Part shown: positions 1-64,000 of the stretch, in pieces
Layout of the letters: every line of letters starts with the position of its first letter
Numbering within the stretch: position 1 is the stretch's first letter
Origin: Ligilactobacillus ceti DSM 22408
GTDB taxonomy: Bacteria > Bacillota > Bacilli > Lactobacillales > Lactobacillaceae
Direction of reading: 5' to 3'
DNA: 64,000 bases
Assembly: GCF_000423245.1 (NCBI RefSeq)
Contig: NZ_KE383993.1
Coordinates: forward strand, 124,001 to 188,000
Translations under genes and position numbers: made by a program
Notes under the pieces: model-generated
What the model was told of the DNA's origin: nothing
The model's database searches: none
Seen by the model: only the letters and a program-made list of their open reading frames with translations

Positions 1-1304
1 GCATCGCAACAGCAGAAGCACCTTTAGGACCAGGTCCAAAGATTGCTTTAGATAAATTCTTAGAAATCGCAGAACGTGATGGTTTTGAAACTTTAGAATT
101 AGATGGTCTTGCAGGACATATCGAATTCGGTGAAGGTGATGAAACATTAGGTGTGTTAGCTCACGTTGACGTTATGCCAGCTGGTAAAGGTTGGGATACA
201 GATCCATTTGAACCAGTGATTATTAACGATCGTATTTATGCTCGTGGATCATCTGATGATAAAGGTCCTGGGATTGCAGCTTACTATGGTTTGAAAATTA
301 TCAAAGAATTAGGCTTACCAGTATCTAAAAAAGTTCGTTTCATCATCGGTACAGATGAAGAAAGTAGCTGGCGTGGTATGACTCACTATATGGAAAAAAT
401 GCCTAAACCAGATTTCGCATTTTCTCCAGATGCATTTTTCCCAATTATTAATGGTGAAAAAGGGATTGCAAGTATTGAATTGAAATATGCTGGTACAAAC
501 GGTGATGCAGCTAAATTAATTAGCTTTGAATCTGGTTTACGTACAAACATGGTACCTCGTGATGCTGAAGCAGTTGTTGAAGGTCTTGCATTAGCAGATG
601 TTGAACCAGCTTTTGCAGAATTTGTAGCTGCTAACCCAATTACAGGTGAAATCGTTGAACGTGATGGTCAATTATTCTTAAGTGTGATTGGTAAAGCTGC
701 CCATGCTCAAGAACCACGTCTTGGTGAAAATGCCGGAACATATTTAGCAACATTCTTAAACCAATTTAACTTTGGTGGAGCAGCAGCTAACTTTATTAAA
801 GTTGCTTCTGAAAACTTACACGGTGATTCTCGTGCTAAAGGTTTAGGTTTAGAATTTACAGATGAAATCATGGGTGACTTAACAGTGAACCCTGGTATCT
901 TCAAATTTGTTGCTGGTGAAGAAGGTTCTATTACATTGAACTTCCGTTATCCAAAAGGAATCGATGTACAAGAAATCTTAGCAGGTCTTGAAAAATTAGT
1001 TGCTCCAATGGATGTAACTCTTACACTTGATGGACATGCTCAAGAACCACACTATGTATCTCCAGAAGATCCAATTGTAAAAACATTATTAGGTGTTTAT
1101 AACAAACAAACTGGTTCAAATGAAACTGGTAAAGTTGTTGGTGGGGGAACATACGGTCGTTTATTAGAACGTGGTGTTGCTTTTGGTGCTTTATTCCCAG
1201 AAACAGAAAACACAATGCACCAAGCTAATGAATATATGCCATTATCTGATTTATTCCGTTCAGCAGCCATCTATGCTGAATCAATTTACGAATTGATCAA
1301 ATAA
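1..1304 (+). CDS. pepV: Dipeptidase PepV (M20 family), 5' end outside window
   Basis: Cytoplasmic metallopeptidase that hydrolyses dipeptides released by peptide uptake. The frame is open from base 3, so the gene enters from the left; relative to the usual length of about 465-470 residues, roughly 30-35 residues are missing. Visible M20 signatures are the metal-ligand segment LAHVDVMPAGKGW, the bridging aspartate in SSDDKGPG, the general-base pair in GTDEESSW, and the later HAQEP and GGGTYGR motifs. The GTG at 153 lies inside the catalytic domain and is not a real start. The gene stands alone and is followed by a strong terminator. Confidence 0.93.
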   Translation, partial: IATAEAPLGPGPKIALDKFLEIAERDGFETLELDGLAGHIEFGEGDETLGVLAHVDVMPAGKGWDTDPFEPVIINDRIYARGSSDDKGPGIAAYYGLKIIKELGLPVSKKVRFIIGTDEESSWRGMTHYMEKMPKPDFAFSPDAFFPIINGEKGIASIELKYAGTNGDAAKLISFESGLRTNMVPRDAEAVVEGLALADVEPAFAEFVAANPITGEIVERDGQLFLSVIGKAAHAQEPRLGENAGTYLATFLNQFNFGGAAANFIKVASENLHGDSRAKGLGLEFTDEIMGDLTVNPGIFKFVAGEEGSITLNFRYPKGIDVQEILAGLEKLVAPMDVTLTLDGHAQEPHYVSPEDPIVKTLLGVYNKQTGSNETGKVVGGGTYGRLLERGVAFGALFPETENTMHQANEYMPLSDLFRSAAIYAESIYELIK

Positions 1305-1335
1305 TTTAGGCTTTGCTTGAATTGAAAAATTAATT

Positions 1336-1375
1336 AAAACACGTTACTCTTTTTTGAGTAACGTGTTTTGTGTTT
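1336..1375 (+). terminator. Intrinsic terminator after pepV
   Basis: A perfect 14-bp stem (1336-1349 with 1356-1369) and a 6-nt T loop, followed by a T-rich run. Confidence 0.9.
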
Positions 1376-1464
1376 TTACTTTAAGAATATCGTTAAGTAA
1401 TTGCACCAAAATGAAATTAATTGTAAAATTAGAAGTGAATTAAGAATAGAAAAGATGTGGTTGG

Positions 1465-1755
1465 ATGTTTTTAACAACAGGAGAAATTAATGGAACATAT
1501 GCCATTCAAGGCATTGTTAATGCAACAGTCAAACGAGCTCTTTTGCCAGAAGAAGTCGATCAAGTTGATCAATATGATGACTTATATACAGCTGTGAAAA
1601 CAAAATTAATTGAACGAGCAGTTGCGAAAGATGGCGATGGTTTGATTATGGTGCGCTTTGTACCATCTATTGTCCAAACAGGACCAGCACCACGTTATAT
1701 GGTTTTGCATGGCTATGGAACAGTTGTTAGTTTGAAACCACGCCGGAAGCATTAA
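1465..1755 (+). CDS. YbjQ/UPF0145-like small protein
   Basis: A 96-residue protein. It starts with FLTTGEINGTYAIQGIV, has a central alpha-helical stretch, then DGDGLIMVRFVPS and a terminal HGYGTVVSLK. This order resembles the YbjQ/UPF0145 family, in which a TT-x-G-y strand is followed by a helix, a GAdaVvgvrf strand and a GTAV strand. The family forms pentameric rings of unknown role. The match is from pattern memory and is loose. The ribosome binding site is weak. It is probably monocistronic, lying between the pepV terminator and the uspA promoter. Confidence 0.55.
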   Translation: MFLTTGEINGTYAIQGIVNATVKRALLPEEVDQVDQYDDLYTAVKTKLIERAVAKDGDGLIMVRFVPSIVQTGPAPRYMVLHGYGTVVSLKPRRKH

Positions 1756-1770
1756 TTAGGCGCGCGAACT

Positions 1771-1799
1771 AAGACAATTTTTAGAATAAATGATATAAT
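1771..1799 (+). promoter_or_regulatory. Promoter of the uspA-like gene
   Basis: A -35-like AAGACA (1771-1776), a 17-bp spacer and a perfect TATAAT (1794-1799), with an extended TG just before the -10. Confidence 0.6.
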
Positions 1800-1836
1800 T
1801 GATAGAAATTAAGGGGCTAATAAGGAGAGGGTTTAT

Positions 1837-2283
1837 ATGCAACAACAGTACAAAAATATTTTAGTACCAGTTGACGGATCTGATGGAGCTGAAAAAGCTT
1901 TAGTTAAAGGTGTCGAAATTGCTAAAAGAAATAAAGCACACTTAGATGTTGTCACAGTTATTGATTTAAAACAATTTTCTGTAAGTTTTGCCGGCATGAT
2001 GGATGCCAATGGTGAAGTTGTTTACCAAGCTTATGAAGATGTTGATAACTATTTAGACTCATTATTAGAAAAAATCCACGAAATGGGCTTAGAAGATGTA
2101 AAAATGCATGCTCGTTTTGGATCACCACGGACAATTATTGCACATGATTTAACAAAAGAATATGGAACAGATTTAATTGTTATGGGACCAACAGGCTTGA
2201 ATGCTGTTGAACGGATGTTCGTCGGTTCAGTAACTGATTATGTCATTCGTGCTGCTCCTTGTGACGTTATTATCGGCCGCTAA
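1837..2283 (+). CDS. Universal stress protein, UspA family
   Basis: A single-domain 148-residue Usp. It begins with the strand KNILVPVDGSDGAEKAL. It ends with the nucleotide-binding signature GPTGLNAVERMFVGSV, matching the G-x2-G-x9-G-S/T pattern of ATP-binding Usp proteins, followed by a closing beta strand. A good ribosome binding site (AAGGAGAGG) precedes the ATG. The next gene, a membrane protein, follows after 18 nt, so the two are probably co-transcribed. The stress or partner sensed is not evident from the sequence. Confidence 0.9.
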   Translation: MQQQYKNILVPVDGSDGAEKALVKGVEIAKRNKAHLDVVTVIDLKQFSVSFAGMMDANGEVVYQAYEDVDNYLDSLLEKIHEMGLEDVKMHARFGSPRTIIAHDLTKEYGTDLIVMGPTGLNAVERMFVGSVTDYVIRAAPCDVIIGR

Positions 2284-2301
2284 AAAGAGGAGGCTTTTAA
2301 A

Positions 2302-2634
2302 GTGTCAATCACAAGTGTGGTTATGATTGTAGTTTTAGCCGTATTAGTAATATATAATTTAAGATTAAGTTTTACGATTGCGCGTCTAAAATCAAAAGTA
2401 CAATTTAAACAACCACAAGATTTAACTGAAGTTGAAACAGAAAAATTACAAAAAATTGCTAAAGCACGGCGAAAATGGGTAGTTTTAAGCCAGTTATTCT
2501 TCTGGTTTTCTATTTATCTTGCTGTGATGGGATCAACAGGGCAATTATTATTCTTTATGATTTTATACGTTGTGGTATTAATTGTTTTGAATAAATATGC
2601 GATGTTATCAACGCAAGCAATTATCGAAAATTAA
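2302..2634 (+). CDS. Small integral membrane protein, unknown
   Basis: A 110-residue protein starting at GTG behind AGAGGAGG. It has one N-terminal hydrophobic helix (about residues 4-24), a charged linker with several Lys and Arg (about 27-55), then two more hydrophobic helices (about 58-75 and 78-97). I do not recognise the family. Its close spacing behind the UspA gene and the terminator right at its stop codon indicate a two-gene operon. Confidence 0.7.
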   Translation: MSITSVVMIVVLAVLVIYNLRLSFTIARLKSKVQFKQPQDLTEVETEKLQKIAKARRKWVVLSQLFFWFSIYLAVMGSTGQLLFFMILYVVVLIVLNKYAMLSTQAIIEN

Positions 2635-2670
2635 AAAACAACGCTCAAATTTTTTGAGCGTTGTTTTTTT
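2633..2670 (+). terminator. Intrinsic terminator of the uspA operon
   Basis: Arms 2633-2649 and 2653-2669 pair almost perfectly around a short T loop; the stop codon is within the left arm. The A/T ends make it potentially bidirectional. Confidence 0.88.
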
Positions 2671-2681
2671 GTTAAGAATTC

Positions 2682-2710
2682 TTGTAATTGTTTTTTAATT
2701 ATATTATAAT
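2682..2710 (+). promoter_or_regulatory. Promoter of the amino-acid permease
   Basis: TTGTAA (2682-2687), a 17-bp spacer and TATAAT (2705-2710), 40 bp upstream of the ATG. Confidence 0.7.
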
Positions 2711-2749
2711 TATGCCCTAAATTGATTCGGAGTTAGAGGGAGAATTTAT

Positions 2750-4177
2750 ATGAACAAAATCTGGAAAAGATTTTCTTACAAAGAGGATCCGCAAGTTTAT
2801 TTGAAAAAAGATGCTCATTTACATCAAGTCTTAACGGTGAAAGACTTTTTAGCTTTAGGCGTCGGAACCATTGTTTCAACATCTATATTTACCTTACCAG
2901 GTGTGGTAGCCGCTAATCATGCTGGACCGGCTGTGGCTTTATCATTTTTAATTGCAGCGATTGTAGCGGCGTTAGTAGCGTTTGCTTATGCTGAAATGTC
3001 ATCGTCTATGCCTTTTGCTGGATCGGCTTATTCTTGGATTAGTGTTATTTATGGTGAAGGATTTGGTTGGATTGCTGGCTGGGCTTTGTTGGCGGAATAT
3101 TTTATCGCCGTAGCTTTTGTGGCTTCAGGGTTATCAGCTAATTTTCGGGGAATGTTAGAACCTTTAGGTGTACATGTTCCAGCACAATTAGCGAATGCCT
3201 TTGGTGTGTCAGGTGGAATTATTGATATTATTTCGGTAATTGTGATTGCTTTAGTAGCTTACCTATTATCACGAGGAGCTTCTGGTGTTGCGAAAGTTGA
3301 GAATTTATTAGTTATTTTAAAAGTTTGTGCAATTTTAGTTTTTATTTTAGTGGGATTAAAAGCAATTCATATTGAAAATTATTTCCCATTTATTCCAGAA
3401 TATACAGTGCATAGTGATGGTACGAGTTTTGGCGGATGGCACGGAGTTTATGCAGGTGTGTCAGCAATCTTCTTATCATATATTGGTTTTGATTCGATTG
3501 CGGCGAATTCGGCTGAAGCGAAAGATCCTGCTAAAACCATGCCACGCGGAATTTTAGGTTCGTTATTAATTGCAGTGATTTTGTTTATTGCAGTTTCTTT
3601 AGTTTTAGTGGGAATGTTCAAATATACTAGTTATGCTAATAATGCAGAACCAGTAGGCTGGGCTTTACGCCAAGCAGGACATCCTATTATTGCAGTTGTA
3701 GTTCAAGGAATTGCTGTCATCGGAATGTTTACAGCTTTAATTGGGATGATGATGGCTGGTTCACGATTATTATATTCTTTTGGCCGTGATCAAATGTTAC
3801 CCAAATGGTTAGGTGTATTAAACAAAAATAATTTACCAGGGAATGCGTTAATTGCTTTAACTGTAATTAGTATTATTTTAGGTTCGGTCTTTCCGTTTGA
3901 GTTTTTATCACAATTAATTTCTGCAGGGACCTTGATTGCTTTTATGTTTGTCACCATCGGTATTTATTCTTTACGTAAAAGAGAAGGTCATGATATTGCA
4001 GAACCAGAATTTAAAATGCCATTGTATCCTGTGTTGCCTTTAGTTGCCTTTTTAGGGACATTAGCTGTCTTTTGGGGTCTAGACTATCATGCGAAGTTAT
4101 ATGCGGGGATATGGTTCTTAATCGGTCTTGTCGTTTATTTTATGTATGGAATGCGCAAAGAAAAAATTAAATCATAA
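2750..4177 (+). CDS. APC-superfamily amino-acid permease (YfnA/CAT-like)
   Basis: A 475-residue transporter with about 12 hydrophobic segments. The first helix carries GVGTIVSTSIFTLPG, the glycine-rich unwound TM1 typical of APC substrate binding, followed by AGPAVALSFLIAAIVAAL (TM2) and the cytoplasmic YAEMSSSMPFAGSAYSW loop. TM6 carries FLSYIGFDSIAANSAEAKDP, the usual family signature. It is closest to the APA/CAT group (B. subtilis YfnA), but substrate cannot be read from sequence. Monocistronic, with its own promoter and a terminator shared with the convergent gene. Confidence 0.88.
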   Translation: MNKIWKRFSYKEDPQVYLKKDAHLHQVLTVKDFLALGVGTIVSTSIFTLPGVVAANHAGPAVALSFLIAAIVAALVAFAYAEMSSSMPFAGSAYSWISVIYGEGFGWIAGWALLAEYFIAVAFVASGLSANFRGMLEPLGVHVPAQLANAFGVSGGIIDIISVIVIALVAYLLSRGASGVAKVENLLVILKVCAILVFILVGLKAIHIENYFPFIPEYTVHSDGTSFGGWHGVYAGVSAIFLSYIGFDSIAANSAEAKDPAKTMPRGILGSLLIAVILFIAVSLVLVGMFKYTSYANNAEPVGWALRQAGHPIIAVVVQGIAVIGMFTALIGMMMAGSRLLYSFGRDQMLPKWLGVLNKNNLPGNALIALTVISIILGSVFPFEFLSQLISAGTLIAFMFVTIGIYSLRKREGHDIAEPEFKMPLYPVLPLVAFLGTLAVFWGLDYHAKLYAGIWFLIGLVVYFMYGMRKEKIKS

Positions 4178-4182
4178 AAAAG

Positions 4183-4217
4183 AGGAAACCAACTAAATTA
4201 AGTTGGTTTCCTTTTTA
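4183..4217. terminator. Bidirectional terminator between convergent genes
   Basis: A perfect 12-bp stem (4183-4194 with 4201-4212), loop AAATTA. A-rich on the left and T-rich on the right, so it can serve both the permease and the leftward gene. Confidence 0.88.
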
Positions 4218-4775
4218 TTTTTCGATGGTTAAGTTTGGCCAGAATTTATGCCAATTTTTACGTTGCATTCTTTTTTGATAAGTTGGATATTGTGCTGTAT
4301 CTGGTGCAAAGTAAGGTGTTGGTTGAACTTTCATTTCAAAAATATCATTTAAGCCATAAGGTGCAACTAGATTGAAATTACCTAAAGTATCTGGTGTAAC
4401 CCCAATGGCACTACATTGTTCTGGAAAATGCGCAATTGTTTCAGTGATTGTTTTACCAAAATATTGTTGGTTTGTATGGCGTTTAGGTAGGGCGATATTA
4501 TTTAAGTTCCATAAATATTTAGGATATTTTTGTTGTAATAAAGCTTGCCGGGTTAAATATTTTTCGAATGATTCACTGGTGTTTTTATAATAAACATCAA
4601 TATTATTTCGGATTAAAGAAGAAGGTTGCTTTGTTTGGTTATCCCAAACTAAATTGCGCACAGCACCTGCACAAATTGTGGCTTCTGGTAAATGAAGACT
4701 AGCTACAATTTGACAAATTTCTAAAAACTCGGGTTGTTTTTGAATAATGTCGCGTAATTCTTGTTCATATTGCAT
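4215..4775 (-). CDS. Nucleotidyltransferase-family protein (DUF925-like)
   Basis: A 186-residue protein starting at ATG behind AAGGAGG. It resembles the COG3575/DUF925 group: CAGAVRNLVWD corresponds to the GxVR(N/D) active-site loop, and NNIDVYYKN sits where relatives carry the D-x-D-V metal-binding strand. The first acidic residue appears to be replaced by Asn here, so activity is uncertain. The C-terminal half has the conserved YGLNDIFEMKVQPTP and WPNLTI segments. The cellular substrate is not known. It is convergent with the permease. Confidence 0.75.
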   Translation of the reverse strand: MQYEQELRDIIQKQPEFLEICQIVASLHLPEATICAGAVRNLVWDNQTKQPSSLIRNNIDVYYKNTSESFEKYLTRQALLQQKYPKYLWNLNNIALPKRHTNQQYFGKTITETIAHFPEQCSAIGVTPDTLGNFNLVAPYGLNDIFEMKVQPTPYFAPDTAQYPTYQKRMQRKNWHKFWPNLTIEK

Positions 4776-4933
4776 GGATCAAAACCTCCTTGAGTAGTAA
4801 CTTAATTATTTTAAACGTTCTGTTTCGGAATTGCTAGTCAGATACATGATGTTTATATAAAATTAAAGAAGATTTTAACATCCAAAAAAATTTATAAAAA
4901 ACGATTACACTGATTGTTTGAGGGGAAAATTAA

Positions 4934-4962
4934 ATGAAAAAAGCGGTGAAATCTGTTATAGT
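4934..4962 (+). promoter_or_regulatory. Candidate ackA promoter
   Basis: Extended -10 TGT-TATAGT (-10 at 4957-4962) with a weak -35 ATGAAA (4934-4939), 17-bp spacer. The -10 is convincing, the -35 is poor. Confidence 0.5.
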
Positions 4963-4967
4963 AGAGC

Positions 4968-4981
4968 AGTAAGCGTTAAGG
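4968..4981 (+). promoter_or_regulatory. cre-like site (CcpA) at the ackA start region
   Basis: AGTAAGCGTTAAGG matches 12 of 14 positions of the consensus WGWAARCGYTWWMA, including the central AAGCGTT core. It lies just after the predicted -10, over the likely transcription start, which would favour CcpA-mediated repression or roadblock; B. subtilis ackA is instead activated from an upstream cre. Confidence 0.55.
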
Positions 4982-5007
4982 CGCTGTAAGTTTTGGAGGG
5001 TTGATTT

Positions 5008-6207
5008 ATGGAAAAAATTATTGCTATTAACTCAGGTAGTTCGAGTTTGAAATTTAAATTATTTTTAATGCCAGAAGAAAAAGTTCTCGCATCTGGTTTA
5101 ATCGAAAGAATAGGAATTAAAGATCCCCGTGTTGAAATTAAATATGGTGATGGTCAAGTTTTTGAAAAAGTTGGCGATATTCCTGATCATAAAACAGCAG
5201 TTAGTTTGTTAATGGATCTTTTATTAGAATTAAAAATTATCGATGATTATTCTGAAATTACAGGTGTTGGTCATCGTGTTGTGGCTGGTGGAGAATATTT
5301 CAAACATTCTGAAATTGTTACACCAACAGTTATTGAACACATTCGTGAAATTTTCGAATATGCACCATTACACAATCCAGCCAACTTAGTCGGAATTGAA
5401 GCTTTCAAAAAAATCTTACCTGATGCATGTTCAGTAGTTGTTTTTGATACAGCATTCCACCAAACAATTCCAGAAGAAAATTATTTATATAGTGTACCTT
5501 TTGAATGGTACGAAGATTATAAAGTTCGTCGCTATGGTGCACATGGTACAAGTCACCGTTATGTATCTGATTTAGCTGCGAAAATGATGGGTAAACCATT
5601 AGAAGATTTGAAATTAATTAGTTGTCACTTAGGTGCAGGTGCTTCTATCTGTGCGGTTAAAGGTGGCGAATCATTTGATACATCAATGGGCTTTACACCA
5701 TTAACAGGTGTGACAATGGCAACTCGTTCAGGTGATGTTGACGTTGCTTTAGTTGCTTTCATGATGAAAAAACTTAACTTAGATATGGATGAAATGATGA
5801 AAGTCTTGAATGGCGCATCTGGTTTACAAGGTATTTCTGGAATTTCGTCTGATATGCGTGATATTGATGCAGCACGTAAAACTGATAAACGTGCTGAACT
5901 AGCAATGGATATCTTTGTGAAAAACGTTGTTAAATATATTGGCGAATACACATTTGAAATGGGTGGCGTTGATGGTATTATCTTTACAGCCGGCATCGGT
6001 GAAAATGCTATTACAGCTCGGACAAAGATTATGGAACGTTTAGCTTTCATGGGCATTGAAATTGATCATGAAAATAACCAAAAACGTGGGGCACAAAACT
6101 TTATCTCAACAAAAGATTCTAAAGTTCAAGTGATGTGTATCCCAACTGATGAAGAATTAATGATTGCACGTGATGTTCAAACATTAGCTCAAGAAGATCA
6201 AGCTTAA
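5008..6207 (+). CDS. ackA: Acetate kinase
   Basis: Converts acetyl phosphate and ADP to acetate and ATP; in the cytoplasm it is the last step of acetate formation. The 399 residues are of normal length. Signatures: N-terminal NSGSSSLKFKLF, VGHRVVAGGE, FDTAFHQTIP, RRYGAHGTSHRYV, the phosphate-binding CHLGAGASICAVKGG, the catalytic TMATRSGDVD region and FTAGIGENA near the end. A good ribosome binding site (GGAGGG) precedes the ATG. Monocistronic, with a cre-like site near its promoter and a bidirectional terminator downstream. Confidence 0.97.
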   Translation: MEKIIAINSGSSSLKFKLFLMPEEKVLASGLIERIGIKDPRVEIKYGDGQVFEKVGDIPDHKTAVSLLMDLLLELKIIDDYSEITGVGHRVVAGGEYFKHSEIVTPTVIEHIREIFEYAPLHNPANLVGIEAFKKILPDACSVVVFDTAFHQTIPEENYLYSVPFEWYEDYKVRRYGAHGTSHRYVSDLAAKMMGKPLEDLKLISCHLGAGASICAVKGGESFDTSMGFTPLTGVTMATRSGDVDVALVAFMMKKLNLDMDEMMKVLNGASGLQGISGISSDMRDIDAARKTDKRAELAMDIFVKNVVKYIGEYTFEMGGVDGIIFTAGIGENAITARTKIMERLAFMGIEIDHENNQKRGAQNFISTKDSKVQVMCIPTDEELMIARDVQTLAQEDQA

Positions 6208-6215
6208 AACAAATT

Positions 6216-6266
6216 AATAAAGGTTCACACTAAGTTTTATTAACTAGTGTGAACCTTTATTTTTTA
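6216..6266. terminator. Bidirectional terminator between ackA and the kinase gene
   Basis: A perfect 17-bp stem (6216-6232 with 6245-6261) with a 12-nt loop, followed by Ts. It serves both convergent genes. Confidence 0.9.
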
Positions 6267-6989
6267 TTTACGTTTATTTTGTAACTCGATGAATTCGGCT
6301 TGTGAAATTTTACCTAATTCAAATAATTTTTCTTCAATTAAATCTAAAACAAAATTTTGATCATCTTTGTTTTCGACAAAATCATATTTATCACCATCAA
6401 TAATTAAAAGTGGTGATTTATCATATGTTTTCGCCCAGTTATCATAATATTTTAAAAGTGTTTGATAATAGTTAATTAAAGAAGGATCATTTTCAATTTG
6501 TTCATAATCACGACCACGTTTTTTAATACGATTTAACATCGTATCATAGGAAACTTGGATCATTACCATTAAGTCAGGATTTTTATTTTGTGCAACTTGT
6601 GGTAATTCTTCTAACATATTATCTAAAAGTTCTTTGTATGTTTCATGCTCGATTAGGGAAGCATTTCCTAAATCAGTATTCATTTGCATGAACATGGCAT
6701 CTTCATAAATTGAACGATCTAAAATGTTATTTTCATGTTGCATAGCTGATTTAATCATTTTAAAACGACGATTTAAAAAGAATGTTTGTAATAAATAAGT
6801 GTAAGGATTCGTTGCATCAAGTTCACCAGCAGCACGTTTTTGCGCAGCAATTTCGAGCCCTTGATAAAAAAGGGGTAGGACCGGGTTATCTGCGACCGGT
6901 TCGTAAAAAGCTGTTGTTCCTAATTCTTGCGCTAAAATGGCTGAAAGACTTGATTTACCGGATCCGATAATTCCAGCTAAGGTAATCAA
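6264..6989 (-). CDS. Deoxynucleoside kinase (dAdo/dGuo kinase type)
   Basis: Phosphorylates deoxyadenosine or deoxyguanosine in nucleoside salvage; lactobacilli use such kinases for DNA precursor supply. Signatures are the P-loop GIIGSGKSS near the N terminus, FYEPVADNPVLP, the LDRSIYEDAMF substrate motif and the Arg-rich lid KKRGRDYEQ. I place the start at a TTG (codon at 6989-6987), ten bases after AAAGGAG, which gives 241 residues beginning MITLAGIIG. The longer ATG start at 7046 would translate the Shine-Dalgarno sequence and add 19 non-family residues. Monocistronic and convergent with ackA. Confidence 0.88.
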   Translation of the reverse strand: MITLAGIIGSGKSSLSAILAQELGTTAFYEPVADNPVLPLFYQGLEIAAQKRAAGELDATNPYTYLLQTFFLNRRFKMIKSAMQHENNILDRSIYEDAMFMQMNTDLGNASLIEHETYKELLDNMLEELPQVAQNKNPDLMVMIQVSYDTMLNRIKKRGRDYEQIENDPSLINYYQTLLKYYDNWAKTYDKSPLLIIDGDKYDFVENKDDQNFVLDLIEEKLFELGKISQAEFIELQNKRK

Positions 6990-7094
6990 ATATGACACGC
7001 TCCTTTTTTTGTACATCAGAAATAATTGTAGCGATTTTAGTGACAAACTGCAATGAAAAGATTCTAAATTAGTAAGGCTTGTTTTTGGAGTTGG

Positions 7095-7148
7095 ATGAAA
7101 CAGAATTTACAGTTGTTTGCTGATACGAGGGAGTTAGGTGTAATTTAG
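7095..7148 (+). other. 17-codon ORF with NLQLFA motif (leader peptide or phage relic)
   Basis: ATG behind GGAG encodes MKQNLQLFADTRELGVI and stops. The NLQLFA core resembles the Prp-cleaved N-terminus (LNLQFFA) of ribosomal protein L27 and of many phage capsid and scaffold proteins. It lies in the 395-bp gap between the kinase gene and purB. It could be the first codons of a lost capsid-type gene or a short expressed peptide. No homologous continuation was seen in the next bases. Confidence 0.35.
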
Positions 7149-7242
7149 GAAAGGTGTTATTATCATAGGTTTTCTATTTAAAACGTCTAAAACGTATTAA
7201 AAACATAACTATAAAACGGATATTAAGATTATTTCGTGTTAA

Positions 7243-7255
7243 AAAACGAACTATT
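7243..7255 (+). promoter_or_regulatory. Possible PurR box upstream of purB
   Basis: AAAAACGAACTAT matches 12 of 13 positions of the PurBox consensus AWWWCCGAACWWT. It lies 24 bp upstream of the purB -35. A weaker inverted partner, ATATCCGTTTTAT on the minus strand, covers about 7211-7224. PurBoxes usually occur as pairs, so this is plausible but not secure. Confidence 0.4.
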
Positions 7256-7278
7256 TTACAAAAATACATAATTTTGTT

Positions 7279-7307
7279 TTGACATTCAAGAAGGGGTTTG
7301 CTAAGCT
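7279..7307 (+). promoter_or_regulatory. purB promoter
   Basis: A perfect TTGACA (7279-7284), a 17-bp spacer and an extended -10 TGC-TAAGCT (-10 at 7302-7307). Confidence 0.7.
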
Positions 7308-7384
7308 AAAAATGATGCAAGATGCTAGGTCATAGTCATTTGAAATGGTAATTTAAACTTGAAATTTAAAGGAGTTATTACAAA

Positions 7385-8680
7385 ATGTTAGCACGTTATA
7401 CACGCCCTGAAATGGCAGCTTTGTGGACTGATGAAAAGAAATTTGAATGTTGGTTAGCTGTAGAGATTGCAGCTGATGAAGCATGGGCAAAATTAGGTCA
7501 AATTCCGCAAGAAGATGTTGATAAATTGAAAGCTAATGCAAAATTTGATATTGAACGCATTCGTGAAATTGAAGCAGTAACTCGGCATGATGTGATTGCT
7601 TTTACGCGTTGTGTATCTGAATCATTAGGTGATGAGAAAAAATGGGTTCATTATGGATTAACAAGTACTGATGTTGTTGATACAGCATATGGTTATCAAC
7701 TCAAACAAGTTAATGATTTATTACGCGCTGATTTAAATATGTTTTTAGAAATTATCAAAAATAAAGCTTTAGAACATAAAGATACGGTTATGATGGGGAG
7801 AACACATGGTGTGCATGCAGAACCAACAACATTTGGATTAAAATTAGCTCGTTGGTATTCTGAAATGAAACGAAATATTGAACGATTTGAACATGCTGCT
7901 GATGGTGTACAAGCCGGTAAAATTAGTGGAGCTGTAGGAACATTTGCTAATATTGATCCGTTTGTAGAAGAGTATGTTTGTGATCAACTGGGCATTCGTG
8001 CGCAAGAAATTTCCAGTCAAGTTTTACCACGTGATTTACACGCTGAATATTTAGCTAGTTTGGCTTTAATTGCAACTAGTTTAGAAAAATTTGCTACAGA
8101 AATACGCGGGTTACAAAAATCAGAAACAAGAGAAGTTGAAGAGTATTTTGCTAAAGGTCAAAAAGGATCTTCAGCAATGCCACACAAACGTAATCCAATT
8201 GGTTCAGAAAATATTTCAGGGTTAGCCAGAGTAGTCCGCGGGCATATGGTCACAGCTTATGAAAATGTTGCCTTATGGCATGAACGTGATATTTCTCATT
8301 CTTCTGCTGAACGGATTATTTTACCAGATACGACCATCTTATTAGATTATATGTTGAATCGCTTTGGCAGAATCTTGAAGAATTTAACAGTTTATCCAGA
8401 AAATATGCAAGCTAATATGCAAAAAACATTTGGTTTGATTTATAGTGGACGTGTGTTGTTGAAATTGATTGATAAAGGATTGAGTCGGGAAGCAGCTTAC
8501 GATTTGATTCAACCTAAAACAGCTGAATCTTGGGATATGCAAATTGATTTTAGAACATTGTTAGAAAATGATGCGACGATTATGTCTTATTTAACAAAAG
8601 AAGATTTAGATGATGCATTGGATTATCATTGGCATTTACAAAAAGTTGATTATTTGTTTAAACGTGTGGGATTAGAATAA
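7385..8680 (+). CDS. purB: Adenylosuccinate lyase
   Basis: Cleaves adenylosuccinate to AMP and fumarate, and SAICAR to AICAR, in purine synthesis. The 431 residues match the usual length. The fumarase/aspartase-superfamily signature [16 protein letters not shown], the TSTDVVDTA segment and the [10 protein letters not shown] substrate loop are all present. The start follows AAAGGAG. It stands alone here rather than in a pur operon, which is common in Lactobacillales. A promoter and a possible PurBox lie upstream; no convincing terminator was found after it. Confidence 0.97.
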
Positions 8681-8776
8681 CGGATTTTTAGATTAGAATT
8701 TAATGATTGTTTCTATCGGAAAGATATTGGTTTTAAAGCAACTGGGATTAAATATTAATAAAACGATTAGTATCGC

Positions 8777-8805
8777 TTGCAACATCTGAAAAAGTTTGTT
8801 ATTAT
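8777..8805 (+). promoter_or_regulatory. Promoter of the DUF2187 gene
   Basis: TTGCAA (8777-8782), a 17-bp spacer and TATTAT (8800-8805), 34 bp upstream of the ATG. Confidence 0.55.
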
Positions 8806-8839
8806 CCATAAATAATTCTCTAAAGGAGTTCAGAAATTA

Positions 8840-9055
8840 ATGGAAAAGACTTTTGAAATTGGCGATGCCGTTAAATGCGAAAAATTCGCGTCTTTAAAAC
8901 ACGATTTTGTGGGTGTAATTGAAAAAACTTATGAAAATTCAGCAATGGTTATGATTACTGAATTTGATGCTGAAGATGAAAATATTGTTAGTGATTTTCA
9001 CGAACATGCAATTGTAAGTTTTCAAAAAATGAAGAAGTTACAACTTAATAAATAA
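8840..9055 (+). CDS. DUF2187 (YkvS-like) small protein
   Basis: A 71-residue protein with a good ribosome binding site (AAAGGAG). The sequence FEIGDAVKCEKF...FVGVIEKTYENSAMVMI has the SH3-like KOW-type layout of the DUF2187/YkvS family: G-D-V near the N terminus, then G-x-V/I-x-K-x-x-E-N-S-x-x-V. The function of the family is unknown. It is monocistronic and lies 41 nt upstream of the tRNA-Gly gene. Confidence 0.7.
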   Translation: MEKTFEIGDAVKCEKFASLKHDFVGVIEKTYENSAMVMITEFDAEDENIVSDFHEHAIVSFQKMKKLQLNK

Positions 9056-9077
9056 TGCTTTTTTTAAAGGAGTGTGC

Positions 9078-9083
9078 TATACT
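9078..9083 (+). promoter_or_regulatory. tRNA-Gly promoter -10
   Basis: Extended -10 TGC-TATACT ending 13 nt before the tRNA, so transcription would begin a few nucleotides before the mature 5' end. Confidence 0.5.
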
Positions 9084-9096
9084 ATATTCGCTTTAC

Positions 9097-9167
9097 GCGG
9101 GTGTAGTTTAGTGGTAAAACTCTAGCTTCCCAAGCTAGTATCGCGAGTTCGATTCTCGTCATCCGCT
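9097..9167 (+). tRNA. tRNA-Gly, anticodon CCC
   Basis: The cloverleaf closes: acceptor GCGGGTG pairs with CATCCGC (one G-U); D arm TAGTTTAGTGGTAAAACT; anticodon arm CTAGC-TTCCCAA-GCTAG, giving anticodon CCC (reads GGG); T arm CGCGAGTTCGATTCTCG. The discriminator is T9167 and the next bases are TCA, so CCA is not fully encoded. The TTCCCAA loop differs from the CTTCCAA loop of the common TCC isoacceptor. Confidence 0.93.
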
Positions 9168-9189
9168 TCATTAAAAAATAAAGCAAAGT

Positions 9190-9386
9190 ATAACATTCGA
9201 TGATAGAAACTAGTAAATTAGGTAAATTTTTAAGCGAGTCTAGGGTGGTGGAAGCTAGATAATTGAACTGATTGAATCGCACTTCTTAGAATAAATTGAA
9301 TAATAAAGTGGATCTTTTATCAATTAGAGTGGTACCGCGGGAAATCTCGTCTCTTACATAATTTATTTATGTAGGAGATTTTTTAA
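9190..9386 (+). ncRNA. T-box riboswitch, arginine type (argS leader)
   Basis: The T-box sequence AGAGTGGTACCGCGG is at 9326-9340. It is followed by a terminator hairpin (outer arms 9342-9348 and 9375-9381, then Ts). Upstream are the GGGTGGTGGAAGC element of stem I and an AGTA loop E segment. The specifier loop reads GAAT-CGC-A at about 9284-9291, making CGC (Arg) the likely specifier codon. Uncharged tRNA-Arg would stabilise the antiterminator and switch argS on. Confidence 0.85.
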
Positions 9387-9425
9387 TGTATAGAAAAATA
9401 CTGATATATAAACAGGAGGCTCATC

Positions 9426-11120
9426 ATGGATTATAAACAAAAAGTAGCACAAGCCATCGTAAAAGCTGTTGATGGACAATTAACAGAAGAAGAAGTTTTA
9501 GTGAAAATTGAAGTTCCTAAAACAATGAACTTAGGGGACTATGCTTTTCCAGCATTCGTTTTAGCGAAAGTTTTACGTAAAGCCCCACAAATGATTGCAA
9601 CAGAATTAGTTGAAAAAATCGATCCAACAGGTTTTGAAAAAGTTGAAGCTGTTGGTCCATATGTTAACTTCTTTTTAGATAAAGCAATGTTCAGTCAAGA
9701 TGTTTTACATGAAGTTTTAACAGAACAAGCAACTTATGGTAACCAAGATTTAGGTCATGGCGGTAATGTACCAATTGATATGTCATCACCTAACATTGCT
9801 AAACCAATGTCAATGGGACACTTACGTTCAACAGTAATTGGTAACTCAATTGCTAACTTATTGAAAAAAGCTAACTATAACCCAATTAAAATTAACTATT
9901 TAGGCGATTGGGGTACACAATTTGGTAAGTTAATTATGGCTTATAAATTATGGGGTAGTGAAGAAGAAGTTAAAGCTGATCCAATTAATAACTTATTAAA
10001 ATACTATGTACGTTTCCACAAAGAAGACGTAGAACATCCTGAATTAGATGATCAAGCACGTGAATGGTTCAAGAAATTAGAAGATGGCGATGAAGAAGCA
10101 ATTTTCTTATGGACATGGTTTAGAAATGAATCATTACAATTCTTTATGAAGATTTATGATAAATTAGGTGTTGAATTTGACTCCTTTAATGGTGAAGCTT
10201 TCTATAACGATAAAATGGATGAAATCGTAGAATTATTAGAAGATCGTGATTTATTACAAGAAAGCCAAGGTGCTTCAATTGTTGATCTAGAAAGTTATAA
10301 CTTGAACCCAGCTTTAATTAAAAAATCCGATGGTGCTACATTATATATCACACGTGATTTAGCAGCAGCTTTATATCGTCACCGCACATATGATTTTGCT
10401 CAATCACTATATGTTGTTGGTAACGAACAAACAAATCACTTTAAACAAGTAAAAGCTGTCTTAAAAGAAATGGGTTATGACTGGTCTGATGATATCCATC
10501 ATGTACCATTTGGTTTGATTACATCTGGTGGTAAAAAATTATCCACACGTTCTGGTCGTGTAATCTTATTAGAAGATGTTTTAAATGATGCGGTTGATTT
10601 AGCTGAAAAACAAATTGAAGAAAAGAATCCAACATTACCAAATAAAGAACAAGTTGCTGAAGAAGTTGGTGTTGGTGCTGTTATTTTCCACGATTTGAAA
10701 AATGAACGTTTAAATAACTTTGATTTTGATTTAGAAGAAGTTGTTCGTTTTGAAGGTGAAACAGGTCCTTACGTTCAATATGCACATGCTCGTGCAATGA
10801 GTATTTTACGTAAAGCTGGCGTGACAGAAATTGATCCAAATGCAGCTTATGAATTAACAGATCCAAATGCTTGGGAAGCAATTAGCTTATTAGGTAATTT
10901 CCCACAAGTAATTAAACGTGCTGTTCGTGAATACGAACCATCTGTTGTAGCTAAATATGCTATTCAATTAGCTAAAGCTTTCAACAAATATTATGCACAT
11001 TCTAAGATTTTAGCTGATGATGATCAAAAAGCAGCTCGTCTTGCTTTAGTTGCTAGTGTTGCGATTGTCTTAAAAGAATCATTACGTCTTTTAGGTGTAG
11101 CAGCTCCAAATGAAATGTAA
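9426..11120 (+). CDS. argS: Arginyl-tRNA synthetase
   Basis: Class I synthetase of 564 residues that charges tRNA-Arg. The N-terminal additional domain (about 1-110) is followed by the catalytic core with the HIGH-type motif [16 protein letters not shown]; as usual for ArgRS the KMSKS loop is degenerate ([10 protein letters not shown]). The C-terminal alpha-helical anticodon-binding domain contains [12 protein letters not shown]-like [13 protein letters not shown]. It sits directly downstream of its T-box leader and ends at a strong terminator, so it is a single-gene unit. Confidence 0.97.
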
Positions 11121-11139
11121 AAAGAAATTTTAAAAAATT

Positions 11140-11178
11140 AAAAACTAGCTTAATCTAAGTGATTAGGCTAGTTTTTTT
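11140..11178 (+). terminator. Intrinsic terminator after argS
   Basis: A 16-bp stem (11140-11155 with 11161-11176, one G-U), a 5-nt loop and a T run. Confidence 0.9.
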
Positions 11179-11203
11179 GCGTATTTATGTATGAAACGGT
11201 CAT

Positions 11204-11232
11204 TTGCGTGGGAAAATATCCCGCGTTATAGT
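11204..11232 (+). promoter_or_regulatory. Promoter with embedded operator-like dyad, Crp/Fnr gene
   Basis: TTGCGT (11204-11209), a 17-bp spacer and TATAGT (11227-11232). The spacer and the -35 carry an imperfect dyad, GCGTGGGA-aaata-TCCCGCGT (11206-11226), in an otherwise AT-rich gap. A protein bound there would block RNA polymerase. Confidence 0.55.
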
Positions 11233-11273
11233 GGAAGTGTAGAACTAATTTAACTAGGGGGATTTAGTTTGAC

Positions 11274-11951
11274 ATGCAAGGAGAAATTAAGATTCAAGGT
11301 CTAACTATTAAAGAAAATGAATTAATAGCAGCTGGTGGGACACGGTGCTATTATGAAAAATCAGAAGAGATTTATCTTTCTGAAAGTAAAGCTTTATATT
11401 ATATTGAGGATGGTATTTTAGGCGTGAAAGTTTTACAAAAAGATTATGATTATATGTATTCTTTTTTAGACAAAACTAAATTTTGGCCATTAGATCGATT
11501 ACAAGGATTTAGTATGCCGGATAATTTATGTTTTAAAGCTCTAACAAGTACTTCAATTATTAAGATTCCTTATTTAACGTATCAAATTTTATTATTAGAA
11601 CATGGAACTTTAGCTAAGTTGTTGTTACAAAGTGCGTTGGATGAAAGAAGAATTCATGATAATTTTAAATATGCATGCTCATGTAAAAGTGCTCAAGATC
11701 GTGTGCTATTAGTGATATTTTTAATGGCTTATCATTATGGACAGAAAAATCAAAAGGAAGATTATTTATTACCAGAATTTTTGACACAACAAATATTGGC
11801 TAATTTAGCACAAACGACACCGATTACAGTTTCTAAAGTTGTTCAAAATTTACAAAATGACGCCAAGATTACGTTTAATCGCAAAGTTAAAATTGTGAAA
11901 AAATCATTTATGAGTAATCCGCAAATTCAAGAGTGTCTATTGTATGCATAA
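11274..11951 (+). CDS. Crp/Fnr-superfamily transcriptional regulator
   Basis: A 225-residue protein. The N-terminal ~115 residues look like a cupin-type sensor domain, ending in a dimerisation helix (about 117-145). The C-terminal winged helix is recognisable from SAQDRVLLVIFLMAYHYG, then LPEFLTQQILANLAQTTPITVSKVVQNLQND, which matches the R-x-x-x-F-L...T-x-x-x-L-A...T-V-S-K/R-x-x-x-x-L pattern of Fnr-like HTH domains. A CSCK segment is present but no Fnr-type four-cysteine cluster. Genes of this type next to argR are reminiscent of ArcR, but the target here is unknown. Confidence 0.72.
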   Translation: MQGEIKIQGLTIKENELIAAGGTRCYYEKSEEIYLSESKALYYIEDGILGVKVLQKDYDYMYSFLDKTKFWPLDRLQGFSMPDNLCFKALTSTSIIKIPYLTYQILLLEHGTLAKLLLQSALDERRIHDNFKYACSCKSAQDRVLLVIFLMAYHYGQKNQKEDYLLPEFLTQQILANLAQTTPITVSKVVQNLQNDAKITFNRKVKIVKKSFMSNPQIQECLLYA

Positions 11952-11975
11952 ATATACGCTTTTCTGTGATATAAT
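11945..11975 (+). promoter_or_regulatory. argR promoter with ARG-box-like site
   Basis: TGCATAAATATACG (11945-11958) matches 10 of 14 positions of the ARG box TGAATAATTATTCA and is itself a near palindrome. It covers the position of the -35 for the extended -10 TGA-TATAAT (-10 at 11970-11975). This arrangement fits autorepression by ArgR. Confidence 0.5.
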
Positions 11976-11990
11976 GGGATAAAAATTAGC

Positions 11991-12035
11991 AGAAAGGATA
12001 ATATCGCTGTTTTTAACCGATATTAATAACTGGCA
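11991..12035 (+). promoter_or_regulatory. argR leader: distant Shine-Dalgarno and hairpin before the ATG
   Basis: The only Shine-Dalgarno-like sequence, AGAAAGG (11991-11997), lies 38 nt upstream of the ATG at 12036. Between them an 8-bp hairpin (11999-12006 with 12018-12025, 11-nt loop) could fold out and bring AAAGG to about 11 nt from the start. No in-frame start lies upstream because a TAA occurs at 12024-12026. Confidence 0.5.
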
Positions 12036-12509
12036 ATGAAAAAAGAAGAGCGTCAAAATAAGATTGAACAATTAATTAATAAAGAGATAATTGCAACACA
12101 AGAAGAATTGCTTTTAGCACTTCAAAAAGATGGGATTAAAACAACGCAAGCTACTTTATCACGTGATATTCGTGAGATGCAAATTGTTAAAGAAGCAGAT
12201 GGTAATGGTAATATTCGTTATACTTTATTTCAAAAGAATGACAATACCCAAGAAGAATATTTACAACAAAATGTTTATGATACATTAATGAAAATTACGC
12301 AAGTTGAATTTATGAATATTATACAAACAACACCACGGAATGCGAATGCTTTAGCAGCTATTATTGATGAAATGTCCTTAGATGGAATTGTAGGGACTTT
12401 AGCTGGATATGATACTGTGGTAGTTATTAGTGATTCGAAAGAGTCGGCCAAAAATATTAATCAGTTATTTTTAAGTTATGCTGATCGTGATTTGTTAGTC
12501 CGTAAATAG
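12036..12509 (+). CDS. argR: Arginine repressor ArgR
   Basis: A 157-residue hexameric repressor. The N-terminal winged helix contains TTQATLSRDIREMQIVK, the ArgR recognition helix signature; the C-terminal oligomerisation and arginine-binding domain contains GIVGTLAGYDTVVVISDS. The length is standard. There is no Shine-Dalgarno at normal distance (see the leader entry). An ARG-box-like site overlaps its promoter, suggesting autoregulation, and candidate ARG boxes precede the amino-acid ABC transporter at 46.3 kb. No arginine biosynthesis genes are in the window. Confidence 0.95.
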   Translation: MKKEERQNKIEQLINKEIIATQEELLLALQKDGIKTTQATLSRDIREMQIVKEADGNGNIRYTLFQKNDNTQEEYLQQNVYDTLMKITQVEFMNIIQTTPRNANALAAIIDEMSLDGIVGTLAGYDTVVVISDSKESAKNINQLFLSYADRDLLVRK

Positions 12510-12561
12510 TTAAGTTAATTTAAAAATTTTAAAGAAGAAAGTCGCTTTTGAAGGGTTATGC

Positions 12562-12567
12562 TAAAAT
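12562..12567 (+). promoter_or_regulatory. Extended -10 upstream of the PBP gene
   Basis: TATGC-TAAAAT gives an extended -10, 31 bp upstream of the ATG. No good -35 was found. Confidence 0.4.
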
Positions 12568-12597
12568 TAAATTAAAACTTTTAAAAGAGGATAGATT

Positions 12598-14709
12598 ATG
12601 AAAAATAATACTTTTTTCGAACGTGTTTTAGAAAAGATAAAACATTTTTGGCAAAAGTTTTGGAATTGGTTAAAAATTAAATGGCGTCGTTATCAAATTA
12701 ATCGCTGGATTATAGTTCTATTATTGAGTGCTTTTTTAGTGATTAGTATTTATTTAGTCGCATTAGCCAAAACAACGGACGTAAAAGGGTTACGTTCACA
12801 ATTAAAACAAGCCACGATTATTTATGATCAAAAAGATCAAAAAGCAGGCTATTTATATTCCCAAAAAGGAACTTGGGTTAATCTGGATCAGATTTCACCG
12901 AATGTTGAAAATGCTGTTTTATCAGTTGAAGATCGTAATTTTTATCATGAACATGGTTTTTCTGTGAAAGGTATTACACGGGCGGGCTTGAGTTATGTGA
13001 AAAATAAATTGTTACGTCGTAATCAAATTAGTGGTGGGGGGAGTACTTTAACGCAACAATTAGTTAAAAATGCCTTTCTGTCTCAGGAACAAACTTTTAC
13101 CCGTAAAGCGAAAGAAATTTTTATATCAGTTCAAGTCGAGAATGTTTATTCTAAAAAAGATATTTTAGCGATGTATTTGAATAATGCTTATTTCGGGAAT
13201 GGTGTTTGGGGTGTAGAAGATGCCTCTGAAAAATATTTTGGTAAACACGCTTCACAATTAACCGTTCCAGAAGCTGCTACTTTAGCCGGGATGCTAAAAG
13301 GACCAAATGTTTATAATCCGATCGATCATCCTAAAGCAGCTCTTGCGCGACGAAATGTTGTCTTAAAGACTATGGTCGCTAATGATAAAATAACTGAAAA
13401 ACAAAAAGAACAATATCAAAAGGCAACTATGAACTTGAAAGATGATTATAAATATCATTCAGGTTATCGTTATCCATATTATTTTGATGCAGTTATTGCT
13501 GAAGCGATGCATAAGTATGATTTAACAGAAACACAAATCATGAACCAAGGGTATAAAATTTATACAAGTTTAAATCAAAGTTATCAAGAAAGTATGCAAC
13601 AAACATTTGATAATAATAGTTTATTCCCAGCTACAGAGGCAGGTAAAAAACCGTTACAAGCAGCTTCGATTGCCATCAATCCGAAAAATGGTGGTGTGCA
13701 AGCTCTAGTCGGTGGTCGTGAAGATACACATGTATTCCGTGGCTATAATCGGGCGACTCAGTTGATTCGATCACCTGGATCAACTATTAAACCGTTAGCT
13801 GTATATATGCCGGCCTTACAATCGGGATATCATTATGATTCAATGTTAGAAGATGAATATCAAGCTTATGGAACTAATAAATATCAACCACATAATTGGA
13901 ATGATGTTTATGTTGGTAAGTTACCGATGTATCAAGCTTTAGCTCAAAGTAAAAATACATCTGCTGTTTGGCTTTTGAATAAAATTGGTGTTAAAAAAGG
14001 TTATGATTCAGTTGAAAAATTTGGGATTAATTTGGATAAATCAGATAATAATTTAAGTTTAGCTTTAGGTGGTTTGAAAAAGGGTGTGTCACCATATCAA
14101 ATGGCCGCAGCATACACAGCATTTGCGAATGAAGGTGTGCAATATCAGCCTCATTTAATTACGAAAATTGTGGATGCGACTGGCAAAGTAATTGTTGATA
14201 ATACTGATCCAAAAAGTAAAAAGATTATGACTAAAAAAGTTGCTGATGAAATGACTAGCATGATGTTAGACGTCTATCGACCTCATGGAACTGGTTATGG
14301 TGCTCGTCCTTATGGTTACACAATTGCTGGTAAAACAGGGACAACACAATTAATTATTAATAAACAACGGATGGATAAAGAACATTGGTATATTGCTTAT
14401 ACACCAGATGTTGTTGTTGCTAGTTGGGTTGGATATGATTCGAATTCGCGGGCTGTTAATAATTTAAGCGTTGGTTCTAATTTATTTAGAACGGAAATGG
14501 AAGGGATACTCTCTAAAACACCACTAACTAAATTTACAGTAAAACCAGCGGATGTCATTTTACAAGAAAAACAAGCCGATCAAGCTGATTTTTGGGATAG
14601 TTTGAAAAAATCAAGTGAGCAAGTTGGTTCTGAAGTTTATGATAAAGTGAAAGATTTTTGGGATAAAAGCAAAAAAACAGTTCAAGATTTCATTTTGAAA
14701 AATCGTTAA
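12598..14709 (+). CDS. Class A penicillin-binding protein (PBP1A/2A type)
   Basis: Bifunctional peptidoglycan synthase of 703 residues, membrane anchored. It has a basic cytoplasmic tail (1-37) and one TM helix (about 38-60). The GT51 glycosyltransferase domain follows, with catalytic E111 in SVEDRNFYHEHGF and the motif GGGSTLTQQLVKN. The transpeptidase domain has S395-T-I-K398 (nucleophile motif SxxK), S451-K-N453 (SxN) and K579-T-G-T (KTG). After the transpeptidase there is a short Lys/Asp-rich tail. It polymerises lipid II and cross-links it. Ribosome binding site AAGAGG; terminator downstream. Confidence 0.95.
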   Translation: MKNNTFFERVLEKIKHFWQKFWNWLKIKWRRYQINRWIIVLLLSAFLVISIYLVALAKTTDVKGLRSQLKQATIIYDQKDQKAGYLYSQKGTWVNLDQISPNVENAVLSVEDRNFYHEHGFSVKGITRAGLSYVKNKLLRRNQISGGGSTLTQQLVKNAFLSQEQTFTRKAKEIFISVQVENVYSKKDILAMYLNNAYFGNGVWGVEDASEKYFGKHASQLTVPEAATLAGMLKGPNVYNPIDHPKAALARRNVVLKTMVANDKITEKQKEQYQKATMNLKDDYKYHSGYRYPYYFDAVIAEAMHKYDLTETQIMNQGYKIYTSLNQSYQESMQQTFDNNSLFPATEAGKKPLQAASIAINPKNGGVQALVGGREDTHVFRGYNRATQLIRSPGSTIKPLAVYMPALQSGYHYDSMLEDEYQAYGTNKYQPHNWNDVYVGKLPMYQALAQSKNTSAVWLLNKIGVKKGYDSVEKFGINLDKSDNNLSLALGGLKKGVSPYQMAAAYTAFANEGVQYQPHLITKIVDATGKVIVDNTDPKSKKIMTKKVADEMTSMMLDVYRPHGTGYGARPYGYTIAGKTGTTQLIINKQRMDKEHWYIAYTPDVVVASWVGYDSNSRAVNNLSVGSNLFRTEMEGILSKTPLTKFTVKPADVILQEKQADQADFWDSLKKSSEQVGSEVYDKVKDFWDKSKKTVQDFILKNR

Positions 14710-14713
14710 GAGA

Positions 14714-14762
14714 AAAATCTTGTGGAAATGAGTGTTAACATTTATTTTCACGAGATTTTTTA
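14714..14762 (+). terminator. Intrinsic terminator after the PBP gene
   Basis: A 16-bp stem with G-U pairs (14714-14729 with 14744-14759), a 14-nt loop and trailing Ts. Confidence 0.8.
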
Positions 14763-14860
14763 ATATTTTACTAAAGAATGTGAAATTTGATTAAAGCGCT
14801 GGTTGAATAGCGAAAAAATGGTATAATTAGTTTATATTAAAATTAATGGAGGTTTTACTC

Positions 14861-15208
14861 ATGGTAAACATTTTCGATACAGCTAACCAATTAGCTAAAG
14901 AAATCAAAGAAACACCAGAATTTAAAGATTTACAAACAGCTTACGCAGAATTAAAAGCTGATGAAAAAGCATTTGAAAGCTTCAACAAATTACGTGAAAT
15001 CCAAGCATATTTACAAAAATGCCAAATGGAAGGTAACTTAGAAGCAATCAAAGAAGAAGAAGTTGCTGAAATGCAAAAATTAAGTCAAGAAGTACAACAA
15101 TTTGAAGCAGTCCTTAACTTAATGGCAAAAGAAAGAACTTTAAGCGTGTTAATGGATGATGTTGCTAAAACAATCTTCACACCAGTAACAGATTTATACG
15201 AATCTTAA
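14861..15208 (+). CDS. YheA/UPF0342 (YlbF-YmcA superfamily) protein
   Basis: A 115-residue all-helical cytoplasmic protein. The sequence VNIFDTANQLAKEIKETPEF aligns with the start of B. subtilis YheA, and the C-terminal TIFTPVTDLYES matches the family end. I use the ATG at 14861 because GGAGG lies 9 nt before it; an upstream in-frame ATG at 14846 would read through that Shine-Dalgarno. Relatives YlbF and YmcA act in RNA processing and competence control, but the role of YheA is not established. Confidence 0.85.
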   Translation: MVNIFDTANQLAKEIKETPEFKDLQTAYAELKADEKAFESFNKLREIQAYLQKCQMEGNLEAIKEEEVAEMQKLSQEVQQFEAVLNLMAKERTLSVLMDDVAKTIFTPVTDLYES

Positions 15209-15219
15209 GATTAAACAGT

Positions 15220-15249
15220 TAAGGAGGTCATCGTACCTCCTTATTTTTT
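15220..15249 (+). terminator. Intrinsic terminator after the YheA-type gene
   Basis: A perfect 9-bp stem TAAGGAGGT/ACCTCCTTA (15220-15228 with 15235-15243) and a T run. The left arm happens to be a consensus Shine-Dalgarno. Confidence 0.78.
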
Positions 15250-15277
15250 ATCAATCAATTAGAGTAGGAGAATAAAT

Positions 15278-16225
15278 TTGGAAGTAAAAAAACTTTTTGA
15301 TTATAGTGTTGGTGATAATCTTGAAATTTATGTATTGATTAAATCAGCTGAAGCGAGAATGGCTAAAAATGGTAAACAATTTATCGCTTTTAATTTTGCC
15401 GATCGTTCTGGTGAAATTAGTGCCAAATTCTGGGATGCATCAGCTGAAGATATTGCAGCTTTTCAAACAGGAAAAGTTGTCTTTTTACGTGGTAAAAGAG
15501 AAACTTATCAAGATAATCCTCAAATTAAAATTTTTAATTTACGTTTAGCTCAAGATAATGAGCCGAATAATCCAACTGATTATTTACAAACAGCGCCGGA
15601 AACAAGAACTGAAATGGAAGCTGAATTTAAAAAATTTATTTTGAAAATTACAGAACCAAATTGGAATCGGATTGTTCGTCATATGTTAAATCAACATCAT
15701 GAAGACTTTTTTGAATTTCCAGCTGCGAAGAAAAACCACCATGCCTATGCTGGGGGATTAGCTTATCATACGTTATCAATTTTACGTTTGGCACAAACAA
15801 TTGTAGAACAATACCCTGAAGTTAATGCTTCCTTGTTATATGCTGGTGCTATTTTGCATGATTTAGGTAAAACACAAGAACTCAGTGGTGCTTTAGGTAC
15901 AACATATACATTGGCCGGGAATTTAATTGGGCATATTGTATTAATCGATGAAGAAATTTTTGAAACATGTAAAGAATTACAGATTGATCCAGAAAGTGAA
16001 TCAGTTTTATTGTTACGGCATGTGATTTTAGCTCATCATGGATTATTAGAATATGGATCACCAGTCAGACCAAGAATTATGGAAGCAGAAATTTTACATC
16101 AGTTAGATAATATTGATGCTTCGATTCAAATGATGAAAACTACTTTGGAACATACTGAACCAGGTGAATTTTCAGAACGAATTTTTGGATTAGATAATCG
16201 TCAATTTTATCGACCACAACAATAA
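15278..16225 (+). CDS. yhaM: 3'-5' exoribonuclease YhaM
   Basis: A 315-residue RNase starting at TTG behind TAGGAG. The N-terminal OB fold (about 10-95) contains FIAFNFADRSGEISAKFWDA; the HD domain (about 150-290) has HHAYAGGLAYHT, GAILHDLGKT and VILAHHGLLEYG, which provide the metal ligands. Family members trim RNA 3' ends and take part in mRNA turnover and DNA replication control. It is convergent with prsA across a shared terminator. Confidence 0.93.
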   Translation: MEVKKLFDYSVGDNLEIYVLIKSAEARMAKNGKQFIAFNFADRSGEISAKFWDASAEDIAAFQTGKVVFLRGKRETYQDNPQIKIFNLRLAQDNEPNNPTDYLQTAPETRTEMEAEFKKFILKITEPNWNRIVRHMLNQHHEDFFEFPAAKKNHHAYAGGLAYHTLSILRLAQTIVEQYPEVNASLLYAGAILHDLGKTQELSGALGTTYTLAGNLIGHIVLIDEEIFETCKELQIDPESESVLLLRHVILAHHGLLEYGSPVRPRIMEAEILHQLDNIDASIQMMKTTLEHTEPGEFSERIFGLDNRQFYRPQQ

Positions 16226-16226
16226 T

Positions 16227-16266
16227 AAAAAACCGCTACAGCTGATTCAGCCGTAGCGGTTTTTTT
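16227..16266. terminator. Bidirectional terminator between yhaM and prsA
   Basis: A 13-bp outer stem (16227-16239 with 16253-16265) plus an inner GCTG/CAGC, flanked by A and T runs. Confidence 0.9.
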
Positions 16267-16273
16267 GATGATT

Positions 16274-17161
16274 TTATTTTTCTTTGTTAGCTGGTAAGTA
16301 GTTAGCTAAAACATCTTTAAGATCGGAATCTTTGATGGAAACATCACCTTTTTTAAGAACTTTAGCAATAATTTCTTGTAAAGTTGCTGGATCTGTCATT
16401 TTAGCATCAATAATTTGATCTTTTAATTCTTGTTTATGTTCTTTCATTGTACCTTTACCAGCATTTTTCACACTGTAAATAATGTGGTAACCATAGTTAG
16501 TTTTAACAGGTTCTTTAGAGAATTCACCTTGTTTTAACTTGAAGGCTGCAGCTTTGAAAGTAGGATCTAATTGTGTATCAGTGTTATCAAATGGTGGTAA
16601 TTCGCCACCTTTGCCTTTTGTTGATGCATCAATTGATTTTTCTTTTGCTAATTTTTTGAAGTTCTTGAAGCTGTGATCTTTATCTAAAGCAGCGATAATA
16701 TTTTTAGCTTCATCTTCATTTTTAACTAAGATATGAGCCACAGTAATTTTTGGTTCATATTTTTTCCATTGGTTTTCAAGCATTTTGTTAGTAATTTTTG
16801 TGTTAGCAATTACTGCTTGACGTAATAATAAGTTAGAACGAATTTGTTGTTTGAATGCTGATTTTGTTAAGTTGTTTTGTTTTAAAACAGATTCAAAAGC
16901 ATCGCCATATTGTTTCTTGTAGTTGTCGAAATCTTTATCAACTTTCTTATCGGAAACTTTATCGCCGTATTCTTTTTCTAAACATTTGTTTAAAATCATT
17001 TGTTGTAAAACTTGTTTACCGGCACTTGTATTTTTCATACTATCGTAAAATTCAGTTTCAGTAATTTTACCACCAGAAGTTGTTGCGACTGTTTTAGAAC
17101 AAGCTGCTAAACTCATTGTTAATAAAACACTAGCGCAAGCCACTAAGACTTTTTTATTCAT
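16274..17161 (-). CDS. prsA: Foldase lipoprotein PrsA
   Basis: An extracytoplasmic peptidyl-prolyl isomerase that helps secreted proteins fold. The signal peptide [21 protein letters not shown] ends in a lipobox with the lipidated Cys at residue 21 of this start. A SurA-like N-terminal region is followed by a parvulin domain starting at [16 protein letters not shown], with GKGGELPPF and [10 protein letters not shown]. An in-frame ATG five codons upstream exists, but MNKK is the natural signal-peptide start. The C terminus is Lys-rich. It has no close partner; the downstream side is a shared terminator. Confidence 0.94.
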
Positions 17162-17292
17162 ATAATAAAAGCACATCCATTTCTATATATTTTTAACATG
17201 TTGCATTTTTTGCAAATTACAAAGACTACTATAACATAATTTCCAAGAACTCGGTGTAAACGAAAGTTAATTTATGGAAAATTAGTTATTTT

Positions 17293-17601
17293 TTAAGAAT
17301 TTAAATCAGCTTCTAAGTGATTTACAGTTTCTTCTAATTGAGCAACTTTTTCTAAAAATTCTGGTTCAGTTTCATTTAATTCAGTCATCGTTTGATCTAA
17401 AGCTTGAACAAAATCATTAGCTTTTAAAGCTACGTTTAACACCGCATTGCTGCAAAGAGCGATATCTTGTTTTATTTTTTGGATTTTAGCTTTTTCAGCA
17501 TCAATTTTTGCGGTTATTTTTTTCCGATTTTGATAAATTAAAAGACCAGTTGTAGCGATTGTTGCAGTTTTTAATAATAAAATTTGTGTCGTTTTTTTCA
17601 T
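17293..17601 (-). CDS. Membrane-anchored coiled-coil protein, unknown
   Basis: A 102-residue protein with one N-terminal TM helix (about residues 7-23, after MKKTT), then a Lys/Glu-rich coiled coil (about 26-47) and a second helical segment (about 64-100). It resembles YtxH-like stress proteins only in architecture. It starts 2 nt after the stop of hit, so the two genes are co-transcribed. Genes in this position between hit and prsA occur in other lactobacilli, but I know of no function. Confidence 0.7.
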   Translation of the reverse strand: MKKTTQILLLKTATIATTGLLIYQNRKKITAKIDAEKAKIQKIKQDIALCSNAVLNVALKANDFVQALDQTMTELNETEPEFLEKVAQLEETVNHLEADLNS

Positions 17602-17603
17602 AA

Positions 17604-18032
17604 TTATTCACCTAAATTTTTGGCGATGCGATCAGCTAAAGCTTGTAAATCAGCTGGTGTGTATTTGTCACCATTATTAATGAAATTCATACTAAAGTCA
17701 TCTTCATCTGTATATCTTGGAATTAAGTGAATATGGGAGTGGAAGACTGTTTGGTAAGCAACTTCACCATTATTATTTAAAATATTTAAACCTTTAATTT
17801 CAGGATCAGCATCTTTAATTGCTTTAGCAATTTTGGGAATGCGACTAAATACAGCTTGCGCTAAATCTTCGTCATATTCAAAAATATTAGCGACATGTTT
17901 TTTTGGAATAACTAAGGTATGTCCCGGTGTGACTTGGGAGATATCAAGAAAAGCTAAAACAACATCATCTTCATAAACTTTAATACTTGGAATATCACCG
18001 TTGATAATTTTACAGAAAATACAATTATCCAT
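17604..18032 (-). CDS. hit: HIT-family nucleotide hydrolase
   Basis: A 142-residue histidine-triad protein. The N-terminal CIFCKIINGDIPS carries the two zinc-ligand cysteines and the catalytic triad is H98-S-H100-I-H102 in HSHIHLIPR. HIT proteins hydrolyse nucleoside phosphoramidates and similar nucleotidyl conjugates. I use the ATG at 18032 because AGAAGG lies 8 nt upstream; the ORF extends seven codons further without a ribosome binding site. It is divergent from ecsA, and the intergenic dyads probably regulate one or both. Confidence 0.92.
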   Translation of the reverse strand: MDNCIFCKIINGDIPSIKVYEDDVVLAFLDISQVTPGHTLVIPKKHVANIFEYDEDLAQAVFSRIPKIAKAIKDADPEIKGLNILNNNGEVAYQTVFHSHIHLIPRYTDEDDFSMNFINNGDKYTPADLQALADRIAKNLGE

Positions 18033-18061
18033 TTTAAATACCTTCTTTCTCAAAATAAAAA

Positions 18062-18111
18062 TTCTCTCTTTAGTATATACTAAAATTCCACTTTCGTGAA
18101 AGTAGAGAGAT
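18062..18111. promoter_or_regulatory. Nested palindromes in the hit/ecsA divergent promoter region
   Basis: TTTAGTATATACTAAA (18069-18084) is a perfect 16-bp palindrome. ACTTTC-gt-GAAAGT (18090-18103) is a second dyad, and both lie between CTCTCT (18064-18069) and AGAGAG (18104-18109). The first palindrome contains TATACT, the likely -10 of hit on the minus strand. This is typical operator geometry. Confidence 0.5.
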
Positions 18112-18163
18112 AAATTAATATGCTATAATAAAAGATATTTATAAAATTGAAAGGATTTTGAAG

Positions 18164-18892
18164 ATGGTATTGAATGTTTCACATTTAACAGGAGGATATT
18201 CACTCATTCCTGTACTTAAAGATTTATCATTTGAAGTCCAAGCGGGCGAGTTAGTTGGTTTAATCGGTTTAAATGGTGCTGGTAAATCAACAACAATTAA
18301 CCATATTATTGGTTTATTAACACCACAAGCTGGTGAAATTAAAGTTGATAATTTATTATTAGCTGAAAATATGCAAGGTTATCGTAAAGCAATTGCTTAT
18401 ATTCCAGAAACACCAGTTTTATATCCTGAATTAACCTTAAAAGAACATATCGAAATGACAATCTTAGCATATGAACTTGATGAAAAAACAGCTTGGGAAA
18501 AAGCACATGAATTATTACAACTCTTTCGTTTAGAAGAAAGATTAGATTGGTTTCCGGCTAATTTTTCCAAAGGTATGAAACAAAAAGTGATGATTGTTTG
18601 TGCATTTATGTTAGATGCCAAACTTTACATTATTGATGAACCATTTGTTGGTTTGGATCCTTTAGCAATTCGTGATTTATTACAATTAATTGAACAGAAA
18701 AAAACACAAGGGGCAGCTATTTTAATGTCAACACACGTTTTAAGTACAGCTGAACAAACTTGTGATCGCTTCGTGATGATTGATCAAGGTCAATTGAAAG
18801 CTAGCGGAACTTTAGCTGAACTCCAAAATGAATATCAAACTTATGGCGATAATTTAGCTGATATTTATTTAGGATTGACGCAAGGAGCGTGA
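18164..18892 (+). CDS. ecsA: ABC transporter ATPase EcsA
   Basis: A 242-residue ABC ATPase. Walker A is GLNGAGKST, the signature is FSKGMKQK (a divergent form typical of EcsA), Walker B is LYIIDEPFVGLD and the switch histidine is in STHVL. I start at ATG 18164, 9 nt after AAAGG; a TTG at 18158 is also in frame. It pairs with EcsB, which starts 4 nt downstream. The Ecs transporter affects regulated intramembrane proteolysis, secretion and competence in other Firmicutes; its substrate may be peptide fragments. Confidence 0.93.
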   Translation: MVLNVSHLTGGYSLIPVLKDLSFEVQAGELVGLIGLNGAGKSTTINHIIGLLTPQAGEIKVDNLLLAENMQGYRKAIAYIPETPVLYPELTLKEHIEMTILAYELDEKTAWEKAHELLQLFRLEERLDWFPANFSKGMKQKVMIVCAFMLDAKLYIIDEPFVGLDPLAIRDLLQLIEQKKTQGAAILMSTHVLSTAEQTCDRFVMIDQGQLKASGTLAELQNEYQTYGDNLADIYLGLTQGA

Positions 18893-18896
18893 TCAG

Positions 18897-20105
18897 ATGC
18901 AAGAATTATGGAAACAACGTCTGCATGCTTATCAAAAACAAGTTTTTAAATATTTAAAATACGTTTTAAATGATCATTTTGTTTTGGCTATGTTATTTGT
19001 CTTAGGCGGAATAGCTTTAACGTATGCTAATTTTTTGAAAACCGTGACTGTTACAGACGATTATACTTGGACGAAACCAATTGTGATTTTATTATTATTA
19101 ATTGTTTTGCAATTGGGTCGGGGGGCAACTTTATTGCAACCAGCTGATGAATTGTTTTTAGTTCCCCAAGAATATCAACTACCAATTTATTTGAAAAAGG
19201 CTTTTCACCATGCTTTGAAAAAGAATTTAGGATTACAAATAGTGTTGTATGCTGTTTTAGTACCTTATTTAAAAATTGTGTTACATACTAAGACGAGTTT
19301 TGTAATAGGACTGTTGGTTATTCAGTTGTTATTTAAATCACTAGTTTTAGCGAAAAATTATCAAGCAGGATATTGGGCTTATTTACAAAAGAAAGCTAGC
19401 TTAGTTATTAGTTTATTAATACCGTTAGTAGTTTATAGTATTGCATTTTATATTTGTGTTTGGTTTGCTTTAACAGTTACCTTATGTGTGGTTGGATATT
19501 TCATGTATCGATTCAAAAAAGAACGCTCCAAAAATGTTTTTGCTTGGCGTTATATGATTCAACAAGAAAATGCTCGTTTATCACGAGTTTATCGCGTTTT
19601 CGCATTGTTTACTGATGTGCCGAATTTACAAGGGAAAACAAAACGGCGACGTTATTTAGATTGGATGTTACCAACTATGCAACAAAACAATCCTTACCTA
19701 TATTTAGAAGCGCGTTGCTTAGTTCGTAATCAAGAATATAGCGGATTGTATTTACGTTTATTAATTTTAGCTAGTGCGTTATTAATTTTTGTACATGATT
19801 TTTGGATAACTTTAGGTGTAACAATTTTATTTAACTATTTAATTGTTTTCCAATTGATTCCATTACAAGATTATTATCAAGAAAATGTCTTTACGCATTT
19901 GTATCCCGTTTTACCAAGTGTGAAATTACAAGGCTTCAAAAAATTATTAAGTCGGATTGTTTTATTAACAGCCGTTTGCTTTGGGATTGCAGCTTTAATT
20001 GGGACACAGCATATTCTGGTAGGTGTTTTATGTGGCGGAATTGTGTTAGTTGAGAGTAAGTTGATTAGTAGTTATTATTTAAAAGCAAGAATAAAAAAAT
20101 CTTGA
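18897..20105 (+). CDS. ecsB: ABC transporter permease EcsB
   Basis: A 402-residue integral membrane protein with about eight to ten hydrophobic segments in two groups (about 30-200 and 285-395) separated by a basic cytoplasmic loop rich in KKER and RKRR-like runs. The sequence and position directly after EcsA fit the EcsB family (ABC_EcsB). AAGGAG lies at the end of ecsA with the ATG 9 nt later, so the two genes are translationally linked. No terminator was seen before ytmP. Confidence 0.9.
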   Translation: MQELWKQRLHAYQKQVFKYLKYVLNDHFVLAMLFVLGGIALTYANFLKTVTVTDDYTWTKPIVILLLLIVLQLGRGATLLQPADELFLVPQEYQLPIYLKKAFHHALKKNLGLQIVLYAVLVPYLKIVLHTKTSFVIGLLVIQLLFKSLVLAKNYQAGYWAYLQKKASLVISLLIPLVVYSIAFYICVWFALTVTLCVVGYFMYRFKKERSKNVFAWRYMIQQENARLSRVYRVFALFTDVPNLQGKTKRRRYLDWMLPTMQQNNPYLYLEARCLVRNQEYSGLYLRLLILASALLIFVHDFWITLGVTILFNYLIVFQLIPLQDYYQENVFTHLYPVLPSVKLQGFKKLLSRIVLLTAVCFGIAALIGTQHILVGVLCGGIVLVESKLISSYYLKARIKKS

Positions 20106-20169
20106 CACTAATAACTGAACTTTGTAGACTGGAAATAGTTATCTATTTGTGTAGAGGAGAGTAGCCAAA

Positions 20170-20952
20170 ATGGATTTCAAATTAGATGAAGGTTGGCGAG
20201 TTCTTCCAATTGGTGGCGAAACCGGAATGGCATATATGGGGATTAATAAAAATGAGAAAGTATTTTTAAAAAGAAATACTTCACCGTTTTTAGCAGCCTT
20301 GTCATTAGAGGAAATCACACCAAAGCTTATATGGACAAAGAGGATGACATCTGGTGATACATTAACAGCCCAAGAATGGATGAATGGGCGGAGCTTGAAA
20401 CGTTCAGAAATGACATCCCAAAAAGTACGGAATACATTGTATCGAGTACATCATTCTGAATTGTTGAAAAAAATGTTAAAAAAAGTCGGTGGTCAATTTG
20501 TAACACCGAATGATTTATTAACAGAGTATTTAACTGATTTAAGTTGCGATTTACAAGCTCATCCTGTATTAGCTGCTGTTGTCAGTGATTTACAAGCACA
20601 ACAACCGCAATTACCTTTAACTGAATATGAAGTATGTCATGGTGATTTAAATCATAAAAATTGGCTCTTATCAGATCAAGGGCAATTATATTTAGTTGAT
20701 TGGGATAGTGCGAAATTAGCTGATCCAGCATTAGATTTAAGTATGTTAATGTGTCAATATGTCCCACGTAAGACTTGGAAGCAGTGGCTAGAAGAATATG
20801 GGCAAGAAGCAACAGCCTCATTCAATGCCAGAATTAACTGGTATATGTTGATGAATTTACTTTTAGCTATCAAAAAATATCATTCACGTGGTCGTTTTCA
20901 TGAAATGAACCAAGACATATATAAACTTGCGGAAATATATGAGTTAGACTAA
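20170..20952 (+). CDS. ytmP: YtmP/CcrZ-like aminoglycoside-phosphotransferase-fold kinase
   Basis: A 260-residue member of the choline-kinase/APH superfamily. The catalytic Brenner motif is CHGDLNHKNWLL and the metal-binding motif is LVDWDSAKLADPALDLSML. In S. pneumoniae the relative CcrZ couples cell division to DNA replication initiation; B. subtilis YtmP is the counterpart. The substrate is probably a small sugar-like molecule. Its place upstream of trmB is conserved across Firmicutes. A strong hairpin separates it from trmB. Confidence 0.88.
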   Translation: MDFKLDEGWRVLPIGGETGMAYMGINKNEKVFLKRNTSPFLAALSLEEITPKLIWTKRMTSGDTLTAQEWMNGRSLKRSEMTSQKVRNTLYRVHHSELLKKMLKKVGGQFVTPNDLLTEYLTDLSCDLQAHPVLAAVVSDLQAQQPQLPLTEYEVCHGDLNHKNWLLSDQGQLYLVDWDSAKLADPALDLSMLMCQYVPRKTWKQWLEEYGQEATASFNARINWYMLMNLLLAIKKYHSRGRFHEMNQDIYKLAEIYELD

Positions 20953-20970
20953 GAATGTTAGTAGATTTTT

Positions 20971-21011
20971 AATAAGGGATAAAAGACGAAGCAAGTCTTT
21001 TGTCCCTTATT
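20971..21011. terminator. Long hairpin between ytmP and trmB
   Basis: A 17-bp stem (20971-20987 with 20995-21011) closed by a 7-nt loop. Beyond the two Ts that end the right arm there is no T tract, so it may be a weak terminator, an RNA processing site or a stabiliser. Confidence 0.6.
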
Positions 21012-21038
21012 TCGTAAAAAGAAAGGACGAATTTAATA

Positions 21039-21680
21039 GTGCGTTTAAGAAATAAACCATGGGCAAAACCATTAATGGCTGAAAATCCACAGTGGGTTGT
21101 CACAGAACCAGAACAATTTAGAGGAAAATGGCAAACAAGATTTGCGAAAGAAGCTCCAATTTACATTGAGGTTGGAATGGGTAAAGGTCGTTTTATTGTT
21201 GAAATGGCTGAAAAATATCCAGAACGTAACTTTATTGGATTAGAAATTCAAACAGCTGCGACAGGGATGGCTTTGAAAAAACAAATTGAAAAACAATTAC
21301 CAAACTTACAATTTATTTGTGCTAATGGTAGTGGTTTAGAAACGTTTTTCGCTAAGAACGAAGTAGCTGGTGTCTATTTGAACTTTTCTGATCCATGGCC
21401 TAAAAAACGACAAGCAAAACGTCGCTTAACATATAAATCATTCTTGAAACAATATGAATATGTAATGGAACCAAAAGGCTATTTAGAATTTAAGACAGAT
21501 AATATGGGCTTATTTGAATATTCATTAACAAGTTTAAATAACTATGGGATGAAATTTGAGCAAGTTTGGTTAGATTTACACAGTGATGAAGAAGCTGTTG
21601 TGGATAATGTTATGACTGAATACGAACAAAAATTCAGCGAAAAAGGTCAACCAATTTATAAATTAAAAGCACAATTCTAA
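21039..21680 (+). CDS. trmB: tRNA (guanine-N7)-methyltransferase TrmB
   Basis: A 213-residue SAM-dependent enzyme that makes m7G46 in tRNA. The SAM motif is [12 protein letters not shown] and the catalytic and tRNA-binding stretch is [16 protein letters not shown], followed by LEFKTDN. The start is GTG behind AAAGGA, and the length fits the family. It is downstream of ytmP, as in many Firmicutes. Confidence 0.96.
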
Positions 21681-21774
21681 AAAAGTCTTAATTTAGCTGA
21701 TTTTAAAAATAAGTCAGATAAGTTATAATTTAAAGAAAAGAATAGCATCGTCAAAATAATAGGAGGACTTACCA

Positions 21775-22095
21775 ATGAAAGTCTTAGAAAAAATGAACAA
21801 AGTTGAATTAGAAGAAAAATTAGCTCAAGGGAATTATGTTTTATTTTTCACAGCTGCCTGGTGTCCTGATTGTACATTTATCAAACCAGCTATGCCAGAA
21901 TTAGAAGCAGAATATGCTGACTATGAATTTTTCTTAGTTGATCGTGATGACAATATTGAACTTTGCCAAGATTTAATGATTATGGGGATTCCAAGTTTTG
22001 TTGTATATCGTGATGGTAAAGAAGCTGGTCGTTTTGTGAATAAACAACGTAAAACAAAACAACAAATTCAAGAATTTTTAAATGATATTAAATAA
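21775..22095 (+). CDS. ytpP: Thioredoxin-like protein (YtpP type)
   Basis: A 106-residue thioredoxin fold with the active site W-C30-P-D-C33 and the cis-proline segment MGIPSFVVYRDG. CPDC rather than CGPC separates it from TrxA and fits the YtpP-like group found before ytpR. It probably reduces cytoplasmic disulfides, with an unknown partner. Good ribosome binding site (AGGAGG). ytpR follows after 16 nt. Confidence 0.88.
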   Translation: MKVLEKMNKVELEEKLAQGNYVLFFTAAWCPDCTFIKPAMPELEAEYADYEFFLVDRDDNIELCQDLMIMGIPSFVVYRDGKEAGRFVNKQRKTKQQIQEFLNDIK

Positions 22096-22111
22096 AGGAG
22101 TTTAAAGGTCA

Positions 22112-22753
22112 ATGTTGATTGCTAGTTATAATCCACAATATATCGGTGATGTCTTACTTACAATGATTAATCCTGATGTGTTAGAACAAGAAACAGAAAA
22201 GAAAGGTCAAGCTGTTCGTATTTTTGCGAAAAAAGATGGCCATACTTTAGGTTACAATTTCTTAGCAGTTAGTGAAATTTTAACTGACTTAGAAGGTAAT
22301 GGACCACTTGTTTTGAATGCAGAACAAGTTGCTAAATTAAATGCTTATTTAACAGAAGTTGGTTTTACAGCTGAGTTAGAAGTTGATGAAACTCCGAAAT
22401 TCGTTGTTGGTTATGTGGAAGAAATGACAGAACATCCAGATTCTGATCATTTACACATTACAAAAACACGAGTTGATAATGATCAAGTTTTACAAATCGT
22501 TTGTGGTGCACCTAATGTAGCAGCTGGACAAAAAGTTGTTGTTGCTAAGGTTGGTGCGATGATGCCAACTGGTGCGATGATTTGGCCTGGTAAATTACGT
22601 GGTGTAGAAAGTCCCGGAATGATTTGTTCAGCACGTGAAATCGAATTACCTAATGCACCGCAAGTTCGTGGGATTTTAGTTTTACCAGAAGATGATTCAC
22701 GATTTGAAGTGGGAACAGGTTTTGATTTTGCAGCTGGAGCAACGTTGTTTTAA
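22112..22753 (+). CDS. ytpR: YtpR, tRNA-binding-domain protein
   Basis: A 213-residue protein. The N-terminal ~90 residues are the DUF4479 domain; the C-terminal half (about 105-205) is an EMAP-II/Trbp-like OB fold with HPDSDHLHITKTRVD, IVCGAPNVAAGQKVVVAKVGA and ESPGMICSAREIEL, as in the N-terminus of PheRS beta. It is a free-standing tRNA-binding protein of unclear role. It forms an operon with ytpP. Confidence 0.92.
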   Translation: MLIASYNPQYIGDVLLTMINPDVLEQETEKKGQAVRIFAKKDGHTLGYNFLAVSEILTDLEGNGPLVLNAEQVAKLNAYLTEVGFTAELEVDETPKFVVGYVEEMTEHPDSDHLHITKTRVDNDQVLQIVCGAPNVAAGQKVVVAKVGAMMPTGAMIWPGKLRGVESPGMICSAREIELPNAPQVRGILVLPEDDSRFEVGTGFDFAAGATLF

Positions 22754-22776
22754 TGCAAACTAACTAAAAAATATGC

Positions 22777-22827
22777 TAAAATAGACTAGGATTAATTATT
22801 ATAATTAGTCCTAGTCTTAATTTTTTT
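22777..22827 (+). terminator. Terminator with overlapping extended -10, upstream of sftA
   Basis: A 15-bp stem (22784-22798 with 22802-22816, one G-T) followed by a T7 run terminates ytpR. An extended -10 TGC-TAAAAT (-10 at 22777-22782) lies immediately before it, so RNA started there would begin inside the hairpin. Confidence 0.8.
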
Positions 22828-22844
22828 GTGATAGGATGAAGAAT

Positions 22845-25229
22845 ATGCAACATTATGATGGACCGGCTTTTTATCGAAAAAAACAACATCAAGAAGTTGT
22901 TAAGCCGAGTTTCAAAGAAAAAAAGAAAAGAGCACCACAAAAACGAGCTCGTAAACTTTTAAGTGAAGAAAAAAGAAACGAAAATCAAGAAATATTAAAA
23001 CAACAATATACAACGAGAACTTTTCATCCTAAATATGTACCACCATCAATTATTGATTTTTCAAAACGTGAAACAAAACGTAAATATCAAGCTTTAGTCA
23101 AACGCATATTAGCAGCTAAAGATGAATTATTATTGTTTGTAAAAGATGAACAAGCAACTGATTTAGAGTTAATTGATTTAACTCAATCTAACTGGCAAGA
23201 ACAAGCCGCTGATTTAGAGCAAGGGGCTTTAACAGCTGAGAAGGAAGTTAGTCAGCAAGCTGAAACTGAAATTTTAAACGAAGAAGTGGTGGAAACACCG
23301 GGAGTCGCTGCAACAGAAGATATTGAAGCAGCTCGATTAATGGATGAACCAACAGAACATGAATTTGAATCAACACTAGTAATCGATGATCATGAACAAT
23401 TAATCAACAAAGATTCAGAATTTATTGATGAGATTACAAGTCATGATGAATTTGAAGAACAAGAACAAAACAATGAAGAACTAATTATTTCCCGGGAACA
23501 AGCAGTTGAATCAGTAACTGATTTAGAAACAGAAGATTTATGGGAAAAACCTGCTCCAGTGGTATCGTCTGAAAAAACTGAACTACCAAATACAGCAGTT
23601 ATAACTAACAAAACTGAAATGGTTGCAAATGAAGAGCATGAGAATCCACAACCGCAAGAACAAGCGGCCGATGATAATCATGAAAAAGTAGAAGCAACTG
23701 GTTTGAATCGGACATTAACAGATATTATTGATTTAGAAAATAATGAACAGCGTAAATTAGCTTTATTTGCTGATGCAGAACAAGCGGCAACGCCAAATAA
23801 AGAAGATTTAATGTATAAATTTCCACCATTAGATTTATTACCAGCGCCAGTGATTGAAGCTGATGATTCAATGGATGAGTGGGTTTTAAATCAAATTGAT
23901 GTTTTAAATGAGACATTAGCAGCCTTTCATGTTGATGCTGTTGTGAAAGATTGGACGATTGGGCCAGCTGTCACTCAATTTGAAATCACTTTAGGTCGGG
24001 GTGTTAAAGTTAATAAAATTACTAATTTAGCTGATGATTTAAAATTAGCTTTAGCAGCTAAAGATATTCGGATTGAAGCTCCAATTCCGGGTAAAAGTAG
24101 CGTTGGGGTTGAAATACCAAACTACAAATCACGACCAGTTATGTTATCAGAAGTATTAGAATCAAAAGCTTTTAAAGAAGCACAATCACCATTAACAGTG
24201 GCTTTGGGTGTGGATTTATTTGGTCGACCACAAGTTACTAATTTACAAAAAATGCCTCATGGTTTAATTGCAGGGGCCACAGGATCTGGTAAATCAGTTT
24301 TTATTAACAGTTTGTTAGTTTCTATTTTATATAAAGCTGAACCAAGTGATGTTAAGTTATTATTAATTGATCCAAAAGCGGTAGAAATGGCACCTTATCA
24401 AAAGATTGCTCATTTAATTGCGCCGGTGATTTCTGAACCTAAAGCTGCCGCCGCAGCCTTGCGTTGGGTAGTTGAAGAAATGGAAAATCGCTATCAAAAA
24501 TTAGCTGCTGCCGGTGTGCGCAATATTGCTAGTTATAATGAAAAAGCTCTTGCTAGTGGTAAATACGAATATAAACTACCTTATATCGTAGTTGTGATTG
24601 ATGAATTAGCAGATTTAATGATGGTCGCAGCTAGTGAAGTTCAAGATTATATTGCACGTATCACCCAAAAAGCACGTGCAGCCGGGATTCATTTAATTGT
24701 GGCTACACAAAGACCAAGTGTTGATGTTATTACTGGAACTATTAAAAATAATATCCCAACGCGAATCGCCTTTATGGTTTCAAGTCAGATTGATTCACGG
24801 ACTATTTTAGATGTAGCTGGGGCTGAACGTTTGTTAGGTCGTGGTGACATGTTGTTTATGGGAAATGGATCAGGTCAACCAGTTCGTTTACAAGGAACTT
24901 ATGTTGAAGAAGAAGTCGATGCTATTACCGATTTTATTCGCCAACAAGGGAAACCACAATATGCTTTTGATCCAGAAAGTTTAAGAAAAAAAGATCAACA
25001 AAATGAAGCACAAGATGATTTGATGCCGGAAGTGTTAGAATATATTGCTCAAGAAGACAATATTTCGACTTCAAAATTGCAACGAGTCTTTTCAATCGGT
25101 TATAATCGAGCTGCTAATATTGTTGATGATTTAGAAGCACAAGGTTTGATTTCGCCAGCACGCGGATCAAAACCACGTGATGTTTATTTAGATCCAGAAA
25201 TGTTAAATGCAATGAATGAAACGAAATAA
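22845..25229 (+). CDS. sftA: DNA translocase SftA (FtsK/SpoIIIE family, soluble type)
   Basis: About 794 residues. There is no N-terminal TM region; instead a basic head and a long acidic Glu-rich linker (to about residue 330), as in SftA (YtpT), which clears DNA from the closing septum. The motor has Walker A GATGSGKS, Walker [13 protein letters not shown] and [12 protein letters not shown]; the C-terminal gamma winged helix is [23 protein letters not shown] choose ATG 22845 because AGGATGAAG precedes it; ATG 22836 is three codons upstream. Confidence 0.92.
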
Positions 25230-25249
25230 ATAGAAAAGAGGATATTATA

Positions 25250-26581
25250 ATGAAAATGGATACCACATATTATTTTGTGGGGATTAAAGGAACAGGTATG
25301 AGTGCCTTGGCTTTAATCTTACATGATAAAGGATGTCAGGTTTTAGGATCTGATATTGATAAATATACTTTTACTCAACGTGGCTTAGAAGATGCAGGAA
25401 TTGAAGTTTTATCATTTTCTGAAGATAATATTAAACCCGGAATGACAATTATTGCGGGAAATGCTTTTTCAAAAGATCACGAAGAATTACAAAAAGCACA
25501 AGAATTAGGTTTAGAAATTTTAAGCTATCCTGATACTGTAGAAATGATTATTCAAGAAACAACAAGTATCGCTGTTGCCGGTGCACATGGTAAAACAAGT
25601 ACAACTGGTTTATTGGCACACGTTTTAAGTGGTGTAGCTCCAACTAGTTTCTTAGTAGGCGATGGTTCGGGAAAAGGTATTCCTGATGCGCGTTTCTTCG
25701 TCTTTGAAGCTGATGAATATCGTCGTCATTTCGTTGCATATCATCCTGATTATACAATTATGACTAATATCGATTTTGATCACCCAGATTACTTTACAAG
25801 TTTAGAAGATGTTTGTGATGCATTTGAAACATTAGCAATGCAAACTAAAAAAGGTATCTTTATGTGGGGTGAAGATGACAACTTACGTAAATTAACAGCT
25901 GATGTTCCGATTTATTATTATGGAACAGAAGAATCAGATGACTTTAGAGCAGTTAATATTAAACGTTCTACTAAAGGTTCTAACTTTGATGTTTATCATC
26001 ATGATGAATTCTTAGGTAACTATGATATTCCAATGTTTGGGAAACATAATGTTTTAAATAGTTTAGCTGTCATTGCTGTTTCTTATTTAGATAAAGTTGA
26101 TCAAGCTGAAGTTAAAGCTGAATTAGTGACATTTAAAGGTGTTAAACGTCGATTTACAGAAAAGAAAGTAGCTGATATGGTAATTATTGATGATTATGCT
26201 CATCACCCAGCTGAAATTACAGCCACTTTAGATGCTGCACGTCAACAATATCCTAATAAAGAAATTATTGCTGTGTTCCAACCACATACATTTAGCCGGA
26301 CGATTGCTTTGCAAGATGAATTTGCAACAAGTTTAGATAATGCCGATCAAGTCTTCTTGATTGATATTTTTGGTTCAGCGCGTGAAAAAGCTGGAAAAAT
26401 TACTTCAGCTGATTTAGGTAAGAAAATCAAAAAAGGTGGTACTGTCCTAACTGAAGATAATATGTCACCATTATTAGATTATAAAGATGCCGTTGTAGTC
26501 TTTATGGGTGCTGGAGATATTCAAAAGTATGAATATGAATATGAAAAATTATTATCTAATTTAAGTTTACGTAATAACTAA
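25250..26581 (+). CDS. murC: UDP-N-acetylmuramate--L-alanine ligase
   Basis: A 443-residue Mur ligase adding L-Ala to UDP-MurNAc in cytoplasmic peptidoglycan synthesis. Signatures are the N-terminal Rossmann glycine loop [13 protein letters not shown], the P-loop [24 protein letters not shown], the metal region [11 protein letters not shown] and [10 protein letters not shown]. It follows sftA after 20 nt, an arrangement common in Lactobacillales. Ribosome binding site AGAGG; terminator downstream. Confidence 0.97.
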
Positions 26582-26591
26582 AAATAAATTT

Positions 26592-26628
26592 AAAAGGCTT
26601 CTATACAAATTGTATAGAGGTCTTTTTT
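26592..26628 (+). terminator. Intrinsic terminator after murC
   Basis: A 16-bp stem with two G-U pairs (26592-26607 with 26611-26626), a 3-nt loop and a T6 run. Confidence 0.85.
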
Positions 26629-26726
26629 GATAAAAGCACGAATTAAAGGGATTTATATTGAGAAAAATTAACATAAAGGAATTGTTAAGAAAGAAGTGAA
26701 GTTTCACGTATTAAATTTGGATATGC

Positions 26727-26732
26727 TATAAT
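26727..26732 (+). promoter_or_regulatory. Extended -10 of the Bax-inhibitor gene
   Basis: TGC-TATAAT with no clear -35. The leader then has a small CCCTC/GAGGG hairpin (26743-26759). Confidence 0.5.
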
Positions 26733-26786
26733 TATTAGCAAACCCTCAAAATAAGAGGGAGAAAATTGTTTTAAGGAGAGAATTAT

Positions 26787-27488
26787 ATGAATAATGAACC
26801 ACGTCGCGTTGTTAGCAGTGCTACTGATAGCGGTCTAAATCAATACTTAGCTAAAATGTATGGATTTATGGCAGCAGCAGTTGGTGTTTCTGCATTAACT
26901 GCGTATTTAATTACTACAATGTTTTATATTCAAACTATGACATTTTTATCACAACATCGTTCAGCTGTATGGATTATGTTTGGTTTGCAATTAGTTATTG
27001 CTTTTATGTTTAAAGCAAATCGTTCACCAGTTGTGAATGCAGTCGGACTTTTTGGCTTTGCGATTTTAGAAGGTGTTGTCTTCAGTACATTAGTAGCTGT
27101 TTATACTATGGGAGATATCACGATGGCCTTTGTTTCAGCAGCAACGTTATTTGTTGTTTTAGCTGTGATGGGAACTGTTACGAAACGTGATCTGAGTGGA
27201 GTTGGCCGCCATGCTATGGCAGCGTTGATTGCTTTGATTATTGTTTCAATTATTAACTTCTTTTTACAAAGCCCAATGATTAATTATATCTTTTCTTATG
27301 TGGGTATTATTATCTTTGCTGCTTTAGTAGCTTTTGATTCACAAAGATTTAAACAATCATATTATCAATTACAAGGTCAAGTGAATATGACGAGTTTAGC
27401 TTTAATGGGAGCTTTCCAATTATATCTAGATTTTGTTAACTTGTTCTTACAACTATTAAATATTTTTGGTGGCGGAAGTCGCGATTAA
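26787..27488 (+). CDS. Bax inhibitor-1/YccA family membrane protein
   Basis: A 233-residue protein with seven hydrophobic helices. The family features are the N-terminal LNQYLAKMYGFMAAAVGVSAL and the C-terminal ALVAFDSQRFK and ALMGAFQLYLDFVNLFLQLLNIFG. Bacterial relatives include pH-gated calcium leak channels (B. subtilis YetJ) and E. coli YccA, which inhibits FtsH; which role applies here is not known. Monocistronic, with a strong ribosome binding site (AAGGAGAG) and terminator. Confidence 0.9.
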   Translation: MNNEPRRVVSSATDSGLNQYLAKMYGFMAAAVGVSALTAYLITTMFYIQTMTFLSQHRSAVWIMFGLQLVIAFMFKANRSPVVNAVGLFGFAILEGVVFSTLVAVYTMGDITMAFVSAATLFVVLAVMGTVTKRDLSGVGRHAMAALIALIIVSIINFFLQSPMINYIFSYVGIIIFAALVAFDSQRFKQSYYQLQGQVNMTSLALMGAFQLYLDFVNLFLQLLNIFGGGSRD

Positions 27489-27504
27489 ATCAATAATTAG
27501 TATT

Positions 27505-27543
27505 TAACAAAAGTCGAAGAAAGGTTTCTTCGGCTTTTGTTTT
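27505..27543 (+). terminator. Intrinsic terminator after the Bax-inhibitor gene
   Basis: A 17-bp stem with one G-T (27505-27521 with 27524-27540), tight loop, T-rich tail. Confidence 0.85.
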
Positions 27544-27603
27544 GCTTTCTGGGAAATTTTGTTAAAATACAAAAGAAGAATAGAGATTTAAAAGGAGAAC
27601 GGC

Positions 27604-30273
27604 ATGACAAAAACAAAAGAAAAATTATTATTAATCGATGGGAATAGTATTGCATTTCGCGCTTTTTATGCGTTATACAATTCTTTAGAACGTTTTGTAA
27701 ACCAAGATGGCTTACACACTAATGCTATTTATGGTTTTAAAACAATGTTGGATTTTATTTTAGAAAAAGAAAAACCAACACATGTTTTAGTGGCTTTTGA
27801 TGCCGGCAAAAAGACTTTTAGAACTGAAAAATATGAAGAGTATAAAGGCGGCCGTTCTAAAACACCAACTGAATTAAGTGAACAGTTTCCTTATTTAAGA
27901 GAATTATTAACTGCATATGGGATTAAAAGTTATGAATTAGCTAATTATGAAGCTGATGATATTATTGGGACTTTAGCTTCTCAAGCTAGTGAACAAGGTA
28001 TGGCAGTAACGGTTGTATCTGGAGATCGAGATTTAACGCAATTAGCGTCAGATCAGGTAACAGTTGCTATCACAAAAAAAGGTGTATCAGAAGTTGAAGA
28101 GTTTACACCAGCTTATATTGCTGAAAAATATGAAATTACACCAGAACAAATTATTGATATGAAAGGATTAGTCGGTGATAGTTCCGATAATTATCCAGGT
28201 GTAACTAAAATCGGTGAGAAAACAGCGATTAAACTTTTAAAACAATATGGCACAATTGAAGGTATTTATGAAAATATTACTGATATGAAAAAATCTAAAA
28301 TGAAAGAAAATCTAATTGCTGAAAAAGAGATTGCTTTCATGTGTAAAGATTTAGCAACTATTTTAAAAGATGCGCCAATTACAATGACAGTTGCAGATAC
28401 AACTTGGTCAGGAACTGATTATGAAGCTTTAGTGAAATTTTATCAACAAATGAATTTCAAACGTTTTCTAGGACAATTAGCGACTGAACAGCCAGAAACT
28501 ACAGATCAACAAACAGCTTTGAATGTTGTTTCTGTTAACGCGGAAAATGTAGCTGATTTAAAAATCGAATCAACCAATAATGTTAGTTTTTATTTAGAAA
28601 TTGATGGAGCTAACTATCATTATGCGCCGTTAGTAGGCTTTAGTTTTCAAATTGGTGACACATATTATGTGAGTCGGGATGTAGAGTTGTTAAAAGAGGA
28701 TCCGTTCCGCGCTTTATTAGAAAATGAGCAGATTAATATTGATTTGTGTGATTTAAAGAGAACTTATGTTGGGTTGCAACGTGTAGGGATTACCTTACAA
28801 TCTGCTGATTTTGATTTATTATTAGTGTCATATTTATTGAATAATCGGGATAATAGTGATGATTTAGGTGTTTTAGCGCAACAAAATGATTATTATGATT
28901 TAGCTACTGATGAAAAAGTTTATGGTAAAGGTGCAAAACGCGCTATTCCAACTGATGATCAAGTTTTATATCAACATTTAGCTGCTAAAACGAAAGCTAT
29001 TACATCTTTAAAAGAAAAATTAATGACAGAATTGCAAGAAAATCAACAAGAAGAGCTTTATTTCACCATTGAACGACCATTGTCATTAGTTTTAGCTGAA
29101 ATGGAAATTAATGGGATGGCGATTGATCCTGCGACATTGGAAACGATGAAAAGTCGTTTTACAGAACGTTTAAGTGAAATTGAACAAGCTATTTATCAAG
29201 AAGCCGGTGAAGAATTTAATATTAATTCACCAAAACAATTAGGTGTGGTGTTATTTGAAAAACTTTCTTTACCAGTAATTAAGAAAACTAAAACAGGCTA
29301 CTCTACAGCTGTTAGTGTTTTAGAAAAATTACGTGGTATGTCACTAATCATTGATAATATTTTAGAATATCGCCAACTATCTAAATTACAATCTACGTAT
29401 ATTGAAGGATTGTTGAAAGTTATATCCCCAGTGGACGGGAAAATCCATACGCGTTATACACAGACGTTAACTGCGACGGGACGTTTATCATCAGTGGAAC
29501 CTAACTTACAAAATATTCCAGTACGTTTGAAAGAAGGCCGTCAAATTCGCCAAGCTTTTGTGGCGGAACAACCAAATCATAAAATTTATACATCTGATTA
29601 TTCTCAAATTGAGTTACGAGTTTTAGCTCATGTTTCGGGTGATAAAAATATGCAGCAAGCTTTTATGGATAATGATGATATTCATACTAATACAGCAATG
29701 AAAATTTTTGGCATTTCTGATCCAGAACAAATTGATAGTAATATGCGTCGTCAAGCCAAAGCTGTTAATTTCGGGATTGTGTATGGAATTAGTGATTATG
29801 GACTTTCACAAAACTTAGGCATTACGCGGAAACAAGCCAAAGCGTTTATTGAAGCTTATTTAGAAAACTTCCCTGGTGTACAACAATATATGGAAGATGT
29901 TGTAACTGAAGCTAAAGAAAAAGGTTATGTCGAAACAATCTTTAAACGACGTCGCTATTTACCAGATATCAAGAGTAAAAACTTTAATTTGCGTTCTTTT
30001 GCTGAAAGAACCGCAATGAATACACCAATTCAAGGCAGTGCTGCTGATATTATTAAAGTGGCGATGATTAATATGCAAAAAGCTTTAAAAGAACGAGGCT
30101 TGCAGAGTAAAATGATTTTACAAGTGCATGATGAACTTTTATTTGATGCACCAGCAGATGAAATTACCATTTTAGAAGAGTTAGTGCCACAAATTATGGA
30201 TGAAGCAGTGCGCTTAAGTGTACCGTTAAAAGTCGATAGTTCTTATGGAGCAACATGGTATGATGCTAAATAA
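27604..30273 (+). CDS. polA: DNA polymerase I
   Basis: An 889-residue family A polymerase. The N-terminal 5'-3' nuclease (about 1-290) has LIDGNSIAFRAFYAL, VAFDAGKKTFR and DMKGLVGDSSDNYPGV. The middle domain lacks the catalytic DxE of proofreading (it reads FYLEIDGAN), as in most Gram-positive Pol I. The polymerase domain has motif A SDYSQIELRVLAH, motif B RRQAKAVNFGIVYG and motif C QVHDELLFD. It removes Okazaki primers and fills repair gaps. It is followed closely by mutM. Confidence 0.97.
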   Translation: MTKTKEKLLLIDGNSIAFRAFYALYNSLERFVNQDGLHTNAIYGFKTMLDFILEKEKPTHVLVAFDAGKKTFRTEKYEEYKGGRSKTPTELSEQFPYLRELLTAYGIKSYELANYEADDIIGTLASQASEQGMAVTVVSGDRDLTQLASDQVTVAITKKGVSEVEEFTPAYIAEKYEITPEQIIDMKGLVGDSSDNYPGVTKIGEKTAIKLLKQYGTIEGIYENITDMKKSKMKENLIAEKEIAFMCKDLATILKDAPITMTVADTTWSGTDYEALVKFYQQMNFKRFLGQLATEQPETTDQQTALNVVSVNAENVADLKIESTNNVSFYLEIDGANYHYAPLVGFSFQIGDTYYVSRDVELLKEDPFRALLENEQINIDLCDLKRTYVGLQRVGITLQSADFDLLLVSYLLNNRDNSDDLGVLAQQNDYYDLATDEKVYGKGAKRAIPTDDQVLYQHLAAKTKAITSLKEKLMTELQENQQEELYFTIERPLSLVLAEMEINGMAIDPATLETMKSRFTERLSEIEQAIYQEAGEEFNINSPKQLGVVLFEKLSLPVIKKTKTGYSTAVSVLEKLRGMSLIIDNILEYRQLSKLQSTYIEGLLKVISPVDGKIHTRYTQTLTATGRLSSVEPNLQNIPVRLKEGRQIRQAFVAEQPNHKIYTSDYSQIELRVLAHVSGDKNMQQAFMDNDDIHTNTAMKIFGISDPEQIDSNMRRQAKAVNFGIVYGISDYGLSQNLGITRKQAKAFIEAYLENFPGVQQYMEDVVTEAKEKGYVETIFKRRRYLPDIKSKNFNLRSFAERTAMNTPIQGSAADIIKVAMINMQKALKERGLQSKMILQVHDELLFDAPADEITILEELVPQIMDEAVRLSVPLKVDSSYGATWYDAK

Positions 30274-30292
30274 ATAATAAAGGAAGATTAAA

Positions 30293-31120
30293 ATGCCAGA
30301 ATTACCTGAAGTAGAAACCGTTCGTCGTGGTCTTAACAAACTGGTCTTAGGTCAAGTTGTGACTGATGTTAATGTTGTTTTTGAAAATATTATTGTTGGT
30401 GATCCTCAAGAATTCGTGGCGCAATTGAAAGGCAAAACTTTAGAAAAAATTGATCGTCGCGGAAAATATTTACTCTTTCGTTTTTCTGATGGAATTACAA
30501 TGGTTTCACATTTACGAATGGAAGGTAAATATTTTGTTAAAGATGGTCAGGAGCCGTTAGAAAAACATTCACATATCATTTTTAAATTAGCTAATGGAAA
30601 AGAGTTGCGTTATAACGATGTTCGTAAATTTGGGCGGATGGAATTAATTGCGACAGGACATGAAAATGAGTTTAAAAATTTGGCGAAATTAGGTGTTGAA
30701 CCAACGCCGACAGCTTTTAAAGTGGATGAATTTTATCAAGCTTTACAAAAGAAAAATAAAGGAATTAAAAGTGCACTACTTGATCAAACAATTGTGGTGG
30801 GACTAGGTAATATTTATGTGGATGAAGTTTTGTGGATGAGTCAGATTCATCCTGAAACAAAAGCGAATCACTTAACTTTAGCTGAAGCGACCGTATTGCA
30901 CGATAATATTATTGCTGAATTAGCTGAAGCTGTAAAAGCGGGAGGAACTACAGTCCGTTCTTATGCTGATGCTTTTCAAAATAGTGGTTCTTTTCAGTTT
31001 GCTTTACAAGTTTATGGAAAACAAGGGGAACCTTGTCCACGCTGCCGAACACCAATTGAAAAGATTCGGGTAGCACAACGAGGAACGCATTTTTGTCCGC
31101 AATGTCAACAGGTGAAATAA
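30293..31120 (+). CDS. mutM: Formamidopyrimidine-DNA glycosylase
   Basis: A 275-residue bifunctional glycosylase and AP lyase removing 8-oxoguanine and formamidopyrimidines. After Met removal the N terminus is PELPEVETVRRGL with the catalytic Pro and Glu. The H2TH region includes LGNIYVDEVLW, and the C-terminal zinc finger is CPRC...CPQC. It starts 19 nt after polA, and coaE starts 2 nt after its stop, so the three repair and metabolism genes form an operon. Confidence 0.97.
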   Translation: MPELPEVETVRRGLNKLVLGQVVTDVNVVFENIIVGDPQEFVAQLKGKTLEKIDRRGKYLLFRFSDGITMVSHLRMEGKYFVKDGQEPLEKHSHIIFKLANGKELRYNDVRKFGRMELIATGHENEFKNLAKLGVEPTPTAFKVDEFYQALQKKNKGIKSALLDQTIVVGLGNIYVDEVLWMSQIHPETKANHLTLAEATVLHDNIIAELAEAVKAGGTTVRSYADAFQNSGSFQFALQVYGKQGEPCPRCRTPIEKIRVAQRGTHFCPQCQQVK

Positions 31121-31122
31121 AA

Positions 31123-31716
31123 ATGGCATATGTTTTAGGGTTAACTGGTGGAATTGCGAGTGGAAAATCAACTGTAGCTGATATATTGAGATCACAAGGT
31201 GCTTTCATCATCGATGCTGATCAGGTGGCTCGTCAAGTTGTGGCGCCTGAGACACTAGGATTACAGCGAGTTATTTCAGTGTTTGGTCGTAGTTATTTAC
31301 AGGCTGATGGGAGTTTGGATCGTAAAAAATTAGGAGCCTATGTTTTTGCAAATAAAAAGGCTTTAGAACAATTGAATATGTTGTTGCAAAGCCTGATTCA
31401 AGCTGAAATATTACAACAATTACAAGCAGCGCAAGAGCGTGATGAAAGGTTAATTGTTTTAGAAATACCACTATTATTTGAATACCATTATGAGAAATAT
31501 TGCGACGCTGTTTTAGTTGTCAATGTGCCTTATGAAGTGCAATGCGAACGATTGATGCAACGTGATGATATCTCGTTAGCAGCAGCTCAAAATAAAATCG
31601 CACAACAAATGTCGGCGGAAAAAAGAGTAGCTTTAGCAGATAAAGTCATTGATAATACAAGTTCTTTAGAAAATATGAAAACTCAGGTTTTAAAATATCT
31701 CAAAAATATTATATAA
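31123..31716 (+). CDS. coaE: Dephospho-CoA kinase
   Basis: A 197-residue kinase for the last step of CoA synthesis. P-loop LTGGIASGKST, then IDADQVARQVV and VLEIPLLFE. The start is ATG 31123, immediately after the mutM stop, with AGGTGA inside the end of mutM. A longer in-frame ORF from 31093 overlaps mutM and has no ribosome binding site. Confidence 0.96.
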   Translation: MAYVLGLTGGIASGKSTVADILRSQGAFIIDADQVARQVVAPETLGLQRVISVFGRSYLQADGSLDRKKLGAYVFANKKALEQLNMLLQSLIQAEILQQLQAAQERDERLIVLEIPLLFEYHYEKYCDAVLVVNVPYEVQCERLMQRDDISLAAAQNKIAQQMSAEKRVALADKVIDNTSSLENMKTQVLKYLKNII

Positions 31717-31768
31717 TAAGAAGAGAGAGTTTAATTTTTAAAGAAACGAATGTTGAGGTGGAAAACAA

Positions 31769-32233
31769 ATGAAATGTCCGCAATGTAAAAGTAATACCTC
31801 ACGCGTTGTTGATAGTCGCCCTGCTGATGAAGGTGCTGCGATTAGAAGACGACGTGAATGTAGTAAATGTGGTTATCGTTTTACTACGTTTGAAAGAATT
31901 GATGTTACACCGTTAATGGTTATTAAAAAGAATGGTACTAGAGAAGAATTTAATCGTGAAAAATTAATGCGCGGAATTGTTCGTGCAACTGAAAAACGTG
32001 CTGTCACAACCGATACAATTTCAGAAATCGTTGATCGAGTTCAAAGTAAACTTCGTTCTGTCGGAAGTGCTGAAATTTCGAGTCAATTAATCGGTGAATA
32101 TGTGATGGAAATTTTAATTGATATTGATGAAGTATCATATATTCGTTTCGCGAGTGTGTATCGTCAGTTTAACGACATGGCCTCATTCCGTGATGAATTA
32201 GATAAATTAATGAAACAAAACTGCAAAGAGTAA
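31769..32233 (+). CDS. nrdR: Ribonucleotide reductase repressor NrdR
   Basis: A 154-residue repressor. The zinc ribbon uses C3, C6, C31 and C34 (MKCPQCKSN and RRECSKCGYRF), followed by TTFERID and an ATP-cone domain (about 49-139) that senses dATP/ATP. It represses ribonucleotide reductase genes through NrdR boxes; no such target lies in the window. It begins a conserved trio with dnaB and dnaI. Confidence 0.96.
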   Translation: MKCPQCKSNTSRVVDSRPADEGAAIRRRRECSKCGYRFTTFERIDVTPLMVIKKNGTREEFNREKLMRGIVRATEKRAVTTDTISEIVDRVQSKLRSVGSAEISSQLIGEYVMEILIDIDEVSYIRFASVYRQFNDMASFRDELDKLMKQNCKE

Positions 32234-32258
32234 AATAATAGGAGGGAGGTAATTTTAT

Positions 32259-33704
32259 ATGAATCAACAAAATAACGAATTATCTCCTAAAGATGGATTT
32301 ATTGTTGTTGCTGATAGTAAACAAGCTTACAATGATGAGTTAATTATTAAAAAACTTTATCAGCCAATTATGGGGATTGTAGCTCGGGGTCTTTATGATG
32401 AATTAAGTTTGCGGATTCAACCGCGAATGAATTTAGCGGCACGTCGGATGAATAAAGATTTACAACTAGCTTTAAATGTGGGGGTTGGATCGCTTGTACA
32501 AGCGAGAAATCGCTTAGAAGCACTTGGTTTATTAAGAACATATACATTGACTGATGAGATAGGTGTATTAACAATTTATGAAATTAAACCACCATTGACA
32601 GCCACTGCTTTTTTTAGTGATGATATTTTAAGTTCATTATTATTGAGTTTAATTGGTGAAACACAATATCAAGAACTAAAAGATGAATTTTTATATCAAA
32701 AAGAAATTCCGGCTAATGCGCAAGAAATTACCAAAACTTTATTGGAAGTTTATTTACCTGATTTTACAATTCCGGTCGCTAAAAATAATTCTGTTAAAGC
32801 AACTCTCACAGAACCGTTAGTTCAACAAACATTAGCTGATGTTTTAGATGAAGCTTATTTTGTGAGTTTATTACAAAAGTCATTCGTTGATCAACGTGAT
32901 GTTTTAGCACATAAAGCTGATTTAGTTAATTTGTGTTTATTATATCGTTTAGATGAATTGCAATTAATGACGCTTTTAGAACAAAATTGTGATGTTATTA
33001 CAAATCAAGTTGATTATGCAGCAGCTAAAAAACAAGCTTATCGAGAATTTGAAATGAAGTTAAATCCACAAACTGAACAAGTAGCCACACAAGAAGAATC
33101 AACTGCAGTCCAAACAACACCGCCAACTCCACCGGCTAAAGGTTCTGGTGGAAATGCCGAGTTGTTAATTGCGGCTTGTAATGGAATGACCCCAATTGAA
33201 TTTTTAACAGATATCAAACGGCAAAAAGGCAGTTTCGTTACTAAAAATGAACGGATTTTTATTGAAGATATGGTCCGAAGAAATGTGTTACCTAATTCTG
33301 TGTTAAATGCTTTGATTCATTATGCTTTAATTGTTCAAAAACATAATCTACTCAAAGTCTCATTTTTAGAAGCGATTGCTGTTGATTGGGCACAAAATAA
33401 AATAAAAACTCCAAGTGAGGCGTTTTCTTATGTGCGTAAAAGAAATCAAAAGCAAAAAGAAAAAGCTGAACAACGGAAAAAAGCTCTGCCGAAATATTAT
33501 AATGGCCGTCCGGTTGTCCAAAAAGAAAAATTACCGGAGTGGGCCAAAGAAGAACAAAAAAATCCGCCACGCGATTTAGAAAAAGAAGCGATTTTAAAAA
33601 TTAAAATTGCGGAACAAGAAAAAATTGCGGCAGAAAATAAACGTAAATTCAAAGAACGTAAACGCAAAGAAGCCGAAGAACGGCGGAAAGCACGGAAATG
33701 GTAG
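32259..33704 (+). CDS. dnaB: Replication initiation and membrane attachment protein DnaB
   Basis: A 481-residue Gram-positive DnaB (not the replicative helicase). It has two DnaB/DnaD-like helical regions: an N-terminal winged helix (about 20-120) and the C-terminal DDBH2 region with MTPIEFLTDIKRQKGSFV. The Ala/Thr/Pro-rich linker lies at about 275-300, and the tail is a highly charged Lys/Glu/Arg helix. It helps DnaD and DnaI load the replicative helicase at oriC and restart sites. It is translated just ahead of dnaI. Confidence 0.93.
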   Translation: MNQQNNELSPKDGFIVVADSKQAYNDELIIKKLYQPIMGIVARGLYDELSLRIQPRMNLAARRMNKDLQLALNVGVGSLVQARNRLEALGLLRTYTLTDEIGVLTIYEIKPPLTATAFFSDDILSSLLLSLIGETQYQELKDEFLYQKEIPANAQEITKTLLEVYLPDFTIPVAKNNSVKATLTEPLVQQTLADVLDEAYFVSLLQKSFVDQRDVLAHKADLVNLCLLYRLDELQLMTLLEQNCDVITNQVDYAAAKKQAYREFEMKLNPQTEQVATQEESTAVQTTPPTPPAKGSGGNAELLIAACNGMTPIEFLTDIKRQKGSFVTKNERIFIEDMVRRNVLPNSVLNALIHYALIVQKHNLLKVSFLEAIAVDWAQNKIKTPSEAFSYVRKRNQKQKEKAEQRKKALPKYYNGRPVVQKEKLPEWAKEEQKNPPRDLEKEAILKIKIAEQEKIAAENKRKFKERKRKEAEERRKARKW

Positions 33705-33712
33705 GTGAAAAG

Positions 33713-34654
33713 ATGGAAAGTATTGGCAAACATTTAAATCAAAAAATGGGATTACAACAATGGCGGCAACAATATGAACGTTTAGTTCAAAAAGCGCTGC
33801 AAGATGAAGAAGTCCAAGAATTTATTCAAAAACACCAAGCTGAATTATCACCTGATTTTCAAAAACGTGATGCTAGCAAATTATATGAATTTGTTAGTGT
33901 TAAAGAAAAAATTGCCCGTGGTGAAGAAACGTTTACCCCAGGTTATCATCCGATTTTACAAGTTAGTGATCATCATATTGAAATTGCATATCAACCAACT
34001 GAAGAATATTTAGCTGAGAAAAAACGGCAAAAACGGCAAAATTTAATTAGTTTGGTTAATTTACCGAAAAGTTTACGCAAAGCGACGATTGATACTTATA
34101 ATCAAGAAACAACTGATCGTGTCAATTTAAGATTAGATATTATGGATTTTGTGAATAGTTATTTGGAATCGCAAGATAATCAAACAACACCACCACAAGG
34201 ATTTTATATTGAAGGTAGTTTTGGTGTCGGGAAAACCTATACTCTAGGTGTTATTGCGAATGAATTAGCACAATATGATATTCCAGTTACAATGGTTCAT
34301 TTACCATCATTTATTGTTGCTGTTAAAAAAGCTATTGGTGATAATAAAAATGTTCATTTAGTCGATGAAATTAAAAAAACACCGATTTTGATGATTGATG
34401 ATATTGGTGCTGATCAATTGAGTAGTTGGAGTCGGGATGATGTGTTAGGGGTTATTTTACAATACCGGATGCAAGAAGAATTACCAACATTCTTTAGTTC
34501 TAATATTGCAATGGAAGATTTAACAGAACAATACTTAACTTTAAACAATCGCGGAGAAGCAGAACCGTTAAAAGCACAAAGAATTATGGAGAGAATTAAT
34601 TTCTTAGCACGACCTTATCAAATGACCGGTGAAAATTATCGGAATCGTAAATAG
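33713..34654 (+). CDS. dnaI: Primosomal protein DnaI, helicase loader
   Basis: A 313-residue AAA+ ATPase that loads the replicative helicase. The N-terminal helicase-binding domain is followed by Walker A in GSFGVGKTYTLG, Walker B in ILMIDDIGADQ and the sensor-1 region FFSSNIAMEDL. I use ATG 33713, with AGGTGA 5 nt upstream, starting 8 nt after the dnaB stop. An ATG at 33698 overlaps dnaB and would read through that Shine-Dalgarno. Confidence 0.95.
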   Translation: MESIGKHLNQKMGLQQWRQQYERLVQKALQDEEVQEFIQKHQAELSPDFQKRDASKLYEFVSVKEKIARGEETFTPGYHPILQVSDHHIEIAYQPTEEYLAEKKRQKRQNLISLVNLPKSLRKATIDTYNQETTDRVNLRLDIMDFVNSYLESQDNQTTPPQGFYIEGSFGVGKTYTLGVIANELAQYDIPVTMVHLPSFIVAVKKAIGDNKNVHLVDEIKKTPILMIDDIGADQLSSWSRDDVLGVILQYRMQEELPTFFSSNIAMEDLTEQYLTLNNRGEAEPLKAQRIMERINFLARPYQMTGENYRNRK

Positions 34655-34699
34655 GGGTTGCAATTTTTGGGAGTTAATGCTTAAATAGTATGTAAATAT

Positions 34700-34938
34700 G
34701 AAATCAGATGAAAGATAAACGGCTGGTTACCACAGGGAGAATGACCTAGACTGGAAGTTATTCACAACCGAGCTTACCACTTTCATGTTAAGAATTTAGT
34801 GCAAAGCTAAGTCGGATCGTTTCCGTTATCAACGCTGAAAGAAACACTACGCATTAGGCGAAGTGTTTGAATTTAGGTGGAACCACGTTTATCACGTCCT
34901 TAATATAAGTAGTTTATACTTGTGTTAGGGACTTTTTT
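34700..34938 (+). ncRNA. T-box riboswitch, threonine type (thrS leader)
   Basis: Stem I closes with ATGAAAG (34708-34714) and CTTTCAT (34780-34786). Just before that 3' arm, the specifier loop reads TT-ACC-A, so ACC (Thr) is the specifier at 34776-34778. The T-box TTAGGTGGAACCACG is at 34873-34887. The terminator arms are 34896-34911 and 34917-34932, followed by T7. Confidence 0.92.
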
Positions 34939-34960
34939 ATTTGATTGAGGAGGAAAAACA

Positions 34961-36913
34961 ATGGCAAATATTAAAATTACATTTCCAGACGGTGCAGTGA
35001 AAGAATTCGCTGCCGGTGTAACAACAGAAGATATCGCTAAATCAATTAGTGTTAGTTTAGCTAAGAAAAGTGTTGCAGGTAAGTTAAATGGTTTATTAAT
35101 TGACTTGAAACAACCAATTGAAGCTGATGGCGCAATTGAAATTGTAACAAAAGATTCTCAAGAAGGTATGGAAGTATTTTGGAATACAGCAGCTATGGTT
35201 TTAGGTAATGCTTTATCTCAAGTATATCCAGATATGCACTTTGGTGTTGATGCAGCAACAGAACATGGTTTTTATTTAGATACAAACCGTGTTGCTGGTC
35301 AAGTTAGCGAAGGTGATTTTGAAAAGATTTCTAAAAAAATGGAAGAAATCATTAAAGCTAATGAACCAATCGAACGTTTAGTTTTAAGCAAAGAAGAAGC
35401 TTTACGTTTAGTTGGTGATGATCAATATCGTCAAGAATTAATTAACGATCAAGCTGGTGAAGGTGACCAAGTTGTTGTTTACTTACAAGGTAAATTCGTT
35501 GATGTTTCTCGCAATGTTAAATTAGCAGAACCTAAAGTTATTAAATGTTTCCAATTATTATCAGTAGCTGGTGCATATTGGTTAGGTTCTGATGAAAATG
35601 ATATGTTACAACGTGTTTATGGTACAGCATTCTACAAACAAAAAGATTTAGATGCAGAATTAGCTCGTCAAAAAGAAGCACATGATCGTGACCACCGTGT
35701 CTTAGGTAATGATTTAGATTTATTCTTCGTAGATCCAGAAGTGGGTAATGGTTTACCATACTGGATGCCAAATGGTTCTACAATTCGTCGTACAATTGAA
35801 CGTTATATTGTTGATAAAGAAGTTGCTGATGGGTATGAACATGTTTATACACCAGTCTTAGCTAATGTTGATTTGTACAAACAATCAGGTCACTGGGATC
35901 ACTACCGTGAAGATATGTTCCCACCAATGGATATGGGTGATGGTGAATTACTTGAAATCCGTCCAATGAACTGTCCTTCACATATTCAAATTTACAAACA
36001 TCACAAACGTTCATATCGTGAATTACCATTACGTTTAGCAGAATTAGGTATGATGCACCGTTATGAAAAATCAGGTGCCTTAACAGGTTTATCTCGTGTT
36101 CGTGAAATGACATTAAACGATGGTCACTCATTCGTATCACCAGATCAAATCCAAGAAGAATTCAAGAAAATTATTCGTTTAATGGTAGAAGTTTATGAAG
36201 ATTTCGATATTAAAGATTACCGTTTACGTTTAAGCTATCGTGATCCAGAAAACACAGAAAAATATTTCGATGATGATGAAATGTGGGAAAAATCACAAAG
36301 AATGTTAAAAGGTGCGATGGATGATTTAGGTTTAGAATACTTTGAAGCAGAAGGTGAAGCAGCCTTTTATGGTCCTAAACTTGATGTTCAAACAAAAACA
36401 GCACTTGGTGGCGAAGAAACATTATCAACAATCCAATTAGACTTCTTATTACCACAACGTTTTGATCTTAAATATATTGGTGATGATGGTGAAGAACATC
36501 GTCCAGTTATGATTCACCGTGGTATTATTTCTACAATGGAACGTTTCACAGCTTATATTACAGAAATGTATAAAGGTGCTTTCCCTACATGGTTAGCTCC
36601 ACATCAAGTTAAAGTAATTCCAGTTAAAAATGAATTACACTATGACTATGCGAAAGAAATTGCTAACTCATTATCAGCACACCAAGTTCGTATTTCAGTT
36701 GATGATCGTAACGAAAAAATGGGTTACAAGATTCGCCAAGCACAAGTTAACAAGATTCCTTATACACTTGTTGTGGGTGATCAAGAAGTTGCTGACGGAA
36801 CAGTTTCAGTTCGTCGCTATGGTGAAGATAACACAACAACAATGACAAAAGACGAATTCCGTAACTTGTTATTCGCTGATATCGAATCATATAGCCGTAA
36901 CTCAAAAAAATAA
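34961..36913 (+). CDS. thrS: Threonyl-tRNA synthetase
   Basis: A class II synthetase of 650 residues. Domains in order: TGS (about 1-62), the editing or SAD domain (about 70-230), the catalytic core (about 240-535) with motif 2 region [19 protein letters not shown] and motif 3 [14 protein letters not shown], and the anticodon-binding domain from about 545 ([13 protein letters not shown]). It sits directly downstream of its T-box and is single-gene, with the L20-leader promoter beginning 18 nt after its stop. Confidence 0.97.
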
Positions 36914-36931
36914 AAAACTTACAAATATTAG

Positions 36932-36961
36932 TTGACAATCAAGATTAAAGGTTGTTATACT
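36932..36961 (+). promoter_or_regulatory. Promoter of the infC-rpmI-rplT operon
   Basis: TTGACA (36932-36937), an 18-bp spacer and TATACT (36956-36961). Confidence 0.75.
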
Positions 36962-36965
36962 ATAA

Positions 36966-37110
36966 CAGTTGAGAAAAAAGAAAGCAGAAGCATCCCGCTT
37001 CTCGCCTAAGGAATAAGAAAGTTCCGGGGCAGAATTATAAAACTAATTCCGATAAAACGGATCATGTGCGGGGTGTTGTCATGTATTTGACAAGACCCCG
37101 CTTTTTCTGT
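36966..37110 (+). ncRNA. L20-type ribosomal protein leader of the infC operon
   Basis: A structured leader lies between the promoter and infC, including GCATCCCGCTTCTCGCCTAA-like GC-rich segments. It ends in a strong terminator, GCGGGGTGTTGTCA with TGACAAGACCCCGC (37068-37081 and 37088-37101), then Ts. In B. subtilis, L20 binds such a leader to promote termination. The assignment rests on position and layout, not on a covariance search. Confidence 0.75.
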
Positions 37111-37147
37111 CTGCATTTTCTCTGAATTTATTTGGAGGTGAAACGCC

Positions 37148-37663
37148 ATAGCAGTTGATAAAATGGTTAACGAAGGAATTCGTGCTCGTGAAGTTCGTTT
37201 GATTTCAAATGATGGTTCTCAGCTTGGTGTTAAGTCTAAGCAAGAAGCATTAAGCTTAGCTGAACAAGTTAATTTAGATTTGGTACTAGTGGCACCAAAA
37301 GCAAAACCACCAGTTGCCAAAATCATGGATTATGGGAAGTATCGTTTTGAGTTGCAGAAGAAACAACGTGAAGCTCGCAAGAATCAAAAAGTAGCTAACG
37401 TTAAAGAAGTACGGTTAAGTCCAACAATCGACACGAATGACTTTAACACTAAAGTTAAAAATGCATTAAGATTTATCGCTAAAGGTGATAAAGTAAAAGT
37501 TTCGATTCGTTTCAAAGGCCGTGCGATAACTCATAAGGAAATCGGTCGAGATGTTCTCGAAAGATTTGCACAAGCAACTGACGAAGTTGCCGTAGTTGAA
37601 TCAAAACCAAAAATGGATGGGCGTAGCATGTTCTTAATGCTCGCACCTAAGGTTGATAAATAA
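37148..37663 (+). CDS. infC: Translation initiation factor IF-3, ATA start
   Basis: A 171-residue IF-3 controlling start-codon selection. A near-perfect Shine-Dalgarno, GGAGGTG (37134-37140), is followed 7 nt later by ATA (37148-37150), reading [12 protein letters not shown]. The first ATG (37163) is 22 nt from the Shine-Dalgarno and would trim the family N-terminus. Both IF-3 domains are present: [20 protein letters not shown], then the C-terminal [18 protein letters not shown] non-AUG start is the classical basis of IF-3 autoregulation, with AUU in E. coli. Confidence 0.92.
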
Positions 37664-37689
37664 AGACCTGATATAGGAGGAAATTGATT

Positions 37690-37890
37690 ATGCCAAAACA
37701 AAAAACACACCGCGCATCAACAAAACGCTTTAAGCGTACAGGAAAAGGTGGCTTGAAACGTTCTAACGCGTTCACATCTCACCGTTTCCACGGTAAAACT
37801 AAGAAGCAACGTCGTCATTTACGTAAAGCTTCAATGGTATCTGAATCAGATATGAAACGTATCAAACAAATGATTTCACAAATGAAATAA
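37690..37890 (+). CDS. rpmI: 50S ribosomal protein L35
   Basis: A 66-residue, very basic protein: [18 protein letters not shown], ending in [12 protein letters not shown] 37690 follows AGGAGG at normal distance. It lies in the conserved infC-rpmI-rplT order. Confidence 0.97.
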
Positions 37891-37935
37891 TTTTTTCATT
37901 TTAAAATCAATTTATAATTAGACCTAATAACAAGC

Positions 37936-37983
37936 GTCCTATTACAAAGAGGACCATCTAAGTTGACAAAGATTAGCTTAGAT
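37936..37983 (+). promoter_or_regulatory. Two hairpins between rpmI and rplT
   Basis: A 5-bp GTCCT/AGGAC hairpin (37936-37940 with 37950-37954) and a 7-bp ATCTAAG/CTTAGAT hairpin (37956-37962 with 37977-37983) lie immediately before the rplT Shine-Dalgarno. TTGACA and TATAAT also occur here but with only a 14-bp spacer, so a promoter is unlikely. Confidence 0.4.
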
Positions 37984-38002
37984 ATAATAAGGAGGAATTC
38001 TC

Positions 38003-38362
38003 ATGCCACGTGTTAAAGGTGGAACAGTTACGCGTAAACGTCGTAAAAAGATTATTAAATTAGCAAAAGGATATCGCGGTTCAAAACATATCCAATTTAA
38101 AGTTGCAAAACAACAAGTAATGAAATCATACCAATATGCTTTCCAAGATCGTCGGAAAACAAAGAACAACTTCCGTAAATTATGGATCGCTCGTATTAAT
38201 GCAGCAGCTCGCTTAAACGGAATGAGCTACAGCAAATTAATGCACGGTTTGAAATTAGCTGGTATCGAAGTTAACCGTAAAATGTTAGCAGAATTAGCAG
38301 TTAACGATGCAGCTGCATTTACAGCAGTTGTTGAAGAAGCTAAAAAAGCTTTAGCAAAATAA
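38003..38362 (+). CDS. rplT: 50S ribosomal protein L20
   Basis: A 119-residue basic protein: [24 protein letters not shown] at its start, [19 protein letters not shown] in the middle. It is needed early in 50S assembly and is the likely repressor of its own operon through the leader at 36966-37110. Shine-Dalgarno AAGGAGG. Confidence 0.97.
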
Positions 38363-38379
38363 TTTAATTATTAAAACAA

Positions 38380-38416
38380 AAAGGCTGGGACATAATTTCA
38401 TGTTTCAGCCTTTGTT
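38380..38416 (+). terminator. Terminator of the infC operon (GGCTGGGACATAA type)
   Basis: AAGGCTG (38381-38387) pairs with CAGCCTT (38406-38412), with an inner ACAT/ATGT. The GGCTGGGACATAA sequence is a frequently repeated terminator type in Lactobacillales. Confidence 0.75.
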
Positions 38417-38546
38417 ATTATCTAAAAAAGGATTAGCAGAATAGTTACTATTTTGATGAAAATTCATTATAATTAAACTAGGTAGTAATCTGCATTATTT
38501 TAGAAAGTAATAATGAAGAAATAAAGATGATATTAGGAGCTCAGAT

Positions 38547-39086
38547 ATGCTTGCAAAATTCAAACCAACTTGGATGATTGAATCAATTTATGATATAACA
38601 CCTCAAGATTTGCAAAAGCAAGGTATTAAAGTCGTGTTAACCGATTTAGATAATACTTTAATTGCTTGGAATAATCCTGATGGTACACCCGAATTAAGAA
38701 AATGGCTCAAAGAAATGGAACAAGCAAAAATTCCAGTTGTAGTTATTTCAAATAATAATCACAAACGTGTGAAAAGAGCTGTGGAAAGTTTATCTTTACC
38801 ATTTATTTCCCGTGCTTTAAAACCATTTTCCCGCGGTGTTCGTATTGCAAAACGACGCTATCATTTACAAGCTAAGGATGTCGTTTTAGTCGGTGATCAA
38901 TTAATGACTGATATTGCAGCCGCTAATAGTGCTGGAATCAGAAGTGTCTTAGTTCGTCCGATTGTTCAAACGGATGCTTGGAATACGAAATTTAATCGAT
39001 TTTTAGAAAAACAAGTGAAAAAACAATTAGCTAAAAAAGAAGGTTTTGAAATTAAGTGGAGGAAGTCTTTAGATGACAGAAAATAA
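38547..39086 (+). CDS. yqeG: YqeG-family HAD-type phosphatase
   Basis: A 179-residue HAD IIIA phosphatase. Motif I is VLTDLDNTLIAWNNPD with both Asp residues, motif II VVISNNN, and motif III/IV VVLVGDQLMTDI. The physiological substrate is unproven in Firmicutes. Its last 14 bases overlap yqeH, beginning the conserved yqeG-yqeH-yhbY-nadD-yqeK-rsfS cluster. Confidence 0.93.
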   Translation: MLAKFKPTWMIESIYDITPQDLQKQGIKVVLTDLDNTLIAWNNPDGTPELRKWLKEMEQAKIPVVVISNNNHKRVKRAVESLSLPFISRALKPFSRGVRIAKRRYHLQAKDVVLVGDQLMTDIAAANSAGIRSVLVRPIVQTDAWNTKFNRFLEKQVKKQLAKKEGFEIKWRKSLDDRK

Positions 39087-40185
39087 CGAAGAATTATATT
39101 GTATTGGCTGTGGTGTTAAGATTCAATCAGATGATAAAGATGAATTAGGTTATACACCAAAAGCAGCTGTTAAAAAAGGTTTAGAAAAAGAAGAACTTTA
39201 TTGTCAAAGATGTTTTCGTTTAAGAAATTATAACGAGATTACAGATGTTAGTTTAACTGATGACGATTTCTTAGCACTTTTAAATGAAATTGGTAAATCT
39301 GATGCTTTAATCGTTAATGTTGTGGATATTTTTGATTTTAGTGGATCAATTATCCCAGGAATTCACCGTTTTGTTGGGGATAACCCAGTTTTATTAGTTG
39401 GTAACAAAGAAGATTTATTACCACACTCTTTAAAACGGAGTAAATTAAAAGATTGGTTACGTCAATCTGCGAACGCTCAAGGTTTACGACCTTTAGAAGT
39501 GGTTTTAACAAGTGCTAAGAAAAACCAACAAGTCCGTGAATTACTTGAATTAATCGATAAGTATCGTGAAGGTCGCGATGTTTATGTTGTTGGGGTTACA
39601 AATGTTGGTAAATCAACTTTAATTAATCAAATTATTAAAGAAAGTACAGGTTACCAAGATTTAATCACTACATCTCGCTTCCCAGGGACAACATTAGATA
39701 TGATTAAAATTCCATTTGATGATGGTAGTGAATTGATTGATACACCAGGTATTATCCATAAAGATCAAATGGCTCATTATTTAACTGGGAAAGATTTACG
39801 TTTAGCTGCTCCTCAAAAAGAAATTAAACCACGTGTTTATCAATTAAATCCAGGTCAAACATTATTTTTAGGTGCTTTAGCACGTTTTGATTATGTTGCT
39901 GGTGAAAAACAAGGTGTGGTTGTTTATGCTGAAAATAATTTGATGATTCATCGGACAAAAACAGCAGGAGCAACAGAATTTTATGCTAAACATGCTGGTG
40001 AATTATTACAACCACCAGCTGATATTACAAACTTACCAGAATTAGTTCGTTTTGAATTTAAAACAAAAGAAAAAAGCGATCTTGTATTTTCTGGTTTAGG
40101 TTGGGTAAGTGTCAAAGCTGATAGCGTAGTTGCTGGTTGGGCACCAAAAGGCGTTGCTGTAAGTTTAAGAAAAGCAATGATTTAA
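39073..40185 (+). CDS. yqeH: Ribosome biogenesis GTPase YqeH
   Basis: A 370-residue circularly permuted GTPase needed for 30S assembly. The N-terminal zinc finger is CIGCGVKIQ...CQRCFRL. The permuted G motifs are G4 VGNKEDLLP first, then G5 TSAKK, G1 GVTNVGKSTLI, G2 and G3 DTPGI. A C-terminal RNA-binding region follows. It overlaps yqeG and is followed by yhbY after 11 nt. Confidence 0.96.
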   Translation: MTENNEELYCIGCGVKIQSDDKDELGYTPKAAVKKGLEKEELYCQRCFRLRNYNEITDVSLTDDDFLALLNEIGKSDALIVNVVDIFDFSGSIIPGIHRFVGDNPVLLVGNKEDLLPHSLKRSKLKDWLRQSANAQGLRPLEVVLTSAKKNQQVRELLELIDKYREGRDVYVVGVTNVGKSTLINQIIKESTGYQDLITTSRFPGTTLDMIKIPFDDGSELIDTPGIIHKDQMAHYLTGKDLRLAAPQKEIKPRVYQLNPGQTLFLGALARFDYVAGEKQGVVVYAENNLMIHRTKTAGATEFYAKHAGELLQPPADITNLPELVRFEFKTKEKSDLVFSGLGWVSVKADSVVAGWAPKGVAVSLRKAMI

Positions 40186-40196
40186 AGGAGATATAT

Positions 40197-40505
40197 ATGT
40201 TAAAAGGAAAACAAAAACGTTATTTAAGAAGTCAAGCACATCATTTACGACCAATGTTTCAAATTGGTAAAGATGGCTTATCCGCAACTTGGTTAGAACA
40301 AGTTGAATATGCACTTGAAAAACATGAATTAATTAAAGTTAATATTTTACAAAATTCATTAGTTGAAGCTGCAGAAGTTAAAGAATATTTATCTGAAAAC
40401 AGTGATATTGAAGTAGTGCAAACAATCGGAAATGTTTTAGTGTTATACCGGAGAGCGCATAAAGTTGCTCACCGTAAAATTTCTAATGAAGTAGCTGCTC
40501 TATAA
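40197..40505 (+). CDS. yhbY: YhbY-type RNA-binding protein (CRM domain)
   Basis: A 102-residue CRM-domain protein binding pre-ribosomal RNA: LKGKQKRYLRSQAHHLRPMFQIG, the GKDGLSATWLEQVEYALEKHELIKV core and IGNVLVLYRRA. The ATG at 40197 follows AAAGGAG. A longer frame reaching into yqeH (40137) is not translated. Confidence 0.94.
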   Translation: MLKGKQKRYLRSQAHHLRPMFQIGKDGLSATWLEQVEYALEKHELIKVNILQNSLVEAAEVKEYLSENSDIEVVQTIGNVLVLYRRAHKVAHRKISNEVAAL

Positions 40506-40531
40506 AAGACAGCTGAATTGTTGTGTAGAAG

Positions 40532-41143
40532 GTGATTAAAATCAAAACTGAACAACAACTTAAACCAAGTAGGGTTGGAATTTTGGGTGGAACATTTGAT
40601 CCAATCCATCATGGTCATTTATTTATCGCAGAACAAGTATATCAACGATTAAATTTAGATGAAGTATGGTTGTTACCTGACAATCAACCACCGCACATTG
40701 ATCAAAAAAATCCAGTAGCGGTTACAGAACGGATTACAATGGTTCAAAAAGCGATTGAGAATAATCCACACCTTAAATTGGCTTTGGATGAAGTGCTTCG
40801 AGGTGGTAAAAGTTATACGATTGACACTATTTTAGCATTCCAAGAACAGTATCCTGAGACGGAATTTTATTTTATTATCGGAGCGGATATGGTGGCTTAT
40901 TTACCTAAATGGTATCGCATTGATGAATTGGTCCAATTGGTTAATTTTGTCGGTGTGTATCGTTCGGGCTATCCCAAAGAAACTAAATATCCAGTTCAAT
41001 GGGTTGAATTACCGTTATTAGAAATTAGTTCGAGTCAAATTCGAGAATATTGTTATCAAGAACGGTCGATTCGCTATCTTGTACCGGATCATGTAGCTGC
41101 TTATATTGCAGAAAAGAGGTTATATGCTAATGACAAAGATTAA
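40532..41143 (+). CDS. nadD: Nicotinate-nucleotide adenylyltransferase
   Basis: A 203-residue enzyme forming deamido-NAD in NAD synthesis. The nucleotidyltransferase motif is GILGGTFDPIHHGHLFIAEQV, with the C-terminal ISSSQIREY. The start is uncertain: the only in-frame canonical start is GTG 40532, which overlaps its own AAGGTGAT Shine-Dalgarno. A TAG lies two codons before it, and the next in-frame canonical start would be inside the active-site motif. It overlaps yqeK by about 14 nt. Confidence 0.94.
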   Translation: MIKIKTEQQLKPSRVGILGGTFDPIHHGHLFIAEQVYQRLNLDEVWLLPDNQPPHIDQKNPVAVTERITMVQKAIENNPHLKLALDEVLRGGKSYTIDTILAFQEQYPETEFYFIIGADMVAYLPKWYRIDELVQLVNFVGVYRSGYPKETKYPVQWVELPLLEISSSQIREYCYQERSIRYLVPDHVAAYIAEKRLYANDKD

Positions 41144-41732
41144 ATATAGTCAAAAATATTACCCAGGAACCCGGGAAGAATTAGTTAGTAAAATAAAAAC
41201 TGCTATGAGTCCTCGGCGTTTTCAACATGTCTTAGGTGTGGAACAAGCTGCTATTCAATTAGCCAAAGATAATCAAGCTGATGTTGAAAAAGCTAGTATA
41301 GCAGCATTAGTTCATGATTATGCTAAAGAACGTTCAGATAGTGACTTTCAAGCAGTAATTCAAACTAAGCATTTAGATCCAGATTTATTACGTTGGGATA
41401 ATTTTATTTGGCATGGTGTGGTTGGTGCGGAAATGATTGCAACTGAATTAGGGATTACTGATCCAGAAATTTTAGATGCAGTGCGCAAACATACAGTTGG
41501 TGCTAAAGACATGACTTTATTAGATCGGATTATTTATGTAGCTGATTATATTGAACCAGGGCGTGATTTTCCAGGGGTTCAAGAAGCTCGCTTGATTGCA
41601 CAAAAAGATTTAAATGAAGCTGTTAGTTATGAAACACAACATACATTAGAACATTTATTACAAATGAAAAAAGTTATTTATCCTGCTGCTATGGAAACTT
41701 ATAATTATTGGGTTGCCGGTAAGTTGGACTAA
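41130..41732 (+). CDS. yqeK: YqeK-type HD-domain hydrolase (Ap4A hydrolase)
   Basis: A 200-residue HD protein: RRFQHVLGVEQAAIQLA, AALVHDYAKERSD with the HD pair, HGVVGAEM and AVRKHTVGAKDMTLLDRIIYVADYIEPGRD. Family members cleave diadenosine tetraphosphate symmetrically. I use ATG 41130 (AGAGG 10 nt upstream); ATG 41124, only 4 nt from it, is the alternative. The start lies within the end of nadD. Confidence 0.92.
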   Translation: MTKIKYSQKYYPGTREELVSKIKTAMSPRRFQHVLGVEQAAIQLAKDNQADVEKASIAALVHDYAKERSDSDFQAVIQTKHLDPDLLRWDNFIWHGVVGAEMIATELGITDPEILDAVRKHTVGAKDMTLLDRIIYVADYIEPGRDFPGVQEARLIAQKDLNEAVSYETQHTLEHLLQMKKVIYPAAMETYNYWVAGKLD

Positions 41733-41750
41733 CTTAAAAGGAGAAAAAAT

Positions 41751-42104
41751 ATGAACAGTAAAGAATTATTACAAGTTGTTGTTGAAGCCGGAGATCGCAA
41801 ACGCGCTGAAAACATCATTGCTTTAGATGTTGAAAAAGTTAGTTTGTTAGCTGACTATTTCGTTATTATGCAAGGTGGATCTGAACGTCAAGTTAAAGCT
41901 ATCTCAGAAGAAATTGCTGAACAAGTTCATAAAGCTGGTGGTACAATCAAATCTATCGAAGGTCGCGATGGTGCGAACTGGATTTTAGTAGATTTAGGCG
42001 ATGTGATTGTGCATATCTTTAAAGAAGAAGCACGTGAATTTTATAAATTAGAAAAATTATGGTCTGATGCTGAAATGGTTGATATTGAGGAATGGGTAGA
42101 CTAA
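41751..42104 (+). CDS. rsfS: Ribosomal silencing factor RsfS
   Basis: A 117-residue protein binding L14 and blocking subunit joining in starvation. Signatures: KRAENIIALDVEKVSLLADYFVI, EGRDGANWILVDLGDVIVHIF and REFYKLEKLWSDA. It lies 18 nt after yqeK with its own AAAGGAG, and the methyltransferase begins 1 nt after its stop. Confidence 0.96.
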   Translation: MNSKELLQVVVEAGDRKRAENIIALDVEKVSLLADYFVIMQGGSERQVKAISEEIAEQVHKAGGTIKSIEGRDGANWILVDLGDVIVHIFKEEAREFYKLEKLWSDAEMVDIEEWVD

Positions 42105-42105
42105 A

Positions 42106-42840
42106 TTGATTTATAATACATTTGCGCAACTTTACGATGAATTAATGGAGCCAACTTTATATGAAGATTGGCTTGCGATGGTTTTAGAAATTTTGCCAGA
42201 TAAAAAAGGTCAATTGTTAGAATTAGCAGGTGGTTCAGGAAGATTAGCCGTGATGTTAGCGCAAAATGGTTATCAAGTAACTGATTTTGATTTATCAGCT
42301 GAAATGTTATCTTTAGCTGATATGCACGCTCAAGAAGCTAATGTTGAACTTGGTTTAATTCAAGGAGATATGACTGATTTAAGCGAATTAGCTGTCTATG
42401 ATAACATTACTTGTTTTGCGGATTCATTTTGTTATTTGCCTGATGAAACAGCTTTATTAGCAACGTTTACAGAAGTGGCACAACATTTAGCTGCTGATGG
42501 TAAATTTATTTTCGATGTGATTACACCGTATCAAACAGATGAAGTTTATCCCGGTTATATGTTTAATTATAATGATGAGGAACGTGCTTTTATGTGGCAA
42601 ACATTTATCGATGAGCAACCACATAGTGTTGTTCATGATTTAACATTCTTCATTTATAATGAACAAATTGATGGTTATGAACGGATTAATGAGTTACATC
42701 ATGAACGAACATATTCATTAGTGACATATCAAAAATTATTAAAAGAAGCTGGTTTTACCCAAGTAGAAGTTACAGCTGATTTTGGGCGACAAAAACCAAA
42801 TGAAACAACAACACGTTGGTTCTTCCAATGTCAAAAATAA
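42106..42840 (+). CDS. Class I SAM-dependent methyltransferase (YqeM-like)
   Basis: A 244-residue methyltransferase. The SAM motif I is LLELAGGSGRLAVMLAQ, with motif II DFDLSAEMLSLA and VELGLIQGDM. The target is not known for this family, but it is usually found between rsfS and tmcAL, as here. The start is TTG at 42106, one base past the rsfS stop; the N-terminal MIYNTFAQLYDELM matches the family, and the Shine-Dalgarno is weak, suggesting translational coupling. Confidence 0.88.
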   Translation: MIYNTFAQLYDELMEPTLYEDWLAMVLEILPDKKGQLLELAGGSGRLAVMLAQNGYQVTDFDLSAEMLSLADMHAQEANVELGLIQGDMTDLSELAVYDNITCFADSFCYLPDETALLATFTEVAQHLAADGKFIFDVITPYQTDEVYPGYMFNYNDEERAFMWQTFIDEQPHSVVHDLTFFIYNEQIDGYERINELHHERTYSLVTYQKLLKEAGFTQVEVTADFGRQKPNETTTRWFFQCQK

Positions 42841-42860
42841 AATTAATTTGAGGTGAAAAG

Positions 42861-44012
42861 ATGAAAGCTGTTGGTATTATTGCGGAATATAATCCATTCC
42901 ATAACGGACATCTTTATCAAATTAAACAAATTAAAGAGCGGTTCCCTAAACATTTAATTGTAGTTGCGATGAGTGGTAACTTTTTGCAACGCGGGGAGCC
43001 CGCTTTTTTAGATAAATGGCAAAGGGCACAGCAAGCTTTAAGTAGTGGTGTTGATTTAATTGTAGAGATACCTACTGGTTTTTGTATGCAAGCAGCTGAT
43101 CGCTTCGCTTTTGCTGGTGTTCAGATTTTAGCGGCATTAGATGTGGAATATTTGGCTTTTGGGTCAGAACATAGTGAGTATGATTTTATGGAATTGGCAC
43201 GTCAAGCAGCTACTGTAACTGGTGATTTTAAAAAATTTGATCAGTCATATGCAGCAGCTTATCAGAATGCACTGCAAGCTACATTAGGGATAGCTTTGAA
43301 TCAACCGAATGATTTATTGGGTTTGGCATATGCTCGGGCGAATCAGCAATTAGGTGAACCATTAAAATTAGTTCCCTTGCAACGCTATCAAGCTGAGTAT
43401 CATGCAACTGAACTAGTAGCCGAACAAGCAATCGCTAGTGCAACTGCAATTCGCCAACATTGGAAATCTGAGCAGCAAGCGTTGTGTCAGCAATATGTTC
43501 CGCCGGTAACTTGGGAAACGTTAAAAATGGCGCCAACAGTTGTGACATGGGATGATTTATGGCCATTATTAAAATATAAATTGTTAACTACTCCAGTTAG
43601 TGAATTGGCGCAGATTTATGGAATGTCAGAAGGATTGGAAAATCGTTTTAAAACTATTCATGAACAGTTAGCTAAGACAGCCACTTATCAAGAGTTTTTG
43701 CAACTTGTGAAAACAAAACGTTACACATATACACATTTAACACGTTTAACTACAGCAATGTTGTTAAACTTTACGCAACAAGAAGCTGCTATTTTACAGC
43801 GCCAACCATATATGCGGTTGTTAGGTTTTTCTCAAAAAGGACAAAAATATTTAGGGAAAGTCAAAAAAACAACACCGCTGCCTATTTATACAAAAGTTGG
43901 GCAAGCTGATAAAGAAGGTCTTTTAAATCTTGATTATCGATCCGGAAAAATTTATGAAATGATTACCGGAAATGCACAAGATTTGAAAAAATCACCGTTG
44001 CGATATTTGTAA
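42861..44012 (+). CDS. tmcAL: tRNA(Met) cytidine acetate ligase TmcAL (YlbM)
   Basis: A 383-residue nucleotidyltransferase-like enzyme making N4-acetylcytidine at the wobble base of elongator tRNA-Met from acetate and ATP. The active-site motif is IIAEYNPFHNGHLYQI, then AMSGNFLQRGEPAFLDKWQRA and AFGSEHSEYDF, and the C-terminal tRNA-binding domain. Acetate use links it loosely to AckA. It follows the methyltransferase with AGGTG. Confidence 0.93.
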   Translation: MKAVGIIAEYNPFHNGHLYQIKQIKERFPKHLIVVAMSGNFLQRGEPAFLDKWQRAQQALSSGVDLIVEIPTGFCMQAADRFAFAGVQILAALDVEYLAFGSEHSEYDFMELARQAATVTGDFKKFDQSYAAAYQNALQATLGIALNQPNDLLGLAYARANQQLGEPLKLVPLQRYQAEYHATELVAEQAIASATAIRQHWKSEQQALCQQYVPPVTWETLKMAPTVVTWDDLWPLLKYKLLTTPVSELAQIYGMSEGLENRFKTIHEQLAKTATYQEFLQLVKTKRYTYTHLTRLTTAMLLNFTQQEAAILQRQPYMRLLGFSQKGQKYLGKVKKTTPLPIYTKVGQADKEGLLNLDYRSGKIYEMITGNAQDLKKSPLRYL

Positions 44013-44033
44013 TAAGGTGTCAAGGAAAAAACA

Positions 44034-44071
44034 TTGACAAACTATTGAATGACAGGTATGATTTGACCTGT
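44034..44071 (+). promoter_or_regulatory. yceD-rpmF promoter with dyad over the -10
   Basis: TTGACA (44034-44039), a 17-bp spacer and TATGAT (44057-44062). A 6-bp perfect dyad, ACAGGT at 44052-44057 and ACCTGT at 44066-44071, overlaps the -10 and start region. Confidence 0.65.
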
Positions 44072-44090
44072 TGCATTAGGAGGAATTAGC

Positions 44091-44657
44091 ATGAAATGGT
44101 CATTAAGTGAATTGCGTTTTACTGGTGAGAAGCCGTTAAACTTTGAAGAAACATTGAATTTAGAGCAAGCTTTACAAAAGCGGAACCCTGAATTAATCGC
44201 TGTTTCACCAATTGAAGTTAGTGGTTTTTTTACAGTTGATGAAATGGGTACGATGCTTTATGCACGCGTTAAAGTTACTTTAACACTCCCATCAACGCGA
44301 TCTTTTCAACCAGTTGATCTACCATTAGATTTTGATTTGACAGAGCATTATATTAGTCATTTTGACCGTCAGCGCTTAGCTGAATTTGGTGATAATGATG
44401 TTGCTTTAGTTTTAGAAGATGATTTAATTGATTTAGATCAAGTTGTCTTAGATAATATTCTGCTACAAATTCCGATGCAGGTGTTAACAAATGATGAACA
44501 GCAAGCGACAGAAGCAACATTGCCAACAGGTAATGATTGGCAAATCGTAACTGAAGATCAAGTTAAGAAAAAACAAGAAGAATCACCTAAAATTGATCCT
44601 CGATTAGCTAAATTACAAGATTTTTTTGAAAAAAATGATGAAAAATCTGATGTTTAG
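44091..44657 (+). CDS. yceD: YceD family (DUF177) protein
   Basis: A 188-residue protein of the DUF177 family, required in other bacteria for 23S rRNA accumulation. Recognisable parts are MKWSLSELRF, AISPIEVSGFFTVDE-like VSPIEVSGFFTVDEMGTMLYARV and LPLDFDLTEHY, then DLIDLDQVVLDNILLQIPM. It precedes rpmF after 77 nt, the conserved order. Shine-Dalgarno AGGAGG. Confidence 0.9.
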   Translation: MKWSLSELRFTGEKPLNFEETLNLEQALQKRNPELIAVSPIEVSGFFTVDEMGTMLYARVKVTLTLPSTRSFQPVDLPLDFDLTEHYISHFDRQRLAEFGDNDVALVLEDDLIDLDQVVLDNILLQIPMQVLTNDEQQATEATLPTGNDWQIVTEDQVKKKQEESPKIDPRLAKLQDFFEKNDEKSDV

Positions 44658-44734
44658 TTGCAAAAGCGGTCAATAACAAGTACAATTCTTTTTGTTAATA
44701 ATTTTCAATGAAAAAATAAGGAGGTGTTTCAGCG

Positions 44735-44911
44735 ATGGCAGTACCAGCACGTAAAACATCTAAAACACGTAAAAGATTACGTCGTACACACTATAAATTA
44801 CAAGTTCCAGGTATGAGCGCATGCCCAAACTGTGGTGAATTAAGAAAATCTCACCATGTTTGTTCAAACTGTGGTTTCTATGGTGAAAAAGAAGTAGTAA
44901 AAGTTAAGTAA
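44735..44911 (+). CDS. rpmF: 50S ribosomal protein L32
   Basis: A 58-residue protein: [20 protein letters not shown], then C30-P-N-C33 and C43-S-N-C46, forming a zinc-binding site. AGGAGGTG precedes the ATG. It is the zinc form of L32. It lies downstream of yceD, as usual. Confidence 0.97.
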
Positions 44912-44967
44912 TTAAAACTTAGCCGTAAAAATTAAATAGGGACCATGGCCCTCTTTAATTTTCGCGT

Positions 44968-45010
44968 AAATAGCATTCCGGATCTAACGGGTCACGGAAT
45001 GCTATTTTTT
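44968..45010 (+). terminator. Intrinsic terminator after rpmF
   Basis: A perfect 13-bp stem (44968-44980 with 44995-45007), a 14-nt loop and a T run. A second, imperfect hairpin lies just upstream (44932-44958). Confidence 0.88.
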
Positions 45011-45078
45011 AATTTAAACAAGAGTTCTAAAATGTGTTAGAATATGAATGATTGAAAAAACAAGGGAGTGAAAGATAG

Positions 45079-45675
45079 ATGAAAGTACATAATGTTGACT
45101 TAACGATTAGTGCCGTTCGACCAGAACAATATCCACAGGAAGGTTATCCTGAAGTTGCGTTATCCGGTCGTTCTAATGTAGGAAAATCATCTTTGATTAA
45201 TACATTAATTAATCGTAATGGTTATGCTAGAACATCTAGTCAGCCCGGAAAAACCCAAACTTTAAATTTTTATGATATTGAATCACAATTATATTTCGTG
45301 GATGTTCCCGGATATGGTTATGCGAAAGTTTCTCAAAAAGAACGTGAAAAATGGGGACGCATGATTGAAACATATTTTGCTGAAAGAAGCGAATTACGTG
45401 GTGTCATTTCTTTAGTTGATGCACGTCATGAACCAACTCAATTAGATAAACAAATGATTGATTTTCTTCATTATTATGATTTACCAATTTTAGTTGTTGG
45501 AACTAAGATTGATAAAGTACCTAAAAATAAAAGAAATCAACGTTTAAGTGTTATTCGTAAAGGATTAAACTTACGTCCGGAAGATGACGTTATCTTGTTC
45601 TCATCTGTGGATAAAACAGGTAAAGAACAAGTCTGGGAATGGATTGACCAATATTTAGTTCAAGAAGAGGAGTAA
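45079..45675 (+). CDS. engB: Ribosome biogenesis GTP-binding protein EngB (YsxC)
   Basis: A 198-residue GTPase for late 50S assembly. G1 is [16 protein letters not shown]2 [14 protein letters not shown]3 [13 protein letters not shown]4 [12 protein letters not shown] and G5 FSSVDKTG. The MazG-like gene follows after 4 nt, so the two form a small operon ended by a terminator. Confidence 0.96.
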
Positions 45676-45679
45676 TAAG

Positions 45680-45979
45680 ATGGAATTTAATGAATATCAA
45701 GAAGCTGCTAATCGGACCTTATATGGAACAGAACAAGTTTTAACAAATTGTGCGTTAGGGTTAGCTGGTGAAAGTGGCCAGTTGATTGATTTAATTAAAG
45801 ATTATACTTTTCGTGGTAAAGAACTAGATCGTGAACAAATGGTTCATGAAATGGGAGATGTTCTCTGGTATTTATCACAAATTGCTCAATGGGCAGATAT
45901 TCCTTTTGATGAAGTTGCTCAAAATAATATTGATACATTGAATAAACGTTATCCAGATGGTTTTTCACCAACTAAATAA
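45680..45979 (+). CDS. MazG-like nucleotide pyrophosphohydrolase domain protein
   Basis: A 99-residue all-alpha NTP pyrophosphatase-type protein. The metal site reads LAGESGQLIDLIKD, then HEMGDVLWYLSQIAQWADI; the first Glu of the usual ExxE pair is kept and the second is Gln, while the later ExxD is intact. Such short forms hydrolyse non-canonical nucleotides. Its role next to EngB is unknown. Confidence 0.82.
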   Translation: MEFNEYQEAANRTLYGTEQVLTNCALGLAGESGQLIDLIKDYTFRGKELDREQMVHEMGDVLWYLSQIAQWADIPFDEVAQNNIDTLNKRYPDGFSPTK

Positions 45980-45989
45980 GTTGAACTAA

Positions 45990-46023
45990 AAAAGCTCTCA
46001 GATTTTAAGTCTGAGAGCTTTTC
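45990..46023. terminator. Terminator between the MazG-like gene and the leftward small ORF
   Basis: A 13-bp stem (45990-46002 with 46010-46022) with a 7-nt loop; A and T runs on both sides. Confidence 0.85.
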
Positions 46024-46033
46024 TATTTAAAAA

Positions 46034-46177
46034 TTATTTTTTATCTTCTTTTTTAGGTGATTCTGTTTTTTCTTCTTTACGAACAGTTGATTTTAATTTT
46101 TGTTCTTTGTTAGGATCAACAACGAAATTTTCGAATAATTTTTCTAGATTGTTTTGTCGAGTAATTTTCAATCCCAT
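46034..46177 (-). CDS. 47-residue charged small protein
   Basis: Starts MGLKITRQNNLEKLFENFVV, continues DPNKEQKLKSTVRKEEKTES and ends in a KKEDKK tail. ATG 46177 follows AGGAGGG at good distance, which makes translation likely. It resembles, from memory, small Lactobacillales proteins annotated as SPJ_0845 family; I am not sure of this. No hydrophobic segment. It is convergent with the MazG-like gene. Confidence 0.72.
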   Translation of the reverse strand: MGLKITRQNNLEKLFENFVVDPNKEQKLKSTVRKEEKTESPKKEDKK

Positions 46178-46296
46178 AATAACCCTCCTAGTTGTGATGT
46201 CTTATTGAATTTACAATAACAGTTTTTAAAATAAAATTCAATTTTAACTCTCGAAAAGACACTAATATACAAAAATACAAAGAAAAATGTATAAAA

Positions 46297-46346
46297 TGAA
46301 TATTTTTTGAATAATTATTGCATAAATAATTATTAAGGAGTATAAT
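46297..46346 (+). promoter_or_regulatory. ABC transporter promoter with tandem ARG-box-like sites
   Basis: TGAATAATTATTGC (46308-46321) and TAAATAATTATTAA (46323-46336) each match 12 of 14 positions of the ARG box TGAATAATTATTCA, and TGAATATTTTTTGA (46297-46310) matches 11. The second and third boxes overlap the -35 TTGCAT (46318-46323) and the 17-bp spacer before TATAAT (46341-46346). Confidence 0.65.
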
Positions 46347-46379
46347 CCTAATATACAAATAATAGAAAAGAGGATTTAG

Positions 46380-47867
46380 ATGCAAAACATCAAAAAGATT
46401 TTATTTAGTATTATCTTAGTTATAACTATGTTTATGCTGCCGGCACATCATGTTATGGCTGATGATAATTCAAATGTAAATAATACAAATGATACATCTG
46501 TGAAAGATATCAAAGAAAAAGGTACTTTAGTTGTGGGCGTGAGTGCGGATTATCCACCGTATGAATTTACAGCTAAAGTTGGCGATAAAACAAAATATGT
46601 CGGGATGGATATTGATATTGCACGTAAGATTGCCGACGATTTAGGTGTTAAATTAGAGCTTAAAAATATGGATTTTGATTCTTTATTAGTAGCTTTAGAA
46701 ACACATAAAATTGACGGTGTTATTTCTGCGATTAATCCAACACCAGAAAGACGTAAAAATGTTGATTTTACTGAATTATATTATTCTGGAAAACAAGTTA
46801 TTTTAGTGAATGAAGCCGATCGTGATAAATATCAAACTAAAGCAGATTTCAATGGACAAACAATCGGTGCCCAAACAGGTTCTTTATTATATGATTTAGT
46901 TAAAGAACAAATGCCTAAAGCAAAAGTTAAAGGTTTAGCTAAATTAAATAACTTAGTCATTGCTTTACAAACAGGTAAGGTTCAAGGTGTTGCTATGGAT
47001 CAACCAACAGCTGAAGCATATGCTGTTAATAATAAAGGTTTAGTTATTATGGATCCAAAATTCAAAGTGGATGCTGATCAAACAGGTTATGCGATGGCTT
47101 TCGCTAAAGGTTCTGATGCTTTAGTTGATGCTGCTAATAAGAGTATTTCTGAAATTAAAGAACAAAATTTAATTACTAACGATTATATTCCTAAAGCAAG
47201 TAAATACATGAAAACAACCACAGAAGATAATGATTTAATTGATTACTGGTCTTATTTCTTAAAAGGTATTGAATATACATTATTAATTACAGCTATCTCT
47301 GTTGTGATTGGTTTTATTTTAGGGACATTATTAGCTTTAATGCGTCTTTCAGATAACAAGATTGCGCATGCTATTTCTGTGGCATATATTGAATTTATTC
47401 GTGGGACACCATTAATGGTTCAAGTGATGTTTGTTTATTTCGGGATTGGTGCAGTTGTTCAATCATTACCAGCTTTAGTTGCCGGTATTATTGCAACATC
47501 ATTGAACTCTGGTGCTTATATCGCTGAAATTATCCGTTCAGGGATTGACTCAATTGAAAAAGGTCAAACAGAAGCAGCTCGGAGTTTAGGGTTAACTAAG
47601 AATCAAACATATCGTTACGTAGTTATTCCACAAGCATTGAAGAATATTTGGCCTGCATTAGGTAATGAATTTATTACTTTAATTAAAGAAAGTTCAATTG
47701 TATCTATTATTGGGGTAACTGATTTAATGTATCAAACTCAATTAGTACAATCAGCCACATATAAAGGTGTTGCACCACTCTTTGTAACAATGATTATTTA
47801 CTTTATTATGACATTCAGTCTTTCTAAAGTATTAGGCCATTTTGAAAGGAAGATGAATCATGACTAA
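46380..47867 (+). CDS. Amino-acid ABC transporter, fused binding protein and permease
   Basis: A 495-residue fusion. The signal peptide (1-27, ending VMA) is followed by a family 3 substrate-binding domain (about 45-275: [52 protein letters not shown]). The HisM-type permease domain (about 285-490) has [15 protein letters not shown] and the EAA loop [23 protein letters not shown]. It resembles GlnP-type importers for Gln, Glu, Arg or Lys. ARG-box-like sites on its promoter favour arginine or a related substrate. It overlaps the ATPase gene by 8 nt. Confidence 0.92.
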
Positions 47868-48594
47868 GTTAATCGAAATCGAACATTTACAAAAACATTA
47901 TGGTGAAAATGAAGTTTTAAAAGATATTAGTGAAACAGTTAATGAAGGACAAGTGATCTGTGTAGTTGGTCCATCTGGTTCGGGTAAAAGTACATTTTTA
48001 CGTTGTTTGAATGTTTTAGAACAACCAACAGCTGGTAAAATTATTTTTGAAGGCCAAGAATTAACTAATGTTTCTGAAAAAGCCTTAAATGAATTACGGG
48101 AAAAAATGGGAATGGTTTTCCAAAATTTTAATTTATTCCCTAATATGAATGTTGTGGAAAATATTATGTTAGCACCTATGAAAGTTAAAGGTGTGAACCG
48201 CAGTGAAGCCAAGAAACAAGCTTTAGAATTATTAGCTAAAGTTGGTTTACAAGAACAAGCTGAACAATATCCACAAAGTTTATCAGGTGGTCAAAAGCAA
48301 CGGGTCGCAATTGCGCGGGCTTTAGCGATGAATCCGGCAGTTTTATTATTTGACGAACCAACAAGTGCCTTAGATCCTGAAATGGTTGGTGAAGTTTTGA
48401 AAGTTATGCAAGATTTAGCAGAAGCCGGTATGACAATGGTAGTTGTTACACACGAAATGGGCTTTGCGAAAGAAGTAGCTGATGAAGTTTGGTTTATGGC
48501 TGATGGCTACATTAAAGAAGTAGCTGCTCCAGAAGAATTCTTTACAGCTCCTAAAACAGAAAGAGCACAAGAGTTCTTATCAAAAGTATTATAG
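47860..48594 (+). CDS. Polar amino-acid ABC transporter ATPase
   Basis: A 244-residue ATPase of the GlnQ/HisP type. Walker [11 protein letters not shown] loop [12 protein letters not shown], signature [15 protein letters not shown], Walker [15 protein letters not shown] and switch [14 protein letters not shown]. The start overlaps the end of the permease gene by 8 nt, giving translational coupling. It supplies energy for the transporter encoded upstream. A terminator follows. Confidence 0.94.
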
Positions 48595-48600
48595 AAACTA

Positions 48601-48649
48601 AAAAAACTTGTTTTAAACAATTTCAAGGTTGTTTAAGGCAAGTTTTTTA
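48601..48649 (+). terminator. Intrinsic terminator after the ABC ATPase gene
   Basis: Arms 48601-48620 and 48629-48648 pair over 20 positions with some G-U, loop 8 nt, ending in T6. Confidence 0.8.
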
Positions 48650-48717
48650 TTATGGTAAATTTGTTAAAAGTCAGTATAATAAAGAAAAAAGTTGATTTTG
48701 AAAAGAGGTGATTGTCG

Positions 48718-50481
48718 ATGAATGCTAAGTTGGAAAATAAATTAAAATTATTGCCCGATTTACCAGGGTGTTATTTGATGAAAGATATTAGTCAAAAGAT
48801 TATTTATGTAGGTAAGGCGAAAAATTTAAAAAATCGGGTGCGCTCATATTTTAATGGTCAAAAAACGGGTAAAACAGCTTTGCTAGTAGCGGAAATTGTT
48901 GATTTTGAAACAATTGTTACGGAAACAGATAAAGAAGCTTTTCTCTTAGAAGTAACTTTAATTCAAAAATATAAACCATATTATAATATTAAATTAAAGG
49001 CGGGTAGTGGTTATCCATATATTAAAATCACTAAAGAAAAAGATCCGCAAATTAAAATTGTAAATGCGATTAAACAAGATGGCGGCTATTATTTTGGACC
49101 ATATCCTAATGTTTATGCAGCCCAAGAAACAGTTAATTTCATTCAAAAGGTATATCCATTACGGCGGTGTCATGGACCACAAAAAAGACCATGTTTGTAT
49201 TATCATATGGATCAATGTTTAGGAGCTTGTTTTAAAGAAGTTGATCAAGCTGAATATGCGGAACAAATTAAGAAAATTAAATCTTTTTTAAACGGTAATG
49301 TTCAAACTGTAAAAAAAGAACTCACACAAAAAATGGAAGCTGCTGCAGAAAATTTAGAATTTGAACGTGCAGCTGAAATTCGTGATCAAATTAAATATAT
49401 TGAAATCACAGTTGAAAAACAACAAATTATTTCTAATGATCAAACACCACGCGATATTTTTGCGTTTTATCATGATAAAGGATGGTTATCATTACAAATC
49501 TTTTTCATTCGCCAATCACGGTTGATTAAACGGGAAAAAAGGCTCTTTCCATGTATTGCTGATCCAGAATCAGAAGTGGTAACTTTTATTTTGCAGTTTT
49601 ATAATCAAAAAAATCGCATGTTGCCCAAAGAAATTCTAGTGCCTGCAAGTCTGGAAAAAGACATTTTAAGTGATATTTTACAAATTCCAGTCCGAACACC
49701 CCAACGAGGTCAAAAGAAAGCTTTACTCGATTTAGCAACGAAAAACGCTAAAATTATTTTAGAAGATAAATTCCGTTTGTTGGCATTAGATGAGCGTAAA
49801 ACGATTGGTGCTATGCAAGAAGTGATGACGGCACTTGATTTACCAATGGGACATCGGATTGAAGCGTTTGATCATTCACATTTACAAGGTGTCGATTTAG
49901 TTTCAGCGATGGTTTCGTTTTTAGATGGACGTCCTAGTAAATCAGATTATCGTAAATATAAATTAAAAAATGTAGACCATGCGGATGAAACAGCTAGTAC
50001 GAGAGAAGTTATTTATCGTCGTTATCGCCGGTTGTTGAACGAAAAACAAGCTTTACCGGATTTGATTTTAATGGATGGAGCACAAATCCAAATCAACGCC
50101 GCTCGGGATGTTTTAGAAAATCAATTAGGACTGCAGATTCCGGTGGCTGGGATGGTTAAAAATGATCAGCATAAAACAGCTGATTTAATGAAACCGGATG
50201 GAACTAAAGTGCAATTAGATCCAAAAAGTGAAGGTTTTTATTTATTACAACGGATTCAAGATGAAGTACATCGGTATGCGATTACGTATCATCGGCAAGT
50301 TCATTCCAAAAATTCTCTAACATCGCGGCTCGAACAGATTCCTGGTGTAGGACCAAAAACACGGATTAAGTTATTAAAAGAATTTGGTTCTTTAGCGAAA
50401 ATTAAAGCAGCACCTCTTTCCGAGTTTAAAAAATTAGGTATTTCAGAAAAGGTAGCGCAAACAATTAAATTAAGCTTATAA
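48718..50481 (+). CDS. uvrC: Excinuclease ABC subunit C
   Basis: A 587-residue nuclease of nucleotide excision repair. The N-terminal GIY-YIG domain is PGCYLMKD...IIYVGKAKNLKNRVRSYF; the UVR motif is near residue 205-235; the C-terminal endonuclease domain contains EAFDHSHLQGVD, and the tandem HhH is LEQIPGVGPKTRIKLLKEFGS. I prefer ATG 48718, 10 nt after AGAGG, to TTG 48712. Monocistronic. Confidence 0.96.
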   Translation: MNAKLENKLKLLPDLPGCYLMKDISQKIIYVGKAKNLKNRVRSYFNGQKTGKTALLVAEIVDFETIVTETDKEAFLLEVTLIQKYKPYYNIKLKAGSGYPYIKITKEKDPQIKIVNAIKQDGGYYFGPYPNVYAAQETVNFIQKVYPLRRCHGPQKRPCLYYHMDQCLGACFKEVDQAEYAEQIKKIKSFLNGNVQTVKKELTQKMEAAAENLEFERAAEIRDQIKYIEITVEKQQIISNDQTPRDIFAFYHDKGWLSLQIFFIRQSRLIKREKRLFPCIADPESEVVTFILQFYNQKNRMLPKEILVPASLEKDILSDILQIPVRTPQRGQKKALLDLATKNAKIILEDKFRLLALDERKTIGAMQEVMTALDLPMGHRIEAFDHSHLQGVDLVSAMVSFLDGRPSKSDYRKYKLKNVDHADETASTREVIYRRYRRLLNEKQALPDLILMDGAQIQINAARDVLENQLGLQIPVAGMVKNDQHKTADLMKPDGTKVQLDPKSEGFYLLQRIQDEVHRYAITYHRQVHSKNSLTSRLEQIPGVGPKTRIKLLKEFGSLAKIKAAPLSEFKKLGISEKVAQTIKLSL

Positions 50482-50633
50482 AGTTGCTTAAAAGCGCGCT
50501 TTCATTGTGAGATAGTTTTGTTTATTAGTTTTAAAAATGATACAATAGGAAAGATTAAGAATAATATTATTTATTATGCTGAAATAAGAGTCGATAGATA
50601 TAGATAAGTATTAAAAGAAAAGGTGGAACTTAG

Positions 50634-51947
50634 ATGTTTGTAGATCAAGTTAAAATAAAAGTAAAGGCTGGTAAAGGTGGCGACGGTATGGTTGCTTTCC
50701 GTCGGGAAAAATATGTTCCTAACGGTGGACCAGCAGGTGGCGATGGTGGCCGTGGTGGTAGCATCATTTTGAAAGTTGATGAAGGGTTACGGACTTTAAT
50801 GGATTTCCGTTATCACCGAATTTTCAAAGCTAAACCAGGTCAAAACGGTATGATTAAAGGAATGTACGGTCGTGGGGCTGATAATTTATACATTTCTGTT
50901 CCAGAAGGGACAACTGTAACTGATGCTGAAACTGGTGAAGTTTTAGGTGATTTATTACATCATAATGATGAATTAGTTGTTGCTCCTGGTGGACGTGGCG
51001 GACGAGGTAATATTCACTTTGCAAATGCGAAAAACCCTGCTCCAGAAATTGCTGAAAATGGCGAACCCGGACAAGAACGTGAATTAAAATTAGAATTAAA
51101 AGTGTTAGCTGATGTTGGTTTAGTTGGTTTTCCATCTGTTGGTAAATCAACATTATTATCAGTTGTTACAAGTGCTAAACCAAAAATTGCTGATTATCAC
51201 TTTACAACATTAGTTCCTAACTTAGGAATGGTTCGTTTAGATGATGGACGTGACTTCGCTATGGCCGATTTACCAGGTTTGATTGAAGGCGCTTCTGAAG
51301 GTGTTGGTTTAGGGATTCAATTCTTACGTCACGTTGAAAGAACACGTGTTATCTTACATTTAATTGATATGTCTGGTTTAGAAGGACGCGATCCATATGA
51401 AGATTATGTCAAAATTAATGAAGAATTGAAAAAATATGATCCAGAATTGTTGAAACGACCACAAATTGTTGTCGGTACAAAAATGGATATGCCTGATGCA
51501 AGTGAAAACTTAGCTAAATTTAAAGAAAAATTAGCTGAAAATCCCATCTTACCAACTATGCCAGAAGTGATGGAAATTTCTTCTGTAACACGTCAAGGTG
51601 TGAAACCATTAATGCAACGTACAGCAGATGTTTTAGATGAAACACCAGAATTTGAAACATTAGCACAACGTCAAATGGAAGAACAAAAAGTTGGTATGCA
51701 TGAATTCAAAGATGAAACAACTGATCCTGGATTTACAATTTCTCGTGATTCAGATGCAACTTGGATTTTATCTGGCGATCGCTTAGAAAAACTCTTCAAG
51801 ATGACTAACTTAGATCATGACGAAAGTTTAATGCGTTTTGCTCGCCAATTACGTGGTATGGGTGTTGATGAAGCATTACGTGAAAAAGGCGCTAAAGGTG
51901 GCGACTTAGTACAAATTGAAAACTTTACTTTTGAATTTGTAGAATAA
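50634..51947 (+). CDS. obg: GTPase Obg
   Basis: A 437-residue essential GTPase in 50S assembly and stress signalling. The glycine-rich Obg fold (about 1-158) has [19 protein letters not shown] and [12 protein letters not shown]. The G domain follows: G1 [12 protein letters not shown]3 DLPGLIEGA and G4 GTKMD. The C-terminal OCT domain starts at about 355. Shine-Dalgarno AGGTGG. The oatA gene follows after 27 nt. Confidence 0.97.
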
Positions 51948-51974
51948 AAATTTAATAAGGAGTTTGCGGGTTAG

Positions 51975-53819
51975 ATGGCAAAGAGATTGAAGAAGAGTCG
52001 CTATATAACAGGCTTTGATGGAGTTCGCTCGCTAGCAGTAATTGGTGTTATTTTATATCATTTATTTCCATATAAAGTCCAAGGCGGATTTTTAGGTGTT
52101 CCAATTTTCTTTGTATTATCAGGTTATTTAATTACTGACTTGTTAGTTCAAGAATGGGAACAAAATAAAACAATTGATATTAAAGCTTTTTATCTCAGAC
52201 GGATGCGTAGATTGTATCCGGCATTAGTTACAGCGGTCTTAGGGACAGTCGCGTATATTACGTTGTTTCAAAGGGCTTTGTTAGCACATGTGCGGGCGAT
52301 TATCGTCACCAATTTCTTGTATGTCTATAATTGGTTTCAAGTAAGCCAAGGTGAGTCATATTTTGATAAATTTGGCGCGCAATCTCCCTTTACGCATATG
52401 TGGTCACTGTCGATAGAAGGTCAATTCTATCTACTGTGGCCTTTTGTGGTTTTATTACTCTTACGTTTTGTGAAAAAAGGCAAAATTTTTAAAATATTTT
52501 TAGGTTTAAGTTTCGTATCAGCATTGTTGATGGCTATTTTATATCAACCGGGAGTCGATCCTTCTAGGGTTTATTATGGAACTGATACACGGATGTTTGC
52601 GATTTTAATTGGTGCAGCCTTAGCTTTTATTTGGCCAAGTACGAAATTGCGTCGTGATGTAAAACCAAAAGCGCGTTTAATCTTAGATGTAACGGGAATT
52701 TTAGCTTTGGTTTTAATTATTATTATGAATTTTAAAATGAGTGGGGAAAGTGCATTTGTTTATCGTGGAGGGATGTTACTCTTCTCATTAATTTCCGCAG
52801 TGTTAATTGCGATTGTGGCTCATCCTGGAGCCGATTTAAATCGTTTATTAACGAATCCTGTCTTTAATTGGATCGGGAAAAGAAGTTATGGGATTTATTT
52901 ATATCAATATCCTGTCATGGTTTTTTATGAAGAACATGTACAAAATATGGCAGCTCATCCGTGGCGCCATGCTTTAATTGAAATTACTTTGATTTTAATT
53001 TTGAGTGAGTTATCTTATCGTTATTTAGAAAAGCCACTTCAAAAGTTTGATTATCAAAAAACTTGGTCAGTTATTAAAAAGCTTTTACAAAAAAACTCAC
53101 CATATGGTTGGAAACGTTGGTTAGCGATTTTACCAACTGTGGTTGTCTTATTAGCGATTACAGGTTGGTTTTTACAACCAGCAGCAGCTAAAATGAAAAA
53201 ACAATCACAACTAGCACAAGCGATTGCTAAAAATGAAAAAACAGTTGCTAAAAACAATCAAAAAGTTAATAACAATAAAAAAACAAGTTCCAAGGCGCGT
53301 GCCAAAACCGAGAAAGAATTCTCTTTAACAAAAAAACAACAAGCTAAAGCAAGTAAAATGAAAATCACAGCAGTAGGTGATTCAGTTTTGGCGGATGGTT
53401 CTACAACTTTACAAGAGATTTTCCCAAAAATGTATATCGATGCCAAAGTCGGGCGTCAAGTTCATACGATGGTGACTGTATTACAAACATTACATGATCA
53501 AGGCAAGTTAGCTCCAACTATTTTAATTAGTGGTGGTACCAATGGTCCCTTTACTGAAGATGATTTAACCAAAATCATGCAAATTGTTGGTAAAAGAAAG
53601 TTGTATTGGATTAATGTCCATGTACCTACAAGACGTTGGGAAGCGCAAGTTAATGATGCTTTAAAAGCAGCGAAAAAAGAATATAAGAATTTCCATGTGA
53701 TTAATTGGTATGAAACAAGTAAAAATCAAACTACTTGGTTCTATGATGATAATGTTCATCCTAATCCTAAAGGGTTAAAACATTATGGTGCTTGTGTAGC
53801 GCAAGGAATTTTAAAATAA
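51975..53819 (+). CDS. oatA: OatA-type peptidoglycan O-acetyltransferase
   Basis: A 614-residue membrane acyltransferase. The acyltransferase-3 domain with about 10-11 TM helices (about 10-345) starts ITGFDGVRSLAVIGVILYHL and includes MWSLSIEGQFYLLWPF. After a last TM (about 383-398) and a Lys/Ala/Asn-rich linker, the extracellular SGNH domain carries the nucleophile S470 in VGDSVLADG, Gly-Gly in SGGTNGPF and the D592-x-x-H595 pair. OatA acetylates MurNAc and gives lysozyme resistance. Ribosome binding site AAGGAG; strong terminator. Confidence 0.9.
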   Translation: MAKRLKKSRYITGFDGVRSLAVIGVILYHLFPYKVQGGFLGVPIFFVLSGYLITDLLVQEWEQNKTIDIKAFYLRRMRRLYPALVTAVLGTVAYITLFQRALLAHVRAIIVTNFLYVYNWFQVSQGESYFDKFGAQSPFTHMWSLSIEGQFYLLWPFVVLLLLRFVKKGKIFKIFLGLSFVSALLMAILYQPGVDPSRVYYGTDTRMFAILIGAALAFIWPSTKLRRDVKPKARLILDVTGILALVLIIIMNFKMSGESAFVYRGGMLLFSLISAVLIAIVAHPGADLNRLLTNPVFNWIGKRSYGIYLYQYPVMVFYEEHVQNMAAHPWRHALIEITLILILSELSYRYLEKPLQKFDYQKTWSVIKKLLQKNSPYGWKRWLAILPTVVVLLAITGWFLQPAAAKMKKQSQLAQAIAKNEKTVAKNNQKVNNNKKTSSKARAKTEKEFSLTKKQQAKASKMKITAVGDSVLADGSTTLQEIFPKMYIDAKVGRQVHTMVTVLQTLHDQGKLAPTILISGGTNGPFTEDDLTKIMQIVGKRKLYWINVHVPTRRWEAQVNDALKAAKKEYKNFHVINWYETSKNQTTWFYDDNVHPNPKGLKHYGACVAQGILK

Positions 53820-53822
53820 AGC

Positions 53823-53859
53823 AAGAAGTGATAGTTATTTAACTATCACTTCTTTTTTT
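53823..53859 (+). terminator. Terminator after oatA, left edge of the phage island
   Basis: A perfect 15-bp stem (53823-53837 with 53840-53854) and a T tract. The phage-derived DNA begins immediately after it. Confidence 0.92.
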
Positions 53860-53875
53860 GTATTAAGAATCATTT

Positions 53876-54196
53876 ATGAATAAATGCTTTTTTAAGGGAG
53901 TGGAAACAACTATTGAAAAGGTGTACACTACTAGTGATAGGGTGTATCATCTAGCGGGACGCCATAATAATCATTTTTCAGTGAATAACGAAGGAGCGGA
54001 ACTTGTGGCTAGTGTTTTGAAGAATCCTAGTAGCGTGTATGCTTCTAAAGATGTTAGAGGTAGAAAATCAAACGCTTATATAGAACGGAATGAAACCAAT
54101 CCATTAGTCGTTTTTGTTCGCAACGGCTTAGTAACAGCTTATCGCCCGAGATATTATCAGATTAAGGGGTTAAAGAAGAATAAGCGATTATACTAG
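53876..54196 (+). CDS. Orphan toxin-like C-terminal domain, copy 1
   Basis: A 106-residue basic protein about half identical to the last ~100 residues of the MuF protein at 54812-55645, beginning at KGVETTIEKVY. Conserved candidates for catalysis are H25 in RVYHLAGRH, H30, K58 and T87-x-Y89-R90-P91 in VTAYRP. The layout (an H-x-x-x-RH start and a closing TxYRP strand) recalls phage PBECR or BECR-fold RNase domains, by pattern only. It has no Shine-Dalgarno and no promoter of its own, so it may be a silent or recombination-donor cassette. The partner follows 19 nt after the stop. Confidence 0.7.
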   Translation: MNKCFFKGVETTIEKVYTTSDRVYHLAGRHNNHFSVNNEGAELVASVLKNPSSVYASKDVRGRKSNAYIERNETNPLVVFVRNGLVTAYRPRYYQIKGLKKNKRLY

Positions 54197-54215
54197 GTGA
54201 AAGGAGCGTTTTTTT

Positions 54216-54533
54216 ATGAAGATACAAATGTATCCAATCGATTATGCTTTTGATAAAGAAATACCGGAGCTTGATATTGTATTTCCGGACGTTAAAACGG
54301 AAGGTTTAGTCGGAACGATTGAGTTGCCTCCGGGAATTTTAGCTCAAATAAACGTGGCAGGTGACGAAGGTTATGATACACCAGCTTCAAAAGTGGAAGT
54401 CGTAAATCCGGCTGCGTGGCTAAAGACCGATGCTGGGGAAGATATCACAGTTAATGGATACAATTTGAAGGACTTAACCCGTAAAGGTTACGAAGCATTC
54501 AAAGATGACCTAAAAGAATACAAATTAACATAA
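54216..54533 (+). CDS. Candidate immunity protein, copy 1
   Basis: A 105-residue acidic protein with no Cys and no TM segment. It is about half identical to the protein at 55635-55955, with the shared end TDAGEDITVNGYNLKDL, RKG and FKDDLKEY. It directly follows the orphan toxin-like domain and has a strong Shine-Dalgarno (AAAGGAG), unlike the domain before it. An acidic partner beside a basic, nuclease-like domain is the usual sign of an immunity protein; this is inference. Confidence 0.68.
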   Translation: MKIQMYPIDYAFDKEIPELDIVFPDVKTEGLVGTIELPPGILAQINVAGDEGYDTPASKVEVVNPAAWLKTDAGEDITVNGYNLKDLTRKGYEAFKDDLKEYKLT

Positions 54534-54560
54534 GCATTCACATTTAGTGAGTGCTTTTTT
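54532..54560 (+). terminator. Terminator closing cassette 1
   Basis: AAGCATTCAC (54532-54541) pairs with GTGAGTGCTT (54547-54556), one T-G, then Ts. Nearly the same sequence recurs at 56315-56344. Confidence 0.78.
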
Positions 54561-54585
54561 AATACAAAAAATAGGAGTGATAAAT

Positions 54586-54790
54586 ATGGAATTGAATGAA
54601 ACAGTTGAGTTGATGTTAAGCGTTGATTTTAGAGATTTAATATTATCCATTAGATTTTTATTTGAAGAATTTAGAGAGTTATCTTGATGAAAAACACAGC
54701 GAAATTCCAATCTGTTATGATGGATATATTATGTTAATAGGGATGAAAACCTATAGAGATTCATTGAAACATAGATGTGAACAAAGGTAA
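54586..54790 (+). pseudogene. Frameshifted small phage gene (crAss001_48-like)
   Basis: ATG 54586 behind AGGAGTG starts MELNETVELMLSVDFRD and stops after 33 codons at 54687. The +1 frame then continues DEKHSEIPICYDGYIML and MKTYRDSLKHRCEQR to 54790. Together the two halves resemble small phage proteins annotated as crAss001_48-related (MELNETVELMLSDD... MKTYRDILKHRAEIEG from memory). A single-base change around 54682-54686 broke the frame. Confidence 0.55.
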
Positions 54791-54811
54791 ATCTGGAGAG
54801 ATATAGATGTT

Positions 54812-55645
54812 TTGCAAGCTGAATTAAGTTTAGCGTTAATGGACAACGCTATTCAAGGTACTAGTCCTTATGAATTGGCAAAAAGATTACAACCATTAGT
54901 CAAGCAAAGCATAGTATCAGCACAGGCAAAATCAGAGCGTTTAGCGCGTACAGAAACTGCTAGGGTACAAACACAAGCAGAGATGGATAGCTTGCGCAGA
55001 TATGGTTATAAATACTGTAAATGGCATGCTGAAATTGGACACTGTTCACATTGTGGGGCGTTAGCTGAAGTTGATAATAGTTACGGTCCCGGAGTTTATA
55101 AAGTGGACGAAGTGCCGAATATTCCAGGTGATACACATCCTAACTGTAGGTGCGCTATTAGTGCTTATTGGGTGGATGAACAGAAGCCAAGAATGCAGAT
55201 GAATTTGCAACTCTTTGGTAAATCTAATGATAAACAATTAGTAAAGCGAGCTATCAAACACGGTGAATTTACTCAATCTGACTTTGATGAGTTTACAACT
55301 ACATTGATGAATATTTTCTCAAAAGGAGTGGAAACACCTATTGAAAAGGTTTATATTAGTAAAGAAAGGGTATATCATATAGCAAGGCATCATAAGGACA
55401 TTGAAATCAATAAAAATGGTGCTTATGAAATCTATGATGTATTGATAAAGGCTAATGAAGTTTATGTATCTAAAGACCGTAAAGGAGTCAAAGCACATGC
55501 ATATATACAAGATAAGAAAGATAAACCTTTAGTAGTATATGTACGTGGGGGTATTATTACGGTATACCGACCAGAAGACTATCAAACAAAACGATTAAGA
55601 CAAGGGAAACGATTGTTTAAACGAGGTGAACATAATGAAGATTGA
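54812..55645 (+). CDS. Truncated MuF minor head protein with toxin-like C-terminus, copy 2
   Basis: A 277-residue product if started at TTG 54812; the frame opens at 54791 right after a TAA and reads I-W-R-D-I-D-V, as in the middle of MuF proteins, so the 5' part is lost. The MuF end (1-123) has LARTETARVQTQAE, HCSHCGALAEV and DTHPNCRC. Next is the Prp-like motif MNLQLFGK (130-137), then the toxin-like domain (about 171-270) with H189, R192-H193-H194, K221 and T250-x-Y-R253-P. The last 11 nt overlap the partner gene. Confidence 0.78.
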   Translation: MQAELSLALMDNAIQGTSPYELAKRLQPLVKQSIVSAQAKSERLARTETARVQTQAEMDSLRRYGYKYCKWHAEIGHCSHCGALAEVDNSYGPGVYKVDEVPNIPGDTHPNCRCAISAYWVDEQKPRMQMNLQLFGKSNDKQLVKRAIKHGEFTQSDFDEFTTTLMNIFSKGVETPIEKVYISKERVYHIARHHKDIEINKNGAYEIYDVLIKANEVYVSKDRKGVKAHAYIQDKKDKPLVVYVRGGIITVYRPEDYQTKRLRQGKRLFKRGEHNED

Positions 55646-55955
55646 AATGTATGTGACTAGTTATGATTTTGATGACAATGAGCCACAATTGAATATAGAG
55701 TTTCCCGAAGTTGAGGATAGGGGGATGGTGGGATCTATTGAATTGCCACCTAATGTATTGACAGAAATCATTACAATGGGGCAAGGCGGAGATAATGAAG
55801 CCCTGATTCATTTGGTTGGAGTTGTTGACCCTTTGACTTGGTTAGCTACCGATGAGGGCGAAGATATTGAAGTTAATGGCTATAACCTTAAGGCTTTAGT
55901 TCGTAAGGGTTGCGAAGAGTTCAAAGATGATTTAAAAGAGTATCAGCCGTTATAA
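55635..55955 (+). CDS. Candidate immunity protein, copy 2
   Basis: A 106-residue acidic paralogue of the protein at 54216-54533 (shared FP-x-V, IELPP, GEDI-x-VNGYNLK, FKDDLKEY). ATG 55635 follows GAGGTG at 6 nt and overlaps the toxin-like gene by 11 nt, so translation is coupled. A GTG at 55626 is also in frame but lies inside the Shine-Dalgarno. The function is inferred from pairing and charge. Confidence 0.7.
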   Translation: MKIEMYVTSYDFDDNEPQLNIEFPEVEDRGMVGSIELPPNVLTEIITMGQGGDNEALIHLVGVVDPLTWLATDEGEDIEVNGYNLKALVRKGCEEFKDDLKEYQPL

Positions 55956-55986
55956 TCGCATTTTAAAACATAAGTGGTGAAAATGA

Positions 55987-56316
55987 ATGAGTAATAAAGA
56001 TTTCTTTGCGGTAACTTATAAGATATTAAGTTATCTAAAATATTGTTACGAAAACGATTTGGAAGTTGATAGGAATGTTTTTAAAGGAAGTACATTTGGC
56101 GTTTCAGATAAACAATTCATAAAAACTTTGGTATATCTTAGAAGAGACGGAATTATCAAATCTGCTAACTTTGATAAGATAAGACCATGGGAACGGATGG
56201 CTTTTGTTGACAGTGTAGAATTAACTGTTAAAGGTTTTGAGTACCTAAAAGAAAACTCAATGATGAGAAAAGCATATAAAATATTTAAGGAGTTCAGAGA
56301 GTGGGCTCCATTTTAG
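55987..56316 (+). CDS. YjcQ-family phage protein
   Basis: A 109-residue winged-helix-like protein. YKILSYLKYCYENDLEVD, FGVSDKQFIKTLVYLRRDGII and ELTVKGFEYLKEN plus KAYKIFKEFREWAPF follow the YjcQ pattern (helix, G-V-x-x-x-x-F, LxxxGYI, LTxKGxxYLxEN, KAYxxxKExxxW). The family is common in phage and prophage regions, and its function is unknown. It is followed by the second copy of the island terminator. Confidence 0.75.
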   Translation: MSNKDFFAVTYKILSYLKYCYENDLEVDRNVFKGSTFGVSDKQFIKTLVYLRRDGIIKSANFDKIRPWERMAFVDSVELTVKGFEYLKENSMMRKAYKIFKEFREWAPF

Positions 56317-56344
56317 CATTCACTAATTAGTGAGTGCTTTTTTA
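56315..56344 (+). terminator. Terminator closing cassette 2
   Basis: AGCATTCACTAA (56315-56326) is a perfect inverted repeat of TTAGTGAGTGCT (56327-56338), then T6. It is near-identical to 54532-54560. Confidence 0.78.
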
Positions 56345-56356
56345 ATACACAAAATC

Positions 56357-56385
56357 AAGGCTCTGTTAACACAGTAGCCTTTTTA
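56357..56385 (+). terminator. Second hairpin with T run
   Basis: AAGGCT/AGCCTT (56357-56362 with 56376-56381) plus inner CTGT/ACAG with a one-base bulge, then Ts. Confidence 0.6.
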
Positions 56386-56430
56386 TTATGTCTTTTTTGC
56401 TAGATTGCAGACTTTAAAGAACAATTAGCA

Positions 56431-56515
56431 AGTCTCCCAAGACTCAAAATGCGAGCAAGCTCCCAAGCTTTAAAATGCGAGAAAATTAATAGGCTCCCAA
56501 GCCTTAAAATGCGCG
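56431..56515 (+). repeat. Three tandem hairpins with CCCA loop and AAAATGCG tail
   Basis: AGTCT-CCCA-AGACT (56431-56444), AAGCT-CCCA-AGCTT (56457-56470) and AGGCT-CCCA-AGCCT (56491-56504), each followed by C/T-AAAATGCG. Stem positions 2 and 3 differ between copies and stay paired, which supports selection for RNA structure. The third tail leads into the scaffold gene Shine-Dalgarno GGAGGT. Confidence 0.75.
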
Positions 56516-56526
56516 GAGGTATATTT

Positions 56527-56757
56527 ATGAATGAAGACAAACAAGTAGAATCAGAAGTATTGGAAGACCAAAACCAAGATAATGTGGAAAAAGAAAACCA
56601 AGACGTTGATTCAAAAAAGATTGTCGAAAAGTTACAAAAACGCTTAGGTAAATCCAAAGCAGAGCAACAAGATCTAAAAAGTCAGCTATACGAAGTTTTA
56701 TTTGATATCAAAAAACCTCCTCAATTAGTTGAGGAGGTAGGATTTAAATTTATTTAA
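56527..56757 (+). pseudogene. Truncated phage scaffold gene (DUF4355-like)
   Basis: ATG 56527 follows GGAGGT. The reading MNEDKQVESEVLEDQNQDN, an acidic coiled-coil head, then DSKKIVEKLQKRLGKSKAEQ, matches the N-terminal part of phage scaffold proteins (DUF4355/DUF3573-like). After about 60 residues the frame runs into the codA terminator, so roughly two thirds of a normal scaffold protein is missing. The break near 56700-56710 is the right edge of the island. Confidence 0.6.
56710..56738 (-). terminator. Intrinsic terminator of codBA
   Basis: A perfect 10-bp stem ACCTCCTCAA/TTGAGGAGGT (56715-56724 with 56729-56738), read on the minus strand, followed by a T run there. Confidence 0.85.
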
Positions 56758-58020
56758 TTAACGTTTGAAATCAACAATTTCATCATTGTCAATCTTAACT
56801 ATTGTTTCACCTAATGTAGTATGAGCTAATACTTGACCTTTATGAATGGAGTAGTAAACAGGAACTTGACGACGAATTGCATCATAGCCGTTTTCAGCAG
56901 GCAAGATGATTAAGTTACCAGGTTTGCCGACTTCAATTCCATACTGATCAGTAATATTGAGTGCTCGGGCTGAGTTCTTTGTAATTAAATCGAGTGATTG
57001 ATTAATTTCGCTGTAACCCATTAATTGGCAGACATGTAATCCCATATGCAAGACTTGCAACATACTACCAGTTCCTAGTGGGTTCCAAGGATCAACGATA
57101 TCATCATGACCAAAGCAGACATTGATATTGGCTGCTAACATTTCTTTGACACGTGTGACACCACGGCGTTTTGGATAATCATCAAAACGACCTTGTAAGT
57201 GAATATTTACAAGTGGGTTGGCGATAAAGTTAATTCCACTCATTTTTAAGAGGCGGAATAATTTATATGTGTATGCACCGTTGTAAGAGTGCATAGCTGT
57301 TGTGTGGCTAGCTGTGACTTTATGACCTATACCAGCTTCGTAAGCACGTGTGGCTAAAGTTTCTAAGAAGCGGGATTGTTCATCATCAATTTCATCACAG
57401 TGAACATCAATTAAAACGTCATATTTCAGTGCTAGTTTAACTATTTCGTTAATACTTTCTACACCGTATTCACGTGTGAATTCAAAGTGAGGAATAGCGC
57501 CTACTGCATCAGCACCGAGTTTCAATGCTTCTTCTAAAAGTTTTAAACCATTTGGATAAGATAAAATTCCTTCTTGAGGGAAAGCCACGATTTGCAATGT
57601 GACTTTATCTTTTAATTCTTCGCGTAATTCAATCATAGCTTTTAAAGCGATTAAGTTGGGATCAGTTGTATCAACGTGAGTCCGGATAAATTGAATACCA
57701 TTAGCTACTTGCCAAGAGATAGCTTTGCGAGCACGGCGTTTAACATCTTCGGCCGTTAACATTTCTTTTCGTTCTGACCAACGTTCAATCCCTTCAAAGA
57801 GGGTACCACTTTCATTCCAGTGTGGTTCACCAGCTGTGAGAGTTGTATCGAGGTGAACATGTGGTTCGATGAAAGGCGGAATTGTGAGATAACCTTTTGC
57901 GTCGATAATTTCTTCATCAGGCGCTGTGATTTCGGGTGCGATTTTTGTAATAATCCCGTCTTCAATTAAAATATCAACGGGTTGTTCTTGATTACGTAAT
58001 TGAGCTTGTTTGATTAACAT
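56758..58020 (-). CDS. codA: Cytosine deaminase
   Basis: A 420-residue amidohydrolase converting cytosine to uracil and ammonia for pyrimidine salvage. The metal ligands match E. coli CodA with a constant offset: H54 and H56 (EPHVHLD), H207 and E210 (VHCDE), H239 (ASHT) and D306 (GHDDIVD). It follows codB by 35 nt with AGGAGG before its ATG. Uracil made here feeds UMP synthesis, consistent with PyrR-type control upstream of codB. Confidence 0.95.
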
Positions 58021-58055
58021 GAGTAGCCTAACCTCCTAATATTGAACTAATTCTA

Positions 58056-59321
58056 TTATGCTTCAACTTTTTGGTTGTTTTCAACTGTTTTCTTCACAAA
58101 AACTTTTGTTAAGATGACATATGTGACAACTGCTGTGAGGACTGAGTTAACAGGTGTGATTCCAGGGATTAAGTAAGCTCCTGCCACACCGGCTGCCCAA
58201 GCGATAATCGCGATTGGGTTGATGGCTTTGAATTTAGTTGTTTTAAAGTCAGCGTATTTACCACGTTTTACTAAGAAGAAGTCCGCGATTAAGATGGCAC
58301 CTGCTGCTGGGATAAAGGAGTTAAGCATACTTAACCAAGTCATAAAGTTACTATATAAGATCATTGATAAGCAAGTTCCTAAGATTCCGTTGAAGATGAC
58401 CATTCTGTTTTTAGGTTGTTTAGTAATGTTTGAAAATCCTAAACCGGATCCGTAAAGGGCGTTATCATTTGTTGTCCAGATGTTTAAGCCTAAGATAATA
58501 ACTGCTGGGATGATTAAGCCTTGTGTAAACATAACTTCGGAAATATCTGCTTTTCCGGTTGCCATGGCTCCGATTGCGCCGAATGCTAGCATTAAAGAGT
58601 TACCGATTAAAAAGGCGATGACTGTTGTTGAAACGGCTGTTTTCTTGTTTTTAGAGAAGCGGGTAAAATCAGGTGTTAATGTTCCGCCGCTGATAAATGT
58701 TCCGACAACTGCTGCTAATGCGACATTCATAGACATTGAAGAGCCGTTCGAGTTTAAAGCGATTAATTCAGTTAATCCACCAGCGTCGACAATTGCTTTT
58801 CCGGCTGAAGTTGAACCGAGGATTGCGATAGCGGGTACGGCGATAATACTTAAGATGGTGAGTGATTTCATACCGAAGTAGGCGGTTGCTGTCATTAATA
58901 GGCCAGCGACGATGATTAAAAGCCAAACGTTTAAGCCGGTAACTTTTGCGACTGGGATAGCGAACATGGCAACCCCAACGCCGAACCAACCAACTTGTGT
59001 GATGGAAACGAGGAATGAAACAAGGTAAGAACCTTTTTCGCCAAATGAGTAGCGAGCGAGTAAGTGAGTTGAAAGGCCAGTTGCTCCGGCCATATAAGAT
59101 AATAGACCAGTGTAGATACATAGTAAGATATTTCCTAAAATAACGGCTTTGGCAAAATCACCAAAACTAAGTTGGGTTCCGATATTTCCACCGGCGAGCA
59201 TACTTCCTGAGAAGAAGGCGAAACCTAACATAACCATTAACATGGAGAAAAATTCTTTGCGAGCTCCTTGAGGGATAGCCTCTAAAGAGTAGTCGTGATC
59301 GATGTGCTGCTTGTTGTTCAT
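58056..59321 (-). CDS. codB: Cytosine permease
   Basis: A 421-residue NCS1-family cytosine-proton symporter with about 12 TM helices. Family features: the N-terminal DYSLEAIPQGARKEFFSML, MLGFAFFSGSMLAGG in TM1, GLSTHLLARYSFGEKGSYL, and ISGGTLTPDFTRFSK. It is the first gene of the operon and lies downstream of a PyrR-type attenuator; AAAGGAAG precedes the ATG. Confidence 0.94.
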   Translation of the reverse strand: MNNKQHIDHDYSLEAIPQGARKEFFSMLMVMLGFAFFSGSMLAGGNIGTQLSFGDFAKAVILGNILLCIYTGLLSYMAGATGLSTHLLARYSFGEKGSYLVSFLVSITQVGWFGVGVAMFAIPVAKVTGLNVWLLIIVAGLLMTATAYFGMKSLTILSIIAVPAIAILGSTSAGKAIVDAGGLTELIALNSNGSSMSMNVALAAVVGTFISGGTLTPDFTRFSKNKKTAVSTTVIAFLIGNSLMLAFGAIGAMATGKADISEVMFTQGLIIPAVIILGLNIWTTNDNALYGSGLGFSNITKQPKNRMVIFNGILGTCLSMILYSNFMTWLSMLNSFIPAAGAILIADFFLVKRGKYADFKTTKFKAINPIAIIAWAAGVAGAYLIPGITPVNSVLTAVVTYVILTKVFVKKTVENNQKVEA

Positions 59322-59349
59322 TGTAAAACTTCCTTTCTTTTTAAGTACC

Positions 59350-59505
59350 TAAAAAGAAAAACCCCTTGCAGAATTTGCAAGGGGTTTAGAATTTGCAACA
59401 AGAGACACAAAGCTACACTGAGGGCAACTTTATGTACACTGCGTCAAAATTACAATCTTTTATAATTTTCTTCCGAAAACCTTGCCAGTTTCTCTGAACT
59501 GAATT
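59350..59505 (-). ncRNA. PyrR-type attenuator leader of codBA
   Basis: On the minus strand, TCAGTTCAGAGAAACTGG (59502-59485) resembles the PyrR-binding hairpin consensus (GTCC-x-GAGAGGCT; 11 of 14 with stem-compensating changes), followed by GCAAGG as in known PyrR leaders. A terminator (arms at 59386-59376 and 59370-59360, then Ts) lies downstream, and its CCTTGC can pair with GCAAGG, giving the expected antiterminator alternative. Confidence 0.75.
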
Positions 59506-59509
59506 AAAG

Positions 59510-59677
59510 GTACTATATTTATTTGTTACAAGTAATCTAGCACGCTGTACGATTTTTGTAAATAGCCAAATAAATATTGCAGACAACAGAAATAGGTTTG
59601 AGATACGTATAAAGCTTGATTTAATTATGTTTGTGGAACTTTTAATTTATGCAAAAAAATTGTTACTTTGTACAAAA
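59510..59677. other. Intergenic stretch with no recognised feature
   Basis: Beyond the PyrR leader and a weak minus-strand -10 (TATAGT, about 59511-59516), I see no gene, repeat or RNA here; it is AT-rich. Confidence 0.5.
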
Positions 59678-59980
59678 TTAACGGAAAAATAAATTGTTGT
59701 GGGCTGTTTTAAAACCTAAAATCCGTTTTTGATGTTGAGTTTTTGGAAAAATAACTTTAATTTGATAGTCTTGCCATTCGGTTGGTTGTTGAAATAAATC
59801 AGTAATCGTGAGGGCGTTTTGAGAACAACAAGTGGGTCCTTGATTACTAAAATAAATAACTTTTTTATGCTGATCAGCGTTTAAAGTTGTGATAGGAAAA
59901 GACAACTGCTGATTACTGTAAAAAAGTTGGATTTCTGGTGGTAAATTATGGGTTAATAAGCGTAATTCAGAATAGTTCAT
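59678..59980 (-). CDS. Unknown 100-residue protein
   Basis: ATG 59980 follows GGAGG at 6 nt, giving MNYSELRLLTHNLPPEIQLFY at the start; the ORF extends 16 codons further without a Shine-Dalgarno. It has no TM segment. The CCSQ and ITDLF segments and a terminal basic stretch (KRILGFKTAHNN) do not match a family I recognise. It is divergent from rnz. No obvious terminator follows. Confidence 0.6.
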   Translation of the reverse strand: MNYSELRLLTHNLPPEIQLFYSNQQLSFPITTLNADQHKKVIYFSNQGPTCCSQNALTITDLFQQPTEWQDYQIKVIFPKTQHQKRILGFKTAHNNLFFR

Positions 59981-60091
59981 AAATAGCCTCCTGCAAGTAA
60001 CGGTATCAAAAGTAATGTTGTTTTTCAATTAAAAGCAAATATAGTATTATTAGAAGTGAAGCTAGCATATTAATTAACATCATTCATATGT

Positions 60092-60097
60092 TAAAAT
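60092..60097 (+). promoter_or_regulatory. Extended -10 upstream of rnz
   Basis: TATGT-TAAAAT, about 54 bp before the rnz ATG, no good -35. Confidence 0.4.
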
Positions 60098-60150
60098 AAT
60101 ATGATGTAAAGAAATTAAAAGAATGAATTTAGATAGGATTTTATATAAGA

Positions 60151-61086
60151 ATGGAAATTGAATTTTTAGGAACGGGTGCTGGTTCACCCTCAAAAACACG
60201 TAATGTCACTGCAATCGCATTAAAACTATTAGCGGAATGTAACTCAATTTGGTTATTTGATGTTGGTGAAGGAACACAACACCAAATTTTAAAAACAAAT
60301 ATCCGTCCGCGAAAAGTTAATAAAATATTTATTACACATTTACATGGTGATCATATTTTTGGTTTGCCAGGCTTTTTAAGTAGCCGCTCTTTCCAAGGTG
60401 GCGAACAAATGGGGCCATTAACAATTTATGGACCAAAAGGTATCGAAAATTATGTGCGGACATCATTACAAGTGTCACAAACTAAGTTAACTTATAAAGT
60501 TAATTTTGTAGAAATCAAAGAAGAAGGCACTTTATTTGAAGATGATCATTTCAAAGTAACTTGTCAAAAACTGGATCATCGGATCACATGTTTTGGTTAT
60601 CGTGTGGAAGAAAAAGATTATCCGGGTGAATTGCTTGTGGATAAGTTAAGAGAGCAACAAATTCCATCTGGTCCATTATACGGTCGTTTGAAAGCTGGAG
60701 AAGTGGTAACGTTAGAAGATGGCCGAGTAATCGATGGAAAAGATTTTATTGGTGAAGCTAAAAAGGGTCGGACAGTTACGATTTTAGGTGATACACGTCA
60801 AATCGCTAGTGTTGCTGAACTCGCCCAAGATGCTGATGTTTTAGTGCATGAAAGTACTTTTGGTAAAGACGAAGCACGTTTAGCACATAATTATTATCAT
60901 TCGACATGTGTCCAAGCTGCCGAAGTGGCGAAAGAAGCACGTGTCCAAAAATTACTTTTAACTCATATTTCAGCACGTTATGTAGGGTATTTAGCCCAAC
61001 ATTTAGAAAATGATGCCCAAAAAGTATTTGAAAATACAAAAGTAGTGAAAGATTTTTATGTTGAAGATGTTGAATTTAGAAAATAA
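60151..61086 (+). CDS. rnz: Ribonuclease Z
   Basis: A 311-residue metallo-beta-lactamase-fold endonuclease that matures tRNA 3' ends. The metal motif is H63-x-H65-x-D67-H68 ([14 protein letters not shown]), with the phosphate loop [12 protein letters not shown] and GDTR at about 216. This matters here because the tRNA-Gly gene at 9.1 kb lacks an encoded CCA. The SDR gene follows after 15 nt. Confidence 0.96.
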
Positions 61087-61101
61087 AGGAGCGTTTTTAA
61101 G

Positions 61102-61911
61102 ATGAAAGGTTATAAACAGTTAAAAGATTTACGCGGTAAAGTTGTTGTTATTACAGGTGCTTCATCTGGATTAGGTGAAAAAATTGCTTATAATGCAGCC
61201 AGTCGTGGTGCGATTGTTGTGGGATGTGCGCGCAACTTTACGAAACTTGAAAAAGTTATGCGGACTTGTGAAGAATTATCTGGTCAACCAGCTCATATTT
61301 ATACTTTAGATGTTAGTCAACCAAATCAAATTGATCGAGTTGTTGCTAAAATCGAAACTGAAGTCGGTCCAATTGCCGTTTTAGTGAATAGTGCCGGTTT
61401 TGGTTTAATGGAAGAAGCTTTAAAAATTGAACGTCCAGTGACTGAAGATATGTTCCGTGTTAATGTTTTGGGATTGATTTATATGACACAAAATGTTGCT
61501 TTACACATGGCGGAACGTCGTTGTGGTGCAATTATTAATATTGCTTCGATGGCTGGTAAAATTTCAACACCAAAATCATCTGTTTATTCAGCAACGAAAG
61601 CAGCTGTCTTAGGCTATTCCAATTCATTACGATTAGAATTAAAACCATTAGGAATTTCTGTTTTAACAGTTAATCCTGGACCAATTGCGACAAACTTTTT
61701 CAATATTGCGGATAAATCTGGTAAGTACTTAGATAGTTTAGGCAATGTTGTTTTAGACCCTGTTGTAGTGGCTGACAAGATTATGCGCACGATTGGTACA
61801 AATAAGCGTGAAGTTAATGTTCCTTATATTATGGAATTAGGTCATCACGTTTATCAAATGTTTCCACATTTTGGGGACTTTTTAACAAATGGAATCTTTA
61901 ATAAAAAATAA
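61102..61911 (+). CDS. Short-chain dehydrogenase/reductase (YqjQ/DltE-like)
   Basis: A 269-residue classical SDR. The cofactor loop is VVITGASSGLGEK, then NSAGFG, catalytic Ser in INIASMAG and YSATK, with VNPGPIATNF after it. The C-terminal tail ends HHVYQMFPHFGDFL. Such genes sit between rnz and recJ in many Lactobacillaceae. The substrate is unknown. Ribosome binding site AAAGGAG. Confidence 0.9.
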   Translation: MKGYKQLKDLRGKVVVITGASSGLGEKIAYNAASRGAIVVGCARNFTKLEKVMRTCEELSGQPAHIYTLDVSQPNQIDRVVAKIETEVGPIAVLVNSAGFGLMEEALKIERPVTEDMFRVNVLGLIYMTQNVALHMAERRCGAIINIASMAGKISTPKSSVYSATKAAVLGYSNSLRLELKPLGISVLTVNPGPIATNFFNIADKSGKYLDSLGNVVLDPVVVADKIMRTIGTNKREVNVPYIMELGHHVYQMFPHFGDFLTNGIFNKK

Positions 61912-61928
61912 GAGTGAGGGGATTAATG

Positions 61929-62273
61929 ATGAAAAATCAAATACGTTTAATTGTTGGTGCAATTTTGATTTTAATTATTGTGATTTTTTCTTGGATGAAT
62001 GCGCAACCTGTAACGGTTAATTTCGCATTTCAAGAAATTACATTACCATTAGTTATTGTGCTAGTCGGATGTGTTGTTTTCGGGATTTTAATTGCGATGG
62101 TCTTTTCTATGGCAACAATTTATAAATTGAAAAGCAAATTAAAAGAAATAACGAAACGCATGAACGCATTAGATGCAATGCAACGTGGGGGACAAGAAAC
62201 AAAAACAACTGAACATAAACATGTGGAAATTGTGAAAGAACCACAAAAATCAGTTCCAACAACTAAGGAGTAG
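61929..62273 (+). CDS. lapA: LapA-family membrane protein (DUF1049)
   Basis: A 114-residue protein with two TM helices (about 6-24 and 40-62), an NAQPVTVNFAFQEI loop between them typical of LapA, and a cytoplasmic coiled coil with a charged tail. E. coli LapA/B regulate LPS synthesis, but the Gram-positive role is unknown. I choose ATG 61929, 7 nt after GAGGGG; ATG 61926 and GTG 61914 are alternatives. recJ starts just after its stop. Confidence 0.85.
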   Translation: MKNQIRLIVGAILILIIVIFSWMNAQPVTVNFAFQEITLPLVIVLVGCVVFGILIAMVFSMATIYKLKSKLKEITKRMNALDAMQRGGQETKTTEHKHVEIVKEPQKSVPTTKE

Positions 62274-62280
62274 AGTGTTA

Positions 62281-64000
62281 GTGGTAAAACAAAAATATAA
62301 TTGGCAAACTAGCACAAAAAGTGATCAAGCTTTAATTACAGAATTAGCGCAAGCAACTGACTTATCACCAGTTTTGTGTGAATTGTTAGTGCAAAAAGGT
62401 TATCAAACACCGGAAGCAATTCAAAAGTTTATCCAACCAAGTGAAAAAAATTTATACGATCCTTACTTGATGCATGATATGGCGGTCGGTGTTGAACGGA
62501 TTCGTCAAGCAATCTATGAACAAGAAAAGATAGTGATTTATGGAGATTATGATGCTGATGGAATTACTAGTACATCAGTTATGTATGAAACACTAGAACA
62601 ACTCGGTGCGGTTGTGGAATATTATATTCCTGATCGTTTTACTGATGGTTATGGTCCAAATAAAGCTGTTTATCAGTATTTAATTGATATGGGAGCACAA
62701 TTAATTATTACTGTTGATAATGGTGTTTCCGGAGCAGAAGCCATTTCTTATGCGAAAAGTCGGGGCGTCGATGTTGTGGTGACTGATCACCATGAATTAC
62801 CGCAAGAATTGCCTACTGATGCAGTCGCGATTATTCACCCACGTCATCCGCAAGGAGAATATCCTTTTGGTGATTTGGCAGGTGTTGGGGTAGCTTTTAA
62901 AGTAGCAACAGCTTTATTAGAAGGTCCACCAAGTGATTTGTTGGATTTAGTTGCGATTGGGACTGTGGCAGATTTAGTTTCATTAACTGATGAAAATCGT
63001 GCTTTAGTGAAATTTGGGATCAACGCTTTACAAAATACGTATCGTTCTGGCTTGTTAGCTTTATTCGCTAAAGGTCAAATTGAACAGGCTACAATCGATG
63101 AAGTGGCGATTGGTTTTAAACTGGCACCACGTTTAAATGCATTAGGTCGTATGGAAAGTGGTCAAATTGGTGTTGAATTATTAACGTCACTCGATGATGA
63201 ACGGGTTGAAGAAATTGCAGAACATGTGCAAACATTAAATAATCAACGGATTGAGATTGTAGATGCTATTACACAGGCTGCTTTACAACAAGCCCAACAA
63301 CAAAGTGATCATTTGATTAATGTAGTCTGGCAAGAAAACTGGCATGAAGGTGTTTTAGGAATTGTAGCTAGTCGATTGGTTGAAGCAACTAATAAACCGA
63401 CGCTAGTCTTGAATTATGATCCAGAAAAAGAACTCTTAAAAGGTTCTGGGCGATCAGTTGCTGGTTTTAATTTATATCAAGGTTTAGATCCTCATCGTGA
63501 TTTGTTAACAAGTTTCGGTGGACATCATATGGCTTGTGGCTTAACCGTTGCGAAAGATCAAATAGAAAATTTAATTGCTATTTTAGAAGAGGAAGCACAA
63601 AAGCAAGAATTAACTACAGAACAAAAATCAGACTTACAATTAGCTGGAGATTTAACATTAGCTGAGGTTGATTTAGATTTGTTGGCTGAAATAGAAAAGT
63701 TAAAACCATATGGTACTGATAATGAGCAACCATATTTCGCTTTTCATGATTATCGAATTGAACAGGCACAAATCGTTGGTAAGAACCAAAATTGTTTAAG
63801 ATTAATGCTGAGTGCGACTAATCAACAAAAAATTACAGCGATTGGATTTTCGCTTCCAGATGCAACTTTACAAAAAATTGTACAACAACCTAACGGTACA
63901 AAAATCGTTGGTTCCTTGAATAAGAATGTTTGGAAGAATAATGTTAGTGCGCAAATTATGTTAAAAGACGTTGCTTATGAGGGGATTTATTTTAACGATT
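62281..64000 (+). CDS. recJ: Single-stranded-DNA exonuclease RecJ, 3' end outside window
   Basis: The frame is open to the window end (at least 573 codons). A DHH-family nuclease: motif I YGDYDADG (D89, D91, D93), then TVDNG, VTDHHELP (DHH), APRLNALGRM, and the DHHA1 segment with GSGRSVAGFNLY and GGHHMACG. It resects 5' ends in recombination and repair. The start is GTG 62281, 10 nt after AAGGAG at the end of lapA; GTG 62275 is the alternative. Longer Gram-positive forms have a C-terminal extension. Confidence 0.95.
   Translation, partial: MVKQKYNWQTSTKSDQALITELAQATDLSPVLCELLVQKGYQTPEAIQKFIQPSEKNLYDPYLMHDMAVGVERIRQAIYEQEKIVIYGDYDADGITSTSVMYETLEQLGAVVEYYIPDRFTDGYGPNKAVYQYLIDMGAQLIITVDNGVSGAEAISYAKSRGVDVVVTDHHELPQELPTDAVAIIHPRHPQGEYPFGDLAGVGVAFKVATALLEGPPSDLLDLVAIGTVADLVSLTDENRALVKFGINALQNTYRSGLLALFAKGQIEQATIDEVAIGFKLAPRLNALGRMESGQIGVELLTSLDDERVEEIAEHVQTLNNQRIEIVDAITQAALQQAQQQSDHLINVVWQENWHEGVLGIVASRLVEATNKPTLVLNYDPEKELLKGSGRSVAGFNLYQGLDPHRDLLTSFGGHHMACGLTVAKDQIENLIAILEEEAQKQELTTEQKSDLQLAGDLTLAEVDLDLLAEIEKLKPYGTDNEQPYFAFHDYRIEQAQIVGKNQNCLRLMLSATNQQKITAIGFSLPDATLQKIVQQPNGTKIVGSLNKNVWKNNVSAQIMLKDVAYEGIYFND

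Follow-up and report, generated by a model that had tools for sequence, protein, structure and literature searches.

A candidate split ribosome-binding site in the argR leader of Ligilactobacillus ceti

How do ribosomes find the start of argR in Ligilactobacillus ceti, where no Shine-Dalgarno (SD) sequence lies next to the ATG? A sequence-only reading of this locus had pointed to the motif AGAAAGG, 38 nt upstream, and to an 8-bp hairpin that would bring it to about 11 nt from the start codon, a folded spacer of the kind known from phage T4 gene 38 that could make translation of argR depend on RNA folding.

The argR gene and the layout of its leader

The window, by which we mean the whole 64-kb stretch of DNA analysed, belongs to contig 1 of a genome of 1.39 Mb whose stated completeness is 99.3%. 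It carries, in this order, argS (9426-11120), a gene for a Crp-like regulator (11274-11951, with a Pfam match just below cut-off), argR (12036-12509) and a gene for a class A penicillin-binding protein (12598-14709). The predicted product of 12036-12509 has the features of an ArgR/AhrC arginine repressor, with both N- and C-terminal Arg_repressor domains, and scores 133.6 bits against TIGR01529 (cut-off 130.45). Its SRD motif is standard, and GTLAGYDT occurs in 36 of the matched loci. The end branch of the protein measures 0.28, compared with a median of 0.37, in a tree that resolves poorly, 9 of its 18 inner branches being open. Given that this branch is not long and that the family motifs are kept, argR is probably used. 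A decaying argR is not favoured for the same reasons, the motifs being as in relatives, though its expression might be decaying. Plasmid records gave merely three distant partial argR matches.

The argR frame is closed upstream by in-frame TAA codons at 12024 and 12027, so that the earlier exclusion of upstream starts stands for everything beyond them but not for an in-frame CTG at 12030. As nearly all ArgR alignments of relatives begin at residue 1 of the protein started at ATG 12036, this codon fits as the start of argR, and a misplaced start was rejected. The elements of the locus, all on the forward strand, are as follows.

11965..11975, + strand: probable extended -10 promoter element TGTGATATAAT, recognized by eye
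11991..11998, + strand: distal SD AGAAAGGA, computed pairing -10.1 kcal/mol
11999..12006, + strand: 5' arm of the 8-bp stem, TAATATCG, directly adjoining AGAAAGGA
12007..12017, + strand: 11-nt loop of the stem, CTGTTTTTAAC, read from the sequence
12018..12025, + strand: 3' arm of the 8-bp stem, CGATATTA, pairing perfectly with the arm at 11999-12006
12036..12509, + strand: argR, arginine repressor, 157 aa (PF01316, 3.8e-22; PF02863, 1.1e-19)

Read directly from the letters, AGAAAGG occupies 11991-11997 and is extended by A11998 to AGAAAGGA. The 38 nt previously counted between AGAAAGG and the ATG at 12036 agree with these positions, and the shortening to 11 nt by an 8-bp hairpin was reproduced (A11998 and 12026-12035 remain); counted from AGAAAGGA, the distance is 37 nt, or 10 nt with the stem closed. 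The lack of a near SD was likewise confirmed, since pairing with the anti-SD at -20 to -4 amounts to 0.0 kcal/mol. All pairing energies refer to a generic anti-SD rather than to one read from this organism; it was used throughout because searches of the assembly gave no match to 16S rRNA, nor any to its 3'-end pattern. A missing 16S rRNA in a nearly complete assembly is a usual gap of short-read assemblies.

The promoter element TGTGATATAAT is missing from a strict promoter scan, which demands a -35 hexamer; judging from its position, the argR transcript would probably start at about 11982. Just upstream of this -10 element, TATGCATAAATATACG at 11943-11958 is by eye a possible ARG-box-like site that could serve autoregulation, and TATTAAT at 12021-12027, also seen by eye, was the basis for considering a leaderless argR transcript. 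No known RNA family was detected in the leader: the three matches obtained in 11100-12700 (E up to 5) fall outside it and score far below their gathering scores.

Known parallels are found in phage T4, where RNA structure cuts the distance between SD and AUG from 22 to 5 nt in gene 38 and from 27 to 11 nt in gene 25, and where changes that weaken the structure lower translation (PMC3014915). Like these genes, argR has an SD that is too distant and a predicted RNA structure in between, which would bring 37 nt down to 10. The first mark of a split region of this type, a distal site of -10.1 kcal/mol set 37 nt apart from a near site of 0.0 kcal/mol, is found in the leader; the second, a stem restoring a workable distance between SD and ATG, is predicted in transcripts from 11982 or 11985. 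The cases differ in that the T4 examples are phage genes with mutational evidence, plus DMS probing for gene 25, whereas argR is a bacterial chromosomal regulator in one species for which the arrangement is a prediction. Escherichia coli thrS (PMC3936740) also has structured RNA between two parts of the ribosome landing site; there, the binding site is preceded by structured domains in the 5' UTR, for which a standby-site model is given, while in argR the structure would lie between SD and AUG.

Shine-Dalgarno sequences of relatives and of the same genome

The sequence-only reading had named conservation in related argR leaders as one of its checks, and this check came out against it. The argR leaders of 127 loci comprise 99 distinct ones, including that of L. 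ceti, and a normally placed SD was found in all 98 others (-5.9 to -13.3 kcal/mol), so the arrangement is not conserved. Five additional leaders of relatives also have one (-7.4 to -12.7 kcal/mol, one of them extrapolated from query residue 6; a sixth added leader, L144, repeats L046 of the 98), as does the gene for a second ArgR, a paralogue, in the L. ceti genome itself (-10.4 kcal/mol). Among 25 genomes of the same genus, 18 have an ArgR match and 7 have none. The split arrangement occurs in 0 of these 18, the nearest ArgR being only 59% identical in protein; the best-match leaders of all 18 were read, although three of the proteins (G002, G006 and G014) are 32-41% identical and may be of the other ArgR type. 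In six of the genomes, the argR leaders are identical to those of Ligilactobacillus animalis, murinus, apodemi, agilis, ruminis and salitolerans. This absence refutes conservation across species, not use in L. ceti. Since the arrangement of T4 gene 25 is itself confined to close T-even phages (PMC3014915), non-conservation alone does not exclude use.

The same genome offers a second comparison. In a sample of 321 kb, made up of the window and 13 other stretches, the best SDs of 278 ORFs (100 aa or longer) have their median at -9.4 kcal/mol, a background against which the missing near SD of argR speaks for a split site. argR ranks second weakest even if the best start may be taken from anywhere within the first third of each ORF; the -2.4 kcal/mol it receives there belongs to an internal ATG, its true start having 0.0, and below it stands only a 104-aa TTG ORF, probably no real gene. 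At the start used, eight ORFs, argR among them, are weaker than -5 kcal/mol. The other seven include infC, whose true start appears to be an upstream AUA, one ORF with masked bases and another that overlaps the end of an upstream ORF; the last four look in part like wrong starts or non-genes. For infC (37148-37663, + strand; TIGR00168, 223.1 bits), the start seems to be AUA 37148 rather than the first ATG, 37163, and at -13.6 kcal/mol the SD preceding this AUA is strong. Staphylococcus aureus infC is reported to have this rare start too (PMC13009471).

Rarity of the arrangement and folding of the leader

Dinucleotide shuffling of the 37-nt spacer gave a perfect stem of 8 bp or more, with a loop no longer than 15 nt, 31 times in 5000. 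Such stems were also present in 76 of 8675 37-mers taken from the genome and in 2 of 278 upstream regions; pairing as strong as that of AGAAAGGA was found in 52 of 2995 random 42-nt stretches. The joint arrangement was defined as an SD of -8.5 kcal/mol or stronger, a stem and 4-14 nt left to the start. It arose in 5 of 20,000 shuffled 60-nt leaders with 8-bp stems and in 13 of 20,000 with 7-bp stems, figures that are not clean p-values because the test was framed after the case had been seen. The 321-kb sample holds 11,389 ATGs, counting both strands, and only one of them qualified with 8 bp, that of argR, which is in the sample and passes. With 7-bp stems five did, the other four opening ORFs of just 1-20 codons. 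In 508 kb (one strand, 80 argR loci), there was a single qualifying ATG that opens a frame of 100 aa or more; it has a 7-bp stem and a weak near SD, and the letters upstream of it read, to us, as coding sequence. The combination of distal SD and stem is thus rarer than chance and looks more than accidental.

The hairpin itself is weak, worth -4.1 to -4.4 kcal/mol with six A-U pairs. In transcripts starting at 11982 or 11985, its pairs are nonetheless predicted with probabilities of 0.82-0.99 at 37 C and most bases of the SD are open, while within the AUG the unpaired probability is about 0.5-0.75 for the A and U and at least 0.9 for the G. Taken as a whole, the 76-nt region shows no folding advantage over its shuffles (z +0.74), 146 of 200 of which fold equally well or better. 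If the transcript begins at 11950, the predicted pair probabilities of the stem drop to 0.01-0.03.

We tentatively prefer the explanation that argR of L. ceti has a species-specific split ribosome-binding site working like those of T4 genes 38 and 25. The 30S subunit would bind AGAAAGGA, the adjoining hairpin would fold away 27 nt so that the ATG comes to lie about 10 nt from the SD, and initiation would take place at ATG 12036 without a near SD. Direct support comes from the sequence, with its absent near SD and its distal SD, from the computed stem and from the rarity of the combination. We infer that transcription of argR begins close to 11982, that the stem forms while the mRNA is bound to the ribosome and that argR is translated more because of it. 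Against it stand the absence of the arrangement from the 98 other distinct leaders and the further ones, the weakness of the stem, a fold no better than that of shuffles, the near-loss of the stem in the modelled 11950 transcript and the partial pairing predicted for the first two bases of the AUG. The original folded-spacer proposal is thus supported in part: its T4-like geometry holds and the combination is rare, but the relatives sampled do not share it. The arrangement is real, is statistically out of the ordinary and was, within the sample, confined to one species, and sequence does not yet separate the split-site reading, the most likely one, from initiation independent of an SD or from coupling to a leader ORF. 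Our search of the open-access literature, most subscription journals lying outside it, found no bacterial chromosomal gene with exactly such an arrangement. If the stem is needed, argR would represent a T4 gene 38/25-type split site in a bacterial chromosomal regulator, in a lineage without the near SD that its relatives carry. With its two arms, the leader also lends itself to a simple test of the amount of structure that ribosomes tolerate between SD and start codon.

Other readings of the leader

The strongest competitor, which we consider possible but rather doubtful, is SD-independent initiation, with the AUG recognised because the surrounding mRNA is unfolded and A-rich; on this view the inverted repeat is incidental, and AGAAAGGA is either a loose standby site or a relic. 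According to PMC3121790, unfolded starts can replace an SD, and the argR start is indeed open: over -10 to +10, its mean unpaired probability equals or exceeds that of 99.3% of 276 other ORFs, the corresponding values being 86% for the start codon alone and 89% for the folding energy from -20 to +20. An open start suits a split site equally, however, and only the split site explains the distal SD with its adjoining stem, which SD-independent initiation leaves as a coincidence (the 5 of 20,000 above). Moreover, ORFs without a near SD are very few in this genome and are mostly coupled genes, wrong starts or infC.

The gene content of L. ceti also suits SD-independent initiation, as low ArgR output may be tolerated where the usual targets are missing. 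No arcA or argG was found in the genome, carA gave just partial matches below cut-off, and no ornithine carbamoyltransferase scored above its cut-off: the single OTCace-domain carbamoyltransferase scores best as putrescine carbamoyltransferase and lies beside a carbamate kinase gene (L151). Since these genes were not found, the usual ArgR targets may be gone. The 7 of 25 same-genus genomes that do without an ArgR match fit in the same way. ArgR itself is kept in L. ceti despite the lack of arcA, argG or carA above cut-off. Across the 25 genomes, ArgR and arginine deiminase tend to be mutually exclusive: arcA is over cut-off in 6 of the 7 genomes without an ArgR match and in 4 of the 18 with one, counts that are not corrected for kinship.

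Translational coupling to a short leader ORF, a rival that the sequence-only reading had not considered, is unlikely; it would use the same distal SD at an ordinary distance.

12007..12039, + strand: possible 10-codon leader ORF from CTG, LFLTDINNWQ (first residue fMet if used), the frame being seen directly

Ribosomes would start at CTG 12007, which sits 8 nt after AGAAAGGA, end at the TGA that overlaps the argR ATG (ATGA) and re-initiate there. The SD distance and the stop overlap fit coupling, but the start codon is CTG; a leader ORF so placed arose in 278 of 5000 shuffles with any NTG and in 34 of 5000 with CTG. Five of six other weak-SD genes checked are placed as coupling requires: each overlaps the end of an ORF of 60 or more codons lying upstream, or is at most 24 nt away from that end. 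CUG, on the other hand, is a poor start codon. The apparent AUA start of infC in the same genome, with its strong SD, sets a precedent for rare starts, and in S. aureus a rare start behind a strong SD reaches 10-30% of AUG (PMC13009471). There, in ccpN, cvfC1 and infC, a strong SD directs a poor start codon and keeps output low, which is the mechanism the argR leader ORF would need; these codons are AUA or AUU and begin the gene itself, whereas the CUG of argR would begin a leader peptide. The ATGA overlap is expected anyway, because the second codon, Lys (AAA or AAG), is conserved in most relatives. No relative has the leader ORF, and its ten codons carry no testable coding signal.

It is improbable that the inverted repeat has no role in translation, being either a DNA operator or part of an inserted or misassembled stretch that parts an ordinary SD from the ATG. 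Its form, AATATCG-N11-CGATATT, is operator-like, and in one relative (L082) just 7 nt separate GAAAGGAT from the ATG, as in L. ceti minus most of the spacer. Nevertheless, the repeat is unique in the genome, both exactly and with up to 3 mismatches, and thus no regulon or repeat family is seen; a repeat element inserted between SD and ATG was set aside for want of a second copy in the genome or the 64-kb window. In L003, the closest relative judged by ArgR, TATAAT and ATG are likewise 60 nt apart, so an insertion need not be assumed. Its leader and that of L. ceti align no better than shuffles (119 of 1000 as good; 168 of 2000 for the 3' part), which supports neither an insertion nor an in-place history, and we do not claim that the SD was lost in place.

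The last reading starts from the scan between the Crp-like gene and argR, which found no terminator, so that read-through into argR is possible.

11956..11965, + strand: upstream arm of a competing 10-bp helix, predicted in transcript 11950-12100 and hence in read-through transcripts only; its partner is 12044-12053, argR codons 3-6

A promoter-dependent RNA switch, in which transcripts from the argR promoter would form the spacer hairpin and be translated from the distal SD, while read-through from the Crp-like gene would form the 10-bp helix (11956-11965/12044-12053), lose the hairpin and be translated poorly or start at CUG 12007, seems to us very improbable. Further upstream, after argS, a terminator-like inverted repeat with a T run is visible by eye at 11140-11178 (+ strand); it is absent from the terminator scan, which probably missed it through a stem mismatch.
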